A stretch of DNA of 64,000 nucleotides from Cellulomonas marina (GTDB lineage Bacteria; Actinomycetota; Actinomycetes; Actinomycetales; Cellulomonadaceae), in the NCBI RefSeq assembly GCF_900111925.1, contig NZ_FOKA01000002.1, positions 1 through 64,000 of the forward strand, in the 5' to 3' direction. How positions within the stretch are numbered: position 1 is the first letter of the stretch; the number at the start of each line of letters is the position of its first letter. The position numbers were made by a program, and so were the translations under genes. Positions 1 to 64,000 of this stretch are shown one piece after another. The notes under the pieces are model-generated. The model was not told the DNA's origin. It saw only the letters and a list, made by a program, of their open reading frames with translations, and did no database searches.

Positions 1-206
1 GTCGGTGGTCACGGGGTGTGGCCTCTCGGTGGTGCGGTCGGGAGGGGTTCGGGAGGTCTGCTGCGCGAGCGGTGCCGCGGGCAGGCCGTCGATCGGGGGC
101 GCGGTCGGGGGGACGGCGCGGGTGGTCCGGCGGCGTGGGTGGACGGGCGGTGCGGGTGGACGGGCGGTGCGGGTGGACGGGCGGTGCGGGTGGACGGGCG
201 GTGCGG
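1..206. other. Left edge, no supported gene
   Basis: Very GC-rich sequence downstream of the LacI-type gene. Apart from the 17-bp tandem repeats at 137-204 I see nothing I can support. A GTG on the minus strand at 10-12 (reading Met-Thr-Thr-Asp) could begin a gene running off the left edge, but 12 nt are not enough to judge. Confidence 0.4.
137..204. repeat. 17-bp tandem repeat, 4 perfect copies
   Basis: Four identical head-to-tail copies of gggtggacgggcggtgc (137-153, 154-170, 171-187, 188-204). The array ends 2 nt before the stop codon of the minus-strand LacI-type gene (TGA at 209-207), so it lies in the start of that gene's 3' untranslated region. It has no internal dyad symmetry and is not a hairpin terminator. 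Confidence 0.95.
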
Positions 207-1322
207 TCAGCCGGCGGCGCGGTGCGCCGGCGCGCCGTGGCGCGGGGCGGCGCGGGGGCCGTCGGCGTCGGGCAGCGCCGGCCCGGGGGCCGTGCGCGGC
301 GCGGGCCCGGTGGACCCGCGCACGATGAGCTCGGGCTGGAAGAGCAGCTCCGTGCGCGCGGCGCTGCTGCGGTTGATCTCGGCGACGAGCGCGCTCACCG
401 CCGCGTGGCCCATGGCCTGCACGGGCTGGCGGACGGTCGTGAGGGGCGGGTCGGTGTAGGCGACGAGGGGTGAGTCGTCGAACCCGACGACCGACACGTC
501 GCCCGGCACCTGCAGGCCCATCGACCGTGCCGCCCGCACGGCGCCCAGCGCCATGAGGTCCGAGCTGCACACGACCGCCGTGTGCCCGCTCGCGAAGAGC
601 TGCTGGGCCGCCGCCTGGCCGCCCTCGACCGTGTACAGCGTCGAGACGACGTGCGGCTCCCCGTCCTCGACGCCCAGGTGCTCCGCGAGGTTGCGCAGGA
701 ACGCGGCGCGCTTGCGCTGGGCCGGCAGGAACCGCCCCGGACCGATGGCGAGCCCGATGGACCGGTGGCCCATCTGGACGAGGTGGCGCACGGCCAGGTC
801 GATCGCGGCCGCGTCGTCCGTGGACACCGTCGGCGCGGCGATGCCGTGCGCCGCGCCGTTGACGAACACCACGGGCATGTTGCGGTGCAGCAGGCGTTCG
901 TAGCGCTCCGTCGAGGCGGTGGTGTCCGCGTGCAGCCCGGACACGAAGACGATGCCCGCGACCCCGTGCTCGAGGAGCACGTCGACGTACTGGTCCTCCG
1001 TCGTGCTGCCGGGGGACTGGGTGCACAGCAGGGGCGTGTACCCGCGCTCGGTCAGCATCGTCTCGATGACCTGCGCGAACGCCGGGAACACCGGGTTGCT
1101 CAGCTCCGGCACGATGAGCCCGACCAGGCCGACGGAGCGCGACCGCAGCTTCTCGGGGCGCTCGTAGCCGAGCACGTCGAGCGCGGCGAGCACCGCCTGG
1201 CGGGCCTGGGTCGACACGCCGTGCTTGCCGTTGAGCACGCGGGACACGGTGGCCGTGCTCACGCCGGCGAGCTCGGCGAGGTCGGCCATGCGCGTGCGCT
1301 CGGGCAGGGAGGGGGGTTCCAC
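207..1322 (-). CDS. LacI-family transcriptional regulator (MalR-like)
   Basis: A DNA-binding repressor of 371 aa whose ligand is probably a maltodextrin-type sugar; the ligand is inferred only from the neighbouring genes. The N-terminus has a LacI helix-turn-helix at about residues 12-33 (MADLAELAGVSTATVSRVL), followed by a periplasmic-binding-protein-like sensor domain ending near residue 335 (FQPELIVRGST). The last ~35 residues are a disordered Pro/Ala/Arg tail. I chose the GTG at 1322 because GAGGAGG lies 5 nt upstream; a later ATG at 1289 would also keep the HTH. It diverges from the substrate-binding protein gene at 1669, the usual arrangement for autoregulated sugar operons. Confidence 0.9.
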   Translation of the reverse strand: MEPPSLPERTRMADLAELAGVSTATVSRVLNGKHGVSTQARQAVLAALDVLGYERPEKLRSRSVGLVGLIVPELSNPVFPAFAQVIETMLTERGYTPLLCTQSPGSTTEDQYVDVLLEHGVAGIVFVSGLHADTTASTERYERLLHRNMPVVFVNGAAHGIAAPTVSTDDAAAIDLAVRHLVQMGHRSIGLAIGPGRFLPAQRKRAAFLRNLAEHLGVEDGEPHVVSTLYTVEGGQAAAQQLFASGHTAVVCSSDLMALGAVRAARSMGLQVPGDVSVVGFDDSPLVAYTDPPLTTVRQPVQAMGHAAVSALVAEINRSSAARTELLFQPELIVRGSTGPAPRTAPGPALPDADGPRAAPRHGAPAHRAAG

Positions 1323-1369
1323 CAGACCTCCTCGTCGTGATGGTGGTGACGTCACGTGCTGCGGTGGTC

Positions 1370-1382
1370 GCAAGCGGTTTGC
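1370..1382. promoter_or_regulatory. Candidate LacI-family operator
   Basis: GCAAGCGGTTTGC is an imperfect palindrome (GCAA/TTGC arms) with the AAnCGnTT core typical of LacI/GalR-family operators. It lies 48 nt upstream of the regulator's start in the divergent intergenic region. A TGACGTCA palindrome sits nearby at 1347-1354. Assignment to this regulator is inference. Confidence 0.4.
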
Positions 1383-1558
1383 ACGCTTTGCGTCCGCGTT
1401 TCGGCACACGGTATCGGCGGGTGCGCAGGCGCTGCAACGATCCGCGCCCGCGCGCCGCCCGGCGCCGCCCCGGTCGTGGGGCTCGGACGGTGCGCCCCGC
1501 GCGCCCGCGAGACGCGGATGTCGGCCAGGTCACAGTTCTGCAACGGAGTGAGAACGGC

Positions 1559-1588
1559 TTGCTGTCCGTGAAAAAGGATTGCTACGGT
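1559..1588 (+). promoter_or_regulatory. Candidate promoter of the maltodextrin operon
   Basis: A -35-like TTGCTG (1559-1564) and a -10-like TACGGT (1583-1588) are separated by 18 nt and lie about 80 nt before the substrate-binding protein start. The remainder of the 1323-1668 gap shows no gene. Confidence 0.5.
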
Positions 1589-1668
1589 GCGGGGGTCGCA
1601 GCGACGCGCGCCTCCGAGGACGGACCGGCACTCGTCGCCAGCCCATTAAACGACGGAGGAACACCAAC

Positions 1669-2973
1669 ATGCGCAGGATCACTTCGACCGTGGCGATGAT
1701 GGCGGGCGTCACGCTGCTCGCCGCCGCCTGCAGCGGCGGGGGCGGCAGCACGTCGGCGGAGGAGTCCCCCTCCTCCTCGGCCGCCGCCGAGCCCTCCGCC
1801 TCCGAGAGCGCCCCGCCGGTCCGCGGCGACGAGGAGCTCGTCATCTGGACCGACGCGCTCAAGCTCGACGCGGTGCGCGCGGTCGCGGACCAGTTCGCCG
1901 AGGACAACGGCATCACCGTCGGCGTGCAGGCCATCGTCAACACCCGCACGGACTTCATCACCGCCAACGCGGCGGGCAACGGCCCCGACGTCGTCGTCGG
2001 CGCGCACGACTGGATCGGCCAGCTCGTGCAGAACGGCGCGATCGACCCGCTGCAGCTCTCGGCGGCGGACCTCGGCGGCTACGCCGAGAACGCGATCCAG
2101 GCGGTCACCTACGACGGCCAGATCTACGGCCTGCCCTACGGCGTCGAGGCGCTGGGCCTGTACTGCAACAAGGCGTACGCGCCCGACACCTATGCGAGCC
2201 TCGACGACGTCATCGCCGCCGGCCAGGCCGCCGTGGACGCCGGCCAGGTCGAGACCTCGCTCAACGTCGCCCAGGGCGACGTCGGCGACGCGTACCACAT
2301 GCAGCCGATCCTCACCTCGATGGGCGGGTACCTGTTCGGCCAGAACCCGGACGGCACCTACAACCCCGAGGACCTCGGCCTCGCGAGCCCCGGCGGCCTC
2401 GCCGCGGCGCAGAAGATCTTCGACCTCGGCGAGCAGGGCTCGAACGTCCTGCGCCGGTCGATCAGCGGTGACAACAGCATCGCGCTGTTCGCCGAGGGCC
2501 GCGCCGCCTGCCTCATCTCGGGCCCGTGGGCCCTGGCCGACGTCCGCGAGGGCCTCGGCGAGGACGGCTACACGCTGCAGCCCATCCCCGGCTTCGCCGG
2601 CCAGCAGCCCGCGCAGCCGTTCCTCGGCGCCCAGGCGTTCTACGTCGCGGCCAACGGCCAGAACAAGACCTTCGCGCAGGAGTTCGTCACGAACGGCGTC
2701 AACAACGCCGAGGGCATGACGACGATGTACGAGCTGGCCAACCTGCCCCCGGCGCTGACCGAGGTGCGCCAGTCCATCGCGGCGGACAACCCCGACTTCG
2801 AGGTGTTCGCGCAGGCGGCCGACAACGGCAACCCGATGCCCGCCGTGCCGGCCATGGCCGAGGTGTGGGCCCCGCTCGGCCAGGCCTACTCGGCCATCAT
2901 CGGCGGCGCCGACCCGGCGTCGACGATGCAGCAGGCCCAGGACACCATCGCCGCGGCGATCGCCGCGTCCTGA
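1669..2973 (+). CDS. Sugar ABC transporter substrate-binding lipoprotein (MalE-like)
   Basis: The extracellular solute receptor of an ABC sugar importer, 434 aa. The N-terminus is a lipoprotein signal peptide with lipobox LAAAC (Cys21), followed by a Gly/Ser/Glu-rich linker, so the mature protein should be tethered to the outer face of the membrane. The body fits the family 1 sugar-binding (maltose/maltodextrin) fold, for example VIWTDALKLDAVRAVADQF near the mature start and PFLGAQAFYVAANGQNK in the second lobe. The ATG at 1669 is preceded by GGAGG at 1653-1657. It is first in an operon with two permeases and a GH13 hydrolase; no ATPase gene is present, so a shared MsiK-type ATPase elsewhere is likely (inference). 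Confidence 0.92.
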   Translation: MRRITSTVAMMAGVTLLAAACSGGGGSTSAEESPSSSAAAEPSASESAPPVRGDEELVIWTDALKLDAVRAVADQFAEDNGITVGVQAIVNTRTDFITANAAGNGPDVVVGAHDWIGQLVQNGAIDPLQLSAADLGGYAENAIQAVTYDGQIYGLPYGVEALGLYCNKAYAPDTYASLDDVIAAGQAAVDAGQVETSLNVAQGDVGDAYHMQPILTSMGGYLFGQNPDGTYNPEDLGLASPGGLAAAQKIFDLGEQGSNVLRRSISGDNSIALFAEGRAACLISGPWALADVREGLGEDGYTLQPIPGFAGQQPAQPFLGAQAFYVAANGQNKTFAQEFVTNGVNNAEGMTTMYELANLPPALTEVRQSIAADNPDFEVFAQAADNGNPMPAVPAMAEVWAPLGQAYSAIIGGADPASTMQQAQDTIAAAIAAS

Positions 2974-2982
2974 ACCGACGGG

Positions 2983-3015
2983 GCCCCGGGGACCGGCACG
3001 ACCGGTCCCCGGGGC
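2983..3015 (+). terminator. Strong hairpin between malE- and malF-like genes
   Basis: Two 14-nt perfectly complementary arms (2983-2996 and 3002-3015) with a 5-nt loop lie 10 nt after the substrate-binding protein stop. No U tract follows. Such hairpins after malE-type genes often stabilise the upstream message or partly terminate it, so that the binding protein is made in excess over the permeases. Confidence 0.75.
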
Positions 3016-3125
3016 GCCCGTCGTCCCCGGGTGGCGCGTCGTCGCCCCCGTCGTCGTCCCCCGTCGTCGTCCTCGTCGTCGTCCTCGCCGTCCCCGCCTG
3101 TCAGCGCCGATTCCCGGAGCCCGCC

Positions 3126-4756
<1,631 letters not shown>

Positions 4757-4757
<1 letters not shown>

Positions 4758-5710
4758 TGAGCACCGTCGCCCCCGCCACCGGCACGGCCGGTGCCGCCAC
4801 GTCCACCCGTCGCCCCGGCCGGGGCGGGGACGGCGTCGACCCGTCCCGCGCGGCGGTGCGCCGCCGGCGCTGGTGGAAGGAGGTCGGCTGGCGCCACGTC
4901 GTCGGCATCATCGCCGTCGTGTACGCGCTGGTCCCGGTCGTGTACCTGCTCTCGGCGTCGGTGAACCCCATCGGCTCGGTCGTGTCCACGGACCTGTTCC
5001 CGACCCGCGTCAGCCTCGGCAACTACGCCGACCTGTTCAACAACCCCAGCCGCCCCTTCGCCCGGTGGTTCCTCAACACCCTCGTCATCGCGGTCGTGGT
5101 GGTGGTGGCCCAGCTCTTCGCGAGCTCCCTGGCGGCCTACGCGTTCTCGCGCTTCCGGTTCACCGGGCGGCGCGGCGGGCTGCTCACGCTGCTGCTCATC
5201 CAGCTCTTCCCGCAGTTCCTCGCGGCGGTCGCGCTGTACCAGATGTTCACGGGCATCGGGGAGGTGGCGCCCGCGATCGGCCTGGACACCCTGCCGGGCT
5301 ACATCCTCGTGATGATGGGCGGCGCGCTGGGGCAGGTGTGGCTCATCAAGGGCTTCTTCGACTCCATCCCCGTCGAGCTCGACGAGGCCGCGAAGATCGA
5401 CGGGGCCGGGCACGCCCAGGTGTTCTTCCAGGTGATCCTGCCGCTCGTGCGCCCGATCCTCGCCACCACGGGCCTGCTCGTCTTCGTCGGGGTGTTCGGG
5501 GAGTTCATCCTCGCGTCCATCTTCCTGCGGGAGACCGAGATCAAGACCGTCGCCGTGGGCCTGTACGGCGTGCTCGACGCCGACCGGTCCAACAACCTCG
5601 GGTGGTTCGCCGCCGCGTCGGTGATCGTGTCCATCCCCGTGGTGCTGCTGTTCCAGTACCTGCAGAAGTACATCGTCGGGGGCATCACGGCGGGCGCCGT
5701 CAAGGGATGA
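4757..5710 (+). CDS. malG: Maltose/maltodextrin ABC transporter permease (MalG-like)
   Basis: The second permease subunit, 317 aa. About 40 cytoplasmic N-terminal residues precede six predicted membrane helices, beginning around HVVGIIAVVYALVPVVYLL. The EAA motif is intact (DEAAKIDGAGHAQVFFQVIL, near residue 210). Its start codon overlaps the malF stop by one base (TGATG), showing tight translational coupling, and its stop overlaps the first possible ATG of the following hydrolase (ATGA). Family length is about 280-300 aa, so this is slightly long at the N-terminus. Confidence 0.92.
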
Positions 5711-7629
5711 GCGGGATGAGCGAGTCCCACCCCCTCGGTCACCGCGCCCGCCCGCTGCTCCAGCCGCACCACGACGGGTCCCCGCTCTACGCGGGGACGG
5801 ACGCACCGGGCCCGGGGGACACCGTCTCCGTGCGGGTCCGCGTGCCGTCCGTCCCCGGCGCCGACGCGCGCGACGCCCGCGTCGTGCTGCGCTGGGTCCG
5901 GGACGGCGAGCCCGTGCTGCGCGAGGCGGTCCGGGACGGCGACGACGACGCCGGCGCCTGGTTCACCGCGGACCTCGAGGTGAGCAACCCCGTCACCTCC
6001 TACCGGTTCGTCCTCGTCGAGGGCGGCCGGTACCGGGTGCTCAACGCGGAGGGCCTGCACGCGCGCGACGTCTCCGACGCGGGCGACTTCCTCGCCTCCT
6101 CGCACGCCGGCCCGCCCGGCTGGGTCGCCGACCAGGTCGCCTACCAGGTGTTCCCCGACCGGTTCGCACGCTCGGGCGTGCAGCGGCCGCTGCCGGACTG
6201 GGCGCTGCCCGCCGGCTGGGACGACCCGGTGGTGCACCGCGGGCCGGACACGCCCCGCCAGGTGTACGGCGGCGACCTCGACGGGGTCGCCGCCCACCTG
6301 GACCACGTGGCCGACCTCGGGGCGACGCTGCTGTACCTCACGCCCGTCTTCGAGGGCCGCTCCAACCACCGCTACGACGCGCGGACCTTCGACCGCGTGG
6401 ACCCGCTGCTGGGGGGCGACGAGGCGCTGGTGCGCCTCGTGCAAGCCGCGCACGCGCGGGGCATCCGGGTCGTCGGCGACCTCACCCTCAACCACACGGG
6501 CGACGACCACGACTGGTTCCGCGCCGCGCAGGCCGACGCGGGCGCACCCGAGGCCGGGTACTACACGTTCCACGAGCACCCGCACCGGTATGCCTCGTGG
6601 CTCGGCGTGCCGAGCCTGCCCAAGCTCGACCACCGGGCGCCGGCCCTGCGGCGGGCGCTGTACGAGGGGCCGGGCTCCGTCGTCGACCGGTGGCTGCGCG
6701 CGGGCCTCGACGGCTGGCGGATCGACGTGGCGAACATGACGGGGCGCCTCGGCGCGACGGACCTGGCGCACGACGTCGCGCGGGCCGTGCGCGGCACCAT
6801 GGCGCCCGACCGGTGGCTGCTGGCCGAGCACGGGCACGACGCCGCGCCCGACCTCGCCGGGGACGGCTGGCACGGGACCATGGACTACGCCGCCTTCACG
6901 CGGCCGGTCTGGACGTGGCTCAACGGCGGGGGGCCGCAGGGCCCCGGGCTGCCGCACGGCCTGGAGTACCTCGGGATCCCCGTGCCGGTGCCGGTGCTGC
7001 CGGCGACCGCGGCGGTGGCGACCCTGCGGGAGGTGCGCGCCCGCGCGCCCTGGCGTGCCTGGACGTCCTCGACCCTGCACCTCGACTCGCACGACACGCC
7101 GCGGTTCCGCACGGTGGCCGGCGGCGGCACCCACGGGGGCGTCGACCGCGAGGGGCACGGGCGGGCCCGGCACCTCGTCGGGCTCGCGCTGCAGATGACG
7201 CTGCCCGGCGTGCCGAGCATCTTCGCCGGCGACGAGCTCGGGCTCACCGGCACGGACGGCGAGCACTCCCGCACCCCGTTCCCGTGGGACCGGCGCGGCA
7301 CGTGGGACGACGAGAGCCTCGACGCCTACCGCACCTGGGTCGACACCCGTCGGGCGCACGTGGCGCTGCGCCGCGGGGGCCTGCGGTTCGTCGACGTGGG
7401 GGAGGACCACCTCACGTTCCTGCGCGAGCACGCGGACGGCACGGTGCTCGTGCACGCCGCGCGGGCGCCGCACGGGCCTGTGGTGCTGCCGGCGGCGGCG
7501 CTCGGCGTCGCCGGCGCGGCCGCGCTCGAGCCCCTGACCCCGGGGACCGGGGCGGCGGCCGACGTCGGCGCCGGCCTCGTCGTGCTGCCCGCGGACGGTC
7601 CCGCCGCCCACGCCTGGCGCCTGCCCTGA
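5707..7629 (+). CDS. Glycoside hydrolase family 13 (neopullulanase/alpha-glucosidase-like)
   Basis: An enzyme of the alpha-amylase family, 640 aa, with no signal peptide, so it probably hydrolyses imported maltodextrins in the cytoplasm. The first ~110 residues look like a beta-sandwich N-terminal domain of the cyclomaltodextrinase/neopullulanase type. The GH13 conserved regions are all present: DLTLNH (258-263), GWRID with the nucleophile Asp340, the acid/base Glu374 in AEHG, and LDSHD with Asp463. The last gene of the transporter operon; its ATG overlaps the malG TGA. An alternative ATG at 5716 has a better-spaced AAGGG. Exact specificity cannot be read from sequence. Confidence 0.9.
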   Translation: MSGMSESHPLGHRARPLLQPHHDGSPLYAGTDAPGPGDTVSVRVRVPSVPGADARDARVVLRWVRDGEPVLREAVRDGDDDAGAWFTADLEVSNPVTSYRFVLVEGGRYRVLNAEGLHARDVSDAGDFLASSHAGPPGWVADQVAYQVFPDRFARSGVQRPLPDWALPAGWDDPVVHRGPDTPRQVYGGDLDGVAAHLDHVADLGATLLYLTPVFEGRSNHRYDARTFDRVDPLLGGDEALVRLVQAAHARGIRVVGDLTLNHTGDDHDWFRAAQADAGAPEAGYYTFHEHPHRYASWLGVPSLPKLDHRAPALRRALYEGPGSVVDRWLRAGLDGWRIDVANMTGRLGATDLAHDVARAVRGTMAPDRWLLAEHGHDAAPDLAGDGWHGTMDYAAFTRPVWTWLNGGGPQGPGLPHGLEYLGIPVPVPVLPATAAVATLREVRARAPWRAWTSSTLHLDSHDTPRFRTVAGGGTHGGVDREGHGRARHLVGLALQMTLPGVPSIFAGDELGLTGTDGEHSRTPFPWDRRGTWDDESLDAYRTWVDTRRAHVALRRGGLRFVDVGEDHLTFLREHADGTVLVHAARAPHGPVVLPAAALGVAGAAALEPLTPGTGAAADVGAGLVVLPADGPAAHAWRLP

Positions 7630-7651
7630 CGGCCGGGCGGTCCCCGCTCGT

Positions 7652-7657
7652 TACCCT
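7652..7657 (+). promoter_or_regulatory. -10 element of dgt (leaderless type)
   Basis: TACCCT ends 6 nt before the GTG start of dgt, so transcription should begin at or next to the start codon. Confidence 0.55.
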
Positions 7658-7663
7658 GGCCCC

Positions 7664-8989
7664 GTGACCGCCCTCGACGACGCCCGTGCGCCGCGGACGC
7701 CCGGGGCCCTGGTGGCCGGTGACGGGTACGACGACGCCGACCGCGAGCGGTGGGTGCCCGAGGGGTCCAAGAACGCCGAGCGCAGCGCCTTCGAGCGCGA
7801 CCGCGCCCGGCTCGTGCACTCCAGCGCGCTGCGCCGGCTCGGGGCCAAGACGCAGGTGCTGGGCCCGTCCTCCGACGACTTCGTGCGCACCCGGCTGACG
7901 CACACCCTCGAGGTCGCGCAGGTGGGGCGCGAGATCGGCAAGGCCCTCGGCTGCGACCCGGACGTCGTCGACACCGCCTGCCTCGCGCACGACCTCGGCC
8001 ACCCGCCGTTCGGGCACAACGGCGAGCGCGCGCTCGCGGCGCTGGCCCGCGGTATCGGGGGCTTCGAGGGCAACGCGCAGACCCTGCGGCTGCTCACGCG
8101 CCTCGAGCCGAAGGTCGCCCGGCCCGACGGCACCTCGGTCGGCCTGAACCTCACGCGCGCGAGCCTCGACGCGTCGGTGAAGTACCCGTGGCGGTTCGGG
8201 CAGGGGCCGCTGAGCCCGGCCAGCGGCCGCCCCACGCACAAGTTCGGCGTCTACGAGGACGACCTCCCCGTCTTCGACTGGCTCCGGGCCGGTGCGCCCG
8301 CGGGCCGCAAGTGCCTCGAGGCCCAGGTCATGGACCTCGCCGACGACGTGTCCTACTCCGTGCACGACGTGGAGGACGCCGTCGTCGGGGGACGCGTGGA
8401 CCTCGTCGTGCTCGAGCAGCGCGAGGAGCGCGACCGCGTCGTCGAGGCCGTGCACACCTGGTACGGCGACGCGGTCGACGCCGCCGGGCTGCACGCCGCG
8501 ATGGACCGGCTCGTCGCCGCGCGGCTCTGGCGCCCCGGCTTCGACGGGTCCCGCGGGGCGCTCGCGGTCCTCAAGGACGCGACGAGCCAGCTCATCGGCC
8601 GGTTCGCCAAGGCCGCGCAGGCCGCCACCCGCCAGCGGCACGGGCCGGGCCCGCTCACGCGCTACGCGGCCGACCTCGTCGTCCCGGTGGAGACCGTCGC
8701 CGAGATCCTCGTGCTCAAGGGCCTGGCGGTCGCCTACGTCATGGCCCCGCGCGAGCTCGAGCCGCTCTACCAGCGCCAGCGCGACCTGCTCGCCGACCTC
8801 GTGCTCGTGCTCTCGGACCGGGCGCCCGACGCCCTGGAGCCGCCCTTCGCGGCGGACTGGCGCGAGGCGGCCGACGACACCGCGCGGCTGCGCGTCGTCG
8901 TCGACCAGGTCGCGTCGCTGACGGACGTCTCGGCGGTGGCGCTGCACCGCCGGCTCGTACGGCCGACGGGCGCTGCACAGGTGGTGTGA
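7664..8989 (+). CDS. dgt: dGTP triphosphohydrolase-like protein
   Basis: A member of the HD-domain deoxyguanosinetriphosphate triphosphohydrolase family, 441 aa, which cleaves dNTPs to nucleoside and tripolyphosphate in nucleotide-pool control. The metal-binding HD motif is at His109-Asp110 (AHDLGHPPFGHNGE), preceded by conserved RLTHTLEVAQVGREI with another metal-ligand His. MDLADDVSYSVHDVEDA supplies the C-terminal HD-type Asp. Actinobacterial members usually sit immediately before dnaG, as here. The GTG at 7664 is chosen because a -10 hexamer lies exactly 6 nt upstream, and the reading frame does not need an SD. Confidence 0.93.
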   Translation: MTALDDARAPRTPGALVAGDGYDDADRERWVPEGSKNAERSAFERDRARLVHSSALRRLGAKTQVLGPSSDDFVRTRLTHTLEVAQVGREIGKALGCDPDVVDTACLAHDLGHPPFGHNGERALAALARGIGGFEGNAQTLRLLTRLEPKVARPDGTSVGLNLTRASLDASVKYPWRFGQGPLSPASGRPTHKFGVYEDDLPVFDWLRAGAPAGRKCLEAQVMDLADDVSYSVHDVEDAVVGGRVDLVVLEQREERDRVVEAVHTWYGDAVDAAGLHAAMDRLVAARLWRPGFDGSRGALAVLKDATSQLIGRFAKAAQAATRQRHGPGPLTRYAADLVVPVETVAEILVLKGLAVAYVMAPRELEPLYQRQRDLLADLVLVLSDRAPDALEPPFAADWREAADDTARLRVVVDQVASLTDVSAVALHRRLVRPTGAAQVV

Positions 8990-9018
8990 CCGCCGCCGTC
9001 GAGGGGTCCGGCCGCGCC

Positions 9019-9024
9019 TAGACT
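9019..9024 (+). promoter_or_regulatory. -10 element of dnaG (leaderless type)
   Basis: TAGACT ends 6 nt before the GTG of dnaG, giving dnaG its own promoter beyond any read-through from dgt. Confidence 0.6.
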
Positions 9025-9030
9025 GCGCCC

Positions 9031-11031
9031 GTGGCGGGGCGCATCGTGCGGGAGGACGTGGACGCGGTCCGCGAGCGCGCCCGCATCGAGGAGGTCGTCG
9101 GCGCCCACGTCGGGCTGCGGCCCGCCGGCGTCGGGTCCCTCAAGGGCCTGTGCCCCTTCCACGACGAGCGCACGCCGTCCTTCCACGTCCGCCCGCAGGT
9201 GGGCCGCTACCACTGCTTCGGCTGCGGCGAAGGCGGAGACGTCATCGACTTCGTGCAGAAGGTCGACGGGCTCGGCTTCACGGAGGCGGTCGAGCACCTC
9301 GCGGGGCGCGCGGGCGTGCAGCTGCGGTACGAGGAGGGCGGCGCCGCCCGTCCCGGGGAGGAGCCCGGCCGCCGCCGCCGCCTCCTGGACGCGCACCAGG
9401 TGGCCGAGCAGTACTACCGCGAGCAGCTCGCGGCGCCCGGGGCGACGGCCGCGCGGCAGTTCCTGGCGGAGCGCGGGTTCGACCGCGCGGCGGCCGAGAC
9501 CTTCGGCGTCGGCTACGCACCAGCGGGGTGGGACCACCTGCTGCGGCACCTGCGGGGACGCGGCTTCACCGAGCCGGAGCTCGAGGCCTCCGGGCTGGTG
9601 AGCCAGGGGCAGCGCGGCGTCTACGACCGGTTCCGCGGGCGCCTGGTGTGGCCGATCCGCGAGGTCACGGGCGACACCGTCGGGTTCGGCGCCCGGCGCC
9701 TGCTCGACGAGGACACGGGCCCCAAGTACCTCAACACCCCCGAGACGCCGATCTACCGCAAGTCGCACGTGCTGTACGGCCTCGACCTGGCCAAGCGCGC
9801 GATCGCGCAGGACAAGCGCGTGGTCGTCGTCGAGGGCTACACCGACGTCATGGCCATGCACCTGTCCGGGGTGCCGGGCGCCGTGGCCACCTGCGGGACG
9901 GCGTTCGGGTCGGACCACGCCCGGATCCTGCGGCGCCTGCTGGGCGACGTGGGCTCCACCGCGGGCCTGCAGCTCACCGGCGGGCGGTCGCTCGGCGGGG
10001 AGGTCGTCTTCACCTTCGACGGCGACGCCGCCGGCCAGAAGGCCGCGCTGCGCGCCTTCGCGGAGGACCAGACGTTCTCCATGCAGACCTTCGTGTCCGT
10101 CGAGCCGCACGGGTACGACCCGTGCGACCTGCGCCAGCGGCAGGGGCCCGACGCCGTGCGGGCCCTCGTCGAGCAGCGGCAGCCGCTCTTCGAGTTCGTC
10201 GTGCGCTCGACGCTGCGGGCGTTCGACCTGCGGACGCCGGAGGGCCGCGTCAACGCCCTGCGCGCGGCGGCGCCGGCCGTCGCGAGCATCCGGGACGGCG
10301 CCCTGCGCCCGGAGTACGTGCGGCTGCTCACGGGCTGGCTCGGCATGGAGGACGAGGAGACCGTGCGACGCGCGGTGCAGGCCGTGGCGCGGCAGGGCGC
10401 GGGCGTGGCGGGGCGCGGTCAGGCGGGGCGCGGCGAGGCCGGCGGCCGGGCGGGCGGGCGCGGGCGGGGCGACGAGGGCGCCGGCCCGGGGGCGGACGCC
10501 GAGCGCCGGCCCGTCGCCGTCGCGCGCATGCCCGCACCCGACCGCCGCGACCCCGTCACGCAGGTGGAGCGGACGGCCCTGGAGGTCGTGCTGCAGCTCC
10601 CGGAGCTGGTGCCGGTCGAGTTCGACGACCTGGGGGAGTCCGCCTTCGAGGCCCCCGCCCACCGTGCCGTGCACGCGGCGGTGCGTGCCGCGGGCGGCGT
10701 CGCGGCGGGCCGCGCGCTGGCCGAGGCCGCGCAGGGGACCGCCGCGGGCTGGGTCCAGCGCGTGCTGGAGGAGGCGGCCCTGCCGGTGCAGCCGCTGGTG
10801 ACCGAGCTCGCCGTGGCCCCGATCCCCGAGGACCGGCCCGACATGCTGGGCGCGTACGCGCGCGGTCTCGTGCTCAGCCTCGTCGACCTCGGCTACACGC
10901 GGCACATCGCCGACCTCAAGGGCCGGCTGCAGCGCATGGACCCCGCCCGCGAGCCCGACCTCTACCGCGACACGTTCGCCGAGCTCGTCGCCACCGAGAC
11001 GCAGCGCATCACCCTGCGCCAGAGCGCCTGA
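9031..11031 (+). CDS. dnaG: DNA primase
   Basis: Synthesises RNA primers at the replication fork; 666 aa. The N-terminal CHC2 zinc-binding domain has Cys41, His44, Cys62 and Cys65. The RNA-polymerase core follows, then a TOPRIM domain with Glu268 (VVEGYTDVMAMH) and the metal-binding Asp330-Gly-Asp332 (FTFDGDAAG). Between these, about residues 305-320, is a short Gly-rich insert (GSTAGLQLTGGRSLGGE). A Gly/Arg-rich linker near residues 455-490 leads to the C-terminal helicase-binding domain. The GTG at 9031 fits the leaderless -10. Length is in the usual actinobacterial range. Confidence 0.97.
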   Translation: MAGRIVREDVDAVRERARIEEVVGAHVGLRPAGVGSLKGLCPFHDERTPSFHVRPQVGRYHCFGCGEGGDVIDFVQKVDGLGFTEAVEHLAGRAGVQLRYEEGGAARPGEEPGRRRRLLDAHQVAEQYYREQLAAPGATAARQFLAERGFDRAAAETFGVGYAPAGWDHLLRHLRGRGFTEPELEASGLVSQGQRGVYDRFRGRLVWPIREVTGDTVGFGARRLLDEDTGPKYLNTPETPIYRKSHVLYGLDLAKRAIAQDKRVVVVEGYTDVMAMHLSGVPGAVATCGTAFGSDHARILRRLLGDVGSTAGLQLTGGRSLGGEVVFTFDGDAAGQKAALRAFAEDQTFSMQTFVSVEPHGYDPCDLRQRQGPDAVRALVEQRQPLFEFVVRSTLRAFDLRTPEGRVNALRAAAPAVASIRDGALRPEYVRLLTGWLGMEDEETVRRAVQAVARQGAGVAGRGQAGRGEAGGRAGGRGRGDEGAGPGADAERRPVAVARMPAPDRRDPVTQVERTALEVVLQLPELVPVEFDDLGESAFEAPAHRAVHAAVRAAGGVAAGRALAEAAQGTAAGWVQRVLEEAALPVQPLVTELAVAPIPEDRPDMLGAYARGLVLSLVDLGYTRHIADLKGRLQRMDPAREPDLYRDTFAELVATETQRITLRQSA

Positions 11032-11070
11032 GGGCCCCCTCCCAGGGCGAGGGTCACCGCCGGGTCAGCC

Positions 11071-11110
11071 GGGTCGGCGCCGGGTCGGCGCCGGGTCGGC
11101 GCCGGGTCAG
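11071..11110. repeat. 11-bp tandem repeat, 3.6 copies
   Basis: Copies of gggtcggcgcc at 11071-11081, 11082-11092 and 11093-11103, then a partial copy whose end is the stop codon of the minus-strand transglutaminase-like gene (TGA at 11109-11107). It fills most of the gap between the convergent dnaG and that gene. Confidence 0.9.
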
Positions 11111-11904
11111 CGCAGGGCGACGAGAGCGGCCGGGTCGTCGGCGGGCAGCCCGTCGAGCGCCACCGCGGAGACCGTCATCGACCGCAGGCGCACGTCGCCG
11201 CCGTAGGTCGACAGGAACGCCGTGTCGGTGGCGTCCCGGCCGGTGGCGATCCGGACCAGGGACGGCCGGGGTGCCAGGCGCGTGGCGTCCAGGACGTGCC
11301 AGGCGCCGTCGACGTACGCCTCGGCCACCGCGTGGAAGTCCATGGGCTTGAGGCCGGGCGCGTAGACCGAGGCGACCCGGGCCGGCACGTCCCGCGCCCG
11401 CAGCATCGCCACGACGAGGTGCGCGAAGTCGCGGCAGACGCCCCGGCGGGCCAGGAGCGTGTCGGTGGCGCCGTCGGTCGGGCCGCTGGAGCCCGACAGG
11501 TAGGTCACGTGCCGGGCGACCCAGGCGACGGCCGCGTCGAGCAGCTCCCGCCCGCGCAGGCCCGCGAACTGGTCGTCGGCGAAGGCCAGCAGCCGGTCGG
11601 AGTCCGCGTAGCGGCTGGGCCGCCGGTACTCCTCGAGGTCGAGGTCCTCGACGGCCGGCTCGTCGGCCTGCCCCGTGACGAGGGCGGTGTAATCGACGAC
11701 CACCCGGCCGACGGGGGCGTCCACCCGGTGCAGGCGGCCGCCGTGCGGGGCCTTGATCTCGCGCGCGTCGAGCGGGCCCTCGTCGGTGCCGACCGTCAGC
11801 AGCTCCTGGCGGTCCCAGGCGCCGTCGGCCACGGCGACCGCCAGGACGAGCTCCGCCGGCGACCGCACGTCGAGCACGAGGTGCGAGGAGACGGAGCGTC
11901 GCAC
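11107..11904 (-). CDS. Transglutaminase-like domain protein
   Basis: A 265-aa cytoplasmic protein with an N-terminal beta-rich domain followed by a transglutaminase-like cysteine protease fold. The catalytic triad is visible: Cys157 in RRGVCRDFAHL, His191 in MDFHAVAEAY and Asp206 in HVLDATRLAPR. This is the bacterial 'transglutaminase family protein' architecture; substrates are unknown. The GTG at 11904 has GGAAGGA 7 nt upstream; the open frame extends further but without family similarity. It diverges from arfB at 12065. The function could be peptidase or amidase rather than crosslinking. Confidence 0.85.
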   Translation of the reverse strand: MRRSVSSHLVLDVRSPAELVLAVAVADGAWDRQELLTVGTDEGPLDAREIKAPHGGRLHRVDAPVGRVVVDYTALVTGQADEPAVEDLDLEEYRRPSRYADSDRLLAFADDQFAGLRGRELLDAAVAWVARHVTYLSGSSGPTDGATDTLLARRGVCRDFAHLVVAMLRARDVPARVASVYAPGLKPMDFHAVAEAYVDGAWHVLDATRLAPRPSLVRIATGRDATDTAFLSTYGGDVRLRSMTVSAVALDGLPADDPAALVALR

Positions 11905-12064
11905 GGTCGGTTCCTTCCCCGGCCGCGGCGGCCGGACCAGACAGGGGAGGCGGGCGGGGGTGCCCACCAGCGGGGACGGACGGCGGCGTCCAGCCGTGCC
12001 CATCGGCGGGCGGCGGCGGAAATGTACACCGCGCGGGACGGCGCTGCGTGCGACGATGCGGCGC

Positions 12065-12499
12065 ATGCCAGCGGACCCGGGTCTCGTCGTCGGGCCGTCG
12101 CTCGTCGTGCCGCGGGCGGAGCTGTCCTGGCGGTTCTCGCGGTCGTCCGGGCCGGGCGGCCAGGGCGTCAACACGGCGGACTCGCGGGCGGCGCTGTCGT
12201 GGGACCTCGTCGGGTCCGCGGTGCTGTCGCCCGGGCAGCGGGAACGCCTCGTCGCCCACCTGGGGACCCGGCTCGTCGAGGGCGTGCTCACGGTGACGGC
12301 GTCGGAGCACCGCGAGCAGCTGCGCAACCGGGCGGCGGCGGAGGTGCGGCTCGTGGCCCTCGTCGCCGCGGGCCTGGCGCCGCCGGCCCGGCCGCGCCGT
12401 CCCACGCGCCCGACACGCGGTTCCGTCGAGCGGCGCCTCACCGCCAAGCGGCGGCGGTCCGAGACGAAGCGGTCGCGGTCGGGCCGCGACGGCGGCTGA
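12065..12499 (+). CDS. arfB: Alternative ribosome-rescue factor ArfB (YaeJ-like)
   Basis: A peptidyl-tRNA hydrolase-type release factor of 144 aa that frees ribosomes stalled on mRNAs without a stop codon. The catalytic GGQ is at residues 31-33 within RSSGPGGQGVNTADS. The C-terminal tail is highly basic (RRLTAKRRRSETKRSR), as expected for the helix that enters the empty mRNA channel. Length matches the family (about 140 aa). The ATG at 12065 is followed directly by the conserved domain. It ends just before the terminator hairpin at 12575-12613. Confidence 0.92.
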   Translation: MPADPGLVVGPSLVVPRAELSWRFSRSSGPGGQGVNTADSRAALSWDLVGSAVLSPGQRERLVAHLGTRLVEGVLTVTASEHREQLRNRAAAEVRLVALVAAGLAPPARPRRPTRPTRGSVERRLTAKRRRSETKRSRSGRDGG

Positions 12500-12574
12500 C
12501 CGCCGAGGTCGTGCGGTCGCCCTGCCGGTCGCCCTGCCGCCGCCGGAGCCGTCGCGGCGTCGCCGTCCTGGACG

Positions 12575-12613
12575 CCGAGAGCCCCCGTCCGCCGGAGCGG
12601 AGGGGGCTCTCGG
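12575..12613. terminator. Bidirectional hairpin terminator between arfB and tRNA-Asn
   Basis: Perfect 12-bp stem: 12575-12586 pairs with 12602-12613 around a 15-nt loop. It lies between convergent arfB (+) and tRNA-Asn (-) and can serve both strands. No poly-U tract. Confidence 0.85.
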
Positions 12614-12619
12614 GTGCTG

Positions 12620-12692
<73 letters not shown>

Positions 12693-12708
12693 ACGTGGCG
12701 CGCGCAGA

Positions 12709-12714
12709 ACTGTA
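12709..12714 (-). promoter_or_regulatory. -10 element of tRNA-Asn
   Basis: TACAGT on the minus strand, 16 nt before the mature tRNA 5' end. Confidence 0.45.
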
Positions 12715-12804
12715 GCAGCCCTGCGGGGGCAGCCTCGCACCACGTCCGGTCGGCAGACCCGTGGGCGGACCCGCCGACCAGCGCCGGGACCTGCACGCCG
12801 GGCG

Positions 12805-13431
12805 TCAGCGGGGCAGGCCGGCGGCGTCGAGGACGGCCTCACGGGCCGCGTGCACCGCGGCGGCGACGCGCTCGTCGGACAGGTCCGGCGGGACGTCGGA
12901 GAGGAGCTGGGTCGTCAGGGACTCGTCGGCCGCGCGGCGCAGCGCCACGCGCGTGCCGGCCGGTGCGGGGGTACCGACGGGCAGCCAGTGCACGAGGGAC
13001 CGCTGCACGCGCTCCCGCACCGTCTGCGCGAACGTCCAGGAGGCGCGGGAGTCGACGAGGGGCAGCGTCGTGGCGGTCCCGTCGACCCAGCGCACGGTGA
13101 GCGCACCCGTCCCGTCCGACGAGGCCGTGACGACGTCCGTCCAGGGCCGGTCGACCCGGACCTCGGGGACGTCGGCCGGGCCGCCCCCGTCCTCGGTGCC
13201 GTCCCGTGCGCCGTCGTCCAGCACGACGAGGCGCGCGTGGGTCGTCACGGCCCAGCCGTGGCCGTCGGCCAGGCGGACGGACGCGAGCACGCGGTCCGGC
13301 AGCCCCCCGGTCGCGGGCGTGACGGCCGTCAGGTGGCGTCGCCAGGCGCGCGGCAGGGTCTCGTTCCGGGCGTCGGTCCGGGCGTCGGTCCGGGCGCCGG
13401 TCGCGCGGCGCGGGCGCAGGGGGGAGGGCAC
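12805..13431 (-). CDS. Conserved hypothetical protein (208 aa)
   Basis: I do not recognise a named family with certainty. The first ~25 residues are basic and low-complexity with a repeated TDAR motif. The central part looks like a beta-rich domain (VLASVRLADGHGWAVTTHARLVVLDDG), alternating hydrophobic strands ending with a Trp-rich stretch (RASWTFAQTVRERVQRSLVHW). The C-terminus is helical (LSDERVAAAVHAAREAVLDAAGL). No signal peptide or membrane segment. I prefer the GTG at 13431, 7 nt after a TAGGGT hexamer (leaderless type), over the GTG at 13449. It is followed by tRNA-Asn on the same strand. Confidence 0.7.
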   Translation of the reverse strand: MPSPLRPRRATGARTDARTDARNETLPRAWRRHLTAVTPATGGLPDRVLASVRLADGHGWAVTTHARLVVLDDGARDGTEDGGGPADVPEVRVDRPWTDVVTASSDGTGALTVRWVDGTATTLPLVDSRASWTFAQTVRERVQRSLVHWLPVGTPAPAGTRVALRRAADESLTTQLLSDVPPDLSDERVAAAVHAAREAVLDAAGLPR

Positions 13432-13519
13432 GCCCGTCACCCTACGCACGCCGACGGCGCCGGCCCCGGGACCCGTGGGTCCGGTGCCGGCGCCGCCGGG
13501 GGCCGCACAGGAGCCGTCC

Positions 13520-15148
13520 TCAGAAGCGGAACTCCTCCGTGCGGGCGTGCAGCTCCGCCGACATGCGCGACAGGCCCTGGACGGACCCGCCGACCTGCTC
13601 GGCGACCTGCGAGCTCGTGCCCGCCGCGCCCGCGACCACGGAGATCGTCGAGGCGATCTCGCTCGACCGCTGCGCGGCCTCCGCCACGCCCCGCGACATC
13701 TCCGAGGTGGTCGCGGTCTGCTCCTCGACCGCCGAGGCGATCGTCATCTGGTAGTCGTTGATGGACGCAATGATCTGCGCGATCTGGCCGATGGCGCTCA
13801 CCGCGCCCTGCGTGTCGGACTGGATCGCGTCCACACGGCGGGCGATGTCCTCCGTGGCCTTCGCCGTCTGGCCGGCCAGCTCCTTGACCTCGCCGGCCAC
13901 GACCGCGAAGCCCTTGCCGGCCTCGCCGGCGCGCGCCGCCTCGATGGTGGCGTTGAGGGCCAGGAGGTTGGTCTGCTCGGCGATCTGCGTGATGGTCCGG
14001 ACGACCTCGCCGATCTCCTGGCTGGAGACCCCGAGGCGCGCGACCTGGTCGTTCGTCGTGGCGGCGACCTCCGTCGCCTGGGTGGCGACCTTCGCGGCGG
14101 CCGCGGCGTTCTGCGCGATCTCGCGGATGGAGCTGCCCATCTGCTCGGCACCCGCGGCGACGACCGCGACGTTGCGCGACACCTCCTCCGCGGCGGCCGA
14201 GAGCTCCTCGGTGCGCACGCTGGTGTCCGCCGAGCTCGTCGCCACGCGCCGGGCGGCCTCGTCGAGCCCGCCGGTCGCGTCGGCGACCGACCCGGCGGCC
14301 ACGGACACGCCCTGGAGCGTGTCGCGCAGGCGGGCCCGCACGTCGTTGAGCGTGGCGGCCATGCGGCCGAGCTCGTCGGCCGCGTGCACCTCGGCGGCCA
14401 CGGTGAGGTCGCCCTCGGCGATGGCGTGCAGGGCGGTCTCCACGCCGCTCACGGACCGGCGGACCGAGCGTGCCACGGCGAGCCCGAGCGCCAGCGTCAG
14501 CGCGATGGTGCCCGTGATGCCGACGACGATCAGCGTCTGCACGCTGCGCGCGGTGGTCTGGGCGTCGGCCGCGGTCCCCGCCGCCCAGGCGTCGCCGCCC
14601 GCAGCCAGCGCGTCCAGCTCGTCCACGTAGGCGCTCTTGAGGGGTTCCGTGACGTCCGCCAGCACCTGCTCGTACGTCGCGGCATCACCCGACAGCGCCG
14701 CCGGGACGAGCTCCGCGTCACGGGCCTCCCGCCAGAGGGCGAAGGCCTCGAGGAACTCCTCCCAGTGCGGCAGCGGCGCCGTCGTGTCGACGAAGGTCTG
14801 CACGTCGGCGATCGCCGCGTCGAGCTCGGCGTCGTTCTCGACGAGCTCGGCCTGCCAGTGCTCGACCTCGTCCGGGCTGGCCACCGCGGCGAGCTGCGCG
14901 ACGATCATGCGGGACTTGAGCTGGTTCTGGTGGATGGTCTGCGTCGGCCTCAGGACGTCGGTCTGCACCTGCGCCAGGTCCTGCGTCTGCCCGGAGACCG
15001 TGCCCAGCGCGGCGTAGGCGGCCGTGCCGAGACCGAGCCCGGCGGCGCAGAACACGCCGACGAGGCCGAGCAGCTTGGAGCGGACGGACAGGTCCGCGAA
15101 CGGGCGGCGGCGGGGCGTCCCGGAGGTGACGGTGGTGGTGCGGCTCAT
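13520..15148 (-). CDS. Methyl-accepting chemotaxis protein
   Basis: A transmembrane chemoreceptor of 542 aa. Order: short cytoplasmic N-terminus; TM1 around residues 24-46; an extracellular four-helix-bundle-type sensor of about 150 residues; TM2 around residues 191-212 ([22 protein letters not shown]); HAMP; then the coiled-coil signalling domain. The highly conserved CheA/CheW-binding hairpin is intact ([20 protein letters not shown]). No C-terminal CheR-tether pentapeptide. The ATG at 15148 has AGGAG 4 nt upstream. It implies a motile or chemotactic organism; no che or flagellar genes lie nearby, so it is an orphan receptor. Confidence 0.95.
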
Positions 15149-15284
15149 GGTGCTCCTGTGCGCGAGGGCGGCAGACCGGGGGCGGCTGATGCGCACGGGT
15201 GCTCGTGCGACTCGTCCTGTCGTTCGGCAGCGGGTGCCGCGCGGTGAGCGGTCGCCCCCGGCTGGTAGCGTCCGTGACCCGAAC

Positions 15285-15358
15285 GGGGCAGTAGCTCAGC
15301 CGGTCAGAGCAGCGGACTCATAATCCGTGGGTCGTGGGTTCAAGCCCCACCTGCCCCA
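15285..15358 (+). tRNA. tRNA with CAU anticodon (elongator Met, or Ile2)
   Basis: A 74-nt cloverleaf: acceptor GGGGCAG/CTGCCCC, D-arm TAGCTCAGCCGGTCAGAGC, anticodon loop CTCATAA, T-arm GTGGGTTCAAGCCCCAC, discriminator A. CAU can be elongator Met or TilS-modified Ile2; I cannot separate these by eye. It is not the initiator, because the acceptor 1-72 pair is G-C and the anticodon stem lacks three consecutive G-C pairs. A TAGCGT -10 lies at 15266-15271. Confidence 0.93.
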
Positions 15359-15420
15359 CCGATCGCCCGGCGGTGGCGGGGGAGTCGGCCCCGCGCCGTG
15401 CAGGGCGGCGGCGACGCCCC

Positions 15421-15936
15421 TCAGGAGACGTCGGGCAGCGGCAGGCCCAGGCCGAGGCGGACTGCGTTCTCCGGCATGCCCGTGGCCCGCGCCACCTGGA
15501 GGACGAGGGTCTCGATGAGGTCCCAGTGCGCCGGTCGGGCGGGCGTGGTGCCCTCCGCGGCGGCGCCCACCCACCGGTGCGCGACGCGCGCGTGCCGACG
15601 CTCGACGGCCGCGTGCCCGTGCGGCCGTCGCCGACCGTGCTCGTCCGTGGAGCCGGTGAGCTGCTCGTCGGGCCCCGGAGACGCGGTGTTGATGTGCTCG
15701 GCCAGGGCCCGGGCGTGGTGCTCGCTGCCCAGGCCCCAGCACTCGCCCGTGCGCACCGCGCCCGTGCGGAGGTCGACCTCCTCGTGGACGACGCCCCAGT
15801 CGAGCGTCATGCCGCCCGCGTCCAGCACGGGCTCGTGGTCCTCGCGGCCGGGTGCGCCCGCGCAGGGCCGGTGCTCGACCTCGGCGGGGTGCGGCGTGCT
15901 CCGCCGGTACCCGTCCTCGTGCAGGGTCGTCGTCAT
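15421..15936 (-). CDS. Hypothetical protein (171 aa)
   Basis: Not recognised. The protein is hydrophilic and rich in His, Glu and Arg, with no membrane segment. A central block (GMTLDWGVVHEEVDLRTGAV) looks like folded domain, and the C-terminus (HWDLIETLVLQVARATGM) is helical. Start at the ATG at 15936, with AGGGGGA 8 nt upstream. It stands alone between a tRNA and the bldC leader. Codon use is as GC-rich as its neighbours, supporting a real gene, but no function can be assigned. Confidence 0.6.
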   Translation of the reverse strand: MTTTLHEDGYRRSTPHPAEVEHRPCAGAPGREDHEPVLDAGGMTLDWGVVHEEVDLRTGAVRTGECWGLGSEHHARALAEHINTASPGPDEQLTGSTDEHGRRRPHGHAAVERRHARVAHRWVGAAAEGTTPARPAHWDLIETLVLQVARATGMPENAVRLGLGLPLPDVS

Positions 15937-16228
15937 GGTGACCGTCCCCCTCTCTCACGCCGCATCCGTGCGGCATGTCACCTCATCGGTCGCGGGCCTG
16001 CCGTCCTTGACACTTGCGGCGGGACCACGTGCCCGGTGGACCCCGCTCTCGTCCGGTCGGCCCCGCTCGAGGGGGAGGAGACACCACCGCAGCGGGTGAT
16101 ACCACGGGTGGTCGACACGACCGGCGCCTGCCACGTCCGCGCCGGTGAGAGGCGTGCGACCCTCGACCGGTCACCCGGACGGCCCAGCCGCGGGGGGTTG
16201 CGTCCGCTTCCGTCCGGGGCGGGGGATC
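15937..16228. other. Intergenic region upstream of the bldC promoter
   Basis: About 290 nt without a supportable gene, between the hypothetical gene on the minus strand and the bldC promoter and leader. I see no clear structure here. Confidence 0.5.
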
Positions 16229-16258
16229 TTGCCGCGATGTCCGCCTTTCCGGCATAGT
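16229..16258 (+). promoter_or_regulatory. Promoter of the bldC riboswitch leader
   Basis: TTGCCG (16229-16234) and CATAGT (16253-16258) are spaced by 18 nt. The expected start point is near 16265, a few nucleotides before the GEMM-like aptamer, so the leader RNA would begin almost exactly with the aptamer. Confidence 0.6.
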
Positions 16259-16270
16259 TCGTGCCGTCAG

Positions 16271-16340
16271 CGACAAGGGCAAACCCACCGCGAGGTGGGG
16301 ACGCAGAGCCACGGGGCCCCACGGGTCAGCCGAGCCGCCG
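16271..16340 (+). ncRNA. GEMM / c-di-GMP-I-like riboswitch upstream of bldC
   Basis: The leader carries the hallmark c-di-GMP-I (GEMM-I) core: AGGGCAAAC (16276-16284), a six-base-pair P2 stem CCCACC/GGTGGG capped by a GCGA (GNRA) tetraloop (16284-16299), then GGACGCAGAGCC (16299-16310; consensus GGACGCAAAGCC). A P3-like helix pairs 16315-16319 with 16323-16327 and 16312-16314 with 16330-16332. The element ends in the GCCGCC that corresponds to the conserved GCUGCC end. I could not draw a convincing P1. The bldC SD (16347-16351) is only ~7 nt beyond the aptamer, which fits translational control. The G preceding CAAAC is kept, as in c-di-GMP rather than cGAMP variants. Confidence 0.8.
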
Positions 16341-16358
16341 AACGACAGGAGAGCTCCC

Positions 16359-16589
16359 ATGAGCACCGCCACCACGTCCCTCGCCGAGCTCCAGGCCGCC
16401 CAGGGCGCGCTCCTCACGCCGGGCGAGGTCGCCAGCCTCTTCCGCGTGGACCCCAAGACGGTCACGCGCTGGGCCCAGGCCGGCAAGATCTCCGCGGTCC
16501 GCACCCTCGGCGGCCACCGCCGGTTCCACGAGGCGGAGATCCGCCAGCTCCTCCAGGGCGTCCCGCAGCAGGCCGCCTCCGCCGACTGA
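16359..16589 (+). CDS. bldC: BldC-family MerR-like developmental regulator
   Basis: A 76-aa single-domain DNA-binding protein. The winged-HTH region (about residues 17-67: [20 protein letters not shown], then [19 protein letters not shown]) is nearly the same as the Streptomyces BldC protein that I recall, including the GGHRR wing. It lacks the MerR C-terminal effector domain; BldC binds direct repeats cooperatively. The ATG at 16359 has AGGAG 7 nt upstream. It is preceded by a GEMM-like riboswitch, suggesting that cyclic di-GMP controls its synthesis. In Streptomyces, BldC controls entry into development; in a non-sporulating relative the regulon is unknown. Confidence 0.95.
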
Positions 16590-16671
16590 GCCCCGGGAAC
16601 CCGAGCTCGCCGCGCACCCGCCCGCCGGCCACGACGCCGGCGTGCGGGTCCGCGCGTGGGAGGATCGGGGC

Positions 16672-17160
16672 ATGGCCATGCGTGACATCCGTGTCGTCCC
16701 CGACCCCGTGCTCCGCACCCCCTGCGAGCCGATCCGCGAGGTCGACGAGCGGGTCCGAGCCCTGGTCGAGGACCTGCTCGAGACCGTCGACACCGAGGGA
16801 CGCGCGGGGCTGGCGGCCAACCAGATCGGCGTCTCGCTGCGCGCGTTCTCCTGGAACATCGACGACGAGGTCGGGTACGTCCTCAACCCGACGATCGTCG
16901 AGCTGAGCGAGGACGAGTACCAGGACGGCGAGGAGGGCTGCCTCTCGGTGCCCGGCCTGTGGTACCCGACCCACCGGGCCTGGTACGCCCGGGTCGAGGG
17001 CACGGACCTCGACGGTCGGCCGGTCGTCGTCGAGGGCACCGAGCTGATGGCCCGGTGCCTGCAGCACGAGGTGGACCACCTCGACGGGAAGCTCTACCTC
17101 GACCGGCTCGAGCGGTCCGTCCGCAAGAAGGCCATGCGCGCGCTGCGCGACCAGCTGTAG
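16672..17160 (+). CDS. def: Peptide deformylase
   Basis: A metal enzyme that removes the N-formyl group from nascent proteins; 162 aa. The three motifs are present: GLAANQIG (residues 46-53, motif 1), EGCLSVPG with metal ligand Cys90 (motif 2), and QHEVDHLDG with His132, catalytic Glu133 and His136 (motif 3). The ATG at 16672 is chosen for GGAGG at 16659-16663; an ATG at 16678 is also possible. Upstream in-frame codons lack an SD. It follows bldC by 82 nt on the same strand. Confidence 0.96.
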
Positions 17161-17291
17161 GGGTGGCGCGCGGGGGCCGGGGTCGTGCATCCTGTCCCCG
17201 GCGCACCGCGCGCCACCGCCGGGCACGCCGTCCCGGCCCGTCGTACCGAGGTCGTTGGGGAAGACGCATCTCGGACCGACAGGAGGACGGC

Positions 17292-17792
17292 ATGGCAGGC
17301 TCGATCACGCGCGGTGTTCTTTTCGTGCACTCCGCGCCCCGCGCGCTGTGCCCCCACGTCGAGTGGGCGGCCGGCAACGTGCTGGGCGTGCGCGTCGCGC
17401 TGGACTGGACCCCGCAGCCGGCGGGCCCCGGTCTGCACCGCAGCGAGCTCTCGTGGCAGGGCCCGCAAGGCACCGGGGCGCGCCTGACGTCCGCGCTGCG
17501 CGGCTGGGCGCACCTGCGCTACGAGGTGACCGAGGAGCCCAGCCCCGGCGCCGACGGGTCGCGCTGGAGCCACACGCCGGAGCTCGGCATCTTCCACGCC
17601 GCCACGGACGTGCACGGCAACGTCGTCGTGCCCGAGGACCGGGTGCGTGCGGCGCTCGAGCACGCGGCCGACCCGCAGCGGCTGCGCGCCGAGCTCGACC
17701 TGGCGCTCGGCCAGGCGTGGGACGACGAGCTCGAGCCCTTCCGTTACGCCGGCGCCGGCGCCCCCGTCCGCTGGCTGCACCGCGTGGGCTGA
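17292..17792 (+). CDS. DUF3145 family protein
   Basis: A 166-aa protein recognised as the actinobacterial DUF3145 family by its start (TRGVLFVHSAPRALCPHVEW) and the RSELSWQGPQGTGARLTSAL segment. It is soluble, with no signal peptide. The family is widely conserved in Actinobacteria and its function is unknown. The ATG at 17292 is preceded by a perfect AGGAGG at 17281-17286. It lies downstream of def and converges with the membrane protein at 17845. Confidence 0.9.
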   Translation: MAGSITRGVLFVHSAPRALCPHVEWAAGNVLGVRVALDWTPQPAGPGLHRSELSWQGPQGTGARLTSALRGWAHLRYEVTEEPSPGADGSRWSHTPELGIFHAATDVHGNVVVPEDRVRAALEHAADPQRLRAELDLALGQAWDDELEPFRYAGAGAPVRWLHRVG

Positions 17793-17812
17793 GCGGGCGC
17801 GCCGAGCCGCCG

Positions 17813-17850
17813 CGCTGAGCGGGGGCTCCGAGCCGCTCGGTCGCTCAGCG
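17813..17850. terminator. Candidate bidirectional terminator
   Basis: CGCTGAGCG (17813-17821) pairs with CGCTCAGCG (17842-17850), and the stem can be extended with a bulge. It lies between convergent genes; the right arm overlaps the stop codon of the minus-strand membrane protein. Confidence 0.5.
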
Positions 17851-18306
17851 GCGTCGCGGGCGGCCCCGGGCGGCCAGCGCCGCGAGGGCGACGACCACGG
17901 CGACGGCCGCGGAGCCCGCGGCGACGTACTTGTCGCCGTACCAGAGCGGCTCGTACATCGCGGGCAGCGGGCCGATGGCGGGCACCCGCACGTAGACGCT
18001 CGCGACGAGGGCGACGACCGACGCGGCCGCCACGACGAGGAACGCCGTCCACGCGGCCCGGCTGCCGCGGCCCAGGACGGCCAGCACGACGACCGCGCAG
18101 ACCGCCGCCTGGGCCGCGAACAGCCCGCTGAGCGTGAGCGCGCCGTCGGCCGTCGGCGGTGGCCGGTCGAGCGCGATGCGGAGGTGCACCCAGCCCGAGA
18201 CCCCGAGGGCCAGGGCGCCGAGGACGCGTAGGACCACCCCCGTCCGCGCGCCCGGCGGCCGCCCGCCGGCACGGCCGGGCGCGCCCCCGCGGCCCCTCTC
18301 GCGCAC
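17845..18306 (-). CDS. Small integral membrane protein
   Basis: A 153-aa protein with four predicted membrane helices: around residues 24-42 (VVLRVLGALALGVSGWVHL), 58-78, 86-105 and 128-147. The first helix and loop (GWVHLRIALDR) contain conserved-looking Trp, His and Arg. The N-terminal ~20 residues are basic and disordered. It starts with GTG only 13 nt after the stop of the cupredoxin lipoprotein gene, so both are probably one operon. The context hints at copper or redox membrane biology, but no function is assigned. The start is uncertain; a GTG at about residue 23 would also keep the first helix. Confidence 0.7.
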   Translation of the reverse strand: MRERGRGGAPGRAGGRPPGARTGVVLRVLGALALGVSGWVHLRIALDRPPPTADGALTLSGLFAAQAAVCAVVVLAVLGRGSRAAWTAFLVVAAASVVALVASVYVRVPAIGPLPAMYEPLWYGDKYVAAGSAAVAVVVALAALAARGRPRRR

Positions 18307-18319
18307 CGCGACCCCGCCC

Positions 18320-18721
18320 TCAGGAGACCGTGAACGTCTTGGTCATCGGCGGGTGCGGGTCGCACGTGTACGTGTACTCGCCCGGCTCGAAGGTCACCTG
18401 CCAGGTCGTGTCCTCGGTGCCCTCGACGGACGTCGTCTCGTCGACGCCGGCGCCCGTCAGGTGGAAGTTGTGGATCGTCGTGGCGTCCTCGACCCGGACG
18501 GTGTACTCGCCGGCCGGGAGCGTGGTCACCTCGGTGCCCGCCTCGTCGGTGAGCAGGATCTCGAAGGCGTCCGGGTCCTCTGCGGTCCCGAGGGTGGCGA
18601 CGAGCACCGTGCCCTCCACCGCGGGCCCCGGGGTGCCCGCGGCCTCCTCCTCGGCACCACCGCAGGCGGCAGTGACGAGCAGCACCACGGCGGCACCGGC
18701 CAGCAGGGACCTCCTCCTCAT
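18320..18721 (-). CDS. Blue-copper (cupredoxin) lipoprotein
   Basis: A 133-aa exported protein. Signal peptide with lipobox TAAC (Cys20) followed by an acidic linker, then one plastocyanin/cupredoxin domain. Type 1 copper ligands are evident: His87 (IHNFHLTG), Cys120 (YTYTCDPH), His123 and Met126 (HPPMTKTF), in the usual C-x2-H-x2-M spacing. It is probably a membrane-anchored electron carrier or copper protein on the outer face. The ATG at 18721 has GGAGGG upstream. A small membrane protein follows in the same operon. Confidence 0.9.
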   Translation of the reverse strand: MRRRSLLAGAAVVLLVTAACGGAEEEAAGTPGPAVEGTVLVATLGTAEDPDAFEILLTDEAGTEVTTLPAGEYTVRVEDATTIHNFHLTGAGVDETTSVEGTEDTTWQVTFEPGEYTYTCDPHPPMTKTFTVS

Positions 18722-18860
18722 GGGAGCACCCTCCGATCTGTTGAGGGAACAACCATTGCTGACACGAGGCCTCGCCCGCAAGCACCGGGCGGGCACGGGC
18801 GCGCCCTCGGCTCTCAGGCCGCGGCCACGTCCGCGCCGTTCGCGGACGGGAGGACGGGCG

Positions 18861-20105
18861 TCAGACGGTCGTGACGACGAGGGCGACGTTGTGGCCGCCG
18901 AAGCCGAAGGAGTTGTTCACCGCCGCCAGGTCGCCGTCGCCGAGCGGCCGCGGCGTGTCCCGCACGAGGTCGAGGACGAGCTCGGGGTCCGGGTCCTCGA
19001 CGTTGATCGTCGGGGGCGCCAGGCGGTGGTGCAGCGCCAGCACGGTGAAGATCGTCTCGAGGGCGCCGGCGCCACCCAGCAGGTGCCCGGTCATGGACTT
19101 CGTCGCGGACAGGGCGACGTGGTCGGCGTCGTCGCCCAGCACGCCGCGGATCGAGCGGGCCTCGATGAGGTCGCCGACCACCGTGGACGTCGCGTGGGCG
19201 TTGACGTGCCGCACGTCCGCGGCGGCGACGCCCGACTCGGCCAGCGCCGCGCGCATCGCGCGGACCTGCCCGTCCCCGGACGGCTCGGGGGAGGTGATGT
19301 GGTACCCGTCGGCCGACAGGCCGACCCCGGCGATGCGGGCGTACACCCGCGCGCCCCGGGCGGCGGCGTGCTCGGCGGACTCCAGCACGACGACGCCCGA
19401 CCCCTCGCCGACGACGAACCCGTCCCGGGCCGTGTCGTAGGGCCGCGAGGCGTGCGCGGGGTCGTCGTTGCGCAGCGACAGGGTCCGCGAGGCGGCGAAG
19501 GCCGCGATCGGCATGGGGTGGATGGTCGCCTCGGTGCCGCCCGCGACGACGACGTCCGCGCGGCCCGAGCGGATCATGTCGACGCCGTAGCCGATGGCCT
19601 CGGCACCGGAGGCGCAGGCGGAGACCAGGGCGTGCGCCCCGGCGCGCGCCCCGAGCTCGAGCGACACGAACGCCGACGGAGAGTTGGGCATGAGCATGGG
19701 GACGGTCATCGGCAGGACGCGACGCGCACCCTTGCTCTGCAGGGTGTCCCAGGCGTCCAGCGTCGTCCAGATGCCGCCGATACCGGAGGAGACGACCGCC
19801 CCGAGCCGGAGCGGGTCCACGTCGGGGCTGCCGGCATCGGCCCACGCCTCGCGCGCCGCGATGACCGCGTACTGCGCCGAGGGGTCCATGCGCTTGGTCT
19901 CGGGCCGCGACAGCGCCTCCGTCGGCGGGACCTTGATCGTCGCCGCGAAGCGGACGGGGATCTCGTACCGGTCGGCCCAGTCGTTCTCCAGCGTCCGGGC
20001 GCCGGACTCACCCGCGAGGGCGGCGGCCCACGTGCTCGCCACGTCCCCGCCGAGCGGGGTGGTCGCGCCGAGTCCGGTGACGACGACGTCGCGGGCGGGG
20101 CTCAT
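18861..20105 (-). CDS. fabF: Beta-ketoacyl-ACP synthase II
   Basis: The elongating condensing enzyme of type II fatty acid synthesis, 414 aa. Active-site Cys164 lies in VSACASGAEA, with the two catalytic histidines in NAHATST (about residue 303) and TGHLLGGAGA (about 338). The C-terminal NNSFGFGGHN motif is present. It is the last gene of fabD-fabH-acpP-fabF. The ATG at 20105 lies 88 nt after acpP, longer than the other gaps, and this space is GC-rich with possible hairpins. Family length is about 410-425 aa. Confidence 0.97.
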   Translation of the reverse strand: MSPARDVVVTGLGATTPLGGDVASTWAAALAGESGARTLENDWADRYEIPVRFAATIKVPPTEALSRPETKRMDPSAQYAVIAAREAWADAGSPDVDPLRLGAVVSSGIGGIWTTLDAWDTLQSKGARRVLPMTVPMLMPNSPSAFVSLELGARAGAHALVSACASGAEAIGYGVDMIRSGRADVVVAGGTEATIHPMPIAAFAASRTLSLRNDDPAHASRPYDTARDGFVVGEGSGVVVLESAEHAAARGARVYARIAGVGLSADGYHITSPEPSGDGQVRAMRAALAESGVAAADVRHVNAHATSTVVGDLIEARSIRGVLGDDADHVALSATKSMTGHLLGGAGALETIFTVLALHHRLAPPTINVEDPDPELVLDLVRDTPRPLGDGDLAAVNNSFGFGGHNVALVVTTV

Positions 20106-20193
20106 GGGGTCCTCCTGGCAGCGGTGGGCGGTGGGGCGGGGTCCTGCCGGCGCCCCGGCCGGCCGGTGGGGGCCGGACCGGGGCCCGCGGGTG

Positions 20194-20442
20194 TCAGGAC
20201 TGGGCGCCGGAGATGTAGGTGACGGCGTCGCCGACGGTCGTGAGGTTCTTGACCTCGTCGTCCGGGATGGTGACGTCGAACTTCTCCTCGGCGAGGGTGA
20301 CGATGGTCATCATCGACAGCGAGTCGATGTCCAGGTCGTCGGTGAAGGACTTCTCGGGCAGGACGGAGTCCGCGGGAAGGCCGGTCTCCTCGGCGACGAT
20401 CTCGGCCAGTCCGGCCAGGATCTCCTGCTCGCTGTACGCCAT
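20194..20442 (-). CDS. acpP: Acyl carrier protein
   Basis: An 82-aa acidic four-helix carrier protein. Ser41 in the DIDSLS motif (DLDIDSLSMM) takes the 4'-phosphopantetheine group. It carries acyl intermediates for FabD, FabH and FabF, all encoded beside it. The ATG at 20442 has GAGGAGA a few nucleotides upstream. A 182-nt space separates it from fabH, so a separate promoter or processing site is possible, which would fit the high amounts of ACP needed. Confidence 0.97.
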   Translation of the reverse strand: MAYSEQEILAGLAEIVAEETGLPADSVLPEKSFTDDLDIDSLSMMTIVTLAEEKFDVTIPDDEVKNLTTVGDAVTYISGAQS

Positions 20443-20624
20443 CGGTCTCTCCTCGTGTCGGTGGTGCGGTCGGTGCTGCGGGGTGGTGCTGCAGGTGGTG
20501 CGGCAGTGGTCCGGCTCGCTCGTGCTGGCTCCCTGCCGCCCGGGCTGCCGCGGTGCTGCTGCGGCCGTGCGGGCCCGGGTCTACCACACGGGGGTGGTCC
20601 GGCCCGGGACGCGACCGGTGGTGG

Positions 20625-21629
20625 TCAGGGCAGGACGACGACCTGGGCGGCGTAGACGAGGCCCGCGCCGAAGCCGATCTGCAGGGCCAGGGCGCCCGGC
20701 GCCACCTGCCCCTCGCGGCGCAGCCGCTCGGCGGCCAGGGGGATCGAGGCGGCCGACGTGTTGCCGGTGTCGGCGATGTCGCGGCCGACGACGACGTGCT
20801 CGGGCAGCTTGAGCTGCTTGACGAGCTGGTCGATGATCCGCATGTTCGCCTGGTGCGGGATGAACGCGTCGAGGTCCTCGGCGGTCACCCCGGCGGCGTC
20901 GAGCGCCTTCTGCGCGACGGGCGCCATCTGCCAGACGGCCCACTTGAAGACCGACGGGCCCTCCTGCCGCAGCGTGGGCCAGCCGGCGTCCGCGTCGCGC
21001 ACGTCGAGCCAGGAGTGCGTCTGGCGGATGGCCCTGGCCTGCCCGCCGTCCGAGCCCCACACCGTCGGGCCGATGCCCGGCGTGTCCGAGGGCCCGACGA
21101 CGACCGCGCCGGCGCCGTCGCCGAGGAGGAACGAGATCGACCGGTCCGTCGGGTCGACGAAGTCGCTCATCTTCTCCGCGCCGACGACGAGCACGTGCCG
21201 GGCGGCGCCGGACCGGACGAGCGCGTCCGCCTGGCCGATGCCGTAGCAGTACCCGGCGCACGCGGCCGAGATGTCGAAGGCGGCGGCGGGGGTGGCGCCG
21301 ATGCGGTCGGCGAGCACCGCGGCGCCGGCCGGGGTCTGGTGGAACCACGTCACCGTGGACAGGATGACGGCGTCGACGTCCGAGGCCTCGAGGCCGGCGT
21401 CGGCCAGCGCGGCACGGGCGGCACCCTCGGCGAGGTCGATGACGTCGGTCCCCGCGCCGGCGCGACGGCGGGTGACGATGCCCGTGCGCTGGCGGATCCA
21501 CTCGTCCGAGGAGTCGATCGGCCCCGCGATGTCGTCGTTGGTGACCGTGCTCTCCCCGCGCACGCCGCCGAGCCCGAGGATCCGGGAGGCGGCGGGTGTG
21601 GAGGCCTGGGCCAGGGTGGGACGGGTCAC
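20625..21629 (-). CDS. fabH: Beta-ketoacyl-ACP synthase III
   Basis: Starts fatty acid chains by condensing acyl-CoA with malonyl-ACP; 334 aa. The catalytic triad is Cys124 (ISAACAGYCYG), a His in FIPHQANMR (about residue 257) and an Asn in DTGNTSAAS (about 287). The GTG at 21629 overlaps the fabD TGA (GTGA), so the two are translationally coupled. In high-GC Actinobacteria FabH often accepts branched primers, giving iso/anteiso fatty acids; that preference cannot be read here. Confidence 0.97.
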   Translation of the reverse strand: MTRPTLAQASTPAASRILGLGGVRGESTVTNDDIAGPIDSSDEWIRQRTGIVTRRRAGAGTDVIDLAEGAARAALADAGLEASDVDAVILSTVTWFHQTPAGAAVLADRIGATPAAAFDISAACAGYCYGIGQADALVRSGAARHVLVVGAEKMSDFVDPTDRSISFLLGDGAGAVVVGPSDTPGIGPTVWGSDGGQARAIRQTHSWLDVRDADAGWPTLRQEGPSVFKWAVWQMAPVAQKALDAAGVTAEDLDAFIPHQANMRIIDQLVKQLKLPEHVVVGRDIADTGNTSAASIPLAAERLRREGQVAPGALALQIGFGAGLVYAAQVVVLP

Positions 21630-22609
21630 TGCTCGAGCCTCTCGGTGGGGTCCGTGGCGGCGCCCCCGGCGTGCGCCGCGACGAGGGCGCGTGCGGCGTC
21701 GAGCCCGTCGGGCGACTTCAGCGCCAGGGTCTCGACCCCGGGCAGCGTACGCCGGGCCAGACCCGTGAGCACCCCGCCCGGCGCGAGCTCCAGCACGGCG
21801 GTGACGCCCAGCGCGAGCAGCCCCTCCTGGCACAGGTCCCACCGCACCGGCCGCGCGACCTGCCCGACGATCCGGGCGAGGGCGTCGGTGCCGGTGCCCA
21901 CCGCGGTGCCGTCCGCGTTCGACAGCAGGGTCACCACCGGCATGCCGGGCACGAGGCGGCCGGCGGCCGCCGCCAGCTCCGCCACCGCGGGCTCCATGTG
22001 GGACGTGTGGAAGGCCCCGGCGACCTGCAGGGCGACGACGCGCGCCTTCGCGGGTGGGTCGGAGGCGAGCGCGGCCAGCGCGTCGAGGGTGCCCGCGGCG
22101 ACGACCTGCCCGCCGCCGTTGACGTTGGCGGCCACGAGGCCGTGCCGGGCCAGCGCGGCCAGGACCTCCTGGGGGTCCCCGCCGAGCACGGCGGACATGC
22201 CGGTGGGCGCCGCGGCGGCGGCGCGCGCCATCGCGTCCCCGCGCACGGCGACGAGGCGCAGCGCCTCGGCCTCGGTGAGCACCCCGGTGATCGCGGCGGC
22301 CGCCAGCTCGCCGACGGAGTGCCCGGCGACGAGGTCCGCCGCGGCGGGCACCGCCGGGGCGAGGGGCTCGTCGGGCGCCAGGTCGAGGACGGCCCGCAGG
22401 CTGGCCAGCGCGGAGGCGACGAGCAGCGGCTGCGCCACGGCGGTGTCGCGGATGGTCGCGGCGTCCGACGTCGTGCCGTGCGCGCGCAGGTCGAGGCCGG
22501 TGACCTCGGAGGCGGCGTCCACGGCCGCCGCGACCGCCGGCAGCTCGAGCCACGGGGCGAGCATGCCGGGGGACTGGGCACCCTGACCGGGGCAGAGGAG
22601 GGCGAGCAC
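21626..22609 (-). CDS. fabD: Malonyl-CoA:ACP transacylase
   Basis: Loads malonyl groups onto ACP; 327 aa. The nucleophile Ser98 is in GHSVGE, and the partner His is in GAFHTSHM near residue 201. The N-terminal CPGQGAQ oxyanion motif begins at residue 6. The GTG at 22609 lies directly beside GAGGAG, an unusually short spacing, but family alignment demands a start here. First gene of the fab cluster, 146 nt from the FasR-type regulator. Confidence 0.95.
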   Translation of the reverse strand: MLALLCPGQGAQSPGMLAPWLELPAVAAAVDAASEVTGLDLRAHGTTSDAATIRDTAVAQPLLVASALASLRAVLDLAPDEPLAPAVPAAADLVAGHSVGELAAAAITGVLTEAEALRLVAVRGDAMARAAAAAPTGMSAVLGGDPQEVLAALARHGLVAANVNGGGQVVAAGTLDALAALASDPPAKARVVALQVAGAFHTSHMEPAVAELAAAAGRLVPGMPVVTLLSNADGTAVGTGTDALARIVGQVARPVRWDLCQEGLLALGVTAVLELAPGGVLTGLARRTLPGVETLALKSPDGLDAARALVAAHAGGAATDPTERLEQ

Positions 22610-22674
22610 CTCCTCAGCCTGCCGTCAGCGCCGGGGGCCGCCGGGTCACGGCGGGCACCAACTCTTCCGGGTGA

Positions 22675-22695
22675 CGTTGTCCTACCTCTACAACG
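22675..22695. promoter_or_regulatory. Inverted repeat in the fabD promoter (candidate FasR site)
   Basis: CGTTGT (22675-22680) and ACAACG (22690-22695) form a 6-bp inverted repeat with a 9-bp spacer, about 66-86 nt upstream of fabD and directly downstream of fasR. It is the only clear dyad in the fabD upstream region. TAGGAC and TAGAGG, -10-like on the minus strand, overlap it. Confidence 0.5.
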
Positions 22696-22755
22696 GCCGC
22701 GGGAGCGCCCGACCGGTAGGGGCGGTGCCGTCGCCCTGCCGGACGGGTGCGCGGG

Positions 22756-23973
22756 TCAGGCCGACGGGACCCGGGCCGTCGCGTCGCCGAGGCGGCCGAC
22801 GGCGAGCGCGGTCTGCAGGACGTAGGACTCGCGCGCGTCGAGCGGGTCCCAGCCCGTCGTCTCGGCGACCCGCCGCAGCCGGTACCGCACGGTGTTGGGG
22901 TGCACGTACAGGGTGCGGGCCGCCGCCTCGAGCGACCGCCCGGCGCCGAGGTACGCGGCCAGGGTCTCCAGGAGCGCCCCGGTGTGGGCGGCCAGCGGTG
23001 CGTAGGCCTGCCGGACGAGCGCGGCGCGGGCCTCGAGGTCCCCGACGAGCACACGTTCGGGGAGCAGCTCGTCGGCCGCGACGGGCCGGGGCGCGCCGTC
23101 CCACGCGGCGACCGCGGCCAGCCCCGCCATCGCCGCGCGCGCCGACCGCGGGTAGTCGGCCAGCTCGGTGACGGCGGGCCCGACGACGACCGGCCCCGGC
23201 CCGAACCGCGGCAGCAGCGACCGCGCGCCGGCCTGCAGGTCGCCCGTGCCGCCGAGGAACACGACGAGCCGGTCGCCGTGGATCCCGACGAGCGCGTCGT
23301 CGGCGGCCCGGCGCGTGGCCCGCCGGAGCTCGGCGGCGCGGACCCCGTCCAGCGGCCAGGCGGTCGTGCCCACGACGACGAGCGCGGCGCCGCGGGCGCG
23401 CCAGCCCAGGGCCCCGAGCCGGGAGCGCAGGGAGTCGTCGACGTCCCCGCGCACGAGGGAGTCCACGACGAGCGCCTCCAGCCGCGCGTCCCACGCCCCG
23501 CGGACCTCCGCGGCCCGGGCGTAGACCTCGGCGGCGGAGAAGGCGACCTCGCGGGAGTAGCGCAGCACGGCCTCGCGCAGCGCGCGCTCCTCGCCCGGGG
23601 CGGCGAGCTGGTCGGAGTGCGTCTCGACGACGTCGACGACGACGCGCACGAGCTGCAGGGTGTGCTGCAGGGAGATGGACCGCGTCAGCTCGGGCGGGGC
23701 GGTCGCGAAGATCTCGCCGACGCCCTGCGGCGGGCGGGAGGGGTCGGCGAACCACGTGACGAACGCCGTGATGCCGGCCTGCGCGACGAGGCCGACCCAC
23801 GAGCGGTCGTCCGCCGGGAGCTGGCGGTACCAGTCGAGGTCGGCGTCCAGGCGGCGCAGCGCGGCGGCCGCCAGCAGCCCGGCGCCGTCCCGCACGCGCC
23901 GCTGAGTCTCGGTGCCCGGGGTGGTGGGCCCGTCGTCGACCGCGGCCGCGACCCGGCCGGCTGCGGAGGTCAT
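22756..23973 (-). CDS. fasR: PucR-type fatty-acid regulator FasR
   Basis: A 405-aa regulator with an N-terminal ligand-domain-like region, a central GGDEF-like/CdaR fold segment (ALVGIHGDRLVVFLGGTGD), and a C-terminal PucR-type HTH near residues 350-380 (AARTLYVHPNTVRYRLRRV). In Streptomyces coelicolor, FasR is a regulator of this family encoded next to fabD that activates the fabDHPF operon; position and architecture here match. The ATG at 23973 lies 6 nt after a TATGCT hexamer (leaderless). It diverges from the TPR-like gene at 24132. Confidence 0.88.
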   Translation of the reverse strand: MTSAAGRVAAAVDDGPTTPGTETQRRVRDGAGLLAAAALRRLDADLDWYRQLPADDRSWVGLVAQAGITAFVTWFADPSRPPQGVGEIFATAPPELTRSISLQHTLQLVRVVVDVVETHSDQLAAPGEERALREAVLRYSREVAFSAAEVYARAAEVRGAWDARLEALVVDSLVRGDVDDSLRSRLGALGWRARGAALVVVGTTAWPLDGVRAAELRRATRRAADDALVGIHGDRLVVFLGGTGDLQAGARSLLPRFGPGPVVVGPAVTELADYPRSARAAMAGLAAVAAWDGAPRPVAADELLPERVLVGDLEARAALVRQAYAPLAAHTGALLETLAAYLGAGRSLEAAARTLYVHPNTVRYRLRRVAETTGWDPLDARESYVLQTALAVGRLGDATARVPSA

Positions 23974-23979
23974 GGCGCG

Positions 23980-23985
23980 AGCATA
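23980..23985 (-). promoter_or_regulatory. -10 element of fasR (leaderless type)
   Basis: TATGCT on the minus strand ends 6 nt before the fasR ATG. Confidence 0.55.
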
Positions 23986-24119
23986 GGGGGAGGGTTGTGG
24001 GGAGTCGACAAACCTGCGGCCGGGTGGACGGCCCTGCGGCCGGGTCCCGCCGAGCGGAGGGAGGGCGCCGTCGCACCCGTTCTTGGCCTGCAGATGGGGT
24101 GGCGCGGGCGATTCCCCGT

Positions 24120-24125
24120 TAGTGT
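24120..24125 (+). promoter_or_regulatory. -10 element of the TPR-like gene (leaderless type)
   Basis: TAGTGT ends 6 nt before the ATG at 24132. Confidence 0.5.
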
Positions 24126-24131
24126 CGCCGC

Positions 24132-24854
24132 ATGGCTCTGCTGCCCCGACTCCGTCAGCTGATGCGGCGGCCGGTGTCCGCGTCGCGGGTCGGCGCCCGC
24201 CGGCCGACCGGCGCCGCACGCCGCGGCGACACCCTGCACGAGGACGCGCTGCGCTCGATGCTCGGCGACGACCCGAACGACGAGAAGGCCTTCGTCGCCC
24301 TCGCCGAGATCGTCCGTCGCCGTGCGGCCGAGGCCGTCGCCCACGAGGACCCGCTGTCCGGCCACGCCGAGGAGGCCGTGACGGCCGACCGCGACGCCGA
24401 GCGGCAGAAGGCGGCCGACCTGGCCGTCTGGTCGCTGGGCGAGGAGCTGGCGGGCAACCCCCGGGCGTGGTACCCGCTCGTCGAGGTCGCGCGGCTGTCC
24501 GTCCGCGACGACCCCGAGGGCGCCGCGCGGCGCCTGTCGACCGCGGTCGAGCGCGACCACTCGGGCCGTGCCCTGGTCGCCGCCGTCGGGCTCCTGCGCC
24601 AGGCCGGCCGACCCGTCGAGGCGCTCAACCTCGGCGTGGGCCACTGGCGCCCGAAGGAGCACGACCCCGAGGTCGCGCGCGAGCTGGTGCTGGCCGCGCT
24701 CGAGGCCGACCGTCCGGGCGAGGCCAAGCAGCACATCGCCGCGCTCGACCTGCACCCGCGCCAGCGCGCCGTGGCGGACCTGCGCACCGAGCTGCAGGCG
24801 CTCGTCGCCCGCGCGGAGGGCTCGCCGGCCGGCGGCTCGCCGGCCGGCGCCTGA
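24132..24854 (+). CDS. TPR-like conserved hypothetical protein
   Basis: A 240-aa soluble, largely helical protein. After a basic N-terminal ~35 residues, paired helices resemble degenerate tetratricopeptide repeats (ARRLSTAVERDHSGRALVAA; VEALNLGVGHWRPKEHDPEV; ELVLAALEADRPGEAKQHIA). No signal peptide or membrane segment. It ends with an ASPAGGSPAGA-like repeat of GSPAG. It sits between fasR and aceE, divergent from one and convergent with the other. A role as a scaffold or protein-interaction factor is inference; I know no characterised homologue. Confidence 0.75.
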   Translation: MALLPRLRQLMRRPVSASRVGARRPTGAARRGDTLHEDALRSMLGDDPNDEKAFVALAEIVRRRAAEAVAHEDPLSGHAEEAVTADRDAERQKAADLAVWSLGEELAGNPRAWYPLVEVARLSVRDDPEGAARRLSTAVERDHSGRALVAAVGLLRQAGRPVEALNLGVGHWRPKEHDPEVARELVLAALEADRPGEAKQHIAALDLHPRQRAVADLRTELQALVARAEGSPAGGSPAGA

Positions 24855-24921
24855 CGGCCGCACCACCGGCACCACCGCCACCTGCACCACACGTCGTCGC
24901 ACGCAGACCGCCGGCGGCGAA

Positions 24922-24967
24922 GACGAGGGGCCCGCCCCGACCGTCCGGTCGGAGCGGGCCCCTCGTC
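24922..24967. terminator. Bidirectional terminator between the TPR-like gene and aceE
   Basis: A 14-bp perfect stem (24922-24935 with 24954-24967) whose 18-nt loop contains a second small dyad. Located between convergent genes. Confidence 0.9.
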
Positions 24968-24992
24968 GTGCGTCGGGCGCTCGGCGCCGCGG

Positions 24993-27734
24993 TCAGGACT
25001 CCCCGCCCGCGTTGCCCGAGGTGCCGGCGGCCACGTCGTGCAGCCGGTACTTCTCGATGGCCCGCGCCGGGACGTCGGCGTCGACCGCGCCCTGCCGCGC
25101 GAGCTGCTGCAGCACGCGCACGGCGGTCGACGGGCCGTCGATCTTGAACCAGCGCCGGGCGGCGGCGCGCGTGTCGGAGAAGCCGAAGCCGTCCGCGCCG
25201 AGCGTCGCGTAGTCGCCGGGCACCCACGCGCGGACCTGGTCGGCCACGAGGTGGTCGTAGTCCGTCGTGGCGACGAAGGGACCCTCCGCACCGGCGAGCC
25301 GCTGCGTCAGGTAGGCCTGGCGCGGCTCCTCGCCGGGGTGCAGGAACGTGTGCTCGTCGGCGGCCAGGCCGTCGCGGCGCAGCTCGTTCCAGCTCGTCAC
25401 GGACCACACCGCGGCGCGCACGCCCCAGTCGTCGGCGAGGAGCTGCCGGGCCTCGAGCGCCCACGGCACGGCCACGCCGGAGGCCAGGATCTGGGCGCGC
25501 GGCCCGTCGCCCTCGGCCTCGGCCACGCGGTGGACGCCGCGCAGGATGCCCTCGACGTCCACGCCCTCCGGCTCGGCCGGCTGGACGATCGGCTCGTTGT
25601 AGACCGTGAGGTAGTAGATGACGTCGGGGTCGCGGCCGTCGTCGCCGTACATGCGCTGCAGGCCGTCGCGCACGATGTGCCGCAGCTCGTAGCCGTAGGC
25701 GGCGTCGTAGTGGACGACGTGCGACATCGTGCCGGCCAGCAGCGGGGAGTGGCCGTCGGCGTGCTGCAGGCCCTCGCCCGTCAGCGTCGTGCGGCCGGCC
25801 GTGGCCCCGACGAGGAACCCGCGCGTGAGCTGGTCGCCCGCGGCCCAGAACTGGTCCCCGGTGCGCTGGAACCCGAACATCGAGTAGTAGAAGTAGAACG
25901 GCACGAGGGGCTCGCCGTGCGTGGCGTAGGAGGTGCCGACGGCCTGGAACGCCGCGGCCGACCCCGCCTCGTTGATGCCCGTGTGCATGATCTGCCCGGA
26001 CTCGGACTCCTTGTAGCTCAGCATGAGCTCGCGGTCCACGGCGAGGTAGTTCTGCCCGTTGGTGTTGAAGATCTTCGCGGTGGGGAAGATCGAGTCCAGG
26101 CCGAACGTGCGCGCCTCGTCGGGGATGATCGGGACGAGCCGCTTGCCGAGCTCCTTGTCCTTCAGCAGGTCCTTGAACAGGCGCACCAGCGCCATGGTCG
26201 TGGCGACCTCCTGGTGCCCCGAGCCCTTGGCCAGCCCCTCGTACGCCTTCGGCTCGGGCAGCGCGAGCGGCTTGTGCACGGAGCGGCGCTCCGGCACGAA
26301 CCCGCCGAGCGCCTTGCGGCGGTCGAGCATGTAGCGGATCGCCTCGTCCTCCGGCCCCGGGTTGTAGTACGGGGGCAGGTACGGGTCGGCGTCGATCTGC
26401 CCGTCGCTCACCGGGATGTGCAGGCTGTCGCGCAGCGTCTTGAGCTCGTCGGCCTTGAGCTTCTTCATCTGGTGCGTGGCGTTGCGCCCGGCGAACCCGG
26501 AGCCCAGGCCGTAGCCCTTGATGGTGTGCGCGAGGATGACCGTCGGGGCGCCCGTGTGCTCGCGCGCGGCCTTGTAGGCGGCGTAGAGCTTGCGGTAGTC
26601 GTGCCCGCCGCGCTTGAGGGCCCAGATCTCGTCGTCCGTCATCTTCTCGACGAGCGCCTTCGTGCGCGGGTCGCGGCCGAAGAAGTTCTCGCGGATGAAG
26701 GCGCCGTTCTCGGCGCGGAACGTCTGGAAGTCGCCGTCCGGCGTGACGTTCATGAGGTTGACGAGCGCGCGGTCCTTGTCCGCGTTGAGCAGGGTGTCCC
26801 ACTCGCGGCCCCAGATGACCTTGATGACGTTCCAGCCGGCGCCGCGGAACTGCGCCTCGAGCTCCTGGATGATCTTGCCGTTGCCGCGGACGGGGCCGTC
26901 GAGGCGCTGCAGGTTGCAGTTCACGACGAACGTCAGGTTGTCCAGGCCCTGCTGGGCGGCGTGCTGGAGCATGCCGCGCGACTCGGGCTCGTCCATCTCG
27001 CCGTCGCCGAGGAAGGCCCACACGTCCTGCTGCGAGGTGTCCTTGATGCCGCGGTGGTGCAGGTACTTGTTCGTCCACGCCTGGTAGATCGCGCTCGCCG
27101 GGCCGAGGCCCATGGAGACGGTGGGGAACTCCCACAGGTCGGGCAGGAGGCGCGGGTGCGGGTAGGACGGCAGGCCGCCGGCGGGGTGCGACCGCTCCTG
27201 GCGGAAGCCGTCGAGCTGGTCGGCGGACAGCCGGCCCTCGAGGAAGGCGCGGGCGTAGACGCCGGGGGAGGCGTGCCCCTGGAAGTAGACCTGGTCGCCG
27301 CCGCCGGGGTGGTCCTTGCCGCGGAAGAAGTGGTTGAGCCCGACCTCGGTCAGCGTCGCCACGGAGGCGTAGGACGAGATGTGCCCGCCGACCCCGATGC
27401 CCGGGCGCTGGGCGCGCGTCACCATGACGGCGGCGTTCCAACGGATCCAGGACCGGTAGCGCCGCTCGATGGCTTCGTCGCCGGGGAAGTACGGCTCGTT
27501 GTGCACCGCGATCGTGTTGACGTACGGCGTGTTGAGCGACGTCGGGATCGCCACGTTCTTCTGCCGTGCGTGCCGCAGCAGGCTCAGCAGCACGTAGCGC
27601 GCGCGGGGGCCGCCCTTGTCGCCGATGAGGCCGTCCAGGGAGTCGAGCCACTCCTGGGTCTCCTCGGGGTCGATGTCGGGGACCTGGCTGAGCAGGCCGC
27701 CGATGAGCGGGCCCGTCTCGTCGATCGAAGCCAC
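24993..27734 (-). CDS. aceE: Pyruvate dehydrogenase E1 component (homodimeric)
   Basis: The thiamine-diphosphate enzyme that decarboxylates pyruvate and reductively acetylates lipoyl-E2; 913 aa, the usual length of the single-chain AceE type. The ThDP-binding [12 protein letters not shown] begins near residue 239, followed by the conserved [15 protein letters not shown]-terminal [16 protein letters not shown] is typical of the E2-interacting region. The GTG at 27734 has AAGGAG 7 nt upstream. In Actinobacteria, E1 works with SucB/DlaT-type E2 and Lpd encoded elsewhere; lipoate for E2 comes from LipA/LipB encoded at 57-60 kb in this window. Confidence 0.97.
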
Positions 27735-28189
27735 GGAGTGCTCCTTGCTCGTCGGTGCTTCCTTCGTCTGCAGCCGGCGGGGCTGCTGCCTGCCGGGTGA
27801 GCGGCACGCACCGCCGGCGACGGCGCCCACCACGGACCGCGCCGCCGGGGGTGCCGGGCACCCCCTGCGGCGCCGGCGCGACCCGGCACGGTCGCTGTCA
27901 TGACCATCATCCGGCCCTGCGCGGGTGAAAGTCACACCGGGCACCCCCGCGCGGGCGTGACGTGGGCGACAGGACCTCCCATGACCTCGTCGGACCGCCC
28001 CGGTCCGTCCCTGCGGTCGGCCCTCCGGCGGGCCTCGCGGGACCCGGCGCGGGTGACGGGGTCGGGCAGGGCTTGCCAGGTCAGCGCGGGTGCGGTGGGC
28101 TACGGTGAGCGGTCAACGCAGCCGGGCCGCACGGCCCGCTGCCAGCGGGTGCCGGAGGTCCGGCGCCGAGGGAAGGGATCGATCAGGAC
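27735..28189. other. Divergent intergenic region aceE / DUF3052
   Basis: A 455-nt region with the promoters of two divergent genes. A -10-like TACGGT at 28101-28106 could serve the DUF3052 gene, leaving a leader of about 80 nt. I see no convincing ORF or RNA gene. Confidence 0.5.
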
Positions 28190-28612
28190 GTGGCATCCAC
28201 CGCGGACGACGCCGGGACCGGCGCGGCAGGCCGCCTCGGCTTCACGAGGGGGCAGACCGTCCAGGAGCTCGGTTTCGACGACGACGTCGACGAGACGTTC
28301 CGGTCCGACCTCGAGGCCATCACGGGCTCCGAGCTCGTCGACGAGCAGTACGACGACGTCACGGACGGCGCGATCATCTGGTTCCGCGACGACGACGGGG
28401 ACCTGACGGACTACCTCGTCGACGCGCTGACGGTCCTCGACGACAACGGGCCCATCTGGGTGCTCACCCCGAAGGCCGGGCGGCCGGGGCACGTCCCCCA
28501 CAGCGACATCCAGGAGGCCGCCACCACCTCGGGCCTGCACGCGATGACGACCTTCGCGGTCGCCCCCGACTGGTCCGCCACGCGGCTGGGCACGCGCGGC
28601 CGCGGGAAGTGA
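28190..28612 (+). CDS. DUF3052 family protein
   Basis: A 140-aa acidic soluble protein matching the actinobacterial DUF3052 family (LGFTRGQTVQELGFDDDVDE, then IIWFRDDDGDLTDYLVDAL and IWVLTPKAGRPGHVPHSDI). The middle is strongly acidic and the C-terminus basic. Function unknown. The GTG at 28190 has AAGGGA about 12 nt upstream, a weak SD. Its stop overlaps the start of the peroxiredoxin gene (GTGA), so they are co-translated, the same pairing I recall beside ahpE in mycobacteria. Confidence 0.88.
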   Translation: MASTADDAGTGAAGRLGFTRGQTVQELGFDDDVDETFRSDLEAITGSELVDEQYDDVTDGAIIWFRDDDGDLTDYLVDALTVLDDNGPIWVLTPKAGRPGHVPHSDIQEAATTSGLHAMTTFAVAPDWSATRLGTRGRGK

Positions 28613-29142
28613 CGCCGGGGGCCGACGCGCCCGCTGCCGTCGGTGCGCCAGGTGCCGCCGGTGCGCCCGGTGCGCCCGCCGTCGGCGAGGACTTGGGGCC
28701 GCGGCTCGACGGCCTCGTGCTGCCAAACACGCACGGCACGCCGGTGCCCCTCGCGGGGCTGCGCGGGGCGCCGGCCCTGCTCGTCCTCCTCCCGTACGCC
28801 TTCTCCCGGACGTGCACCTCCGAGCTCGGCGAGCTGCGCGACGGCCTCGGCTCGCTCGAGGCGACCGGGGTGCGCGTGCTGGCCGTGTCGTGCGACCCGG
28901 TGCCCGCCCTGCGGGCCTGGGCGGAGCAGGAGCGCGTCGGCCTCGACCTGCTGTCCGACTTCTGGCCCCACGGCGCGGCCGCGCGGGCCCTCGGCGCCTT
29001 CGACGAGGTCAACGGCGTGGCGCGCCGCGGCAGCTTCCTCCTCGACGCTGGCGGCGTCCTGCGCTGGTCGGTGCTGGGCCCGTCGGGTCGGGCCCGACCC
29101 TTCGACGCCTACCGTGCGGCCGTCGCCGACCTCGTAGGCTGA
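28609..29142 (+). CDS. ahpE: AhpE-like peroxiredoxin
   Basis: A thiol peroxidase of 177 aa. The peroxidatic Cys69 is in PYAFSRTCTSELGEL. The LLSDFWPHGAAARALGAF segment is characteristic of mycobacterial AhpE, a 1-Cys peroxiredoxin reduced by mycothiol/mycoredoxin. A second Cys95 (VLAVSCDP) occurs where mycobacterial AhpE, as I recall it, has no cysteine; whether it acts as a resolving Cys is unknown. The N-terminal ~25 residues are an Ala/Gly/Pro-rich extension. The GTG at 28609 overlaps the DUF3052 stop. Confidence 0.9.
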   Translation: MTPGADAPAAVGAPGAAGAPGAPAVGEDLGPRLDGLVLPNTHGTPVPLAGLRGAPALLVLLPYAFSRTCTSELGELRDGLGSLEATGVRVLAVSCDPVPALRAWAEQERVGLDLLSDFWPHGAAARALGAFDEVNGVARRGSFLLDAGGVLRWSVLGPSGRARPFDAYRAAVADLVG

Positions 29143-29153
29143 CGCCCGCACAC

Positions 29154-29227
29154 GGGCCTGTAGCTCAGTTGGTCAGAGCGCCGCGTTTACACCGCGGAGG
29201 TCGTCGGTTCGAGACCGGCCGGGCCCA
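29154..29227 (+). tRNA. tRNA-Val(TAC)
   Basis: 74 nt: acceptor GGGCCTG/CGGGCCC (one T-G pair), D-arm TAGCTCAGTTGGTCAGAGC, anticodon loop TTTACAC with TAC, T-loop GGTTCGAGACC, discriminator A. Starts 12 nt after the peroxiredoxin stop; TAGGCT at 29134-29139 is a plausible -10 inside that gene's end. Confidence 0.97.
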
Positions 29228-29334
29228 CCGCACCCTCTCCACCCCGCCGACCGGTGCGCGCTGCCGCGTGAGACCTCGGCCACACCGTCGGGTGACGTCC
29301 CGCAGCCGGCCGGGTGGCGTCACCCGGCCGCGGT

Positions 29335-29340
29335 TACCGT
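29335..29340 (+). promoter_or_regulatory. -10 element of the membrane protein gene (leaderless type)
   Basis: TACCGT ends 7 nt before the GTG at 29348. Confidence 0.5.
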
Positions 29341-29347
29341 TCTCCGC

Positions 29348-30175
29348 GTGTTCACCCTCGCGTCACTCTCAGCGTCACCGTCGCCGTCGCCCGCGCTCCA
29401 CCACCTGCCCCGCCGGGTGCTCGCGCGGGTGGTGCCCGTCGGCGTCGCGGTCGTGGTCGCGGGCTCCGTCGGCGCCTGGTACCGGGACGTGCATGGCATC
29501 GTCGAGCAGGACGCGGGCCGGATCGCCCTGACGGTCATCCGGCTCCTCGACCCCGACCGCGAGGGCAACCTGTGGTCCTGGTACTCCGTGACGCTGCTGC
29601 TCGCGCTCGCCGTGGCGCTGGGCGTCGGGGCGCTGCAGCGGACGGGCCGGCGGCGGCGGGCGTACCTCGTGCTCACCGGTGTCGCGGTGTTCCTCAGCGC
29701 CGACGAGGGGGCCCAGCTCCACGAGACGCTGTCGCTCGTCGGCAACTTCGTCCTCGGCTCGGGCGGTCCGACCTTCGCCTGGGTGCTGCCCGGTGCGCTC
29801 CTCGCGGCGGCGGTCGCGGTCGGCCTGGTGGTCGTCGCGCGCGACGTGGAGCCGCGGCTGCGGCTGCGGCTGGTGCTGGCGGGCCTCGTGTTCCTCACGG
29901 GCGCGCTGGGGGTGGAGTCCGTCGGCGGCTCGTTCGCCGAGGGGCTCGTGATGGGGCAGGACGTCCCGCCGTCGCCCTACTACGTGCTGGTGGCCCTCGA
30001 GGAGACGCTCGAGCTGCTGGGCGCGTCGCTCGCGTTGTGGGCGGCACTGCACGCGGTGGTCGACCCCCGTCCCGTCGCCCCGGCCGTCGCGCCCGGGTCC
30101 ACGTCCGGACCCGCGTCCGCGCCGACCGACCCGGCCCGGCCCGCCGACGCCGGCACGGCGGTCGCCGGCCGCTGA
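29348..30175 (+). CDS. Polytopic membrane protein of unknown function
   Basis: A 275-aa protein with about six membrane helices: roughly residues 27-45 (VVPVGVAVVVAGSVGAWY), 78-96, 103-120, 145-165, 175-195 and 218-238. Charged motifs lie at membrane borders: FLSADEGAQLHETLSLVG after helix 3 and VALEETLELLGASLALWA in the last helix. Such intramembrane Asp/Glu/His clusters suggest a metal or proton site. The tail of ~40 residues is Pro/Ala-rich. I do not recognise a characterised family. It stands alone between tRNA-Val and an alcohol dehydrogenase. Confidence 0.75.
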   Translation: MFTLASLSASPSPSPALHHLPRRVLARVVPVGVAVVVAGSVGAWYRDVHGIVEQDAGRIALTVIRLLDPDREGNLWSWYSVTLLLALAVALGVGALQRTGRRRRAYLVLTGVAVFLSADEGAQLHETLSLVGNFVLGSGGPTFAWVLPGALLAAAVAVGLVVVARDVEPRLRLRLVLAGLVFLTGALGVESVGGSFAEGLVMGQDVPPSPYYVLVALEETLELLGASLALWAALHAVVDPRPVAPAVAPGSTSGPASAPTDPARPADAGTAVAGR

Positions 30176-30200
30176 CGGCGCGCGCCCGGGCCGGCGACCG

Positions 30201-30206
30201 TACGCT
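30201..30206 (+). promoter_or_regulatory. -10 element of the alcohol dehydrogenase gene (leaderless type)
   Basis: TACGCT ends 6 nt before the GTG at 30213. Confidence 0.55.
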
Positions 30207-30212
30207 CGCGAC

Positions 30213-31262
30213 GTGCGCGCCACCCTGATCCACGGACCCGCCGACATCCGCCTCGAGGACGTCCCGGACCCGCACGTGCGTCGGCCGACGGACGCCGTCG
30301 TGCGCGTCGTCGCCTCCTGCGTGTGCGGCTCCGACCTGTGGCCCTACCGCGGTGTCCGGCCGACGCCGGATCCGCGCCGCATCGGGCACGAGTTCGTCGG
30401 CGTGGTGGAGGAGGTCGGTGCCGACGTCCGCCGGGTGCGGGAGGGGCAGTTCGTCGTCGCGCCCTTCACCATCTCCGACGGCACGTGCCGGCACTGCCGG
30501 CGCGGGGTGCACACCTCCTGCGAGCACGTGGGCTGGTGGGGCGCGCCGGACCACGAGGGCATCCCCTCGGACGGGGGGCAGGGGGAGCGCGTGCGCGTCC
30601 CCCTCGCGGACGGCACGCTCGTCGCCACGCCGGAGCACCCGTCGCCGGAGCTCCTGCCCCACGTCCTCGCGCTGAGCGACGTCATGGGCACCGGGCACCA
30701 CGCGGCCCGGGCGGCCGGCGTGGTGCCGGGGTCGACGGTGGTCGTCGTCGGCGACGGCGCCGTCGGCCTGTGCGGCACCATCGCGGCCCGCCGGCTCGGC
30801 GCGGAGCGCGTCGTCGTCATGTCCCGGCACGCCACCCGGCAGGACCTGGCGCGCTCCTTCGGCGCGACGGACGTCGTCGCCGAGCGCGGTGCGGAGGGTG
30901 TCGCCGCCGTGCGCGACCTGCTCGACGGGACCGGCGCGGACGCGGTCCTCGAGTGCGTGGGCAGCAAGGAGTCCATGCAGCAGGCGCTGGACACGGCCCG
31001 TCCCGGCGGGACGGTCGGATTCGTCGGGGTCCCGGCGGGCGGCCCCGAGCTGCCCGTGCAGCAGATGTTCTCGACGAACGTCGGCGTGCGCGGCGGCATC
31101 GCGCCCGTGCGGGCGTACCTGCCCGAGCTCCTCGAGGACGTGTGGGCGGGCAGCATCGAGCCCGGCTGGGTGTTCGACCTGACCCTGCCGCTCGCCGAGG
31201 TGGCCGAGGCCTACCGTGCGATGGACGAGCGCCGCGCGGTCAAGGTCATGCTGCGTCCGTGA
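30213..31262 (+). CDS. Zinc-dependent alcohol dehydrogenase family protein
   Basis: A medium-chain dehydrogenase/reductase of 349 aa. Catalytic zinc ligands: Cys38 (SCVCGSD) and His59-Glu60 (GHE). The structural zinc loop has only three Cys (92, 95, 103), with the usual first Cys missing, so structural zinc binding may be altered. The Rossmann GDGAVG motif is near residue 185. The substrate is unknown; threonine/sorbitol dehydrogenase-like members share this pattern. The GTG at 30213 has a leaderless -10. Confidence 0.88.
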   Translation: MRATLIHGPADIRLEDVPDPHVRRPTDAVVRVVASCVCGSDLWPYRGVRPTPDPRRIGHEFVGVVEEVGADVRRVREGQFVVAPFTISDGTCRHCRRGVHTSCEHVGWWGAPDHEGIPSDGGQGERVRVPLADGTLVATPEHPSPELLPHVLALSDVMGTGHHAARAAGVVPGSTVVVVGDGAVGLCGTIAARRLGAERVVVMSRHATRQDLARSFGATDVVAERGAEGVAAVRDLLDGTGADAVLECVGSKESMQQALDTARPGGTVGFVGVPAGGPELPVQQMFSTNVGVRGGIAPVRAYLPELLEDVWAGSIEPGWVFDLTLPLAEVAEAYRAMDERRAVKVMLRP

Positions 31263-31279
31263 GGCCGCCGGCGCGGCGG

Positions 31280-31285
31280 TAGCGT
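31280..31285 (+). promoter_or_regulatory. -10 element of the Nif3 operon (leaderless type)
   Basis: TAGCGT ends 7 nt before the GTG at 31293, which supports that start over the GTG at 31284. Confidence 0.5.
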
Positions 31286-31292
31286 GCCGCCC

Positions 31293-32576
31293 GTGAGCAC
31301 CCCGACGCCCGGCGCGACCCCCTCGACGTCCACGGGCCCGTCGGGTGGCACGTCCCCGGGCGGCGCGTCGTCGGGGGGCGCGTCCCGCACGCCGACGCTC
31401 GCGGAGGTCGTCGCGGTGCTCGAGCGGCGCTACCCGGGCCGGACCGCGGTGGCGTGGGACCGCGTGGGCCTCGTCGCCGGGGACCCGGCCGAGCCGGTGC
31501 GGCGGGTGCACCTCGCGGTGGACGTGACGGCCGACGTCGTCGACGAGGCGCTCGCGGCCGGTGCCGACCTCCTCGTCGTGCACCACCCCCTGCTGCTGCG
31601 CGGCGTGCACGGCGTCGCGGCCGACACCTGGAAGGGCGCCCTGGTGCACCGGCTCGTCCGGGGCGGCGTCGCGCTGCTGACGGCGCACACGAACGCGGAC
31701 GCCGCCGCCGAGGGCGTGAACGAGGCGCTCGCCCGCGCGATCGGGCTGCGCGACCTGCGCCCGCTCGCCCCCGCACCCGCCGACCCGCTCGACACGCTCG
31801 TCGCGTTCGTGCCCGTCGAGGACGCGGACCGGCTCGTCGACGCGCTCGCCGCGGCGGGCGCCGGCGCGCTGGGGGACTACACGCGCTGCGCCTGGACGAC
31901 GACGGGGACGGGCACCTTCGAGCCGAGCCCGGGTGCCCGACCGGCCCGGGGGGAGGTGGGCCGGCGTGCCGAGGTGGCGGAGGCCCGGGTGGAGATGGTG
32001 CTGCCGCGGCACCGGCGGGCGGCCGTCGTGGCGGCCCTGCGCGCCGTCCACCCCTACGAGGAGCCCGCGTTCGACGTCCTGGAGCTCGCCGACCTGCCGG
32101 GGTCGACCGGCCTGGGTCGCGTCGGGACGCTGCCCGCGCCGCTGACGCTGGACGCCCTGGCGCGGCGGGTCGCGGAGGCGCTGCCCGGCACGGCCGGCGG
32201 CGTGCGGTACGCGGGCGAGCCCGACGGCGAGGTGCGGACGGTCGCCGTGTGCGGCGGGTCGGGCGACAGCCTGCTCGACGAGGTGCGCGCGTCGGGGGCG
32301 GACGCCTTCGTCACCGCGGACCTGCGCCACCACCCGGCGTCGGAGGCGCGCGAGCGCGCGCTGTTCGAGGCGCGCACGGGGCGCCGCCCGGCGGCCACTC
32401 CGTACCTCGTCGACGCGGCGCACGCCGCGTCGGAGTGGCCGTGGCTGCCGCTCGCCGCGGCGGCGCTGACGGCCGACCTGGCCGGTGCGGGCGCTACGGT
32501 GGAGGTCCACGTCAGCACGCTGCGCACCGATCCCTGGACCGCCCGGGTGGACGCGGCACCGGGAGGGACCCTGTGA
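31293..32576 (+). CDS. Nif3-like dinuclear metal-centre protein
   Basis: A 427-aa member of the NIF3/YbgI (DUF34) family, often annotated as GTP cyclohydrolase I type 2 homologue. Metal-binding signatures: VVHHPLLLRG near residue 96, TAHTNADAA, and in the C-terminal half TADLRHHPASEARE and the DAAHAASEW motif. An inserted central domain (about residues 165-280) is typical of longer members. The first ~35 residues are a Ser/Thr/Pro/Gly-rich disordered tail. Its stop overlaps the zinc-ribbon gene start (GTGA). The three-gene order Nif3, zinc ribbon, phosphatase is conserved in Actinobacteria. Confidence 0.9.
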   Translation: MSTPTPGATPSTSTGPSGGTSPGGASSGGASRTPTLAEVVAVLERRYPGRTAVAWDRVGLVAGDPAEPVRRVHLAVDVTADVVDEALAAGADLLVVHHPLLLRGVHGVAADTWKGALVHRLVRGGVALLTAHTNADAAAEGVNEALARAIGLRDLRPLAPAPADPLDTLVAFVPVEDADRLVDALAAAGAGALGDYTRCAWTTTGTGTFEPSPGARPARGEVGRRAEVAEARVEMVLPRHRRAAVVAALRAVHPYEEPAFDVLELADLPGSTGLGRVGTLPAPLTLDALARRVAEALPGTAGGVRYAGEPDGEVRTVAVCGGSGDSLLDEVRASGADAFVTADLRHHPASEARERALFEARTGRRPAATPYLVDAAHAASEWPWLPLAAAALTADLAGAGATVEVHVSTLRTDPWTARVDAAPGGTL

Positions 32577-33343
32577 CCACCGCCCCCGTCGCGGACCAGC
32601 GACGCCTGCTCGACCTGCAGGCGCTCGACACGCGGCTGGACCAGCTCGCGCACCGCCGGCGCACCCTGCCGGCCCTCGCCCGGCTGGCCGAGCTGGGCAC
32701 CCAGGTGCAGGACCTGCACGGCGCGCTCGTCACCTCGCGCACCGCGGTGGGGGACCTCCGGCGCGAGGTCGCCAAGGCCGAGGCGGACGTCGCCCAGGTG
32801 CGCACCCGTGCCGCGCGCGACCAGGCGCGCCTCGAGTCGGGCGGCGTGGGCGCCAAGGACGCGCAGGCGCTCACGAGCGAGCTGGAGGCGCTCGCCCGCC
32901 GCCAGGCGGACCTCGAGGAGGTCGAGCTGGAGGCCATGGAGCGCCTCGAGGCGCACGAGGGCGCGCTGGCGGACCTCACGGCCGCGCACGACGCGCTGAC
33001 CGAGCAGGTCCGGGTGGTCGAGGCCGAGCGCGACGCGGAGGCCGCGACCATCGACGCCGAGGCCGCCGGCCTGCGGGAGCAGCGCGCCGCGCAGGCCGCG
33101 GGGCTGGACGTCGCGCTCGTCGCCCTCTACGAGCGGCTGCGCGCCCAGCTCGGCGGGTCGGGTGCCGCCGCCCTGCGCGGCCGGCGCTGCGAGGGCTGCC
33201 GCCTCGAGCTCAACCCCCTCGACCTGGCCGGCATCGCGAAGAGGCCCGCCGACGAGGTCGTGCGGTGCGAGGAGTGCGGGCGCATCCTGGTGCGGCTCGC
33301 CCCCGACGAGCCCGCGGCGCCCGGCGTCTCCGGCCGGGCGTGA
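32573..33343 (+). CDS. Coiled-coil zinc-ribbon protein (C4-type)
   Basis: A 256-aa protein: a long antiparallel coiled coil (about residues 10-190, repeated Leu/Glu/Arg heptads) and a C-terminal four-Cys zinc ribbon (RRCEGCRLEL near residue 206 and VRCEECGRIL near 233). It belongs to the family often labelled 'zinc ribbon domain protein' and is probably a nucleic-acid or protein adaptor. It is translationally coupled to the Nif3 gene and is followed by the phosphatase gene, matching the conserved operon. Confidence 0.9.
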   Translation: MTTAPVADQRRLLDLQALDTRLDQLAHRRRTLPALARLAELGTQVQDLHGALVTSRTAVGDLRREVAKAEADVAQVRTRAARDQARLESGGVGAKDAQALTSELEALARRQADLEEVELEAMERLEAHEGALADLTAAHDALTEQVRVVEAERDAEAATIDAEAAGLREQRAAQAAGLDVALVALYERLRAQLGGSGAAALRGRRCEGCRLELNPLDLAGIAKRPADEVVRCEECGRILVRLAPDEPAAPGVSGRA

Positions 33344-33386
33344 GCACCCGGCCGCACCCGCGCGGCCGGACGGACGAGGGGGAGCG

Positions 33387-34124
33387 ATGACCGAGGGACC
33401 CGCACGCGGCGGCGAGCCGGGACGGCCGTCGGGCGCCAGCCCGCGCTTCGACGAGTCGCAGCCGTGCACGGTCGTGCTCGTCCGGCACGGGCGCACGGCC
33501 ATGACCGTCAGCCGCGGCTACTCGGGATCGAGCGAGCCCGGTCCGCCGCTCGACGACCACGGGCGGGCGCAGGCGGCGGCCGTCGCCGAGCTCGTCGACC
33601 GGGTCGGCCGCGACCTGTGGGGCGACATGCCCTACCCGTCCGAGCTCGTGGCGTCGCCGATGGTGCGGACGCAGGAGACGGCGGGCGTCGTCGCGGCGCG
33701 CCTCGGGCTGGAGCCGCGCACCGACGCGACGTTCCAGGAGGCCGACTTCGGCGAGTGGCAGGGGCTGACGGCCGAGGAGATCGAGGCCCGGTGGCCCGGC
33801 CGGCTCGAGGCGTGGCACGTGCAGGGCGACCACCGGCCGCCCGGCGGGGAGTCCATCGCCGACGTGGGCCGGCGGCTGCAGGCCGGGCTGGACGCGCTCC
33901 TGGCGGCCGGGACGGACCGCACGGTCGTCGTCGTGAGCCACGCCGTCGCCATCCGCGCCGCGCTGGGCACCGCCATGGGCGCGCAGCCCTCGTCGTGGAG
34001 CCAGCTCCGCGTGGCCCCCGCCTCGGTGAGCATCATCCGGCTGTACGAGGACCGCCGGCACGAGATCGCGGTCGTCGGGGTGCCGAGCGAGGGCTGGTCG
34101 GCGCCGGGGGCCCCGGCCGCCTGA
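33387..34124 (+). CDS. Histidine phosphatase (phosphoglycerate-mutase-like)
   Basis: A 245-aa histidine phosphatase. The catalytic RHG is at residues 33-35 (VLVRHGRTAM), with a conserved Glu in FQEADFGEWQGL and the second His in VVVSHAVAIR. In many Actinobacteria the equivalent gene is fused to RNase H; here there is only the phosphatase, so it is of the MSMEG_4193-like single-domain type. The N-terminal ~25 residues are disordered. The ATG at 33387 has GAGGGGG upstream. Substrate unknown. Confidence 0.88.
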   Translation: MTEGPARGGEPGRPSGASPRFDESQPCTVVLVRHGRTAMTVSRGYSGSSEPGPPLDDHGRAQAAAVAELVDRVGRDLWGDMPYPSELVASPMVRTQETAGVVAARLGLEPRTDATFQEADFGEWQGLTAEEIEARWPGRLEAWHVQGDHRPPGGESIADVGRRLQAGLDALLAAGTDRTVVVVSHAVAIRAALGTAMGAQPSSWSQLRVAPASVSIIRLYEDRRHEIAVVGVPSEGWSAPGAPAA

Positions 34125-34132
34125 GCCGGGGC

Positions 34133-34180
34133 GCTCGTCGGGCCGGTCGTCGGGTCGCTCGTCGGGCCGCTCGTCGGGCC
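34133..34180. repeat. 12-bp tandem repeat, 4 copies
   Basis: Four units of gctcgtcgggcc (34133-34144, 34145-34156 with two differences, 34157-34168, 34169-34180). The array fills the gap between two convergent genes and ends 2 nt before the stop codon of the minus-strand permease (TGA at 34185-34183). Confidence 0.9.
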
Positions 34181-34182
34181 GG

Positions 34183-35361
34183 TCAGCCCGTCAGGGCGAG
34201 GGCCAGCACGGCGGTGGCGACGACGGGCGGTGCCAGCAGCAGGCCCTGCCCGACGACGGTCCGCAGCGGCACCGCGAGCAGGACCTGGCGGCAGCGCTGC
34301 CACCACAGGATCGTGGCCAGGGAGCCCCACGGCGTCAGCAGCGGCCCGGCCCCCGTGCCGATGAGGACCGCGGCGAGCCGCAGGGGGTCCCCGCCGGCGG
34401 CGGGCTCCAGCGCGAGGTAGGCGGGCAGGTTGTTGACGGCGTTGGCCGCCAGCGCGGCGGCCGCGGCCAGGCGCAGGAGGGCGCCGAGGTCGTGCCCGTC
34501 GCCGGCGAGGGCCGTCAGCGGCGCGGTCGCCCCCGCGAGGTGCGCAGCCTCCACGGCCGCGAACAGCCCGGCCAGCAGCACCAGCGTCCGCCACGGCACG
34601 AGCTGGCCCGGGGTGCCGGGCAACGGCCGCCGGCGCAGGCGCGTCGCGACGAGGAGTGCCACGGCGGCGACGACCGCGGCGGGCGCGGTCGGCAGCCCCA
34701 GGACGAACGCGACGGCCAGCAGCCCCGTCACGGCCGCGCTCACGAGCAGGAGCGGGCGGTCGGGTGCCGCCCGCCCCGGTCGGACCTCGTACCGGCCGGC
34801 GACCCCGCGGCGGTCCCGCAGCGCCAGCAGGGCGACGGTGACGACGACCGCCACGAGCGCGGGGGCGGCCATGAGCCGCACGTAGGACGTGCCGGTGCTG
34901 CCCAGCGCGTGGGCGGCCAGGAGGTTCGTGAGGTTGGCGACGGGCAGCGTGAGGGACGCGGTGTTGGCCAGCGCGAGCACCAGCAGCGCGAACGCCAGGG
35001 GGTCGCTGCCGGTGCGTCGTGCGAGCGCGACCACGACCGGCGTGAGCAGCACGGCCGTCGTGTCGAGCGACAGCACGGCGGTCGCCAGGACGGCGAGCAC
35101 GACGACCAGGCCCCACAGGACCGGCCGCCGGCCGCGTCCCAGCCGTGCCGCCAGGTCCGCGGCCGCGTCGAACAGCCCCGCCGCGGCGCAGAGCTCGGCG
35201 AGCAGCGACAGGGCCGCGACGAGCACGAGCACGGGCACGGTCCGGTCGGCGAGCCCGCGCGCGGCGTCGGGGGGCAGCCACCCCGTCAGCAGCAGGACGG
35301 GCAGGACGACGAGGGTCGCCGCCCACCACGGCACGGGCCGCCGGGTGCGGCCGCCCGTCAT
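34183..35361 (-). CDS. ArsB/SLC13-type membrane permease
   Basis: A 392-aa integral membrane protein with about ten helices, of the ion-transporter superfamily that includes ArsB and SLC13. Family-like motifs are LSLDTTAVLLTPVVVALARR in the first half and AANAVNNLPAYLAL in the second, the inverted-repeat signature with Asn and Pro residues in re-entrant loops. The substrate may be arsenite or another anion and is not determinable here; no arsR or arsC lies nearby. Its ATG overlaps the yaaA stop (ATGA), so it is co-translated with yaaA. Confidence 0.85.
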   Translation of the reverse strand: MTGGRTRRPVPWWAATLVVLPVLLLTGWLPPDAARGLADRTVPVLVLVAALSLLAELCAAAGLFDAAADLAARLGRGRRPVLWGLVVVLAVLATAVLSLDTTAVLLTPVVVALARRTGSDPLAFALLVLALANTASLTLPVANLTNLLAAHALGSTGTSYVRLMAAPALVAVVVTVALLALRDRRGVAGRYEVRPGRAAPDRPLLLVSAAVTGLLAVAFVLGLPTAPAAVVAAVALLVATRLRRRPLPGTPGQLVPWRTLVLLAGLFAAVEAAHLAGATAPLTALAGDGHDLGALLRLAAAAALAANAVNNLPAYLALEPAAGGDPLRLAAVLIGTGAGPLLTPWGSLATILWWQRCRQVLLAVPLRTVVGQGLLLAPPVVATAVLALALTG

Positions 35362-36179
35362 GCCGCGCCGACCACGAGGGTCAGCGTCCGGGGCCCGCGC
35401 GCGACGGCCGGGCCCAGCTCGACCCCGAGCACGCCGGGCGTCCCCGCGTCGGCCGGTCCCGGGAGGCGGCCGGCGGCGTCGGCCAGCTCGTCGGCGTCCC
35501 GGGGCGCGCGGCCGCGCCGGACGAGCAGGTGCCGTACGAGCAGGCCGCGGGCGTGCTTGGCGTGGTGCGAGACGACGGACCGCACGCCCCCGAGGTCCTG
35601 CTCCACGCGCACGGTCAGCCAGGAGGCGCCGCGCGGCGGGCGCCACGCCGCCGCGTAGGCGGCGGAGCGGACGTCGACGACGAGGCCGGCGCCGGCGTCG
35701 TCGTCGAGCGCGGCCGCGTCGAGGACGGGGGCCAGGTGGGGACGCCAGAAGGACGCCAGCGGACCCGGCCCGGGCAGCGTGGTGCCCATCGACAGCCGGT
35801 AGGCGGGGACGGGGTCCTCGGGCGTGAGGACGCCGAACAGGGCCGAGACCGTCCGCACGGACGCCGCCGCACGGGCGCGGGCGCCGCCGGTGAGGCGGTC
35901 GAGGCCGGCCGCCGCGTAGAGCACGCCGCTGTACACGCCGCGGGCGGGGGCGGCCGGGGCGGTGGCGAGCGCCGTGTTGGCGCGCACCTCGTCGGCCAGC
36001 GCGCGACCGGTGCCGAGCACCGCCGCGGCGTCGGGGCGCCCGCTGGCCGTGACCAAGGCCGCCAGGACCTCGGCGCGCGCGCCGGTCAGGGCCGGGGCGT
36101 GCAGCGCGTCGAGGGCGAGGGGAGGGGCGGACGCGGCGGGGCGCCGCTTGCCCTCCGACGGGGGCAGCACGAGGAGCAC
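35358..36179 (-). CDS. yaaA: Peroxide stress protein YaaA (DUF328)
   Basis: A 273-aa member of the YaaA family, which in E. coli limits free iron and protects DNA during peroxide stress. Signatures: the N-terminal LVLPPSEGKR, RGVYSGVLYAAAGL, YRLSMGTTLPG and the C-terminal VVSHHAKHARGLLVRHL. Length fits the family (about 255 aa). The GTG at 36179 lies 6 nt after TACGCT (leaderless). The permease downstream is coupled by ATGA overlap, an unusual partner. Confidence 0.92.
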   Translation of the reverse strand: MLLVLPPSEGKRRPAASAPPLALDALHAPALTGARAEVLAALVTASGRPDAAAVLGTGRALADEVRANTALATAPAAPARGVYSGVLYAAAGLDRLTGGARARAAASVRTVSALFGVLTPEDPVPAYRLSMGTTLPGPGPLASFWRPHLAPVLDAAALDDDAGAGLVVDVRSAAYAAAWRPPRGASWLTVRVEQDLGGVRSVVSHHAKHARGLLVRHLLVRRGRAPRDADELADAAGRLPGPADAGTPGVLGVELGPAVARGPRTLTLVVGAA

Positions 36180-36185
36180 GACGGG

Positions 36186-36191
36186 AGCGTA
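36186..36191 (-). promoter_or_regulatory. -10 element of yaaA (leaderless type)
   Basis: TACGCT on the minus strand ends 6 nt before the yaaA GTG. Confidence 0.55.
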
Positions 36192-36257
36192 GGTGCTCCG
36201 TCGGCGGGGCACGGCCGCGCGGCCGCGAGCGGGTGCGGAGGTGGTCCGCGCACGGGC

Positions 36258-36263
36258 TAGGCT
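36258..36263 (+). promoter_or_regulatory. -10 element of rnpB
   Basis: TAGGCT, 8 nt before the first nucleotide of RNase P RNA. No clear -35. Confidence 0.55.
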
Positions 36264-36271
36264 GGCCGCGC

Positions 36272-36672
36272 GGATGAGTCGGTCAGGCGGCCGCGTCGGA
36301 CGGGTGCTCGCACCGGTCCGCCGAGGAACGTCCGGGCTCCGCAGGGCAGGGTGGTGGGTAACGCCCACCCGGGGTGACCCGCGGGACAGTGCCACAGAGA
36401 ACAGACCGCCTCCCGGTCCCCGGTCCGCCGGGGGCAGGGCGGTAAGGGTGAAACGGTGGTGCAAGAGACCACCAGCGCACCGGGTGACCGGTGCGGCTCG
36501 GCAAACCCCACCCGGAGCAAGGCCAGACAGGGAGCGCTCGAGGGCTGCCCGCCCGAGCTCCCGGGTAGGCCGCTGGAGGCGTGCGGCGACGCACGTCGTA
36601 GATGGATGGTCGCCACCCGCACCGGGGCAACCGGGTGCGGGGACAGAACCCGGCGTACCGACCGACTCATCC
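36272..36672 (+). ncRNA. rnpB: RNase P RNA (type A)
   Basis: The catalytic RNA that matures tRNA 5' ends. The P1 helix is perfect over 13 bp: GGATGAGTCGGTC (36272-36284) with GACCGACTCATCC (36660-36672). The universally conserved GAGGAACGTCCGGGCTCC (about 36323-36340) and the 3' ACAGAACCCGGCGTA (36643-36657) are present. The GGTAAGGGTGAAACGGTG segment (P10/11 region) and AGAGACCACCAGC also match. About 401 nt. No protein-coding gene is needed to explain 36264-36775. Confidence 0.97.
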
Positions 36673-36763
36673 GCCCCGCACGGGCGCCCGGACCCGGCGC
36701 CGGTGTGGCCGAGCGCACGGGGCACCTCCGCCGGCACCTCCCCGGCACCGGGGCGCCCGCGTC

Positions 36764-36769
36764 TAGGCT
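36764..36769 (+). promoter_or_regulatory. -10 element of the small membrane protein gene (leaderless type)
   Basis: TAGGCT ends 6 nt before the ATG at 36776. Confidence 0.5.
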
Positions 36770-36775
36770 CGTCCG

Positions 36776-37021
36776 ATGCGGGTGTCGGAGCGGGAGCGGG
36801 AGCAGGGGCGGACGCGGGTGCGGGAGCGCCTGCTCGTCGGCGTGCTGCTGCTCGTCGTGTCCGGGTTCGCGCTGCTGCTGCTCGCCGGGCACGGTCCGTG
36901 GGCCGGGCCGGTGCTCGTGACGATCACGCAGTCGCACGGGATCAACGAGGGCGACGTCGTCGTGGTCGTGGGGTGGCTGGCGGCGGCCGTGTGCGCGGCG
37001 CTGCTGGTCCGGCGGCGCTGA
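36776..37021 (+). CDS. Small membrane protein (81 aa)
   Basis: An 81-aa protein with an Arg/Glu-rich cytoplasmic start (residues 1-18), one membrane helix (about 20-41: LLVGVLLLVVSGFALLLLAG), a short external loop with HGINEGD, and a second helix (about 59-77) ending in RRR. I do not recognise it. The ATG fits a leaderless promoter. It resembles short two-helix proteins found next to many actinobacterial housekeeping genes; no function is assigned. Confidence 0.7.
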   Translation: MRVSEREREQGRTRVRERLLVGVLLLVVSGFALLLLAGHGPWAGPVLVTITQSHGINEGDVVVVVGWLAAAVCAALLVRRR

Positions 37022-37110
37022 CCGCCCGCGCGGCCCTCGTCGTGCGGGGCCGGGGGGCCACGCCTAGCGTCGGAGGGGCCGCGACCAGGCGGCGCGAGAC
37101 GGAGGCGATC

Positions 37111-37317
37111 GTGACCGAGTCCGACATCCCCCTGCCCGACGCGAGCGTGACCGGCGAGGACGTGGAGCGCGCGCCCGGGCCCGACAGCGCCCCCGACGCG
37201 CTCGGCGACCCCGGCATCGACGAGGTGCGCGCCGAGCGCGAGGACGACGACGCCGTCGCCCGGTCGTTCGGCGAGGAGGGGACCGACACCGACCCCGCCA
37301 GCTTCCTGTCGCCCTGA
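37111..37317 (+). CDS. Small acidic hypothetical protein (68 aa)
   Basis: A 68-aa very acidic, probably disordered protein (Asp/Glu about a third of residues, no Cys, Trp or Tyr). The GTG at 37111 has GGAGG 5 nt upstream, which decides the start inside a much longer open frame. The end, DTDPASFLSP, with its acidic context, looks like a conserved tail. Related short acidic proteins are common in Cellulomonadaceae as I recall; function unknown. Confidence 0.6.
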   Translation: MTESDIPLPDASVTGEDVERAPGPDSAPDALGDPGIDEVRAEREDDDAVARSFGEEGTDTDPASFLSP

Positions 37318-37342
37318 GCCGGCCTCTGCCACGATCGGTGGC

Positions 37343-37753
37343 ATGGCTGGGGGCAGGGGTACGGGCACGAGCGGGAGCGCGCCGCGGGACGGGTTGCTCG
37401 CGCGCGTCGACGCGCTGACCGCGCACCACGAGGACCGCGAGACCAAGCGCATGTTCGGCGGGACCGCCGTCATGCTCGACGGGGTCATGGCGGTCGCCGT
37501 CATGCGCGACGGGCTGCTCGTGCGCGTGGACCCCTCGCAGGGGCCCGGGCTCCTGCGCGAGCCCGGGGTCGAGCCCTTCGTCATGGGCGGCCAGGAGGGC
37601 TCGCCGGGATGGGTGCGCGTCCTGGCGGAGGTGCTGGAAGACGACGACGAGCTCGAGGAGTGGGTCGACCGCGGCGTCGCCCGCGCGCGCGTGCTCGGCG
37701 CGCTGCCCGACGCGGGGACGCGCGCGCGCCGACGGCGGGCCGCCCGGTCCTAG
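37343..37753 (+). CDS. TfoX N-terminal domain protein
   Basis: A 136-aa protein with the TfoX/Sxy N-terminal domain: the ETKRMFGGTAVMLDGVMAVA segment and GLLVRVDPSQGPGLL, ending with WVRVLAEVLEDDDELEEWVD. In proteobacteria Sxy/TfoX is a competence coactivator; stand-alone domains in Actinobacteria are uncharacterised. The N-terminal ~15 residues and basic C-tail are disordered. The ATG at 37343 follows CACGAT by 7 nt, a weak leaderless-type -10. Confidence 0.82.
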   Translation: MAGGRGTGTSGSAPRDGLLARVDALTAHHEDRETKRMFGGTAVMLDGVMAVAVMRDGLLVRVDPSQGPGLLREPGVEPFVMGGQEGSPGWVRVLAEVLEDDDELEEWVDRGVARARVLGALPDAGTRARRRRAARS

Positions 37754-37792
37754 GCCGCGGCGCCCGCCGCCCGCGTCGCGGCGGGACGCCCG

Positions 37793-38701
37793 TCAGCGGC
37801 GCTCCTCCTGGTGCACCTGCGCGGCCAGTGCCGCCGCGCCGATGATGCCGGCGTCGTTGCGCAAGGCCGCGGGGACGATCCGCGTCCGCAGGTCCAGCAG
37901 GGGCAGGAAGCTCTCGTGCTTCTTGCTCACCCCGCCGCCGACGACGATGAGGTCCGGCCAGAACAGGTTCTCGACCACCGAGAAGTAGCGCTGCAGGCGC
38001 TGCGCCCACTGCTCCCAGTCCAGGCCCTCGCGGTCGCGGGCGGAGTCGGCTGCGCGGCTCTCGGCGTCGTGCCCGTCGATCTCGAGGTGGCCGAGCTCCG
38101 TGTTGGGCACGAGGCGGCCGTCGACGAACAGCGCGCTGCCGATGCCCGTGCCGAGCGTCGCGACGAGCACGACCCCGCGCACGTCCTTCGCCGCACCGTG
38201 CTGCACCTCGGCGAAGCCGGCGGCGTCGGCGTCGTTGACGGCCAGCACGTGGCGCCCGGTCGCCTCCGCGACGACGCCTTCCACGTCCGTACCGATCCAG
38301 GACTTGTCGACGTTGGCCGCGGACTGCGCCACGCCGTGCAGGATCACCGCGGGGAACGTCACCCCGAGCGGCACGTCGGGCGCGAGGTCGAAGCTCGCGA
38401 CCACCTCCGCCACGGTCCGCGCGACCGCCTCGGGCGTCGACGGCTGCGGCGTCGGGATGCGGACGCGGTCTCGCTCGAAGGCGCCGGAGGCCACGTCGAC
38501 CGGCGCGCCCTTGATGCCGCTGCCGCCGATGTCGACGCCGAAGGCCAGCGCGGCCGGGACCGTCGCGGTGTCGAGCGAGCGGCGGTCGTGCTTGTCGGCG
38601 CCCTCGTCGTCGTGCCCGTGCCCGTGCCCGTGCCCGTCGTGCTCGTGCTCGTCGTGCCCGTGCTTCTCGTGCTTGTGCTTGTGCTTCTTGTCCTTGCTCA
38701 T
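37793..38701 (-). CDS. ppgK: Polyphosphate glucokinase with His-rich N-terminal tail
   Basis: A ROK-family kinase that phosphorylates glucose with polyphosphate (and usually ATP); 302 aa. The phosphate-binding [12 protein letters not shown] starts at residue 54, with [29 protein letters not shown] (catalytic Asp) and [11 protein letters not shown] typical of PpgK. The first 38 residues are an unusual Lys/His/Asp-rich tail with 12 histidines, not part of the catalytic domain. The ATG at 38701 overlaps the map stop (ATGA). It fits with glucose released by the GH13 enzyme at 5.7-7.6 kb. Confidence 0.93.
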
Positions 38702-39567
38702 GGCAGCGTCAGGATCTCCGCTCCGTCATCGGTGACCAGAAGGGTGTGCTCGAACTGGGCGCTGCGACGCCCGTCCGCGGTGACCACGGTCCAGCCGTCG
38801 TCCCAGGTGCGCCAGTCGGGGGTGCCGAGGTTGAGCATGGGCTCGATGGTGAAGACCATGCCCGGCTCGATGACGCGGTCGTACGCGGGGGCGGCGTCGT
38901 AGTGCGGGACGACCAGCCCCGTGTGGAACGCGGGCCCCACCCCGTGGCCGGTGTAGTCCCGCACCACGCCGTAGCCGAACCGCGCGGCGTACCGCTCGAT
39001 GACGCGGCCGATGACGTTGACCTCGCGGCCGGGGCGGACCGCGCCGATGGCCCGGCGCAGCGCCTCGGCGGTCCGCTCGACGAGGAGCGCCGTCTCCTCG
39101 TCGACCTCGCCCACCGCGTACGTGGCGTTCGTGTCGCCGTGGACGCCGCCGACGAAGGCGGTGACGTCGACGTTGACGACGTCGCCCTCCTGCAGGACCG
39201 TCGAGTCGGGGATGCCGTGGCAGATCACCTCGTTGACGGACGTGCACAGCGACTTGGGGAAGCCGCGGTAGCCCAGCGTCGAGGGGTACGCGCCGTGGTC
39301 GAGGAGGAACTCGTGCCCCACCCGGTCCAGCTCGTCGGTCGTGACGCCGGGCGCGACGTGCCGACCGACCTCGGCCAGCGCCTGCGCCGCGAGCCGCGAC
39401 GCCACCCGCACGCGTTCGACGGTGCCGGCGTCGAGGACGTCGCTGCCGGTCCACGGCTGCGGGGCGGGGCGGCCGACGTACTCGGGGCGGGCGATCTGCG
39501 GCGGCACCGGCCGACGGGGCGAGACGACCCCGGGCGTGAGGGCCGCGCGCGGCGCGTGGACGGGCAT
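38698..39567 (-). CDS. map: Methionine aminopeptidase (type I)
   Basis: Removes the initiator methionine; 289 aa. The metal ligands are visible: two Asp in [19 protein letters not shown], His in [12 protein letters not shown], Glu in FTIEPML and Glu in QFEHTLLV. The N-terminal ~40 residues are a Pro-rich extension with PEYVGRP, as in actinobacterial MapB-type enzymes. The ATG at 39567 lies 6 nt after TAGACT (leaderless). First in an operon with ppgK. Confidence 0.96.
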
Positions 39568-39573
39568 GGTGGC

Positions 39574-39579
39574 AGTCTA
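39574..39579 (-). promoter_or_regulatory. -10 element of map (leaderless type)
   Basis: TAGACT on the minus strand ends 6 nt before the map ATG. Confidence 0.55.
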
Positions 39580-39620
39580 GGGACGCCGACCAGCGCAGGG
39601 ACGACGAGAGGAGCCGCGAC

Positions 39621-39794
39621 GTGGCGGACGGGTACTGGTACAACACGCGGACGCACGAGGTCGAGGAGGGCCGCCAGAGCGACTGGTCGCACCTCATGGG
39701 TCCCTACGCCACGCGCGGGGAGGCCGCGAAGGCGCTCGAGACGGCGAAGGCGCGCACGCAGGCCTGGGACGACGAGGACGCGCAGCGCTCCTGA
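39621..39794 (+). CDS. SPOR-like small protein (57 aa)
   Basis: A 57-aa protein divergent from map. YWYNTRTHEVEEGRQSDW followed by HLMGPYATRGEAAKALETAK looks like a minimal SPOR-type domain, such as short proteins found next to map in Cellulomonadaceae (recollection). The GTG at 39621 has GAGGAG 8 nt upstream. No signal peptide, so not obviously cell-wall targeted. Codon use fits the neighbourhood. Function unknown. Confidence 0.75.
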   Translation: MADGYWYNTRTHEVEEGRQSDWSHLMGPYATRGEAAKALETAKARTQAWDDEDAQRS

Positions 39795-39816
39795 CCCCCC
39801 AGCGCCCCGCGGCGCC

Positions 39817-40515
39817 TCAGCGGTCCGTGAGCGCGAGCTCGCCGGTCCCGAGGGCCCGGGCGCGCGCCTCGCGGTCGGCCCTGCGGCGCAGCCGGGCGAC
39901 GTCGTCGCCCGCGCCGGTCAGCAGCGCCGACACCGCGCCGGCCAGCCGCACGTCGCCGGCGGCGTGCTCCTCCGCGAGCACGTCCAGCCCCGCCGCCGCC
40001 GCCTCGAGCCTGCCCAGCACGAGGACGAGTCCCGGGTCCGTCGCCAGGCGGCGGTCGTCCAGCGCGTCGGCCAGCGCGCGCAGGCGGGGGGCGAGCAGCG
40101 GCGTCGCGGCCGCCGCCCGTCGCCGCAGCCCGCGCGCGAGGGCGGCACGGCGGGCGCGCTCGCGGGCGGCACGACCCAGCCGGGCAGCACCGGCCCCCGG
40201 GACGGCGGCGAGGACGTGCGCCACCACGCCCGGCCACCACGACCGGCGCAGGGGCCAGGCGCCGGCGGCGGCACCGAGGACCTCGAGCGCGGCGAGCAGC
40301 GCGGCGGCCGCCGCCTGCTCCGGGACCCGGTCGAGGGCCGGGACGGTGGCGACGAGTGCAGCCGCGCCGAGGAGCGCCGCGGAGGCCAGGCACCGCCCGT
40401 CGTCGCCCGCGGCGGCCGCGCTGCCGTGCGGGCCCGGTCCGGACCCCAGCGAGGCCAGCAGCGGGACGAGGCCGGCGGCGAGGAGCAGCACGGCGGGCAC
40501 CAGCGACACGTCCAT
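39817..40515 (-). CDS. Hypothetical membrane protein (232 aa)
   Basis: A 232-aa Ala/Leu/Arg-rich protein. Three membrane segments are likely: residues 3-22 (LVPAVLLLAAGLVPLLASL), about 44-60, and about 92-107. The second half is a long helical, charged region (RALADALDDRRLATDPGLVL) that may be a coiled coil. No family recognised. The ATG at 40515 has GGAGG 5 nt upstream, better than the in-frame GTG at 40527. Confidence 0.6.
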   Translation of the reverse strand: MDVSLVPAVLLLAAGLVPLLASLGSGPGPHGSAAAAGDDGRCLASAALLGAAALVATVPALDRVPEQAAAAALLAALEVLGAAAGAWPLRRSWWPGVVAHVLAAVPGAGAARLGRAARERARRAALARGLRRRAAAATPLLAPRLRALADALDDRRLATDPGLVLVLGRLEAAAAGLDVLAEEHAAGDVRLAGAVSALLTGAGDDVARLRRRADREARARALGTGELALTDR

Positions 40516-40643
40516 GGTCGCCTCCACGGCGGCGGGCCCGCGGTGCGGCGCGGGTCGTCGACGAGGTCCGCGGTCCTGGCCCGATCCTGGCAGGGGTGCG
40601 CCGCCCCGTCACCCTGATGCCGGGCCGACGTCGACCCGCGGCC

Positions 40644-41641
40644 TCAGGTGCGTGCGCGCAGGCGCGCGAGCACGGGTCGGTGGTCGGACCCGCCGGTAGC
40701 CGGCAGCACCCGCACCGACAGCACCCGCCAGGCCCGCGGGTCGACGAGCACGTGGTCGATCGGTGCCGACCACCACGAGGCGGCCCATGCGGGCCACGTC
40801 CCGGCGGTCGCGCGGCCGACGGCCCGCGCCGCGTCCACCGCCGGCTCCCACCGCCGCATCCACGGGTGGTCGAGCGTGGCGTTGAGGTCGCCGGCGAGCA
40901 CGAGACCGGGCTCGTCGCGCCACCGCTCGACGAGCGCCCGCCCCTCGGACCGCCAGGCGGCCAGCAGGCGCAGGGCCCCCGGCGCCTCCGGGTGCGCGGC
41001 GACGACGAGCGGCACCGGCGAGCCGGGGTCCTGCGCACGGGCGGCGAGCCCGCCCATCGCCCCGGGGATGGTCTCGACCGCGCGCGGCCCGAGCCGCTCG
41101 GCCAGCAGCAGGGCCGTCGGGCCGGACCGGCGCCCGTCCGCGACGAGGCACCGCACGGGCCACCCGCGGTCGGCGAGCACCGCGGCCGCCGCACCCGCGG
41201 TGGCGCGGGTCGTCTCGGGCAGCACGGCCACGTCCGCCCCGTGCGCGACGACGAGGTCGGCCAGCACCGCGGCCGGCACGACCTCGAGCGTGTTGAACGC
41301 CAGCACCGTCAGGTCGGCGACGGCGTCGTCGCCCGGTTCCGGCCCGTGCCCGGGCAGCGGCCGGCGGCGCGCGACGAGCGCCGGCACGTGTGCCAGGCCG
41401 CCGACGACGAGCCCGGCCCCCACGCCCCGCAGGACCTCCCGCCCGCCGGCGGGGCCCCATCTGGCGCGCGTCCGCGACCGGCGACGAGCAGCGCCGCCCC
41501 GACGACGACCTGCCCCAGTGCGAGCGGGACGCGGAAGGCCAGCGCGTGCGCGAGCCCGGCCCGACCCGCGCCGACGCCGGCGGCGAGCGCCACCGGACCG
41601 GCCGCCACCGCCGCCGCCACGAGGGCGGCCCGCCGCGCCAC
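40644..41641 (-). pseudogene. Endonuclease/exonuclease/phosphatase family gene, frameshifted
   Basis: The gene should encode a ~332-aa membrane-anchored EEP-superfamily enzyme. The GTG at 41641 starts three hydrophobic helices (ALVAAAVAAGPVALAAGVGA and LALGQVVVGAALLVAGRGRA) in one frame. From about 41465 the sequence continues in another frame with RWGPAGGREVLRGVGAGLVV and the EEP domain (LTVLAFNTLEVV, LAGDLNATLDHP, SAPIDHVLVD, GGSDHRPVLA), so the catalytic domain is intact. The span is one base short of a multiple of three, so a single missing base near 41455-41475 explains it. It could be a true inactivation or a sequencing error. A separate GTG at 41423 could still express the catalytic half. 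It follows panB by 8 nt. Confidence 0.75.
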
Positions 41642-41649
41642 GACGGCGG

Positions 41650-42501
41650 CTACCGCTCGAACGTGTGCTCGGGACCGGGGAAGCCGCCGTCCCGCACAGC
41701 CGCCGCGTAGGCCTCCGCCGCGGCGGTCAGCGCGGCGCCCACCTCGCCGAAGCGCCGGGCGAAGCGCGGGCTCCACCCCGTCATCCCGGCCATGTCGGTC
41801 CAGACGAGCACCTGCCCGTCGCACGCCGCGCCGGCGCCGATGCCGATGGTCGGGACCTCGAGCACCTCGGTGACGCGGGCCGCGACGGGCGCGGGGACCA
41901 TCTCGAGGACGACCGCGACCGCGCCCGCCTCCTGCAGCGCCAGGGCGTCGGCGGTGAGGCGGTCCGCGGCCTCCTGCCCGCGGCCCTGCACGCGCGGGCC
42001 GCCCAGCAGGTGCTCGGACTGCGGCGTGAAGCCCAGGTGCCCGACGACCGGCACGCCGGCCCCCGTGAGCGCCTCGACCTGCGGCACGATCCGCGTGCCG
42101 CCCTCGATCTTCACCGCGGCGACGCCGGCCTCCTTGAGCATCCGCACGCCCGAGGCCAGGGCCTGCGCCGGCCCGGCCTCGTAGGAGCCGAAGGGCAGGT
42201 CCGCCACGACGAGGGCGCGTCGTGTCGCCCCGGCGACGGACCGGGCCGCGACGACGAGCTCGTCGAGCGTCACCGGCAGGGTCGTCGCGTGCCCGTGCAT
42301 CGTGTTGCCGATGGAGTCGCCCACGAGCAGCAGGTCCAGCCCGGCCTCGTCGAAGAGACGGGCCGTCACCGCGTCGTAGGCCGTCAGCATCGTCAGCCGT
42401 CGGCCCTCGGCCTTGGCCTGGCGCAGGTGGTGCACGCGCACCCGGCGCGGCGGTGCGGTGGCGCCCGCCCCGCCCGCCCCGCTCGTCGTGCCCTCGCTCA
42501 T
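41650..42501 (-). CDS. panB: 3-Methyl-2-oxobutanoate hydroxymethyltransferase
   Basis: First committed enzyme of pantothenate synthesis, transferring hydroxymethyl from methylene-THF to ketoisovalerate; 283 aa. Conserved motifs: MLTAYDAVTARLFDEAGLD, LLLVGDSIGNTMHGHATTL, DLPFGSYE, VKIEGG, GHLGFTPQ and EMVPAPVA. A ~20-residue disordered Gly/Ala tail precedes the domain. Its ATG overlaps the nadE stop (ATGA). Pantothenate feeds both CoA and the ACP prosthetic group. Confidence 0.97.
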   Translation of the reverse strand: MSEGTTSGAGGAGATAPPRRVRVHHLRQAKAEGRRLTMLTAYDAVTARLFDEAGLDLLLVGDSIGNTMHGHATTLPVTLDELVVAARSVAGATRRALVVADLPFGSYEAGPAQALASGVRMLKEAGVAAVKIEGGTRIVPQVEALTGAGVPVVGHLGFTPQSEHLLGGPRVQGRGQEAADRLTADALALQEAGAVAVVLEMVPAPVAARVTEVLEVPTIGIGAGAACDGQVLVWTDMAGMTGWSPRFARRFGEVGAALTAAAEAYAAAVRDGGFPGPEHTFER

Positions 42502-44177
42502 CGGCCCATCTCCTCGCGCCAGCGCGTCGTCACCGGCAGCCGCCGGTCGCGCCCGAACGCCAGGGCCGTCACCTTCGGCCCCAGCGGGTACTGCCGCCGC
42601 TTCCACTCGGCGCGGTCGACCAGCGTGACGACCCGGTCCACCATGTCCGCCTCGAACCCGCGGGCCAGCAGCTCGTCGCGCCCCTCGGCGTGCTCGACGT
42701 ACGCGTCGAGCAGCCGGTCGAGCACGTCGTACGGCGGCAGCGAGTCCTGGTCGACCTGGCCCGGCCGCAGCTCGGCCGACGGCGGCTTCGTGATGGACGA
42801 CTCCGGGATCGGCGCCAGCTCGTCCGGCCGGAAGCGCGCGTCGAGAGCGGCGTGGTTGCGCCAGCGCGCCAGCGACCACACGCGCGACTTGTCGACGTCC
42901 TTGAGCGGCGCGTACCCGCCCACCGCGTCGCCGTAGATCGTCGAGTACCCGACGGCCAGCTCCGTCTTGTTGCCCGTGGCGAGCACGAGGTGCCCCTCGG
43001 CGTTGGACAGCGCCATGAGGATCACGCCGCGGACGCGGGCCTGCAGGTTCTCCTCCGCGAGCCCCTCGAGGTGCATCTGCCCCTGGAACGCCTCGACCAT
43101 CGGCGCGATGGGCTGGACCCGGTAGTCCGCGCCGATCCGGGCGGCGAGGTCGGCGGCGTCGTCCTTCGAGTGCTCCGAGGAGTACACGGACGGCATCGAC
43201 ACCCCGACCACGTGCTCCCCGCCGATCGCGTCGGCGGCGATCGCGGCGACGAGCGCCGAGTCGATGCCGCCCGACAGGCCGAGCGCCACGGACCGGAACC
43301 CGTTCTTGCGCACGTACCCCGCCAGGCCGGTGACCAGCGCGCGGTACACCGCCTCGTCGGGCGTCAGGTCGGGCACCTGCGGGCCGTCCGCGAGGGGCTC
43401 GCCCGCCTCGGGCAGGTCCCACACCAGCAGGTGCTCGACGAACTGCGGCGCGCTGGCCAGGATCCGCCCGTCCGGCCCGACGACGAACGACCCGCCGTCG
43501 AAGACGAGGTCGTCCTGCCCGCCGACGAGGTTCGTGTAGACCAGCGGCGCCCCGAGCTGCTGCGCCCGCCGCGCGGCCAGCGCCGTGCGCACGTCGGTCT
43601 TGCCCTCCTCGAAGGGGGACGCGTTCGGCACGACGAGGACGTCGACGCCGACCTCGGCCAGCCGGGCCACGGGGCCGCCCTCCTGCCAGATGTCCTCGCA
43701 GATGACCAGGCCCACGCGCCGGCCGTCCACCTCGAGCACGCAGTCCTCGTCGCCCGGGGTGAAGACGCGGAACTCGTCGAAGACCCCGTAGTTCGGCAGG
43801 TGGTGCTTGTCGTACGTCCGCAGCACCTCGCCGCGGTGCAGCACCGCCGCGCGGTTCGTCGGGCGCTCCGGTGCGCCCTCGTGCTCCCGGGCGGTCTTCT
43901 CCCCGATGGTGCCGACGACGACGACGAGCTCGCCCAGGCCCTCGTCGGCGAGCGCGGCCGCCACGCGGTCCACGGCGGCCGCCGTCGCGGCGCGGAAGGA
44001 GTGCCGCAGGGCCAGGTCCTCCACCGGGTAGCCGGTCATCGCCATCTCCGGGAGCACGACGAGGCGCGCGCCGGCCGCGTGCGCCGCCCGGCACGCGTCG
44101 AGCACCGTCGTCGCGTTGCGGGCCAGGTCGCCCAGCCACGTGTCGACCTGGGCCAGGGCGATGCGCAGTCCTGCCAT
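42498..44177 (-). CDS. nadE: Glutamine-dependent NAD+ synthetase
   Basis: Final step of NAD synthesis: amidation of NaAD with glutamine-derived ammonia; 559 aa. The N-terminal nitrilase-type glutaminase has the Glu (VVLPEMAMTGYP), Lys (YDKHHLPNYG) and Cys (GLVICEDIW) triad. The C-terminal synthetase has the P-loop LGLSGGIDSAL near residue 303 and TGNKTELAVGY. The ATG at 44177 lies 7 nt after TAGGCT, excluding the Val-rich repeat-encoded extension that the longer frame would add. Coupled to panB. Confidence 0.96.
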   Translation of the reverse strand: MAGLRIALAQVDTWLGDLARNATTVLDACRAAHAAGARLVVLPEMAMTGYPVEDLALRHSFRAATAAAVDRVAAALADEGLGELVVVVGTIGEKTAREHEGAPERPTNRAAVLHRGEVLRTYDKHHLPNYGVFDEFRVFTPGDEDCVLEVDGRRVGLVICEDIWQEGGPVARLAEVGVDVLVVPNASPFEEGKTDVRTALAARRAQQLGAPLVYTNLVGGQDDLVFDGGSFVVGPDGRILASAPQFVEHLLVWDLPEAGEPLADGPQVPDLTPDEAVYRALVTGLAGYVRKNGFRSVALGLSGGIDSALVAAIAADAIGGEHVVGVSMPSVYSSEHSKDDAADLAARIGADYRVQPIAPMVEAFQGQMHLEGLAEENLQARVRGVILMALSNAEGHLVLATGNKTELAVGYSTIYGDAVGGYAPLKDVDKSRVWSLARWRNHAALDARFRPDELAPIPESSITKPPSAELRPGQVDQDSLPPYDVLDRLLDAYVEHAEGRDELLARGFEADMVDRVVTLVDRAEWKRRQYPLGPKVTALAFGRDRRLPVTTRWREEMGR

Positions 44178-44184
44178 GCCCGCG

Positions 44185-44190
44185 AGCCTA
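44185..44190 (-). promoter_or_regulatory. -10 element of nadE-panB (leaderless type)
   Basis: TAGGCT on the minus strand, 7 nt before the nadE ATG. The 15-bp repeat array begins at the next base, so the -35 region consists of repeat units. Confidence 0.6.
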
Positions 44191-44295
44191 GCCACGACCA
44201 CCGCCGTCACGACGACCGACGTCACGACCACCGACGTCACGACGACCGACGTCACGACCACCGACGCCACGACCACCGACGCCACGACCACCGAC
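44191..44295. repeat. 15-bp minisatellite, 7 copies
   Basis: Seven 15-bp units of g(t/c)cacgac(c/g)accgac at 44191, 44206, 44221, 44236, 44251, 44266 and 44281, with few differences. It fills the space between the divergent nadE and glnA2 start sites, directly beside the nadE -10. Copies carry GACGTC palindromes at several junctions. There are no spacers, so this is not CRISPR. Confidence 0.95.
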
Positions 44296-44344
44296 GCCGC
44301 GCCGCGGCGCCCGGCAGCGCGTCGCATCGGGCAGGATGACCCCC

Positions 44345-45682
44345 ATGGACAGGCAGCAGGAGTTCGTGCTCCGCGCGGTCGAGGAGCGCGACATCCGCTT
44401 CATCCGCCTCTGGTTCACCGACGTGCTCGGTGTGCTGAAGTCGGTGGCGGTCGCCCCGGCCGAGCTCGAGTCGGCGTTCGCGGAGGGCATCGGCTTCGAC
44501 GGCTCGGCCATCGAGGGCCTCACCCGGGTCTACGAGGCCGACATGATCGCTCGCCCGGACCCCACGACGTTCCAGGTGCTGCCCTGGCGGGGGGAGCGGC
44601 ACGGCACCGCCAGCATGTTCTGCGACCTGCTCAACCCCGACGGCGAGCCCTCGTCGGCGGACTCCCGGCAGGTGCTCAAGCGCGCGCTGGCGAAGGCGAG
44701 CGACGCGGGGTTCACCTTCTACACGCACCCCGAGGTGGAGTTCTACCTCTTCGAGGCGCCGGCGGACCCGTCGCGGCCGCTCGTGCCGGTGGACCAGGGC
44801 GGGTACTTCGACCACGTGCCGCGCGGCACGGCGCACGACTTCCGGCGCGCCGTCATCACCATGCTGGAGTCCATGGGCATCTCGGTGGAGTTCTCCCACC
44901 ACGAGGCGGGCCCGGGCCAGAACGAGATCGACCTGCGCTACGCCGACGCGCTGAGCACGGCCGACAACATCATGACGTTCCGGACGGTGGTCAAGGAGAT
45001 CGCCCTCGAGCAGGGCGTCTTCGCCTCCTTCATGCCCAAGCCGCTGGCCGACCAGCCGGGGTCCGGCATGCACACGCACCTGTCCCTCTTCGAGGGCGAC
45101 CGCAACGCCTTCCACGAGCCGGGCAACGAGCTCGAGCTGTCGAAGACAGGTCGGGCCTTCATCGCCGGCATCCTGCGCCACGCCGCGGAGATCGCGGCGG
45201 TGACGAACCAGTTCACGAACTCCTACAAGCGCCTGTGGGGCGGCAGCGAGGCGCCGTCCTACGTCTGCTGGGGCCACAACAACCGCTCGGCGCTGGTCCG
45301 CGTCCCGCTGTACAAGCCGGGCAAGGGCAACTCCAGCCGCATCGAGTACCGCGGCCTGGACTCGGCGACGAACCCGTACCTCGCCTTCGCCGTGCTGCTG
45401 GCCGCCGGGCTCAAGGGCGTCGAGGAGGGCTACGCGCTGCCCGACGGGGCCGAGGACGACGTGTGGGAGCTGACCGACGCGGAGCGCCGGGCCATGGGGA
45501 TCGAGCCGCTGCCGTCCTCGCTCGAGGCGTCGCTGGGCGTCATGGAGCGGTCCGAGCTCGTGGCCGAGACGCTGGGCGAGCACGTCTTCGACTACTTCCT
45601 GCGCAACAAGCGCCAGGAGTGGAAGGAGTACAGCGCCCAGGTGACGCCGTACGAGCTGCAGCGCTTCCTGCCCCGCCTGTGA
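44345..45682 (+). CDS. glnA2: Type I glutamine synthetase, GlnA2-type
   Basis: A 445-aa GSI paralogue. Conserved active-site blocks: IGFDGSAIEG, HPEVEFYLFE, GPGQNEIDLR, GSGMHTHLSLF and NNRSALVRVP. The adenylylation region reads DDVWELT where GlnA proteins have a Tyr (DLYELP), so GlnE probably cannot modify it. I chose the ATG at 44345, 7 nt after CAGGAT (weak -10), over the ATG at 44336. It lies 30 nt before glnE, as in mycobacteria (glnA2-glnE). Whether it makes glutamine or acts on other amines is unknown. Confidence 0.93.
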   Translation: MDRQQEFVLRAVEERDIRFIRLWFTDVLGVLKSVAVAPAELESAFAEGIGFDGSAIEGLTRVYEADMIARPDPTTFQVLPWRGERHGTASMFCDLLNPDGEPSSADSRQVLKRALAKASDAGFTFYTHPEVEFYLFEAPADPSRPLVPVDQGGYFDHVPRGTAHDFRRAVITMLESMGISVEFSHHEAGPGQNEIDLRYADALSTADNIMTFRTVVKEIALEQGVFASFMPKPLADQPGSGMHTHLSLFEGDRNAFHEPGNELELSKTGRAFIAGILRHAAEIAAVTNQFTNSYKRLWGGSEAPSYVCWGHNNRSALVRVPLYKPGKGNSSRIEYRGLDSATNPYLAFAVLLAAGLKGVEEGYALPDGAEDDVWELTDAERRAMGIEPLPSSLEASLGVMERSELVAETLGEHVFDYFLRNKRQEWKEYSAQVTPYELQRFLPRL

Positions 45683-45712
45683 CGTGACCGCGACCCCACC
45701 CCGGCGCCCGTC

Positions 45713-48700
45713 GTGAGCACCACCCCCGCCGCACCGGCGGCCCCGGCCGGCCGCGAGCGGACGCTGCCGGCCCGCCTGACGCGGGCGGGCGTGGCGGACA
45801 CGCCCCGGGCGCTGCGGCTGCTGGCCGACGCCGCGCTCGTCGAGGTCCTGCCCGACCCGGAGCCGTGGCTGCCCGGTGCGCTCACCGAGGTCGCGGACCC
45901 CGACGGGGCGCTGCTCGCGCTGGCCAAGATCGCCGGCGCGGCCGGCCGGACACCCGCGCACCGCCGGCTGCTGGCCGAGGTGCTCGGGGCGGAGGGACCG
46001 GCACGGCGGCGCCTGCTGGCCGTGGTGGGGGCGTCGGCCGCGCTGGGGGACTGGCTGGCCGCGCACCCGGAGGACCTCGCGGTGGTGGCCGACCCGACCC
46101 CGGGGACGGCGGTTCCCGTGGCGGCCGTCCGGGCGGAGCTGCTCACCGCCGTGGGCGCCGACCCCGCGGCGGACGTCCCGGTGGCCGCGCGCGGCGGCGC
46201 CGAGGGGACCGACGCGATGCGCCGGGCCTACCGGAGCCGGCTGCTGCGCATCGCCGCGACGGACGTGTCCGGCGCCGACCTGCTCACGCCGATGCCCGCG
46301 GTCGCGGCGGCCCTGGCGGACCTCGCCGCGGCGGCGCTCGAGGCGGCGCTGGCCGTGGCCCGCGCCGACCTGCCCGACCACGGCGCCGGCGTGCGGCTGT
46401 CGGTCATCGGCATGGGCAAGACGGGTGGGCGGGAGCTCAACTACGTGTCCGACGTGGACGTCGTCTACGTCGCCGAGCCGGTCCAGGGCGTCCCGGAGGA
46501 CGAGGCGCTGGCCGTGGGGGCGCGCCTGGCCGCCGGGCTCGCGCGGGTCTGCTCCGTCCCCGCGGGGGAGCCGGCGCTGTGGCCGGTCGACGCCGCCCTG
46601 CGGCCCGAGGGCAAGAACGGCCCGCTCGTGCGCACGCTCGCCTCGCACCGGGCCTACTACGAGCGCTGGGCGCAGTCGTGGGAGTTCCAGGCCCTGCTCA
46701 AGGCGCGTCCGCTGGCCGGGGACCGCGAGCTCGGGGCCGCCTACCTCGCGACGGTCGCCCCCTTCGTGTGGTCGGCCTCGCAGCGCGACCGGTTCGTCGA
46801 GGACTCCCAGGCCATGCGGCGCCGCGTGGAGGAGCACGTGCCCCGGGCCGAGGCCGACCGGCAGATCAAGCTCGCTGCCGGCGGCCTGCGCGACGTGGAG
46901 TTCACCGTCCAGCTGCTGCAGCTCGTGCACGGGCGGACGGACCCGACGCTGCGCTCGGGGAGCACGCTGACCGCGCTCGCGGACCTCGCCGCCGGGGGCT
47001 ACGTCGGGCGCGAGCACGCGGCCCGCCTGGCCGTGCACTACCGGTTCCTGCGCGTCATGGAGCACCGCCTCCAGCTGCACCGGCTGCGCCGCACGCACCT
47101 GCTGCCCACGGCCGAGGCCGACCTGCGGCGGCTGGCCCGGTCCGTCGGGCTGCGGACCGAGGGCGTGGAGGGGTTGCTGGAGCGGTGGCGGTCCGTGCGC
47201 CGCGACGTGCGGCACCTGCACGAGGAGCTGTTCTACCGGCCGCTGCTGCCCGCGACGGCCCGGCTGTCGACCGCCGACGCGGCGCTCGCCCCCGAGGCGG
47301 CCCGCGAGCGGCTGGCGGCGGTCGGCTACCGGGACCCCGTCGGCGCCCAGCGCCACCTCGCGGCCCTCACGGACGGCGTCTCCCGTCGCGCCTCGATCCA
47401 GCGTCAGCTCCTGCCGGTGATGATCGGGTGGTTCGCCGACGGGCCGGACCCCGACGGCGGCCTGCTCGCGTTCCGCCGGCTGTCGGAGTCCCTGGGTGGC
47501 ACGCACTGGTACCTGAAGATGCTGCGCGACTCGGGGACCGCGGCGCGGCGCCTCGCGCGGGTGCTGTCGACGTCGCGGTACGTCGCGGACGGCCTGGCGC
47601 GGTCGCCGGAGTCCGTGGCGTGGCTCGGCCACGACGGGGACCTCGAGCCGCGCACCGACCGGCTGGCCGCCGAGGCCGACGCGGTGCTCACGCGTGCCGT
47701 CGAGGTCGAGCCGGCCATGACGGCCCTGCGGGCGCTGCGGCGCCGGGAGCTCGTCCGCACGGCCGCGGCGGACGTCCTCGGTACGGTCGACGGGACGGCG
47801 GTGGCCGGCACGGGCGCGGCGCGGAGCATCACCGCGACGGCCGACGTGCTGCTGGCCGGCGCCCTGCGCGTCGCGCTCGCGCGGGTCCGGTCCGAGCGGG
47901 GGCGTGCCGTGGACGGCTCGGACGACCCCGCGCGTCTGCTCGTCGTCGCCATGGGGCGGCTCGGCGGGCGTGAGATGGGCTACGCCTCGGACGCGGACGT
48001 GCTGTTCGTCCACGAGCCGACGGGCGACGACGAGGGGTCGGCGCAGGAGTTCGCGCTGGGCGTGGCGACCGCCCTGCGGCAGATGGTCGGCTCGTTGGGG
48101 CCGGAGCCCGCGCTCGCGGTGGACGCGGACCTGCGCCCCGAGGGCCGCAACGGCCCGCTCGTGCGCTCCCTGCGCTCCTACGCCGAGTACTACGGCCGCT
48201 GGTCCTCGCCCTGGGAGGCGCAGGCGCTGCTGCGCGCGCGGCCCGTCGCGGGCGACGAGGGGCTCGGCGAGCGGTTCGTCGCCCTCGTCGACCCCGTGCG
48301 GTACCCCGCGGACGGGCTGGACCCCGCCCACCTGCGCGAGATCCGCCGCATCAAGGCGCGGGTGGAGTCCGAGCGGCTGCCGCGCGGCCAGGACCCGACC
48401 CGGCACCTGAAGCTCGGTCGCGGCGGCATCGCCGACGTCGAGTGGACGGCCCAGCTCCTCCAGCTGCAGCACGCGCACGCCCGACCGGCCCTGCGGACCA
48501 CCGGCACGCTCGAGGCGCTCGACGCCGCGCGGGCGGCCGGGCTGCTCGCCGAGGAGGACGAGACCCTGCTGCGCGAGGCGTGGCTCCTGGCCTCCCGGCT
48601 GCGGGACGCCGCCGTGCTGTGGTCGGGGCGGACCGACGCCGCGGTGGCGGACGTCCTGCCGCACGACCACACCGCGCTCGCCGGGCTCGCGCGTGTGTGC

Positions 48701-48796
48701 GGCTACCCGCCGGGGTCGGGCGCGCGCCTCGAGGAGGACTACCTGCGCACGGCACGGCGGGCGCGGGCGGTCGTCGAGCGGCTCTTCTACGGCTGA
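45713..48796 (+). CDS. glnE: Glutamine-synthetase adenylyltransferase/deadenylylase
   Basis: A bifunctional enzyme that adenylylates GS at high nitrogen and removes AMP at low nitrogen; 1027 aa. Two nucleotidyltransferase domains each carry the signature: GMGKTGGRELNYVSDVDVVY near residue 232 (adenylyl removase) and AMGRLGGREMGYASDADVLF near residue 745 (adenylyl transferase). PII-uridylylation links typical of enteric bacteria differ in Actinobacteria. The GTG at 45713 follows glnA2 closely. The stop overlaps the 3' end of the convergent permease gene by 10 bp. Its likely target is GlnA at 54.5-55.9 kb. Confidence 0.97.
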   Translation: MSTTPAAPAAPAGRERTLPARLTRAGVADTPRALRLLADAALVEVLPDPEPWLPGALTEVADPDGALLALAKIAGAAGRTPAHRRLLAEVLGAEGPARRRLLAVVGASAALGDWLAAHPEDLAVVADPTPGTAVPVAAVRAELLTAVGADPAADVPVAARGGAEGTDAMRRAYRSRLLRIAATDVSGADLLTPMPAVAAALADLAAAALEAALAVARADLPDHGAGVRLSVIGMGKTGGRELNYVSDVDVVYVAEPVQGVPEDEALAVGARLAAGLARVCSVPAGEPALWPVDAALRPEGKNGPLVRTLASHRAYYERWAQSWEFQALLKARPLAGDRELGAAYLATVAPFVWSASQRDRFVEDSQAMRRRVEEHVPRAEADRQIKLAAGGLRDVEFTVQLLQLVHGRTDPTLRSGSTLTALADLAAGGYVGREHAARLAVHYRFLRVMEHRLQLHRLRRTHLLPTAEADLRRLARSVGLRTEGVEGLLERWRSVRRDVRHLHEELFYRPLLPATARLSTADAALAPEAARERLAAVGYRDPVGAQRHLAALTDGVSRRASIQRQLLPVMIGWFADGPDPDGGLLAFRRLSESLGGTHWYLKMLRDSGTAARRLARVLSTSRYVADGLARSPESVAWLGHDGDLEPRTDRLAAEADAVLTRAVEVEPAMTALRALRRRELVRTAAADVLGTVDGTAVAGTGAARSITATADVLLAGALRVALARVRSERGRAVDGSDDPARLLVVAMGRLGGREMGYASDADVLFVHEPTGDDEGSAQEFALGVATALRQMVGSLGPEPALAVDADLRPEGRNGPLVRSLRSYAEYYGRWSSPWEAQALLRARPVAGDEGLGERFVALVDPVRYPADGLDPAHLREIRRIKARVESERLPRGQDPTRHLKLGRGGIADVEWTAQLLQLQHAHARPALRTTGTLEALDAARAAGLLAEEDETLLREAWLLASRLRDAAVLWSGRTDAAVADVLPHDHTALAGLARVCGYPPGSGARLEEDYLRTARRARAVVERLFYG

Positions 48797-50028
48797 GCGC
48801 CGGGGGCCGGCGCGTCCTCCGCGGCCGCTCGGGCCGCCTCCCGGCGGGCGGCCTGCTCGGCGCGCTCGCGCTGGGTGCCGGCGTCCTCCTCCAGCAGGGT
48901 CGGGTCGACGAGCTCGTGCCGGCGCACGTACGTCGACGACACCGCCTGGATCGTCGCCGCGGCGGGCAGCGACAGGAACGCACCCAGCGCGCCGAAGACG
49001 GCGCCGAACGCGAGGACGGACAGGAACGCCACCGCGGGGTTGATGTCGAGCGACCGCTGCGACAGCCGGGGGGACAGGACGACGTTCTCGAGCTGCTGGT
49101 AGGCGACGAGGAACCCGACGACGAGCAGCGCCGTCAGGGGCGAGACCGTCAGCGCCACGAGGACCGGCAGCGCACCGCCGATGTACGTGCCGATCGTCGG
49201 GACGAACTGCGAGACCAGGCCGGTGAAGACGGACATCGGCAGCGCGTAGGGCACCCGCAGGGCCGTCAGCACGGCGAAGGTCGCGACCGAGGAGATCGCG
49301 GCCAGCGCCACCCGGGAGACGAGGAAGCCCGCGACCTTCTCCTGCGAAACCTCCCACAGCCGCAGCAGCTCGCGCTGGCGCGCCGGGACGAAGAACCGCA
49401 GGACGGCCGCCCGGAACCGGGGCCCGGACGCGGTCATGTAGTAGGTGACGAGCAGCACCGCGGAGGCGTTGAACAGGAACCCAGCCAGCGACGAGCCGAC
49501 CCCCAGCAGCCCCGGGGCCAGCGTCTGCCAGCGGGACGCGACCGTCGCCAGGAGCGCGTCCACCGCGGGCAGCTGCAGGTCGAAGCGGCGGTCGGCGAGC
49601 GCGACGAGGTCGGCGTACAGGGCGGGCAGCGACTGCACGAGCGCGACGAGCTGCTCGACGAAGAGGTTGCCGAACAGCGCCAGCACCGCGGCGACCGCCA
49701 GCGCCGTGCCGAGCATGACGGCGCCCGTGGCCAGGCCCCGCCGCCAGCGGTGCCGCACGAGCCACGCCACGGCGGGCTCGAGCGCGAGGGACAGGAACCA
49801 CGAGACGACGACGATCGTCAGGACGTTGCCGAGCTGGCCGAGCGCGCGCCAGACGAGGAGCCCGGCGAAGACCGCGACGACGGCCATGACGAGGGCGCGC
49901 GGCAGCCACGCCGGCGGACGGCGGGCCTCGAGCACGCGGCGCGCGAGCGCGGGGGAGGAGACCGCTGTGGAGCCGGTACGTCCCGTGCCGGCCCCGGGAC
50001 CGGTGCCTGGACGGGCCGGGGTGCTCAT
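48787..50028 (-). CDS. AI-2E (PerM) family transporter
   Basis: A 413-aa membrane protein of the AI-2 exporter/PerM family with about eight helices. The family core QFVPTIGTYIGGALPVLVAL and the SPRLSQRSLDINPAVAFLS signature are clear. The N-terminal ~35 and C-terminal ~50 residues are disordered, the latter Glu/Arg/Ala-rich. The ATG at 50028 lies 7 nt after TACGGT (leaderless). Export substrates of this family are uncertain outside a few cases. Confidence 0.92.
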   Translation of the reverse strand: MSTPARPGTGPGAGTGRTGSTAVSSPALARRVLEARRPPAWLPRALVMAVVAVFAGLLVWRALGQLGNVLTIVVVSWFLSLALEPAVAWLVRHRWRRGLATGAVMLGTALAVAAVLALFGNLFVEQLVALVQSLPALYADLVALADRRFDLQLPAVDALLATVASRWQTLAPGLLGVGSSLAGFLFNASAVLLVTYYMTASGPRFRAAVLRFFVPARQRELLRLWEVSQEKVAGFLVSRVALAAISSVATFAVLTALRVPYALPMSVFTGLVSQFVPTIGTYIGGALPVLVALTVSPLTALLVVGFLVAYQQLENVVLSPRLSQRSLDINPAVAFLSVLAFGAVFGALGAFLSLPAAATIQAVSSTYVRRHELVDPTLLEEDAGTQRERAEQAARREAARAAAEDAPAPGAQP

Positions 50029-50035
50029 GACCGTG

Positions 50036-50041
50036 ACCGTA
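50036..50041 (-). promoter_or_regulatory. -10 element of the AI-2E transporter gene (leaderless type)
   Basis: TACGGT on the minus strand ends 7 nt before the ATG at 50028. Confidence 0.5.
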
Positions 50042-50077
50042 GCGCCCGACGTGCCGGGACGGCGGCGGTGCGCCGCG

Positions 50078-51934
50078 TCAGCGCCCCACCGCGTACGCCT
50101 GCATCGACCGGCTGGTGGCCGCGGCGCGCAGCATGCCGTCGGGCCGGGTGCCGGCCGCGCTCAGCCGCCCGAGGGACCACGCCGGGGCGACGGTGACGCG
50201 GTGCCCACGGCGGCGCAGGTCGTCGAGGACGTCCGGGCCCAGCCGCTCCTCGGCGTGCAGGCCGAGCGGCTCGACGACGCGCGGGTCGAAGGACGAGACC
50301 AGGTGGGTGGTGTGCCACGACGGTGCGTCGATGGCCGCCTGCAGGTCCATGCCGTAGACGAGGTGGTTGAGCAGGAACGGCACCTGCCACTGGTCCTGCT
50401 GGTCGCCGCCCGGGGTGCCGCACGCGAGGACGGCCCGCCCGTCGCGCAGCACCAGCGTCGGGGACAGCGTCGTGCGCGGCCGTCGTCGCGGGCCCCACGA
50501 CGAGGTCAGGCCCTGCTCGAGCCACAGCATCTGCGCGCGCGTGGAGACCTGCAGCCCGAGCCCGGGCACGACGGGCGAGCTCTGCAGCCACCCCCCGCTG
50601 GGCGTGACGGCCACGACGTTGCCCCAGCGGTCGACGACGTCGAGGTGGCAGGTGTCCCCGCGCGGGGTCCCGTCCGCTGCGGGCAGGTCGTCGGGCAGGT
50701 CGTCGGGCACGTCCTCGGGCGGTGCGACGGGTGCGAAGGTGGGTTCCCCCGTCCCGGCGCCGCCGCTGCCGCGCGGGGCGTCGGCGGCGTCCACGACGAG
50801 GGCCGGCAGGCGCGGCGCCCGTCCGTCCGGCGCGCCGGGGCGCAGCCCGTCCGCCGCCCGCGGACCGACGAGGGCGCGCCGCTCGTCGGCGTACGCGGGG
50901 GAGAGGAGCGCCGCGAGCGGGACGTCGGCGTGGTCCGGGTCGCCGTACCAGGCGTCCCGGTCGGCGAGGGCGAGCTTGGCGACCTCGGTCACCGCGTGCA
51001 CGAGCTCCGCGCTGCCCGGGGCGGTGTCGGCCAGGTCGAGGCCCTCGAGCAGGCGCAGCTGCTGCAGGAGGACCGGTCCCTGCCCCCACGGCCCGGTCTT
51101 CGCGACGGTGGTCCCCGCGAAGTCGACGGTCGCGGGCGCCTCCTCCCGCACGCGCCACGCCGCCAGGTCGTCGGCGGTCAGCAGGCCGGCGTGGTCCCGG
51201 CCGGAGGAGTCGCGCACCGGCCGCTCCAGCCACCGGCCGACGGCCTCGGCGACGAAGCCCTCGTAGAAGGCGGCCCGGGCGGCCTCGACGCCGGCCTCGC
51301 GGTCCGCGTGCGCGTCGGCGGCGGCCGCCAGGGCCTCGAGCGTCGCCGCGAGGTCGGGGTTGCGGAACCGGCTGCCCGGCGCCGGGACGTCGCCGTCGGG
51401 CAGCCAGAGCGCGGCGGAGGTCGGCCAGTGGTCGCGGAAGAGGTCGGCGACCCGGGCGATCGTCGCCGAGGCCTGCCGCAGCAGCGGGAAGCCGTCGCGC
51501 GCGTAGCCGATCGCCGGCTCCAGCACGTCACGCACCCGCCAGGTGCCGTAGCGGGCCAGCAGGTCCATCCACGTCCCGAACGCGCCCGGCACGACGGCGG
51601 CGAGGTGCCCCGTGCCCGGCACCACGTCGAGCCCGAGGTCGGCCATCGCGGCGGGTGTCGCCGCGGCCGGCGTCGTGCCCTGCCCGCACAGGACGAACGG
51701 CTCGCCGGAGCCGGCGCGGCACCCGATGACGGGGACGTCCCCGCCGAGCCCGTTGAGGTGCGGCTCCACCACGTGCAGGACGAGCCCGGCGCAGACGGCG
51801 GCGTCGAACGCGTTGCCGCCCCGCTCGAGGACCCCCATCCCGCTGGCCGAGGCGAGCCAGTGGCTGGAGGCGACCATGCCGAGGGTGCCGACGAGCTCCG
51901 GGCGGGTGGTGTGCGCGGGGGTGACCGGGGGCAT
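50078..51934 (-). CDS. ggt: Gamma-glutamyltransferase family protein
   Basis: An Ntn-hydrolase precursor of 618 aa that should autocleave before Thr428 (GDTCHLDVVDRWGN), producing a large and a small subunit. Large-subunit motifs include ASSHWLASASGMGVLERGGN and EPHLNGLGGD. The nucleophile context is DTCH, not the common TTH. The segment before the cleavage site (about residues 385-425) is unusually rich in Asp/Pro. No signal peptide, so it may be cytoplasmic. In a mycothiol organism, candidate substrates are other gamma-glutamyl compounds. The ATG at 51934 lies 6 nt after CAGTGT. Confidence 0.9.
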   Translation of the reverse strand: MPPVTPAHTTRPELVGTLGMVASSHWLASASGMGVLERGGNAFDAAVCAGLVLHVVEPHLNGLGGDVPVIGCRAGSGEPFVLCGQGTTPAAATPAAMADLGLDVVPGTGHLAAVVPGAFGTWMDLLARYGTWRVRDVLEPAIGYARDGFPLLRQASATIARVADLFRDHWPTSAALWLPDGDVPAPGSRFRNPDLAATLEALAAAADAHADREAGVEAARAAFYEGFVAEAVGRWLERPVRDSSGRDHAGLLTADDLAAWRVREEAPATVDFAGTTVAKTGPWGQGPVLLQQLRLLEGLDLADTAPGSAELVHAVTEVAKLALADRDAWYGDPDHADVPLAALLSPAYADERRALVGPRAADGLRPGAPDGRAPRLPALVVDAADAPRGSGGAGTGEPTFAPVAPPEDVPDDLPDDLPAADGTPRGDTCHLDVVDRWGNVVAVTPSGGWLQSSPVVPGLGLQVSTRAQMLWLEQGLTSSWGPRRRPRTTLSPTLVLRDGRAVLACGTPGGDQQDQWQVPFLLNHLVYGMDLQAAIDAPSWHTTHLVSSFDPRVVEPLGLHAEERLGPDVLDDLRRRGHRVTVAPAWSLGRLSAAGTRPDGMLRAAATSRSMQAYAVGR

Positions 51935-51986
51935 CCGACCACACTGCCCGCGCTCGTGCCGGCCCGCACGGTGAGGGGTGGCCGTG

Positions 51987-52613
51987 TCAGTGGCCGCGGT
52001 CGAGCCACTCCTGCAGGTGCGGCGCCTCGTCGCCGATCGTCGTCGAGCCGCCGTGGCCGGTGAGCACGCGCGTGCCGGGGGGCAGCGTGAGCAGCCGGTC
52101 CCGGATCGACGCGACAATGGTCGGGAAGTCCGAGAACGACCGGCCGGTGGCGCCGGGCCCGCCCTGGAACAGCGTGTCGCCGGTGAAGACCGTCTCGAGC
52201 TCCGGGGCGTGCAGGCACACCGCCCCGGGGGTGTGCCCCGGGGTGTGCAGGACGTGCAGGGTGGTGCCGCCCACGTCCAGCACCTCGCCGTCGTGCAGGT
52301 CCACGGTCGGCACGCCGGGGTGCGTCAGCTCCCACACCGGCCGGTCCGCCGGGTGCAGCAGCACCGGGGCGTCGAGGCGCTCCGCGAGCTCGGGCGCGCG
52401 GCGGACGTGGTCGTCGTGCGCGTGCGTGCAGACGATCGCGAGCACGTCGCGCTCGCCCACTGCGGCGACGATCGCCTCGACGTCGTGCGGGGCGTCCAGG
52501 ACGACGCACTCGTCGTCGTCCCCGACGACCCACACGTTGTTCTCGACGTCGAAGGTCTGCCCGTCGAGGCTGAACGTCCCGGTCGTCGTCAGATGGTCCA
52601 CGCGGGCCGTCAC
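51987..52613 (-). CDS. Metallo-beta-lactamase-fold hydrolase
   Basis: A 208-aa MBL-fold enzyme with the zinc motif THAHDDH, a further His in [10 protein letters not shown], Asp in VFTGDTLF and the last His in LTGHGGST, of the glyoxalase II-like type. The GTG at 52613 overlaps the mscR stop (GTGA), so the two are co-translated. It is a strong candidate for the thioester hydrolase that finishes mycothiol-dependent formaldehyde oxidation (S-formylmycothiol to formate); this role is inference from context. Confidence 0.9.
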
Positions 52614-53722
52614 CGGTCCGCCCCCGCCCCGAGCACGACGACCGACCGCAGGACCTCGCCGCGGCCCATCGTCGCGAACGCCGCCTCGACGTCGTCCAGC
52701 CCGATGCGCTCGGAGACGAACGCGTCGAGCGGCAGGCGGCCGTGGCTGTGCAGCTCGAGCAGCGCGGGGATGTCGCGCTCCGGCAGGCAGTCGCCGTACC
52801 AGGAGGACTTCAGCGCGCCCCCGCGGCCGAACACGTCGAGCAGGGGGACCTGCAGCTGCATCTCGGGCGTGGGGACGCCGACGAGGACGACCGTGCCGGC
52901 CAGGTCCCGCGCGTAGAAGGCCTGCCGCCACGTCTCGGGCCGGCCGACGGCGTCGATGACGACGTCCGCGCCGACGCCGTCCGTGAGCTCCTGCACGGCG
53001 GCCACGACGCCGTCCTCGTCGAGCCCGGAGGAGTCGACGACGTGCGTGGCACCGAGCTCCCGTGCCCAACGCAGTTTGCGTTCGTCGATGTCGACCGCGA
53101 CGACCCGGCGGGCCCCGGCCAGCACCGCACCGGCGATCGCGGCACAGCCGACGCCGCCGCACCCGATGACCGCGACCGTCTGGCCGCGCCGCACCGGGGC
53201 GGTGTTCACCGCGGCACCGATCCCGGCCATGACGCCGCAGCCCAGCAGGCCCGCGACGGCCGGGTCGACGTCGTCGTCGACCTTCGTGCACTGCAGCGCG
53301 TGCACGAGGGTCTTCTCCGCGAAGGCGCCGATGCCGAGGGCGGGGGACAGCGGCGTCCCGTCGACGAGCGTCATGGGCTGCGCCGCGTTGTGCGTGGCGA
53401 AGCAGTACTGCGGCTCGCCGCGGCGGCACGCCCGGCACTCGCCGCACACGGCGCGCCAGTTGAGCACCACGCGGTCGCCGACCGCGACGTGCGTGACGCC
53501 CTCGCCGACCGCCGCCACGGTGCCGGCCGCCTCGTGGCCGAGCAGGAACGGGTAGTCGTCCGAGATGCCACCCTCGCGGTAGTGCAGGTCGGTGTGGCAG
53601 ACGCCGCAGGCGAGGACGTCGACGACGGCCTCGCCCGGGCCCGGGTCGGGCACGACCACGTCGACGGTCTCGACGGGCTGCCCCTGGGCACGGGCCACGA
53701 CGCCCTTGACGGTGTACGGCAC
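52610..53722 (-). CDS. mscR: S-(hydroxymethyl)mycothiol dehydrogenase
   Basis: A zinc MDR dehydrogenase of 370 aa that oxidises the formaldehyde-mycothiol adduct. Catalytic zinc ligands: Cys42 ([14 protein letters not shown]) and a His-Glu in LLGHEAAG; a full four-Cys structural zinc site lies in [15 protein letters not shown]. The [15 protein letters not shown] and [16 protein letters not shown] segments are closely like MscR. NAD-binding GCGGVGCAA follows. The GTG at 53722 has AGGAGG 4 nt upstream. Supports an actinobacterial, mycothiol-making host. Confidence 0.93.
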
Positions 53723-53840
53723 GGGTCCTCCTGGGGCTGCGCGATGGGGTCCAGCGCACCGTAGCCCTCGCCGCCGAGGGCCGCAGCGGCCGGTACCCCA
53801 GGGCCGTGCCCGCCCACCGGCCCTGCGCCACACTGGGACG

Positions 53841-54316
53841 GTGGACCCGACGACACCGGCGGGGGAGCCGCAGGTGGTGTCCTTCGACGCGCTCGTCGAG
53901 CCGCTGCACTGGGGACGCCACCGGTACACGATCGTGCGCCTGCCGCCGGAGCTCGTCGAGGCCGCCCGCCGGGCGGGCACCCGGCGCGTCGCCGGGACGA
54001 TCGACGACGCGCCCGTCGACCTCGCCATCACCCGCGCGCCGGTGGTCGACGGGCCGTTCGTGTGGACCGGCGCCGCGCTGCTGCGGCGGATCGGCGGCGC
54101 GGCCGGGCGCCCGTCACCTGCCGCCTGGCGCCCTCCGACCCGGACGACGTGCCCGTGCCGCCGGACCTCGCGGCCGCGCTCGCCGAGGCCGGTCTCGAGG
54201 ACCGGTGGACGGCTCGGCGACCGGCCGTCCGGCGCCGGCTCCTGGTGCCGCTGGCGGCGGCGGCGACGGCGACGACCCGTGCGCGCCGCATCCCCGAGCT
54301 GCTCGCCACGCTGTGA
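53841..54316 (+). pseudogene. DUF1905/YdeI-like protein gene, frameshifted
   Basis: Intended product about 158 aa. Frame 1 from GTG 53841 gives the DUF1905 half ([20 protein letters not shown] and [20 protein letters not shown]). From about 54100 the sequence continues in another frame: [19 protein letters not shown] and [18 protein letters not shown], the usual C-terminal half of DUF1905/YdeI-type proteins. The span of 476 nt is one short of a multiple of three, matching a single missing base near 54095-54110 in a G/C run. It may be a real loss or a sequencing error. The -10-like CACACT lies 6 nt before the GTG. Confidence 0.75.
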
Positions 54317-54367
54317 GGGACGACGGGCGGGACGAGGGGCGGGACGACGGGCGCCACGGGGCGCACG

Positions 54368-54410
54368 GACGACGAGGCGGGCCCCCGGGGAGGGGACCCG
54401 CCTCGTCGTC
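54368..54410. terminator. Terminator hairpin downstream of glnA
   Basis: A 14-bp perfect stem (54368-54381 with 54397-54410) with a 15-nt loop between the convergent DUF1905 and glnA genes. Confidence 0.9.
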
Positions 54411-54456
54411 ACGGCTGACGTGCCCGTCCGGTGCGGCGGGGCCGCCCGGGAGGGGA

Positions 54457-55881
54457 TCAGACGTCGTAGTACAGCTCGAACTCGTGGGGGTGCGGGCGCA
54501 GGCGGATCGGGTCCACCTCGTGCGAGCGCTTGTAGTCGATCCACGTCGCGATGAGGTCCGGCGTGAAGACGTTGCCGGCCGTGAGGAAGTCGTGGTCGGC
54601 CTCGAGGTTGTCGAGGACCTCCGCGAGCGACCCGGGGACCTGCTGGATGAGGGCGTGCTCCTCGGGGGGCAGCTCGTACAGGTCCTTGTCGACCGGCTCC
54701 GGCGGCTCGATGCGGTTCTGGATGCCGTCGAGGCCCGCCATGAGCATGGCCGCGAAGGCCAGGTACGGGTTGGACGACGGGTCCGGCACGCGGAACTCGA
54801 TGCGCTTGGCCTTCGGGTTCGAGCCCGTCACCGGGATGCGGATGCACGCGGAGCGGTTGCGCGCCGAGTAGACGAGGTTGACGGGCGCCTCGAAGCCCGG
54901 CACCAGGCGGTGGTAGGAGTTCACCGTCGGGTTCGTGAACGCCAGCAGCGACGGCGCGTGCTTGAGCAGGCCGCCGATGTACCAGCGGGCCAGGTCGGAC
55001 AGGCCGCCGTAGCCCTTCTCGTCGAAGAACAGCGGCTGGCCGTCCTTCCACAGGGACTGGTGCACGTGCATGCCGGACCCGTTGTCGCCGAAGAGCGGCT
55101 TGGGCATGAAGGTCGCGGTCTTCCCGGCGGCGTGCGCGACGTTCTTCACGACGTACTTGAAGAGCTGCACCTTGTCCGCGGACCTGGCCAGCTCGTCGAA
55201 GCGGTAGTTGATCTCCGCCTGGCCGGCCGTGCCGACCTCGTGGTGCGCGCGCTCGACGCCGAGGCCCAGCGCGTCGAGCTGCAGCGAGATCTGGTCGCGC
55301 AGGTCGGCGAACATGTCGACCGGCGGGACGGGGAAGTAGCCGCCCTTGTAGGGCGTCTTGTGGCCGAGGTTGCCACCCTCCTCGACGCGGCCCGTGTTCC
55401 AGGCGGCCTCGATGGAGTCGATGTAGTAGTAGGACGCCTGCTGCTTCGTCTCAAAGCGCACGTCGTCGAAGATGTAGAACTCGGCCTCGGGGGCGAAGAA
55501 CGCCGTGTCGGCGATGCCCGTCGAGCGCAGGTACGCCTCCGCCTTGGCGGCCACCTGGCGCGGGTCGCGCGAGTAGGGCTCGTCGGTGTACGGGTCGACG
55601 ATGTGGAAGTTGATGTTGAGCGTCTTCTCGACCCGGAACGGGTCGACGTAGGCCGTCGAGACGTCGGGGATGAGCTTCATGTCCGACTCGTGGATGGCCT
55701 GGAAGCCGCGGATCGAGGACCCGTCGAACATCTGGCCGTCGGTGAAGAAGTCGGCGTCCAGCGACTGGGCGGGCACGTTGAAGTGCTGCATCACGCCCGG
55801 CAGGTCACAGAAACGCACGTCGACGAACTTGACGTCCTCGTTCTTGATGAACGCCAGGACCTCGTCCGGCTCCTTGAACAT
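54457..55881 (-). CDS. glnA: Glutamine synthetase type I (main, adenylylatable)
   Basis: Main ammonium-assimilating GS; 474 aa, the classic length. GSI motifs: [46 protein letters not shown] and [14 protein letters not shown]. The adenylylation Tyr is present in DLYELPPEE, so it is a target for GlnE. I chose the ATG at 55881, since GAGGAG is 7 nt upstream, while the ATG at 55887 is only 1 nt from it. A GlnR-type box lies about 65-105 nt upstream. Synteny with lipA, DUF4191 and RDD matches other Actinobacteria. Confidence 0.97.
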
Positions 55882-55930
55882 CCGCATGCTCCTCGGTCGG
55901 TGGTGGACGCGCTCGTCCAGGCCAGGGCAG

Positions 55931-55936
55931 ACGCTA
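55931..55936 (-). promoter_or_regulatory. -10 element of glnA
   Basis: TAGCGT on the minus strand. No TTG-type -35 is present; the GlnR-type box starts 10 bp upstream, which fits an activator-dependent promoter. Confidence 0.5.
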
Positions 55937-55946
55937 CGAGCGCCGC

Positions 55947-55984
55947 GTTACCCGCCCGTGCAGCGGGTGTTTCGGCCGCGTTAC
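55947..55984 (-). promoter_or_regulatory. GlnR-type binding box upstream of glnA
   Basis: On the minus strand: GTAAC-N6-GAAAC-N6-TGCAC-N6-GTAAC, each pentamer separated by exactly 6 nt (pentamers at 55984-55980, 55973-55969, 55962-55958 and 55951-55947). This is the known actinobacterial GlnR box spacing (gTnAC-n6-GaAAC repeated), with a degenerate third and fourth element. A further GTAAC is at 56004-56000. Confidence 0.8.
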
Positions 55985-56156
55985 AGACGACGCCCTCGTG
56001 TTACGGGCGACGACACCGCGGCCGTCCCCGGCGCGCCGCCGGGGACGGTGCCCGTGGTCGCCGCGCCCGTGGCCCGCACTATGCCACCGCGAGGCGTGCC
56101 GGCGGCGCCACCGGCGTGCGCGAGGCGTCGCCCGGTCGGGTGTCAGGTCCGCCACC

Positions 56157-56162
56157 TACGCT
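56157..56162 (+). promoter_or_regulatory. -10 element of the RDD gene (leaderless type)
   Basis: TACGCT ends 6 nt before the GTG at 56169. Confidence 0.55.
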
Positions 56163-56168
56163 GACGCC

Positions 56169-56663
56169 GTGGCATCGCGTGAGGACGTCGGCTCGTGGCT
56201 CGAGGGCGGACCGGGGGGCGGCGGCGGCCGGCCGGGGGAGGGCCTGGGCCTGCCGGCGTCCGGGCCCGGGTCGCCGGCCCGGCTCGGACGGCGCCTGGCC
56301 GCGCTCGCCGTGGACTGGCTGGCCTGCCTGCTGGTCTCGGCGGCGTTCTTCCCGTCCGCCGCCGCGACGGGGCTCGCGCTCCAGCGGGGGGAGCCGCTCG
56401 CCACGCTCGCGGTGTTCGCCGTGGAGAACGTGCTGCTCGTCGGCACGCTCGGGACGACGCTGGGCCACCGGCTCCTGGGGCTGCGGGTCGTGCCCGCGCC
56501 GGAGCGGGCGTCCGCGGCCTCCGGCCCCGTCGCGGGGGTCGGCCTGCTGCGCGCGCTGGTCCGCACGGTGCTGCTGTGCCTCGTCGTGCCCGCCGTGGTG
56601 CGGGACGGCGACGGGCGCGGGCTGCACGACACGGCCGCCGGCACCGTCATCGTCCGCCGCTGA
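56169..56663 (+). CDS. RDD family membrane protein
   Basis: A 164-aa protein of the RDD family. A disordered Gly-rich N-terminus (residues 1-38) precedes RLGRRLAALAVDWLACLLVS, whose Arg and Asp give the RDD signature, then helices at about 75-92 and 120-140 and the C-terminal GRGLHDTAAGTVIV. Function unknown; the gene is conserved next to glnA in Actinobacteria. It is divergent from glnA and convergent with the DUF4191 gene. The GTG at 56169 fits a leaderless promoter. Confidence 0.9.
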   Translation: MASREDVGSWLEGGPGGGGGRPGEGLGLPASGPGSPARLGRRLAALAVDWLACLLVSAAFFPSAAATGLALQRGEPLATLAVFAVENVLLVGTLGTTLGHRLLGLRVVPAPERASAASGPVAGVGLLRALVRTVLLCLVVPAVVRDGDGRGLHDTAAGTVIVRR

Positions 56664-56730
56664 ACGACCTGTCGAGCGGCCTGCACAGCGGCTCCGGCGG
56701 CGGACCAGCGGCCCCTGCCGGCAACCCCCG

Positions 56731-57453
56731 TCAGCGGCCGCGCGCGCCCTTGCGGTCCGGCCGCGTGCGGTAGGGGTCGACACCCTTGGGGATCGGCGGC
56801 CGGGCCGCGCCGAGCGCCGTGAGCCGCTTCGTCACCTCGCCGACCTCCTGCTTCGTCAGCGTCGGACGCATCTTCTGCACGGTGCGCGGCAGCTTGCGCA
56901 GCGGCACCTGCCCCTCGCCGTCACCCATCTGCACGAGGTGGATGGGCACGCCGTTGACGACGCGCGCGGTGCGCTTGCGCTCGGCCTCGAGCAGCCGCGC
57001 GGCGCGGCCCGCCGGGCCCTCGCTCACGAGGACGATCCCGGCCCGCCCGACGCCGCGGAAGACGAGGTCCTGGGAGCGCGGGTCGACGGCGACGGGCTCC
57101 TGGGTGAAGGACCAGCCGCGGCGGATGGTGCCCAGCGCGGCCATGGCGGCCCCGGGCTGCCCCTCGATCTGCGTGTACGCGGCGGTCTCCGCACGACGCG
57201 CGAGCACGACCATCGGCGCGAGCACCGCGAACGGCAGCAGCGCGACGAACCAGAGCCAGGAGCCCGTCAGGAGGCTGATGACCACCGCCAGCAGCAGCAC
57301 CACGGCGATGGTCCCGAGCAGGATCGGCGTGATCGCCGGGTCCTGCCGGCGGGTCATCTGGAAGACCTGCCACAGCTGGTGGTACCACCGCCGCTTCTTG
57401 ACCTTCGGCGCCTTCGCCGTCGGTTCCGGTGCCGCCCCGCTCTGCCTCGCCAT
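56731..57453 (-). CDS. DUF4191 membrane protein
   Basis: A 240-aa protein recognised as DUF4191 by WYHQLWQVFQMTRRQDPAIT, two membrane helices (about residues 43-62 and 66-84) and the soluble domain with GWSFTQEPVAVDPRSQDLVF and VGRAGIVLVSEGP. Conserved beside lipA in Actinobacteria; function unknown. The ATG at 57453 lies 8 nt after TAGACT. It lies 11 nt downstream of lipA. Confidence 0.9.
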   Translation of the reverse strand: MARQSGAAPEPTAKAPKVKKRRWYHQLWQVFQMTRRQDPAITPILLGTIAVVLLLAVVISLLTGSWLWFVALLPFAVLAPMVVLARRAETAAYTQIEGQPGAAMAALGTIRRGWSFTQEPVAVDPRSQDLVFRGVGRAGIVLVSEGPAGRAARLLEAERKRTARVVNGVPIHLVQMGDGEGQVPLRKLPRTVQKMRPTLTKQEVGEVTKRLTALGAARPPIPKGVDPYRTRPDRKGARGR

Positions 57454-57464
57454 GGGGCCGGAGT

Positions 57465-58472
57465 CTACCGACCCCGGGCGAGCAGGCTGGCCGCCTCCTG
57501 GCGGCTGGTCGTCGGCCGCCCCAGGTGCGCGAGCTCCTCCGGGATCGGCAGACCGCGGCGGACCATCGCCTGCCCCCACAGCCGGCCGGCGCGGTAGGAC
57601 GAGCGGACCAGCGGACCCGACATGACACCCGCGAACCCGAGCTCCTCGGCGACCTGCGCGAGCGCGACGAACTCCTCCGGGCGCACCCAGCGCGCCACCG
57701 GGTGGTGCCGCACGCTGGGCCGCAGGTACTGCGTGATCGTCACGAGGTCCGTGCCGGCCGCGTGCAGGTCCGCCAGGGCGGCCTCGGCCTCCTCCGTCGT
57801 CTCGCCCATGCCGAGGATGAGGTTCGACTTGGTCACCAGCCCCGCCTCGCGGGCCTGCGTGATGACCGACAGCGAGCGCTCGTACCGGAACCCGGGCCGG
57901 ATCTGCTTGAAGATGCGCGGGACGGTCTCGACGTTGTGCGCGAGCACCTGCGGGCGGCTGGAGAAGACCTCGGCGAGCTGGTCGGGCACGGCGTTGAAGT
58001 CGGGGATGAGCAGCTCGACGCCCGTGCCGGGGTTCACCGCGTGGATCTGCCGGACGGTCTCCGCGTAGAGCCAGGCGCCGCCGTCGGCCAGGTCGTCGCG
58101 CGCGACGCCGGTGACGGTCGCGTACCGCAGGCCCATCGCCTGGACGGAAGCGGCCACGCGGCGCGGCTCGTCGGTGTCCAGCGCGGCGGGCTTGCCCGTG
58201 TCGATCTGGCAGAAGTCGCAGCGGCGGGTGCACTGGTCGCCCCCGATGAGGAAGGTCGCCTCGCGGTCCTCCCAGCACTCGAAGATGTTGGGGCAGCCGG
58301 CCTCCTCGCACACCGTGTGCAGGCCCTCGCGCTTCACGAGGCCCTTGAGCTCGCTGTACTCCGGGCCCATCGTCGCGCGCGTGCGGATCCACTCGGGCTT
58401 CTTCTCGATGGGCGTCTCCGCGTTGCGTGCCTCGACGCGGAGCATGCGGCGGCCCTCGGGTGCGATCGTCAC
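57465..58472 (-). CDS. lipA: Lipoyl synthase
   Basis: A radical-SAM enzyme inserting two sulfurs into octanoyl groups to form lipoyl cofactors; 335 aa. The auxiliary cluster Cys are Cys55, Cys60 and Cys66 ([12 protein letters not shown]), and the radical-SAM CxxxCxxC is Cys81, Cys85 and Cys88 (CTRRCDFC). A conserved Ser occurs in the C-terminal LVRSSYRAG. The GTG at 58472 lies 6 nt after TAGGGT (leaderless). It works after LipB (59.2-59.9 kb) to activate the E2 partner of AceE. Confidence 0.98.
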
Positions 58473-58478
58473 CGGATC

Positions 58479-58484
58479 ACCCTA
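58479..58484 (-). promoter_or_regulatory. -10 element of lipA (leaderless type)
   Basis: TAGGGT on the minus strand ends 6 nt before the lipA GTG. Confidence 0.55.
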
Positions 58485-58678
58485 ACCGCCGGCCGGGGAC
58501 GTGCCCCGCGCGGCGGGGAGCGGTCTCAGCCGCCCGGGGACAGGACGGTCGGGCCGCCGCCGGGAGGCACGGGACCTCCGTCCCTGGCAGGTCTTCCGCA
58601 GCGCAGGGATCGTCGAGGGACGCGCGGGTCGTCCCGGCAGCGCGGCCGGGCCCGCGTCCGACGACGGAGGTGGTCCCG

Positions 58679-59185
58679 GTGCGGGTGCTGGTGAGCGTGG
58701 CGTCGCGGCACGGCGCGACGGCGGAGATGGGCGCGCTCGTCGCGCAGGTGCTGCGGGAGCACGGCCACACGGTGGACGAGCTGCCGCCCGACGACGTCGA
58801 GGACGTCGGGCCGTGGGAGGCGGTGGTGCTCGGCTCGGCGGTGTACGTGGGCCGGCTCGCCGTGGCGCTGCGGCACCTCGTCGAGCGGCAGGGGCCCCAG
58901 CTGCGTGCGCGGCGGGTGCACCTGTTCTGGTCGGGGCCGCTGCAGGACCCCGCCCGGGGCGGCGTCGACGAGCCCGACGACGTGGGCGTGGTCGCCCGCC
59001 GGGTCGGCGCCGAGGACGTGCGGTGCTTCGCGGGGCGGCTCGACCACGAGAGGCTGAGCCTGTCCGAGCGGGCGCTCGTCGCCCTGGTGCGCTCGCCCGA
59101 CGGGGACTTCCGCGACCTGGCCGCGGTCCGGGCGTGGGCCCAGGACGTGGCGGGCGACCTGGCGGGCCGCCCGGCGCGGGTCTGA
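58679..59185 (+). CDS. Flavodoxin-domain protein
   Basis: A 168-aa flavodoxin-fold protein of the protoporphyrinogen-oxidase (HemG)-like type: the N-terminal FMN phosphate loop VLVSVASRHGATAEMG, then WEAVVLGSAVYVGRLAVALR, and HLFWSGPLQDP. The GTG at 58679 has GGAGG 8 nt upstream, which settles the start. Probably a cytoplasmic FMN redox protein. It stands between lipA and lipB and converges with lipB; no link to lipoate is obvious. Confidence 0.85.
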   Translation: MRVLVSVASRHGATAEMGALVAQVLREHGHTVDELPPDDVEDVGPWEAVVLGSAVYVGRLAVALRHLVERQGPQLRARRVHLFWSGPLQDPARGGVDEPDDVGVVARRVGAEDVRCFAGRLDHERLSLSERALVALVRSPDGDFRDLAAVRAWAQDVAGDLAGRPARV

Positions 59186-59194
59186 CCGTCGCGG

Positions 59195-59944
59195 TCAGCG
59201 GGCGGCGACGGGCCCGGCGGTCGTTGCGGCGGTCACGGCGGCGGTCACGGCGGCGGTCGCGGCGGCGGTCACGGCGGCGGTCACGGGTGACGTCCCGACC
59301 GCCGTCAGGGGCGCCAGCACGCGCTCGAGGTGCCCGACGACGAGCGGCACCACCTCGCGGACCGGCACCTCCCGGCCGGCCTCCGCCGACAGGGACGTCA
59401 CACCGGCGTCCTCGATGCCGCAGGGGATGATGCGGCCGAAGGCGGCGAGGTCGCTCGTGCAGGTCAGCGCGAAGCCGTGCATCGTCGTCGCACGGGCCAC
59501 CCGCACGCCGATCGCCGCGACCTTGCGCTCGGGGCGTCCCGTGGCGGCGTCGGCCGGGAACCACACGCCGCTGCGACCCTCGACGCGTCCGGCGGCCAGG
59601 CCGAGGTCGGCGCACGTCGCGATGAGGGCCTCCTCGAGCGCGCGGACGTACCGCACCACGTCGACGGGCTCGGCCAGCCGCACCAGCGGGTACCCGACGA
59701 GCTGCCCGGGCCCGTGCCAGGTGATGCGCCCGCCACGGTCGACGTCGACGACGGGGGTGCCGTCGTCGGGACGCTCGCGGCGCGACGTCCGCCGCCCGGC
59801 CGTGTACACGCTCTCGTGCTCGCACAGGACGAGCGTGCCGGGCCGGCTGCCGTCGGCCACCTCGGCGTGCAGCCGCCGCTGGAGCTCCCACGTCGGCTCG
59901 TAGGGCGCGAGCCGGTCGCCGAGGTCGAGCTCCAGGACGTCCAC
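59195..59944 (-). CDS. lipB: Lipoyl(octanoyl) transferase
   Basis: Transfers octanoate from ACP to lipoyl domains; 249 aa. The catalytic Lys141 ([10 protein letters not shown]) and Cys175 ([13 protein letters not shown]) are in place, with [16 protein letters not shown] upstream. The last ~30 residues are a Thr/Ala/Val repeat tail ([12 protein letters not shown]) encoded by a 12-bp tandem repeat and not part of the fold. The GTG at 59944 lies 6 nt after TAGCGT (leaderless). Confidence 0.96.
59232..59285. repeat. 12-bp tandem repeat inside the 3' end of lipB
   Basis: Units of gtcacggcggcg at 59232-59243, 59244-59255, 59256-59267 (one difference) and 59268-59279, then a partial copy. In frame in lipB, encoding an Ala/Val/Thr tail. 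Confidence 0.9.
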
Positions 59945-59950
59945 CGGCTC

Positions 59951-59956
59951 ACGCTA
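59951..59956 (-). promoter_or_regulatory. -10 element of lipB (leaderless type)
   Basis: TAGCGT on the minus strand ends 6 nt before the lipB GTG. A separate TAGCGT at 59993-59998 on the plus strand could serve the next gene. Confidence 0.55.
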
Positions 59957-60040
59957 ACCCCCGCGCCGCGGCTGCGTGTCGGTGCCCCGGTCTAGCGTCG
60001 GGAGGGAGGCGGTGGGCGACGGGTCGAGGAGGCGGTGGCG

Positions 60041-60883
60041 GTGCGGATCGGGATCGTGGCGTCGGGCGGCGGTGCGCGCGACGTGGTGGACCTGGCGGTG
60101 GCGGCGGAGGAGCACGGCTGGGACGGGTTCTTCGGCTGGGACGGGGTGGACATCGGCCCGCGCGACACGTTCGACCCGTGGGGTCTGCTGTCCGCGGCGG
60201 CCGTCCGCACGGAACGGGTCGTACTGGGGGCGATGGTGTTCGTGCCGGCCCGTCGCCGGCCGTGGGTCCTGGCGCGGCAGGCGCTGACGGTCGACCACCT
60301 CTCGCAGGGGCGGCTGGTCCTCCCCGTCGGCCTCGGCGTGGGCGACGACCGCGGCTTCGCGGCGGTCCGGGGCGAGGCGGGCACGCCCCGGGAGCGCGCC
60401 GAGCTGCTCGACGAGGCGCTGGCCGTCCTCGACCTCGCGTTCGGCGGCGACCGGTTCGAGCACCACGGCACGCACCACGACGTCGACGGGATGCAGCTGC
60501 GGCCTCTCCCCGTCCAGCGGCCCCGTCCGCCGGTGTGGGTCGTGGGCGCGTGGCCGAGCCGCCGCTCGCTGGCACGCGCGGCACGGTGGGACGGCGTCGT
60601 CACCCAGGGCCTGCGGACGGAGGACGAGCTGGACGTGGGCGCGCTGACCGAGCTCGTCGCGACGGTGCGGGCGCTGCGCGCCGAGGCGGGGCTGCCCCTC
60701 GACGGCTACGAGGTCGTGCTGCAGGGGGTCCTCCCCGCCGACCCGGCGGCCGCCGCCCACCACCTCGCGGCCCTCGCGGACGCCGGGGCCACCTGGTGGG
60801 TGGAGTCGGCGTGGGACGAGGAGCGGTCGACGGTGGACGCCCTGCGCGCCCGCATCCGCCGTGGTCCGGCTCACGCGGGCTGA
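60041..60883 (+). CDS. LLM-class flavin-dependent oxidoreductase
   Basis: A 280-aa luciferase-like monooxygenase-fold enzyme: VDLAVAAEEHGWDGFFGWD at the N-terminus, then RPWVLARQALTVDHLSQGRL and VGLGVGDDRGFAA. The usual cofactor is FMN or F420; substrate unknown. The GTG at 60041 is preferred to that at 60035 because GAGGAGG lies 8 nt upstream. Divergent from lipB. Shorter than F420-dependent glucose-6-phosphate dehydrogenase (about 336 aa), so it is a different subgroup. Confidence 0.85.
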   Translation: MRIGIVASGGGARDVVDLAVAAEEHGWDGFFGWDGVDIGPRDTFDPWGLLSAAAVRTERVVLGAMVFVPARRRPWVLARQALTVDHLSQGRLVLPVGLGVGDDRGFAAVRGEAGTPRERAELLDEALAVLDLAFGGDRFEHHGTHHDVDGMQLRPLPVQRPRPPVWVVGAWPSRRSLARAARWDGVVTQGLRTEDELDVGALTELVATVRALRAEAGLPLDGYEVVLQGVLPADPAAAAHHLAALADAGATWWVESAWDEERSTVDALRARIRRGPAHAG

Positions 60884-60974
60884 GAGCGTGGCGGCCGACC
60901 AGGTCCTCCGGCCGCCGGCACCGGTCGGCACCGGTCGGCGCGGGCCGGCGCCGGGGAGCAGGCCGAGGTCGACC

Positions 60975-60980
60975 TAGGGT
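60975..60980 (+). promoter_or_regulatory. -10 element of the Gfo/Idh/MocA gene (leaderless type)
   Basis: TAGGGT ends 6 nt before the ATG at 60987. Confidence 0.55.
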
Positions 60981-60986
60981 GACGCC

Positions 60987-62135
60987 ATGACGAGTGGCAT
61001 GACGGACGGGACCGATCCGGTCGCGGGGGCCGACGCACCGCTGCGCATCGGCGTCGTGGGGTACGGCGGGGCGGGCCGCGGGATCCACGCCCGGCTGGCC
61101 CGCGCCGCCGGTCAGCACGTGACGCACGTCGTGACGCGCCACCGGTCCGACCAGGTGCACGAGGACTGGCCGGACGCCACGGTCGTGCCCGACCTCGACG
61201 CCCTGCTGGGATCGGCCGGTCGTCTCGACCTCGTGGTGGTCGCGAGCCCGACGGGCGACCACGCCGCGCACGTCGCGGCCGCCCTGCAGGCCGGCGTGCA
61301 CGTCATGACCGACAAGCCGCTGGCGACCACCACCGCGGAGGCCACGGCGCTCGCGTCCGCCGGTGCGGAGGCGGGCGGCCGCCTCACGGTCTTCCAGAAC
61401 CGGCGCTGGGACGGCGAGCAGCTCACCCTGCGGCGGCTGCTCGACGAGGGCGCGCTCGGACGCGTGCACCGCTTCGAGCGCCGCTGGGAGCGGTACCGCC
61501 CCGTGCCGCAGGACCGCTGGAAGGAGAACGACCCGCGCTCGGGCGGGCTGCTGCTGGACCTCGGGGCGCACCTGGTGGACGCGGCGGTGCAGCTCTTCGG
61601 GCCGGTCGAGCAGGTGGTCGCGGAGCTGCGCGCACTCACCACTCCGGCGGTCGACGACGTGTTCCTCGCACTGCGGCACCGGGCACCGGAGGGCGGGGGT
61701 CCCGCGGTGGTCAGCCACCTGCAAGCGGGCTCGCTCGTGGGGGCACCCGGGCCGCGCACCCGCGTGCTCGGCGAGCGCGGCGCCTACCTCGTCACCCGGT
61801 TCGAGGGCGAGCCGACGCCCTTCGAGGCGCTCGACGAGGCGCTCGGCGCGGGCACGGGAACGGGCACGGGCACGGGCACGGGCGACGGTTCCGGTGCGGG
61901 GGATCTCGGCCTCGAGCACGAGGGCTGGCTCGTCCGCGGTGCGGAGCGGACGCCCGTGCCTCGCGCGCCCGGTGGCCACGTCGACCTCTACCACGCCGTG
62001 GAGCGGTGGGTCCGGGGGACGGGGCCGGTGCCGGTCGACCCGTGGGACGCGGTGGCCACGGCGCGGGTCCTCGACGCGGCCGTCGTGTCGGCCGGGGAGG
62101 ACCGGCCCGTCCGGCTGTCGCCCGAGGCCCGCTGA
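60987..62135 (+). CDS. Gfo/Idh/MocA family oxidoreductase
   Basis: A 382-aa NAD(P)-dependent sugar or inositol-type oxidoreductase. The Rossmann motif is GVVGYGGAGRG (about residues 22-32). TDKPLA replaces the usual EKPL with Asp for Glu but keeps the catalytic Lys-Pro. LDLGAHLVDAA provides the substrate-side His. Residues ~290-300 are a Gly-Thr repeat loop (TGTGTGTG) encoded by hexamer repeats at about 61850-61882, likely a disordered surface loop. Substrate unknown. The ATG at 60987 has a leaderless -10. Confidence 0.9.
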   Translation: MTSGMTDGTDPVAGADAPLRIGVVGYGGAGRGIHARLARAAGQHVTHVVTRHRSDQVHEDWPDATVVPDLDALLGSAGRLDLVVVASPTGDHAAHVAAALQAGVHVMTDKPLATTTAEATALASAGAEAGGRLTVFQNRRWDGEQLTLRRLLDEGALGRVHRFERRWERYRPVPQDRWKENDPRSGGLLLDLGAHLVDAAVQLFGPVEQVVAELRALTTPAVDDVFLALRHRAPEGGGPAVVSHLQAGSLVGAPGPRTRVLGERGAYLVTRFEGEPTPFEALDEALGAGTGTGTGTGTGDGSGAGDLGLEHEGWLVRGAERTPVPRAPGGHVDLYHAVERWVRGTGPVPVDPWDAVATARVLDAAVVSAGEDRPVRLSPEAR

Positions 62136-62183
62136 CCGTCGGCTCCGCCCGGGGCGCGCCCACCGACGGCTCCCCACGGGGTT

Positions 62184-63977
62184 GTGGACAGCGCGCGGCA
62201 CGGGTTGGGGCAGGTGCGGTTGGCTGCGCCCGTGGACGACGAGCGCGCGGTACCGGGGGAGCCGGCTGGCCCGACGGACGTGGCGGCCCTGGCGGCGCAC
62301 TGGGGGGTCGAGCTCCTCGGGCCGCACGCCGCGCAGGAGCCCCCGGCCGTGCGCGGCCGGCCGACCCGCACCGCCGGCGGCTCGTGGGCGGCGCGGTCGA
62401 CGACGGGCGAGCGGCTCGTGCTCCATCTCGTGCCGGTGCCACCACCGGCGCACGGGGAGGAGGACAGGGCGCTGGGAGCGGCCCAGGCGCTCGTCGGCGT
62501 CGTCCACGAGGACGTCGTCGACGTGCGGGCGGCGGCCCGGCTGGGGCCGACGCACGTCGCGCTGCTCACCGCACAGGTCGCCGGGCCGGACCTGACGTCC
62601 CTGCTCGACGCCCGCGCACCCCTGGACCCGGGGGAGGCGGCCACGGTCGCGCTCCGCCTGGCCCTGGCGCTGGCGGTGCTCCACGGGCGCGGCCTCACCG
62701 TGGGCGACCTGACGGGCGCGGCGGTCGTCGTCCGGCCCGACGGCCTTCCGGTGCTGGCGGACCTCCGCGGGTGCCTGAGCAGCGCCGCGAGCGCGGCCGA
62801 CGACGTGCGGGCCCTCGTCCGGACGGTGCTGACGCACGCCGCGCCCGCGACGGGGGAGGACGCCGCCCTGGCGTCGGCGCTGCGGCAGGTCGGGGCCGCC
62901 GCGGCACCGAGCACCGGGGCGGTGGCCGCCGCCTGCGGTCGCCTCGGTGCCGGCACCGCCGTGCGGCTCCCGGACCCGGCGCTGCTCGCGCGCGAGGCGC
63001 TGCGGTCGGCGGCGGGACCCAGCGGGCCGGGTCCGGCGGCGCCCGGTCGGGCGGCGGTCGGACGCCGGCGTCGTGCGGTGCGGCCACGGTGGTCGGCGGG
63101 CCCTGGTGCCACGCCGCCGACGACCCCGCTGCGCGACCTGCCGCGCGACCTGCCGCACGACCTGCCGCACGGCCTGCCGTACGACCTGCCGCACGACCTG
63201 CAACGCGATAGGCCGCACGGCCTGCCGCGGGACCCGCGGCGCGGTCTGCCGGGCGCGCTCCCCGCGAGGGGCAGCCGACGTCCCGGGCCGGGCGGGACCG
63301 GATCCACCCCTCGCGGGGACGTCCGACGGAGCCGGCGGCGTGGTCGTCTCCTCGGGCTCCGGGTGCCGACGATCGGCGTGGCGCTGGTGACGGGCCTGGC
63401 GGTCGTGCTGGCCGCCTCCACGGGCTCCGTCCTCGCCGCCCGGGATGCAGTCCCCGCGCGCGCGGCGGCAGGGGCCCACGCCGCGACCCCCGACGGGACC
63501 CGGACGGCGCCGGGCGGCGCGGACGGGGCCGTCACGCCCGTCGACGAGGGTGCCGTCGAGGCAGCCGACGTCGGTGCCGTGGCGGCCGCACGTGACCTCA
63601 CCCTGCGTCGTGCCGCCGTCCTGGCCGGGTCGGCCGGGAGCGGTACGGCGGTGCTGGACGCCCTCGCCGAGGTGGAGGTGCGTGACGGCCCGGCGTGGTC
63701 GTCGGACGCCGACCTGCTGCGCCGGCTCGAGGGCGTGGTGCTGCGGGGGTACGGCGTCGACGTGCTGGAGGCCACGGCCGTGCCGCCGGGGACGACCGTG
63801 GTGGGGCCCGTCGACGCGTCCGTCCTCGTCCGGGCACGCACCGACGCCTACGAGCGGGTCGTGGGGGGCGTGGTCGAGGCGGTGGCGGCGCCGCCCGACA
63901 GCGCCGTCGTGCTCGACCTGGTGCGGACGGACGACGGGTGGCGCGTGTGGTCGGTGCGCGAGGACACCGCGGGCTGA
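62184..63977 (+). CDS. Pseudokinase-like membrane protein with repeat linker
   Basis: A ~597-aa protein with no close family I can name. Residues ~30-270 resemble a degenerate protein-kinase fold: VALRLALALAVLHGRGLTVG then DLTGAAVVVRPDGLPVLADL aligns with a kinase catalytic loop and activation Asp, but HRD and DFG are absent, so catalysis is unlikely. Residues ~317-356 form a ten-unit tetrapeptide repeat of the (R/H)DLP type. A basic stretch precedes one membrane helix (about 394-417, VALVTGLAVVLAASTGSVLA). The outer C-terminal domain has VRTDDGWRVWSVRED. The start is uncertain (GTG 62184, 62214 or 62232). Confidence 0.65.
   Translation: MDSARHGLGQVRLAAPVDDERAVPGEPAGPTDVAALAAHWGVELLGPHAAQEPPAVRGRPTRTAGGSWAARSTTGERLVLHLVPVPPPAHGEEDRALGAAQALVGVVHEDVVDVRAAARLGPTHVALLTAQVAGPDLTSLLDARAPLDPGEAATVALRLALALAVLHGRGLTVGDLTGAAVVVRPDGLPVLADLRGCLSSAASAADDVRALVRTVLTHAAPATGEDAALASALRQVGAAAAPSTGAVAAACGRLGAGTAVRLPDPALLAREALRSAAGPSGPGPAAPGRAAVGRRRRAVRPRWSAGPGATPPTTPLRDLPRDLPHDLPHGLPYDLPHDLQRDRPHGLPRDPRRGLPGALPARGSRRPGPGGTGSTPRGDVRRSRRRGRLLGLRVPTIGVALVTGLAVVLAASTGSVLAARDAVPARAAAGAHAATPDGTRTAPGGADGAVTPVDEGAVEAADVGAVAAARDLTLRRAAVLAGSAGSGTAVLDALAEVEVRDGPAWSSDADLLRRLEGVVLRGYGVDVLEATAVPPGTTVVGPVDASVLVRARTDAYERVVGGVVEAVAAPPDSAVVLDLVRTDDGWRVWSVREDTAG
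63132..63251. repeat. 12-bp degenerate tandem repeat in the pseudokinase-like gene
   Basis: About ten units of c(g/a)cgacctgccg encoding RDLP/HDLP/HGLP tetrapeptides. The first three copies are nearly identical and later ones diverge. Confidence 0.85.
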
Positions 63978-64000
63978 GGCGCGGTCAGCGGTTGCGCACG

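Follow-up and report, generated by a model that had tools for sequence, protein, structure and literature searches.

Cyclic di-GMP steers the development of actinobacteria through known proteins, namely BldD and the pairing of RsiG with WhiG. In Streptomyces, BldD represses bldC and whiG (PMC4255298), and c-di-GMP arms RsiG against WhiG (PMC8325347). Cellulomonas shares with this system the signal and the regulator families BldC and WhiG (PMC4255298, PMC8325347), but the sensor in Streptomyces is a protein, whereas the candidate sensor in Cellulomonas is an RNA leader on a second BldC copy.

RNA sensors of the c-di-GMP-I class (GEMM-I, RF01051) and their c-AMP-GMP variants have been described (PMC7266159), and a c-di-GMP-I-GGC subtype (RF03167) has been named in a source that assigns most tandem c-di-GMP riboswitches to other phyla (PMC12452182). 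In V. cholerae, the Vc2 riboswitch is described as turning translation OFF, with P1 playing the key part (PMC9262584). The leader described here has in common with Vc2 a score over the cut-off of the class model, residues G20, A47 and C92, a P2 helix capped by a tetraloop, and a position in the 5′ leader. It differs in that its target is an actinobacterial BldC copy and in that the Shine-Dalgarno sequence follows the aptamer so closely that there is therefore no long expression platform. In the open-licence literature searched, a target set of BldC, a small protein and WhiG was not found for a c-di-GMP-I aptamer; papers that name BldC and a riboswitch together concern other matters, and one that names both Cellulomonas and a riboswitch (PMC7804937) deals with a riboswitch biosensor engineered in Azospirillum. 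As a class the sensor is known, but its target set may surprise specialists in actinobacterial development.

An aptamer of the c-di-GMP-I class ahead of a BldC-family gene

The window is the whole stretch of 64,000 nucleotides of Cellulomonas marina DNA that was analysed. A gathering search of the whole window with Rfam returned a match to RF01051 at 16268-16342 (+) with 47.9 bits against a curated cut-off of 35 and E = 2.9e-6 for 64 kb, the model being covered over its full length (1-87). The original prediction of a c-di-GMP-I class aptamer in front of a BldC-family gene is borne out by this covariance score, and the core elements that it listed, AGGGCAAAC, a GCGA-capped P2, GGACGCAGAGCC, P3 and a GCCGCC end, are all present in the sequence at the place it gave. 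The P2 hairpin, CCCACC-GCGA-GGTGGG, occupies 16284-16299 (+), and P3 with its loop occupies 16307-16336 (+). With the Vc2 numbering of the ligand contacts, a guanine contact falls at G20 (16278, +), the residue stacked between the ligand's two guanines at A47 (16305, +), and a further guanine contact at C92 (16338, +); all three residues are present. Elsewhere in the window, a class A RNase P RNA is found at 36275-36673 (+) with 266 bits.

The open reading frame 3′ of the aptamer (16359-16589, +) encodes a protein of 76 amino acids, named BldC2 here, which belongs to the BldC family (NF033787, 100.8 bits, cut-off 77), matches HTH_17 and MerR in Pfam, and shares its helix-turn-helix family with Streptomyces BldC, whose structures 6amk and 6ama are matched at E = 1.5e-25. 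Four nucleotides, rather than the approximately seven originally proposed, separate the end of the aptamer from the Shine-Dalgarno sequence AGGAG (16347-16351, +), which was read from the sequence and is mirrored in the aligned leaders by a purine-rich site a few nucleotides past the aptamer. Seven more nucleotides lead to the ATG.

Conservation of the fold was followed in an alignment of 73 related leaders, 67 of them distinct, each extending from the presumed 5′ base as far as the start codon, with the structure of the window's aptamer, plus a P1 extension of three pairs, carried over to all rows. In the 67 leaders 95.6% of the cells are paired. Of the 23 pairs, 8 have changed on both sides, as have 63 cells, which none of 500 shuffles and no slid control reached; these covariation counts refer to sequences and not to evolutionary events. 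Three of the covarying pairs lie in P2 and four in P3, the two helices for which the original prediction had called for compensatory changes, and one lies in the P1 extension. The six pairs of P2 are formed in 99.8% of cells and the ten pairs of P3 in 92.1%, with one P3 pair unpaired in 46 of the 67 rows, where C faces A (it is U-A in five). The two pairs of the core P1 hardly vary and are neither supported nor contradicted by covariation, and RNAalifold alone recovered P2 and P3 but not P1. The P1 extension, in which GUC (16266-16268, +) could pair with GAC (16344-16346, +) directly adjoining the Shine-Dalgarno sequence, is paired in 93.5% of cells over the 67 leaders. Ten rows belonging to one subclade show a change from C-G to G-C, and the same ten rows lose the outer pair of the extension in this alignment, although a shifted register would restore pairing. 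Three rows (L039, L043, L045) have a broken middle pair. The contact residues are nearly invariant, with G20 in 65, A47 in all 67 and C92 in 66 of the 67 leaders, and the window copy differs from most relatives at positions 48, 90 and 91, where it has G48, C90 and G91.

Coupling of the aptamer to one BldC copy

Among 60 Cellulomonas genomes, the aptamer is found in 58 (127 copies in total) and BldC-family genes are found in all 60 (133 in total). In 58 of these genes, exactly one in each of 58 genomes, the helix-turn-helix match is preceded by an aptamer at a distance of 55-68 nt, so that the conservation anticipated in related leaders holds for one BldC copy in 58 of 60 genomes. Taken with the fold and the contact residues, this strict coupling to a single BldC copy across the genus is demonstrated by computation. 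The two genomes that lack the pair, G050 and G054 (61% complete), each carry just one BldC gene, and in two others (G012 and G046, 89% and 81% complete) the aptamer-bearing copy is the only BldC gene seen. By coordinates, no aptamer lies within 300 nt of 75 among the 133 genus genes of the BldC family. A pattern scan of canonical BldC leaders found no aptamer core in 62 loci (59 distinct places), and Rfam returned no c-di-GMP match in 18 of these loci.

Beyond the genus, a sample of 61 genomes from 25 genera of the family has the aptamer in 19, and in 18 of these 19 it precedes a BldC gene; one genome (G067) has two such arrangements. Scanning a genome collection with an exact pattern for this type of leader, from which the window's own genome was possibly left out, gave 45 stretches, all from Cellulomonas, Pengzhenrongella or Micrococcales/Actinomycetales bins. 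By the rule of the script, 42 of the 45 stand before a BldC reading frame, one (L286, C. uda) stands before a bldC that looks frame-shifted, and two (L281, L325) stand before a small protein ending in VPAQVR. In C. uda (L166 / L286) the bldC behind the aptamer seems to change frame close to a stretch of C residues. Peptide deformylase is encoded within 3 kb downstream in 21 of 43 named relative loci.

The order search matched 24 of 198 genomes (22 over the cut-off), 19 of the matching genomes lying outside the family, and the class search matched 43 of 394, 39 of them outside the order, with stricter search filters in both. No BldC-like motif was found in the six frames of 46 loci, which comprised 20 of the 22 matches from those 19 order genomes and 26 loci from 26 of those 39 class genomes. 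As read by eye in these more distant loci, the aptamer precedes secreted-looking proteins, response regulators or pilins, one response regulator (L066) having been confirmed by Pfam.

The relationship of the two kinds of BldC was examined in a tree of 76 columns containing 62 distinct aptamer-bearing proteins, 52 distinct canonical proteins and a stretch of Streptomyces BldC; the third, fourth and fifth copies of BldC that 11 of the 60 genomes carry stand outside this tree. The aptamer-bearing proteins fall on one side of a branch with support of 98/95, and the Streptomyces row sits among the 52 canonical, aptamer-free copies. The tree is unrooted, its bootstrap had not settled, and it has long branches (L197 among others). 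Midpoint rooting attaches three aptamer-bearing rows (L195, L196, L198) on the canonical side, and the tree for this reason does not establish a single clade of aptamer-bearing copies. The window gene lies across the 98/95 branch from Streptomyces BldC and does not group with it as an orthologue would, on a tree whose root is not fixed. The original prediction of a BldC-family gene changes in one respect: the window gene is a second BldC copy, and the canonical copy, the one grouping with Streptomyces BldC, lies elsewhere in the genome without an aptamer.

Other targets of the aptamer in Cellulomonas

The host genome (3.96 Mb) holds four RF01051 aptamers, of which the window copy scores lowest, the other three reaching 64, 61.8 and 61.2 bits. 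These three precede a long protein with PKD domains, a protein of 54 amino acids in which no Pfam or NCBIfam match was found, and a FliA/WhiG-family sigma factor that scores 261.3 bits with TIGR02479 and 340.5 with the WhiG equivalog NF004935, against a cut-off of 343 for the latter. The same genome has 38 GGDEF matches (some of which are two pieces of one domain) compared with 3 to 6 in four comparison genomes.

Across the genus, 69 aptamers do not stand before bldC. A small protein follows 57 of them, a WhiG-type sigma factor (here, one over the TIGR02479 cut-off) follows 2, and other genes follow 10, three of which (L085, L223, L224) resemble small proteins missed by the rule of the script. 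The small protein is a second conserved target, found behind an aptamer in 56 of the 60 genomes, and the WhiG-type gene lies directly behind an aptamer in two genomes, the host (L007/L003, G000:C22:394314-395309) and G059 (L215). Long reading frames that look secreted also follow aptamers (L001/L005, L048, L057, L237), PKD domains having been identified for L005.

Members of the small-protein family have 38-66 amino acids and a VPxQR-like word; the host member lies at 5784-5948 (minus) of locus L006, and the two members tested had no Pfam or NCBIfam match. Differences between close small reading frames number 167, 144 and 505 at the three codon positions, the pattern that coding sequence should give. 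The rule of the script demanded a VPAQR-like word, and its frequency among the small proteins is accordingly circular and not independent evidence; in L223 and L224 the word lacks its Q. Among the 62 distinct tails of the second BldC, 59 also have a VPxQR-like word. In looser form it recurs in 31 of the 52 canonical tails and in all six WhiG-type factors read, where it stands in the N-terminal extension whether or not the gene has an aptamer, and Streptomyces BldC carries a similar word, IPQQR. A word of five residues is weak evidence.

Ligand, sign of control and the proposed circuit

The aptamer might bind a ligand other than c-di-GMP, either as a member of the c-di-GMP-I-GGC subtype or as a sensor of 3′,3′-cGAMP. 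All ten BldC leaders sent to Rfam passed, six of them (L053, L146, L162, L011, L039, L049) being called RF03167, over its cut-off, and four c-di-GMP-I; the host aptamers before the PKD protein (L001) and the WhiG-type gene (L003) were likewise called RF03167 by score. For such relatives, the scores allow that GGC may be the appropriate label. To our knowledge, no ligand of the GGC subtype has been reported. The window copy also scores higher in bits with RF03167 (56.2, in a search of 701 bases) but remains under the cut-off of 59 and passes only that of RF01051, and residue 47 is A in all 67 leaders, where the RF03167 consensus has G; on its score and its A at residue 47 we reject the subtype for the window copy. 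As for cGAMP, an A at position 20 is the change associated with its sensors, and one relative's leader (L182) has it, against the 65 of 67 with G. A different ligand is on balance improbable. That the match is a chance resemblance, or an aptamer that has decayed and lost its function, is a reading to which we give hardly any weight: the window copy is the lowest-scoring of the four in its genome and departs from most relatives at three positions, but its E-value is small for 64 kb, its contact residues are in place, and position and covariation are conserved throughout the genus.

A further reading, in which c-di-GMP would control flagellar motility and chemotaxis through the bldC2 leader as a lifestyle switch, came with the original prediction and its report of a chemoreceptor gene 1.2 kb upstream. 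The gene (MCP signal, HAMP and 4HB domains) is present at 13520-15196 (minus), at a distance of about 1.1 kb from the leader, but it is not a conserved neighbour. No chemoreceptor signature was found within 4 kb upstream in 43 named relative loci, 24 of which span at least 2.5 kb there, and none was found in the 73 leader loci (about 3 kb each), which span only about 1.5 kb upstream and so say little. FlhA is present in 26 of the 61 family genomes and co-occurs with the aptamer by genome (15 with both, 4 with the aptamer only, 11 with FlhA only, 31 with neither; Fisher p = 1.9e-4), but by genus the corresponding counts are 5, 2, 8 and 10 (p = 0.38), both tests being uncorrected for phylogeny. 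An FlhA match is also found in 43 of the 60 Cellulomonas genomes, yet 16 of the 17 genomes that have none (one of the 17 only 89% complete) keep the aptamer-bldC pair, the exception being G050. All 19 aptamer genomes of the family sample, by comparison, encode a WhiG-type sigma factor, as do 11 of the 42 that have no aptamer (Fisher p = 1.8e-8), and by genus the counts are 7, 0, 5 and 13 (p = 0.0016), again uncorrected for phylogeny. G050 has neither an aptamer, nor a second BldC, nor a sigma factor over the TIGR02479 cut-off. The distribution of FlhA by genus, the genomes without FlhA and the unconserved chemoreceptor lead us to reject motility or chemotaxis as the main link, and the lifestyle switch is unlikely. 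Cellulomonas forms curdlan biofilms on nitrogen limitation (PMC7804937), and such a biofilm is a possible output of c-di-GMP in these bacteria.

The reading that we favour, and in which we place good confidence on the strength of sequence comparison, is that the leader is a c-di-GMP-I class riboswitch, probably beginning with the first base of the transcript, which sets translation of the second BldC, and that its regulon feeds a BldC/WhiG circuit. The promoter that had been placed just 5′ of the leader was not found by a simple sigma-70 scan; an ATAGT-type box nevertheless starts 12-14 nt before the GTC of the leader in 56 of 73 related leaders, and the window has CATAGT, a candidate -10-like element, at 16253-16258 (+). 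Because of this box the transcript presumably starts at 16266, with the aptamer itself, the GUC at 16266-16268 then being both the 5′ end of the RNA and the 5′ strand of the P1 extension. A search of 16050-16700 found no terminator-like hairpin, which, with a Shine-Dalgarno sequence 4 nt beyond the aptamer, suggests regulation at the level of translation. Binding of c-di-GMP to the predicted aptamer would stabilise P1, in which GUC pairs with GAC at 16344-16346, and the stabilised helix would crowd the ribosome site of BldC2, turning translation OFF.

The same aptamer could instead act as an ON switch, in which the Shine-Dalgarno sequence would pair with the 3′ strand of the aptamer in the ligand-free RNA, and c-di-GMP would claim that strand and free the ribosome site. 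The pairing would join CU-ACC, which contains C92, with GGAG, and the two pairings are mutually exclusive. In 34 of 72 BldC leaders the Shine-Dalgarno sequence is predicted to pair with the 3′ strand of the aptamer (expected pairing of more than 1 nt), but the average difference is small, the mean pairing of the Shine-Dalgarno sequence over the 72 leaders being 0.50 when free and 0.44 with the aptamer assumed to stay folded, the part after it then being folded alone. In 66 small-protein leaders the corresponding values are 0.37 and 0.27, with competing pairing in 20 of 66. The predicted mean pairing values decide nothing about the sign. The pairing moreover follows from two sequences conserved for other reasons, and a P1 extension adjoining the Shine-Dalgarno sequence would suggest occlusion instead. 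An ON switch is a serious possibility which we rate at somewhat under an even chance. A slight lean towards OFF at high c-di-GMP comes from analogy with Streptomyces, because BldD represses bldC and whiG there and reportedly works together with c-di-GMP (PMC4151990), and because c-di-GMP arms RsiG against WhiG.

Whatever its sign, the proposed riboswitch would govern a regulon consisting of the second BldC and the small VPxQR protein, joined in two genomes by a WhiG-type sigma factor. Since the distribution of this regulon follows that of WhiG and not that of flagella, the BldC/WhiG circuit is most likely where the signal enters. A more far-reaching proposal, offered tentatively and with more doubt than conviction, is that in the Cellulomonadaceae the c-di-GMP input to this circuit, which in Streptomyces comes by way of the proteins BldD and RsiG, passes through RNA, by one riboswitch class on the second BldC, the small protein and (in two genomes) the WhiG-type gene, and that the small protein is a new partner in the WhiG pathway. 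If the favoured reading is true, Cellulomonas would have an RNA route from c-di-GMP to the BldC and WhiG families that is independent of the known proteins, the conserved small-protein family would be a likely c-di-GMP target, and the riboswitch would provide a direct handle on the roles of BldC and WhiG outside Streptomyces.
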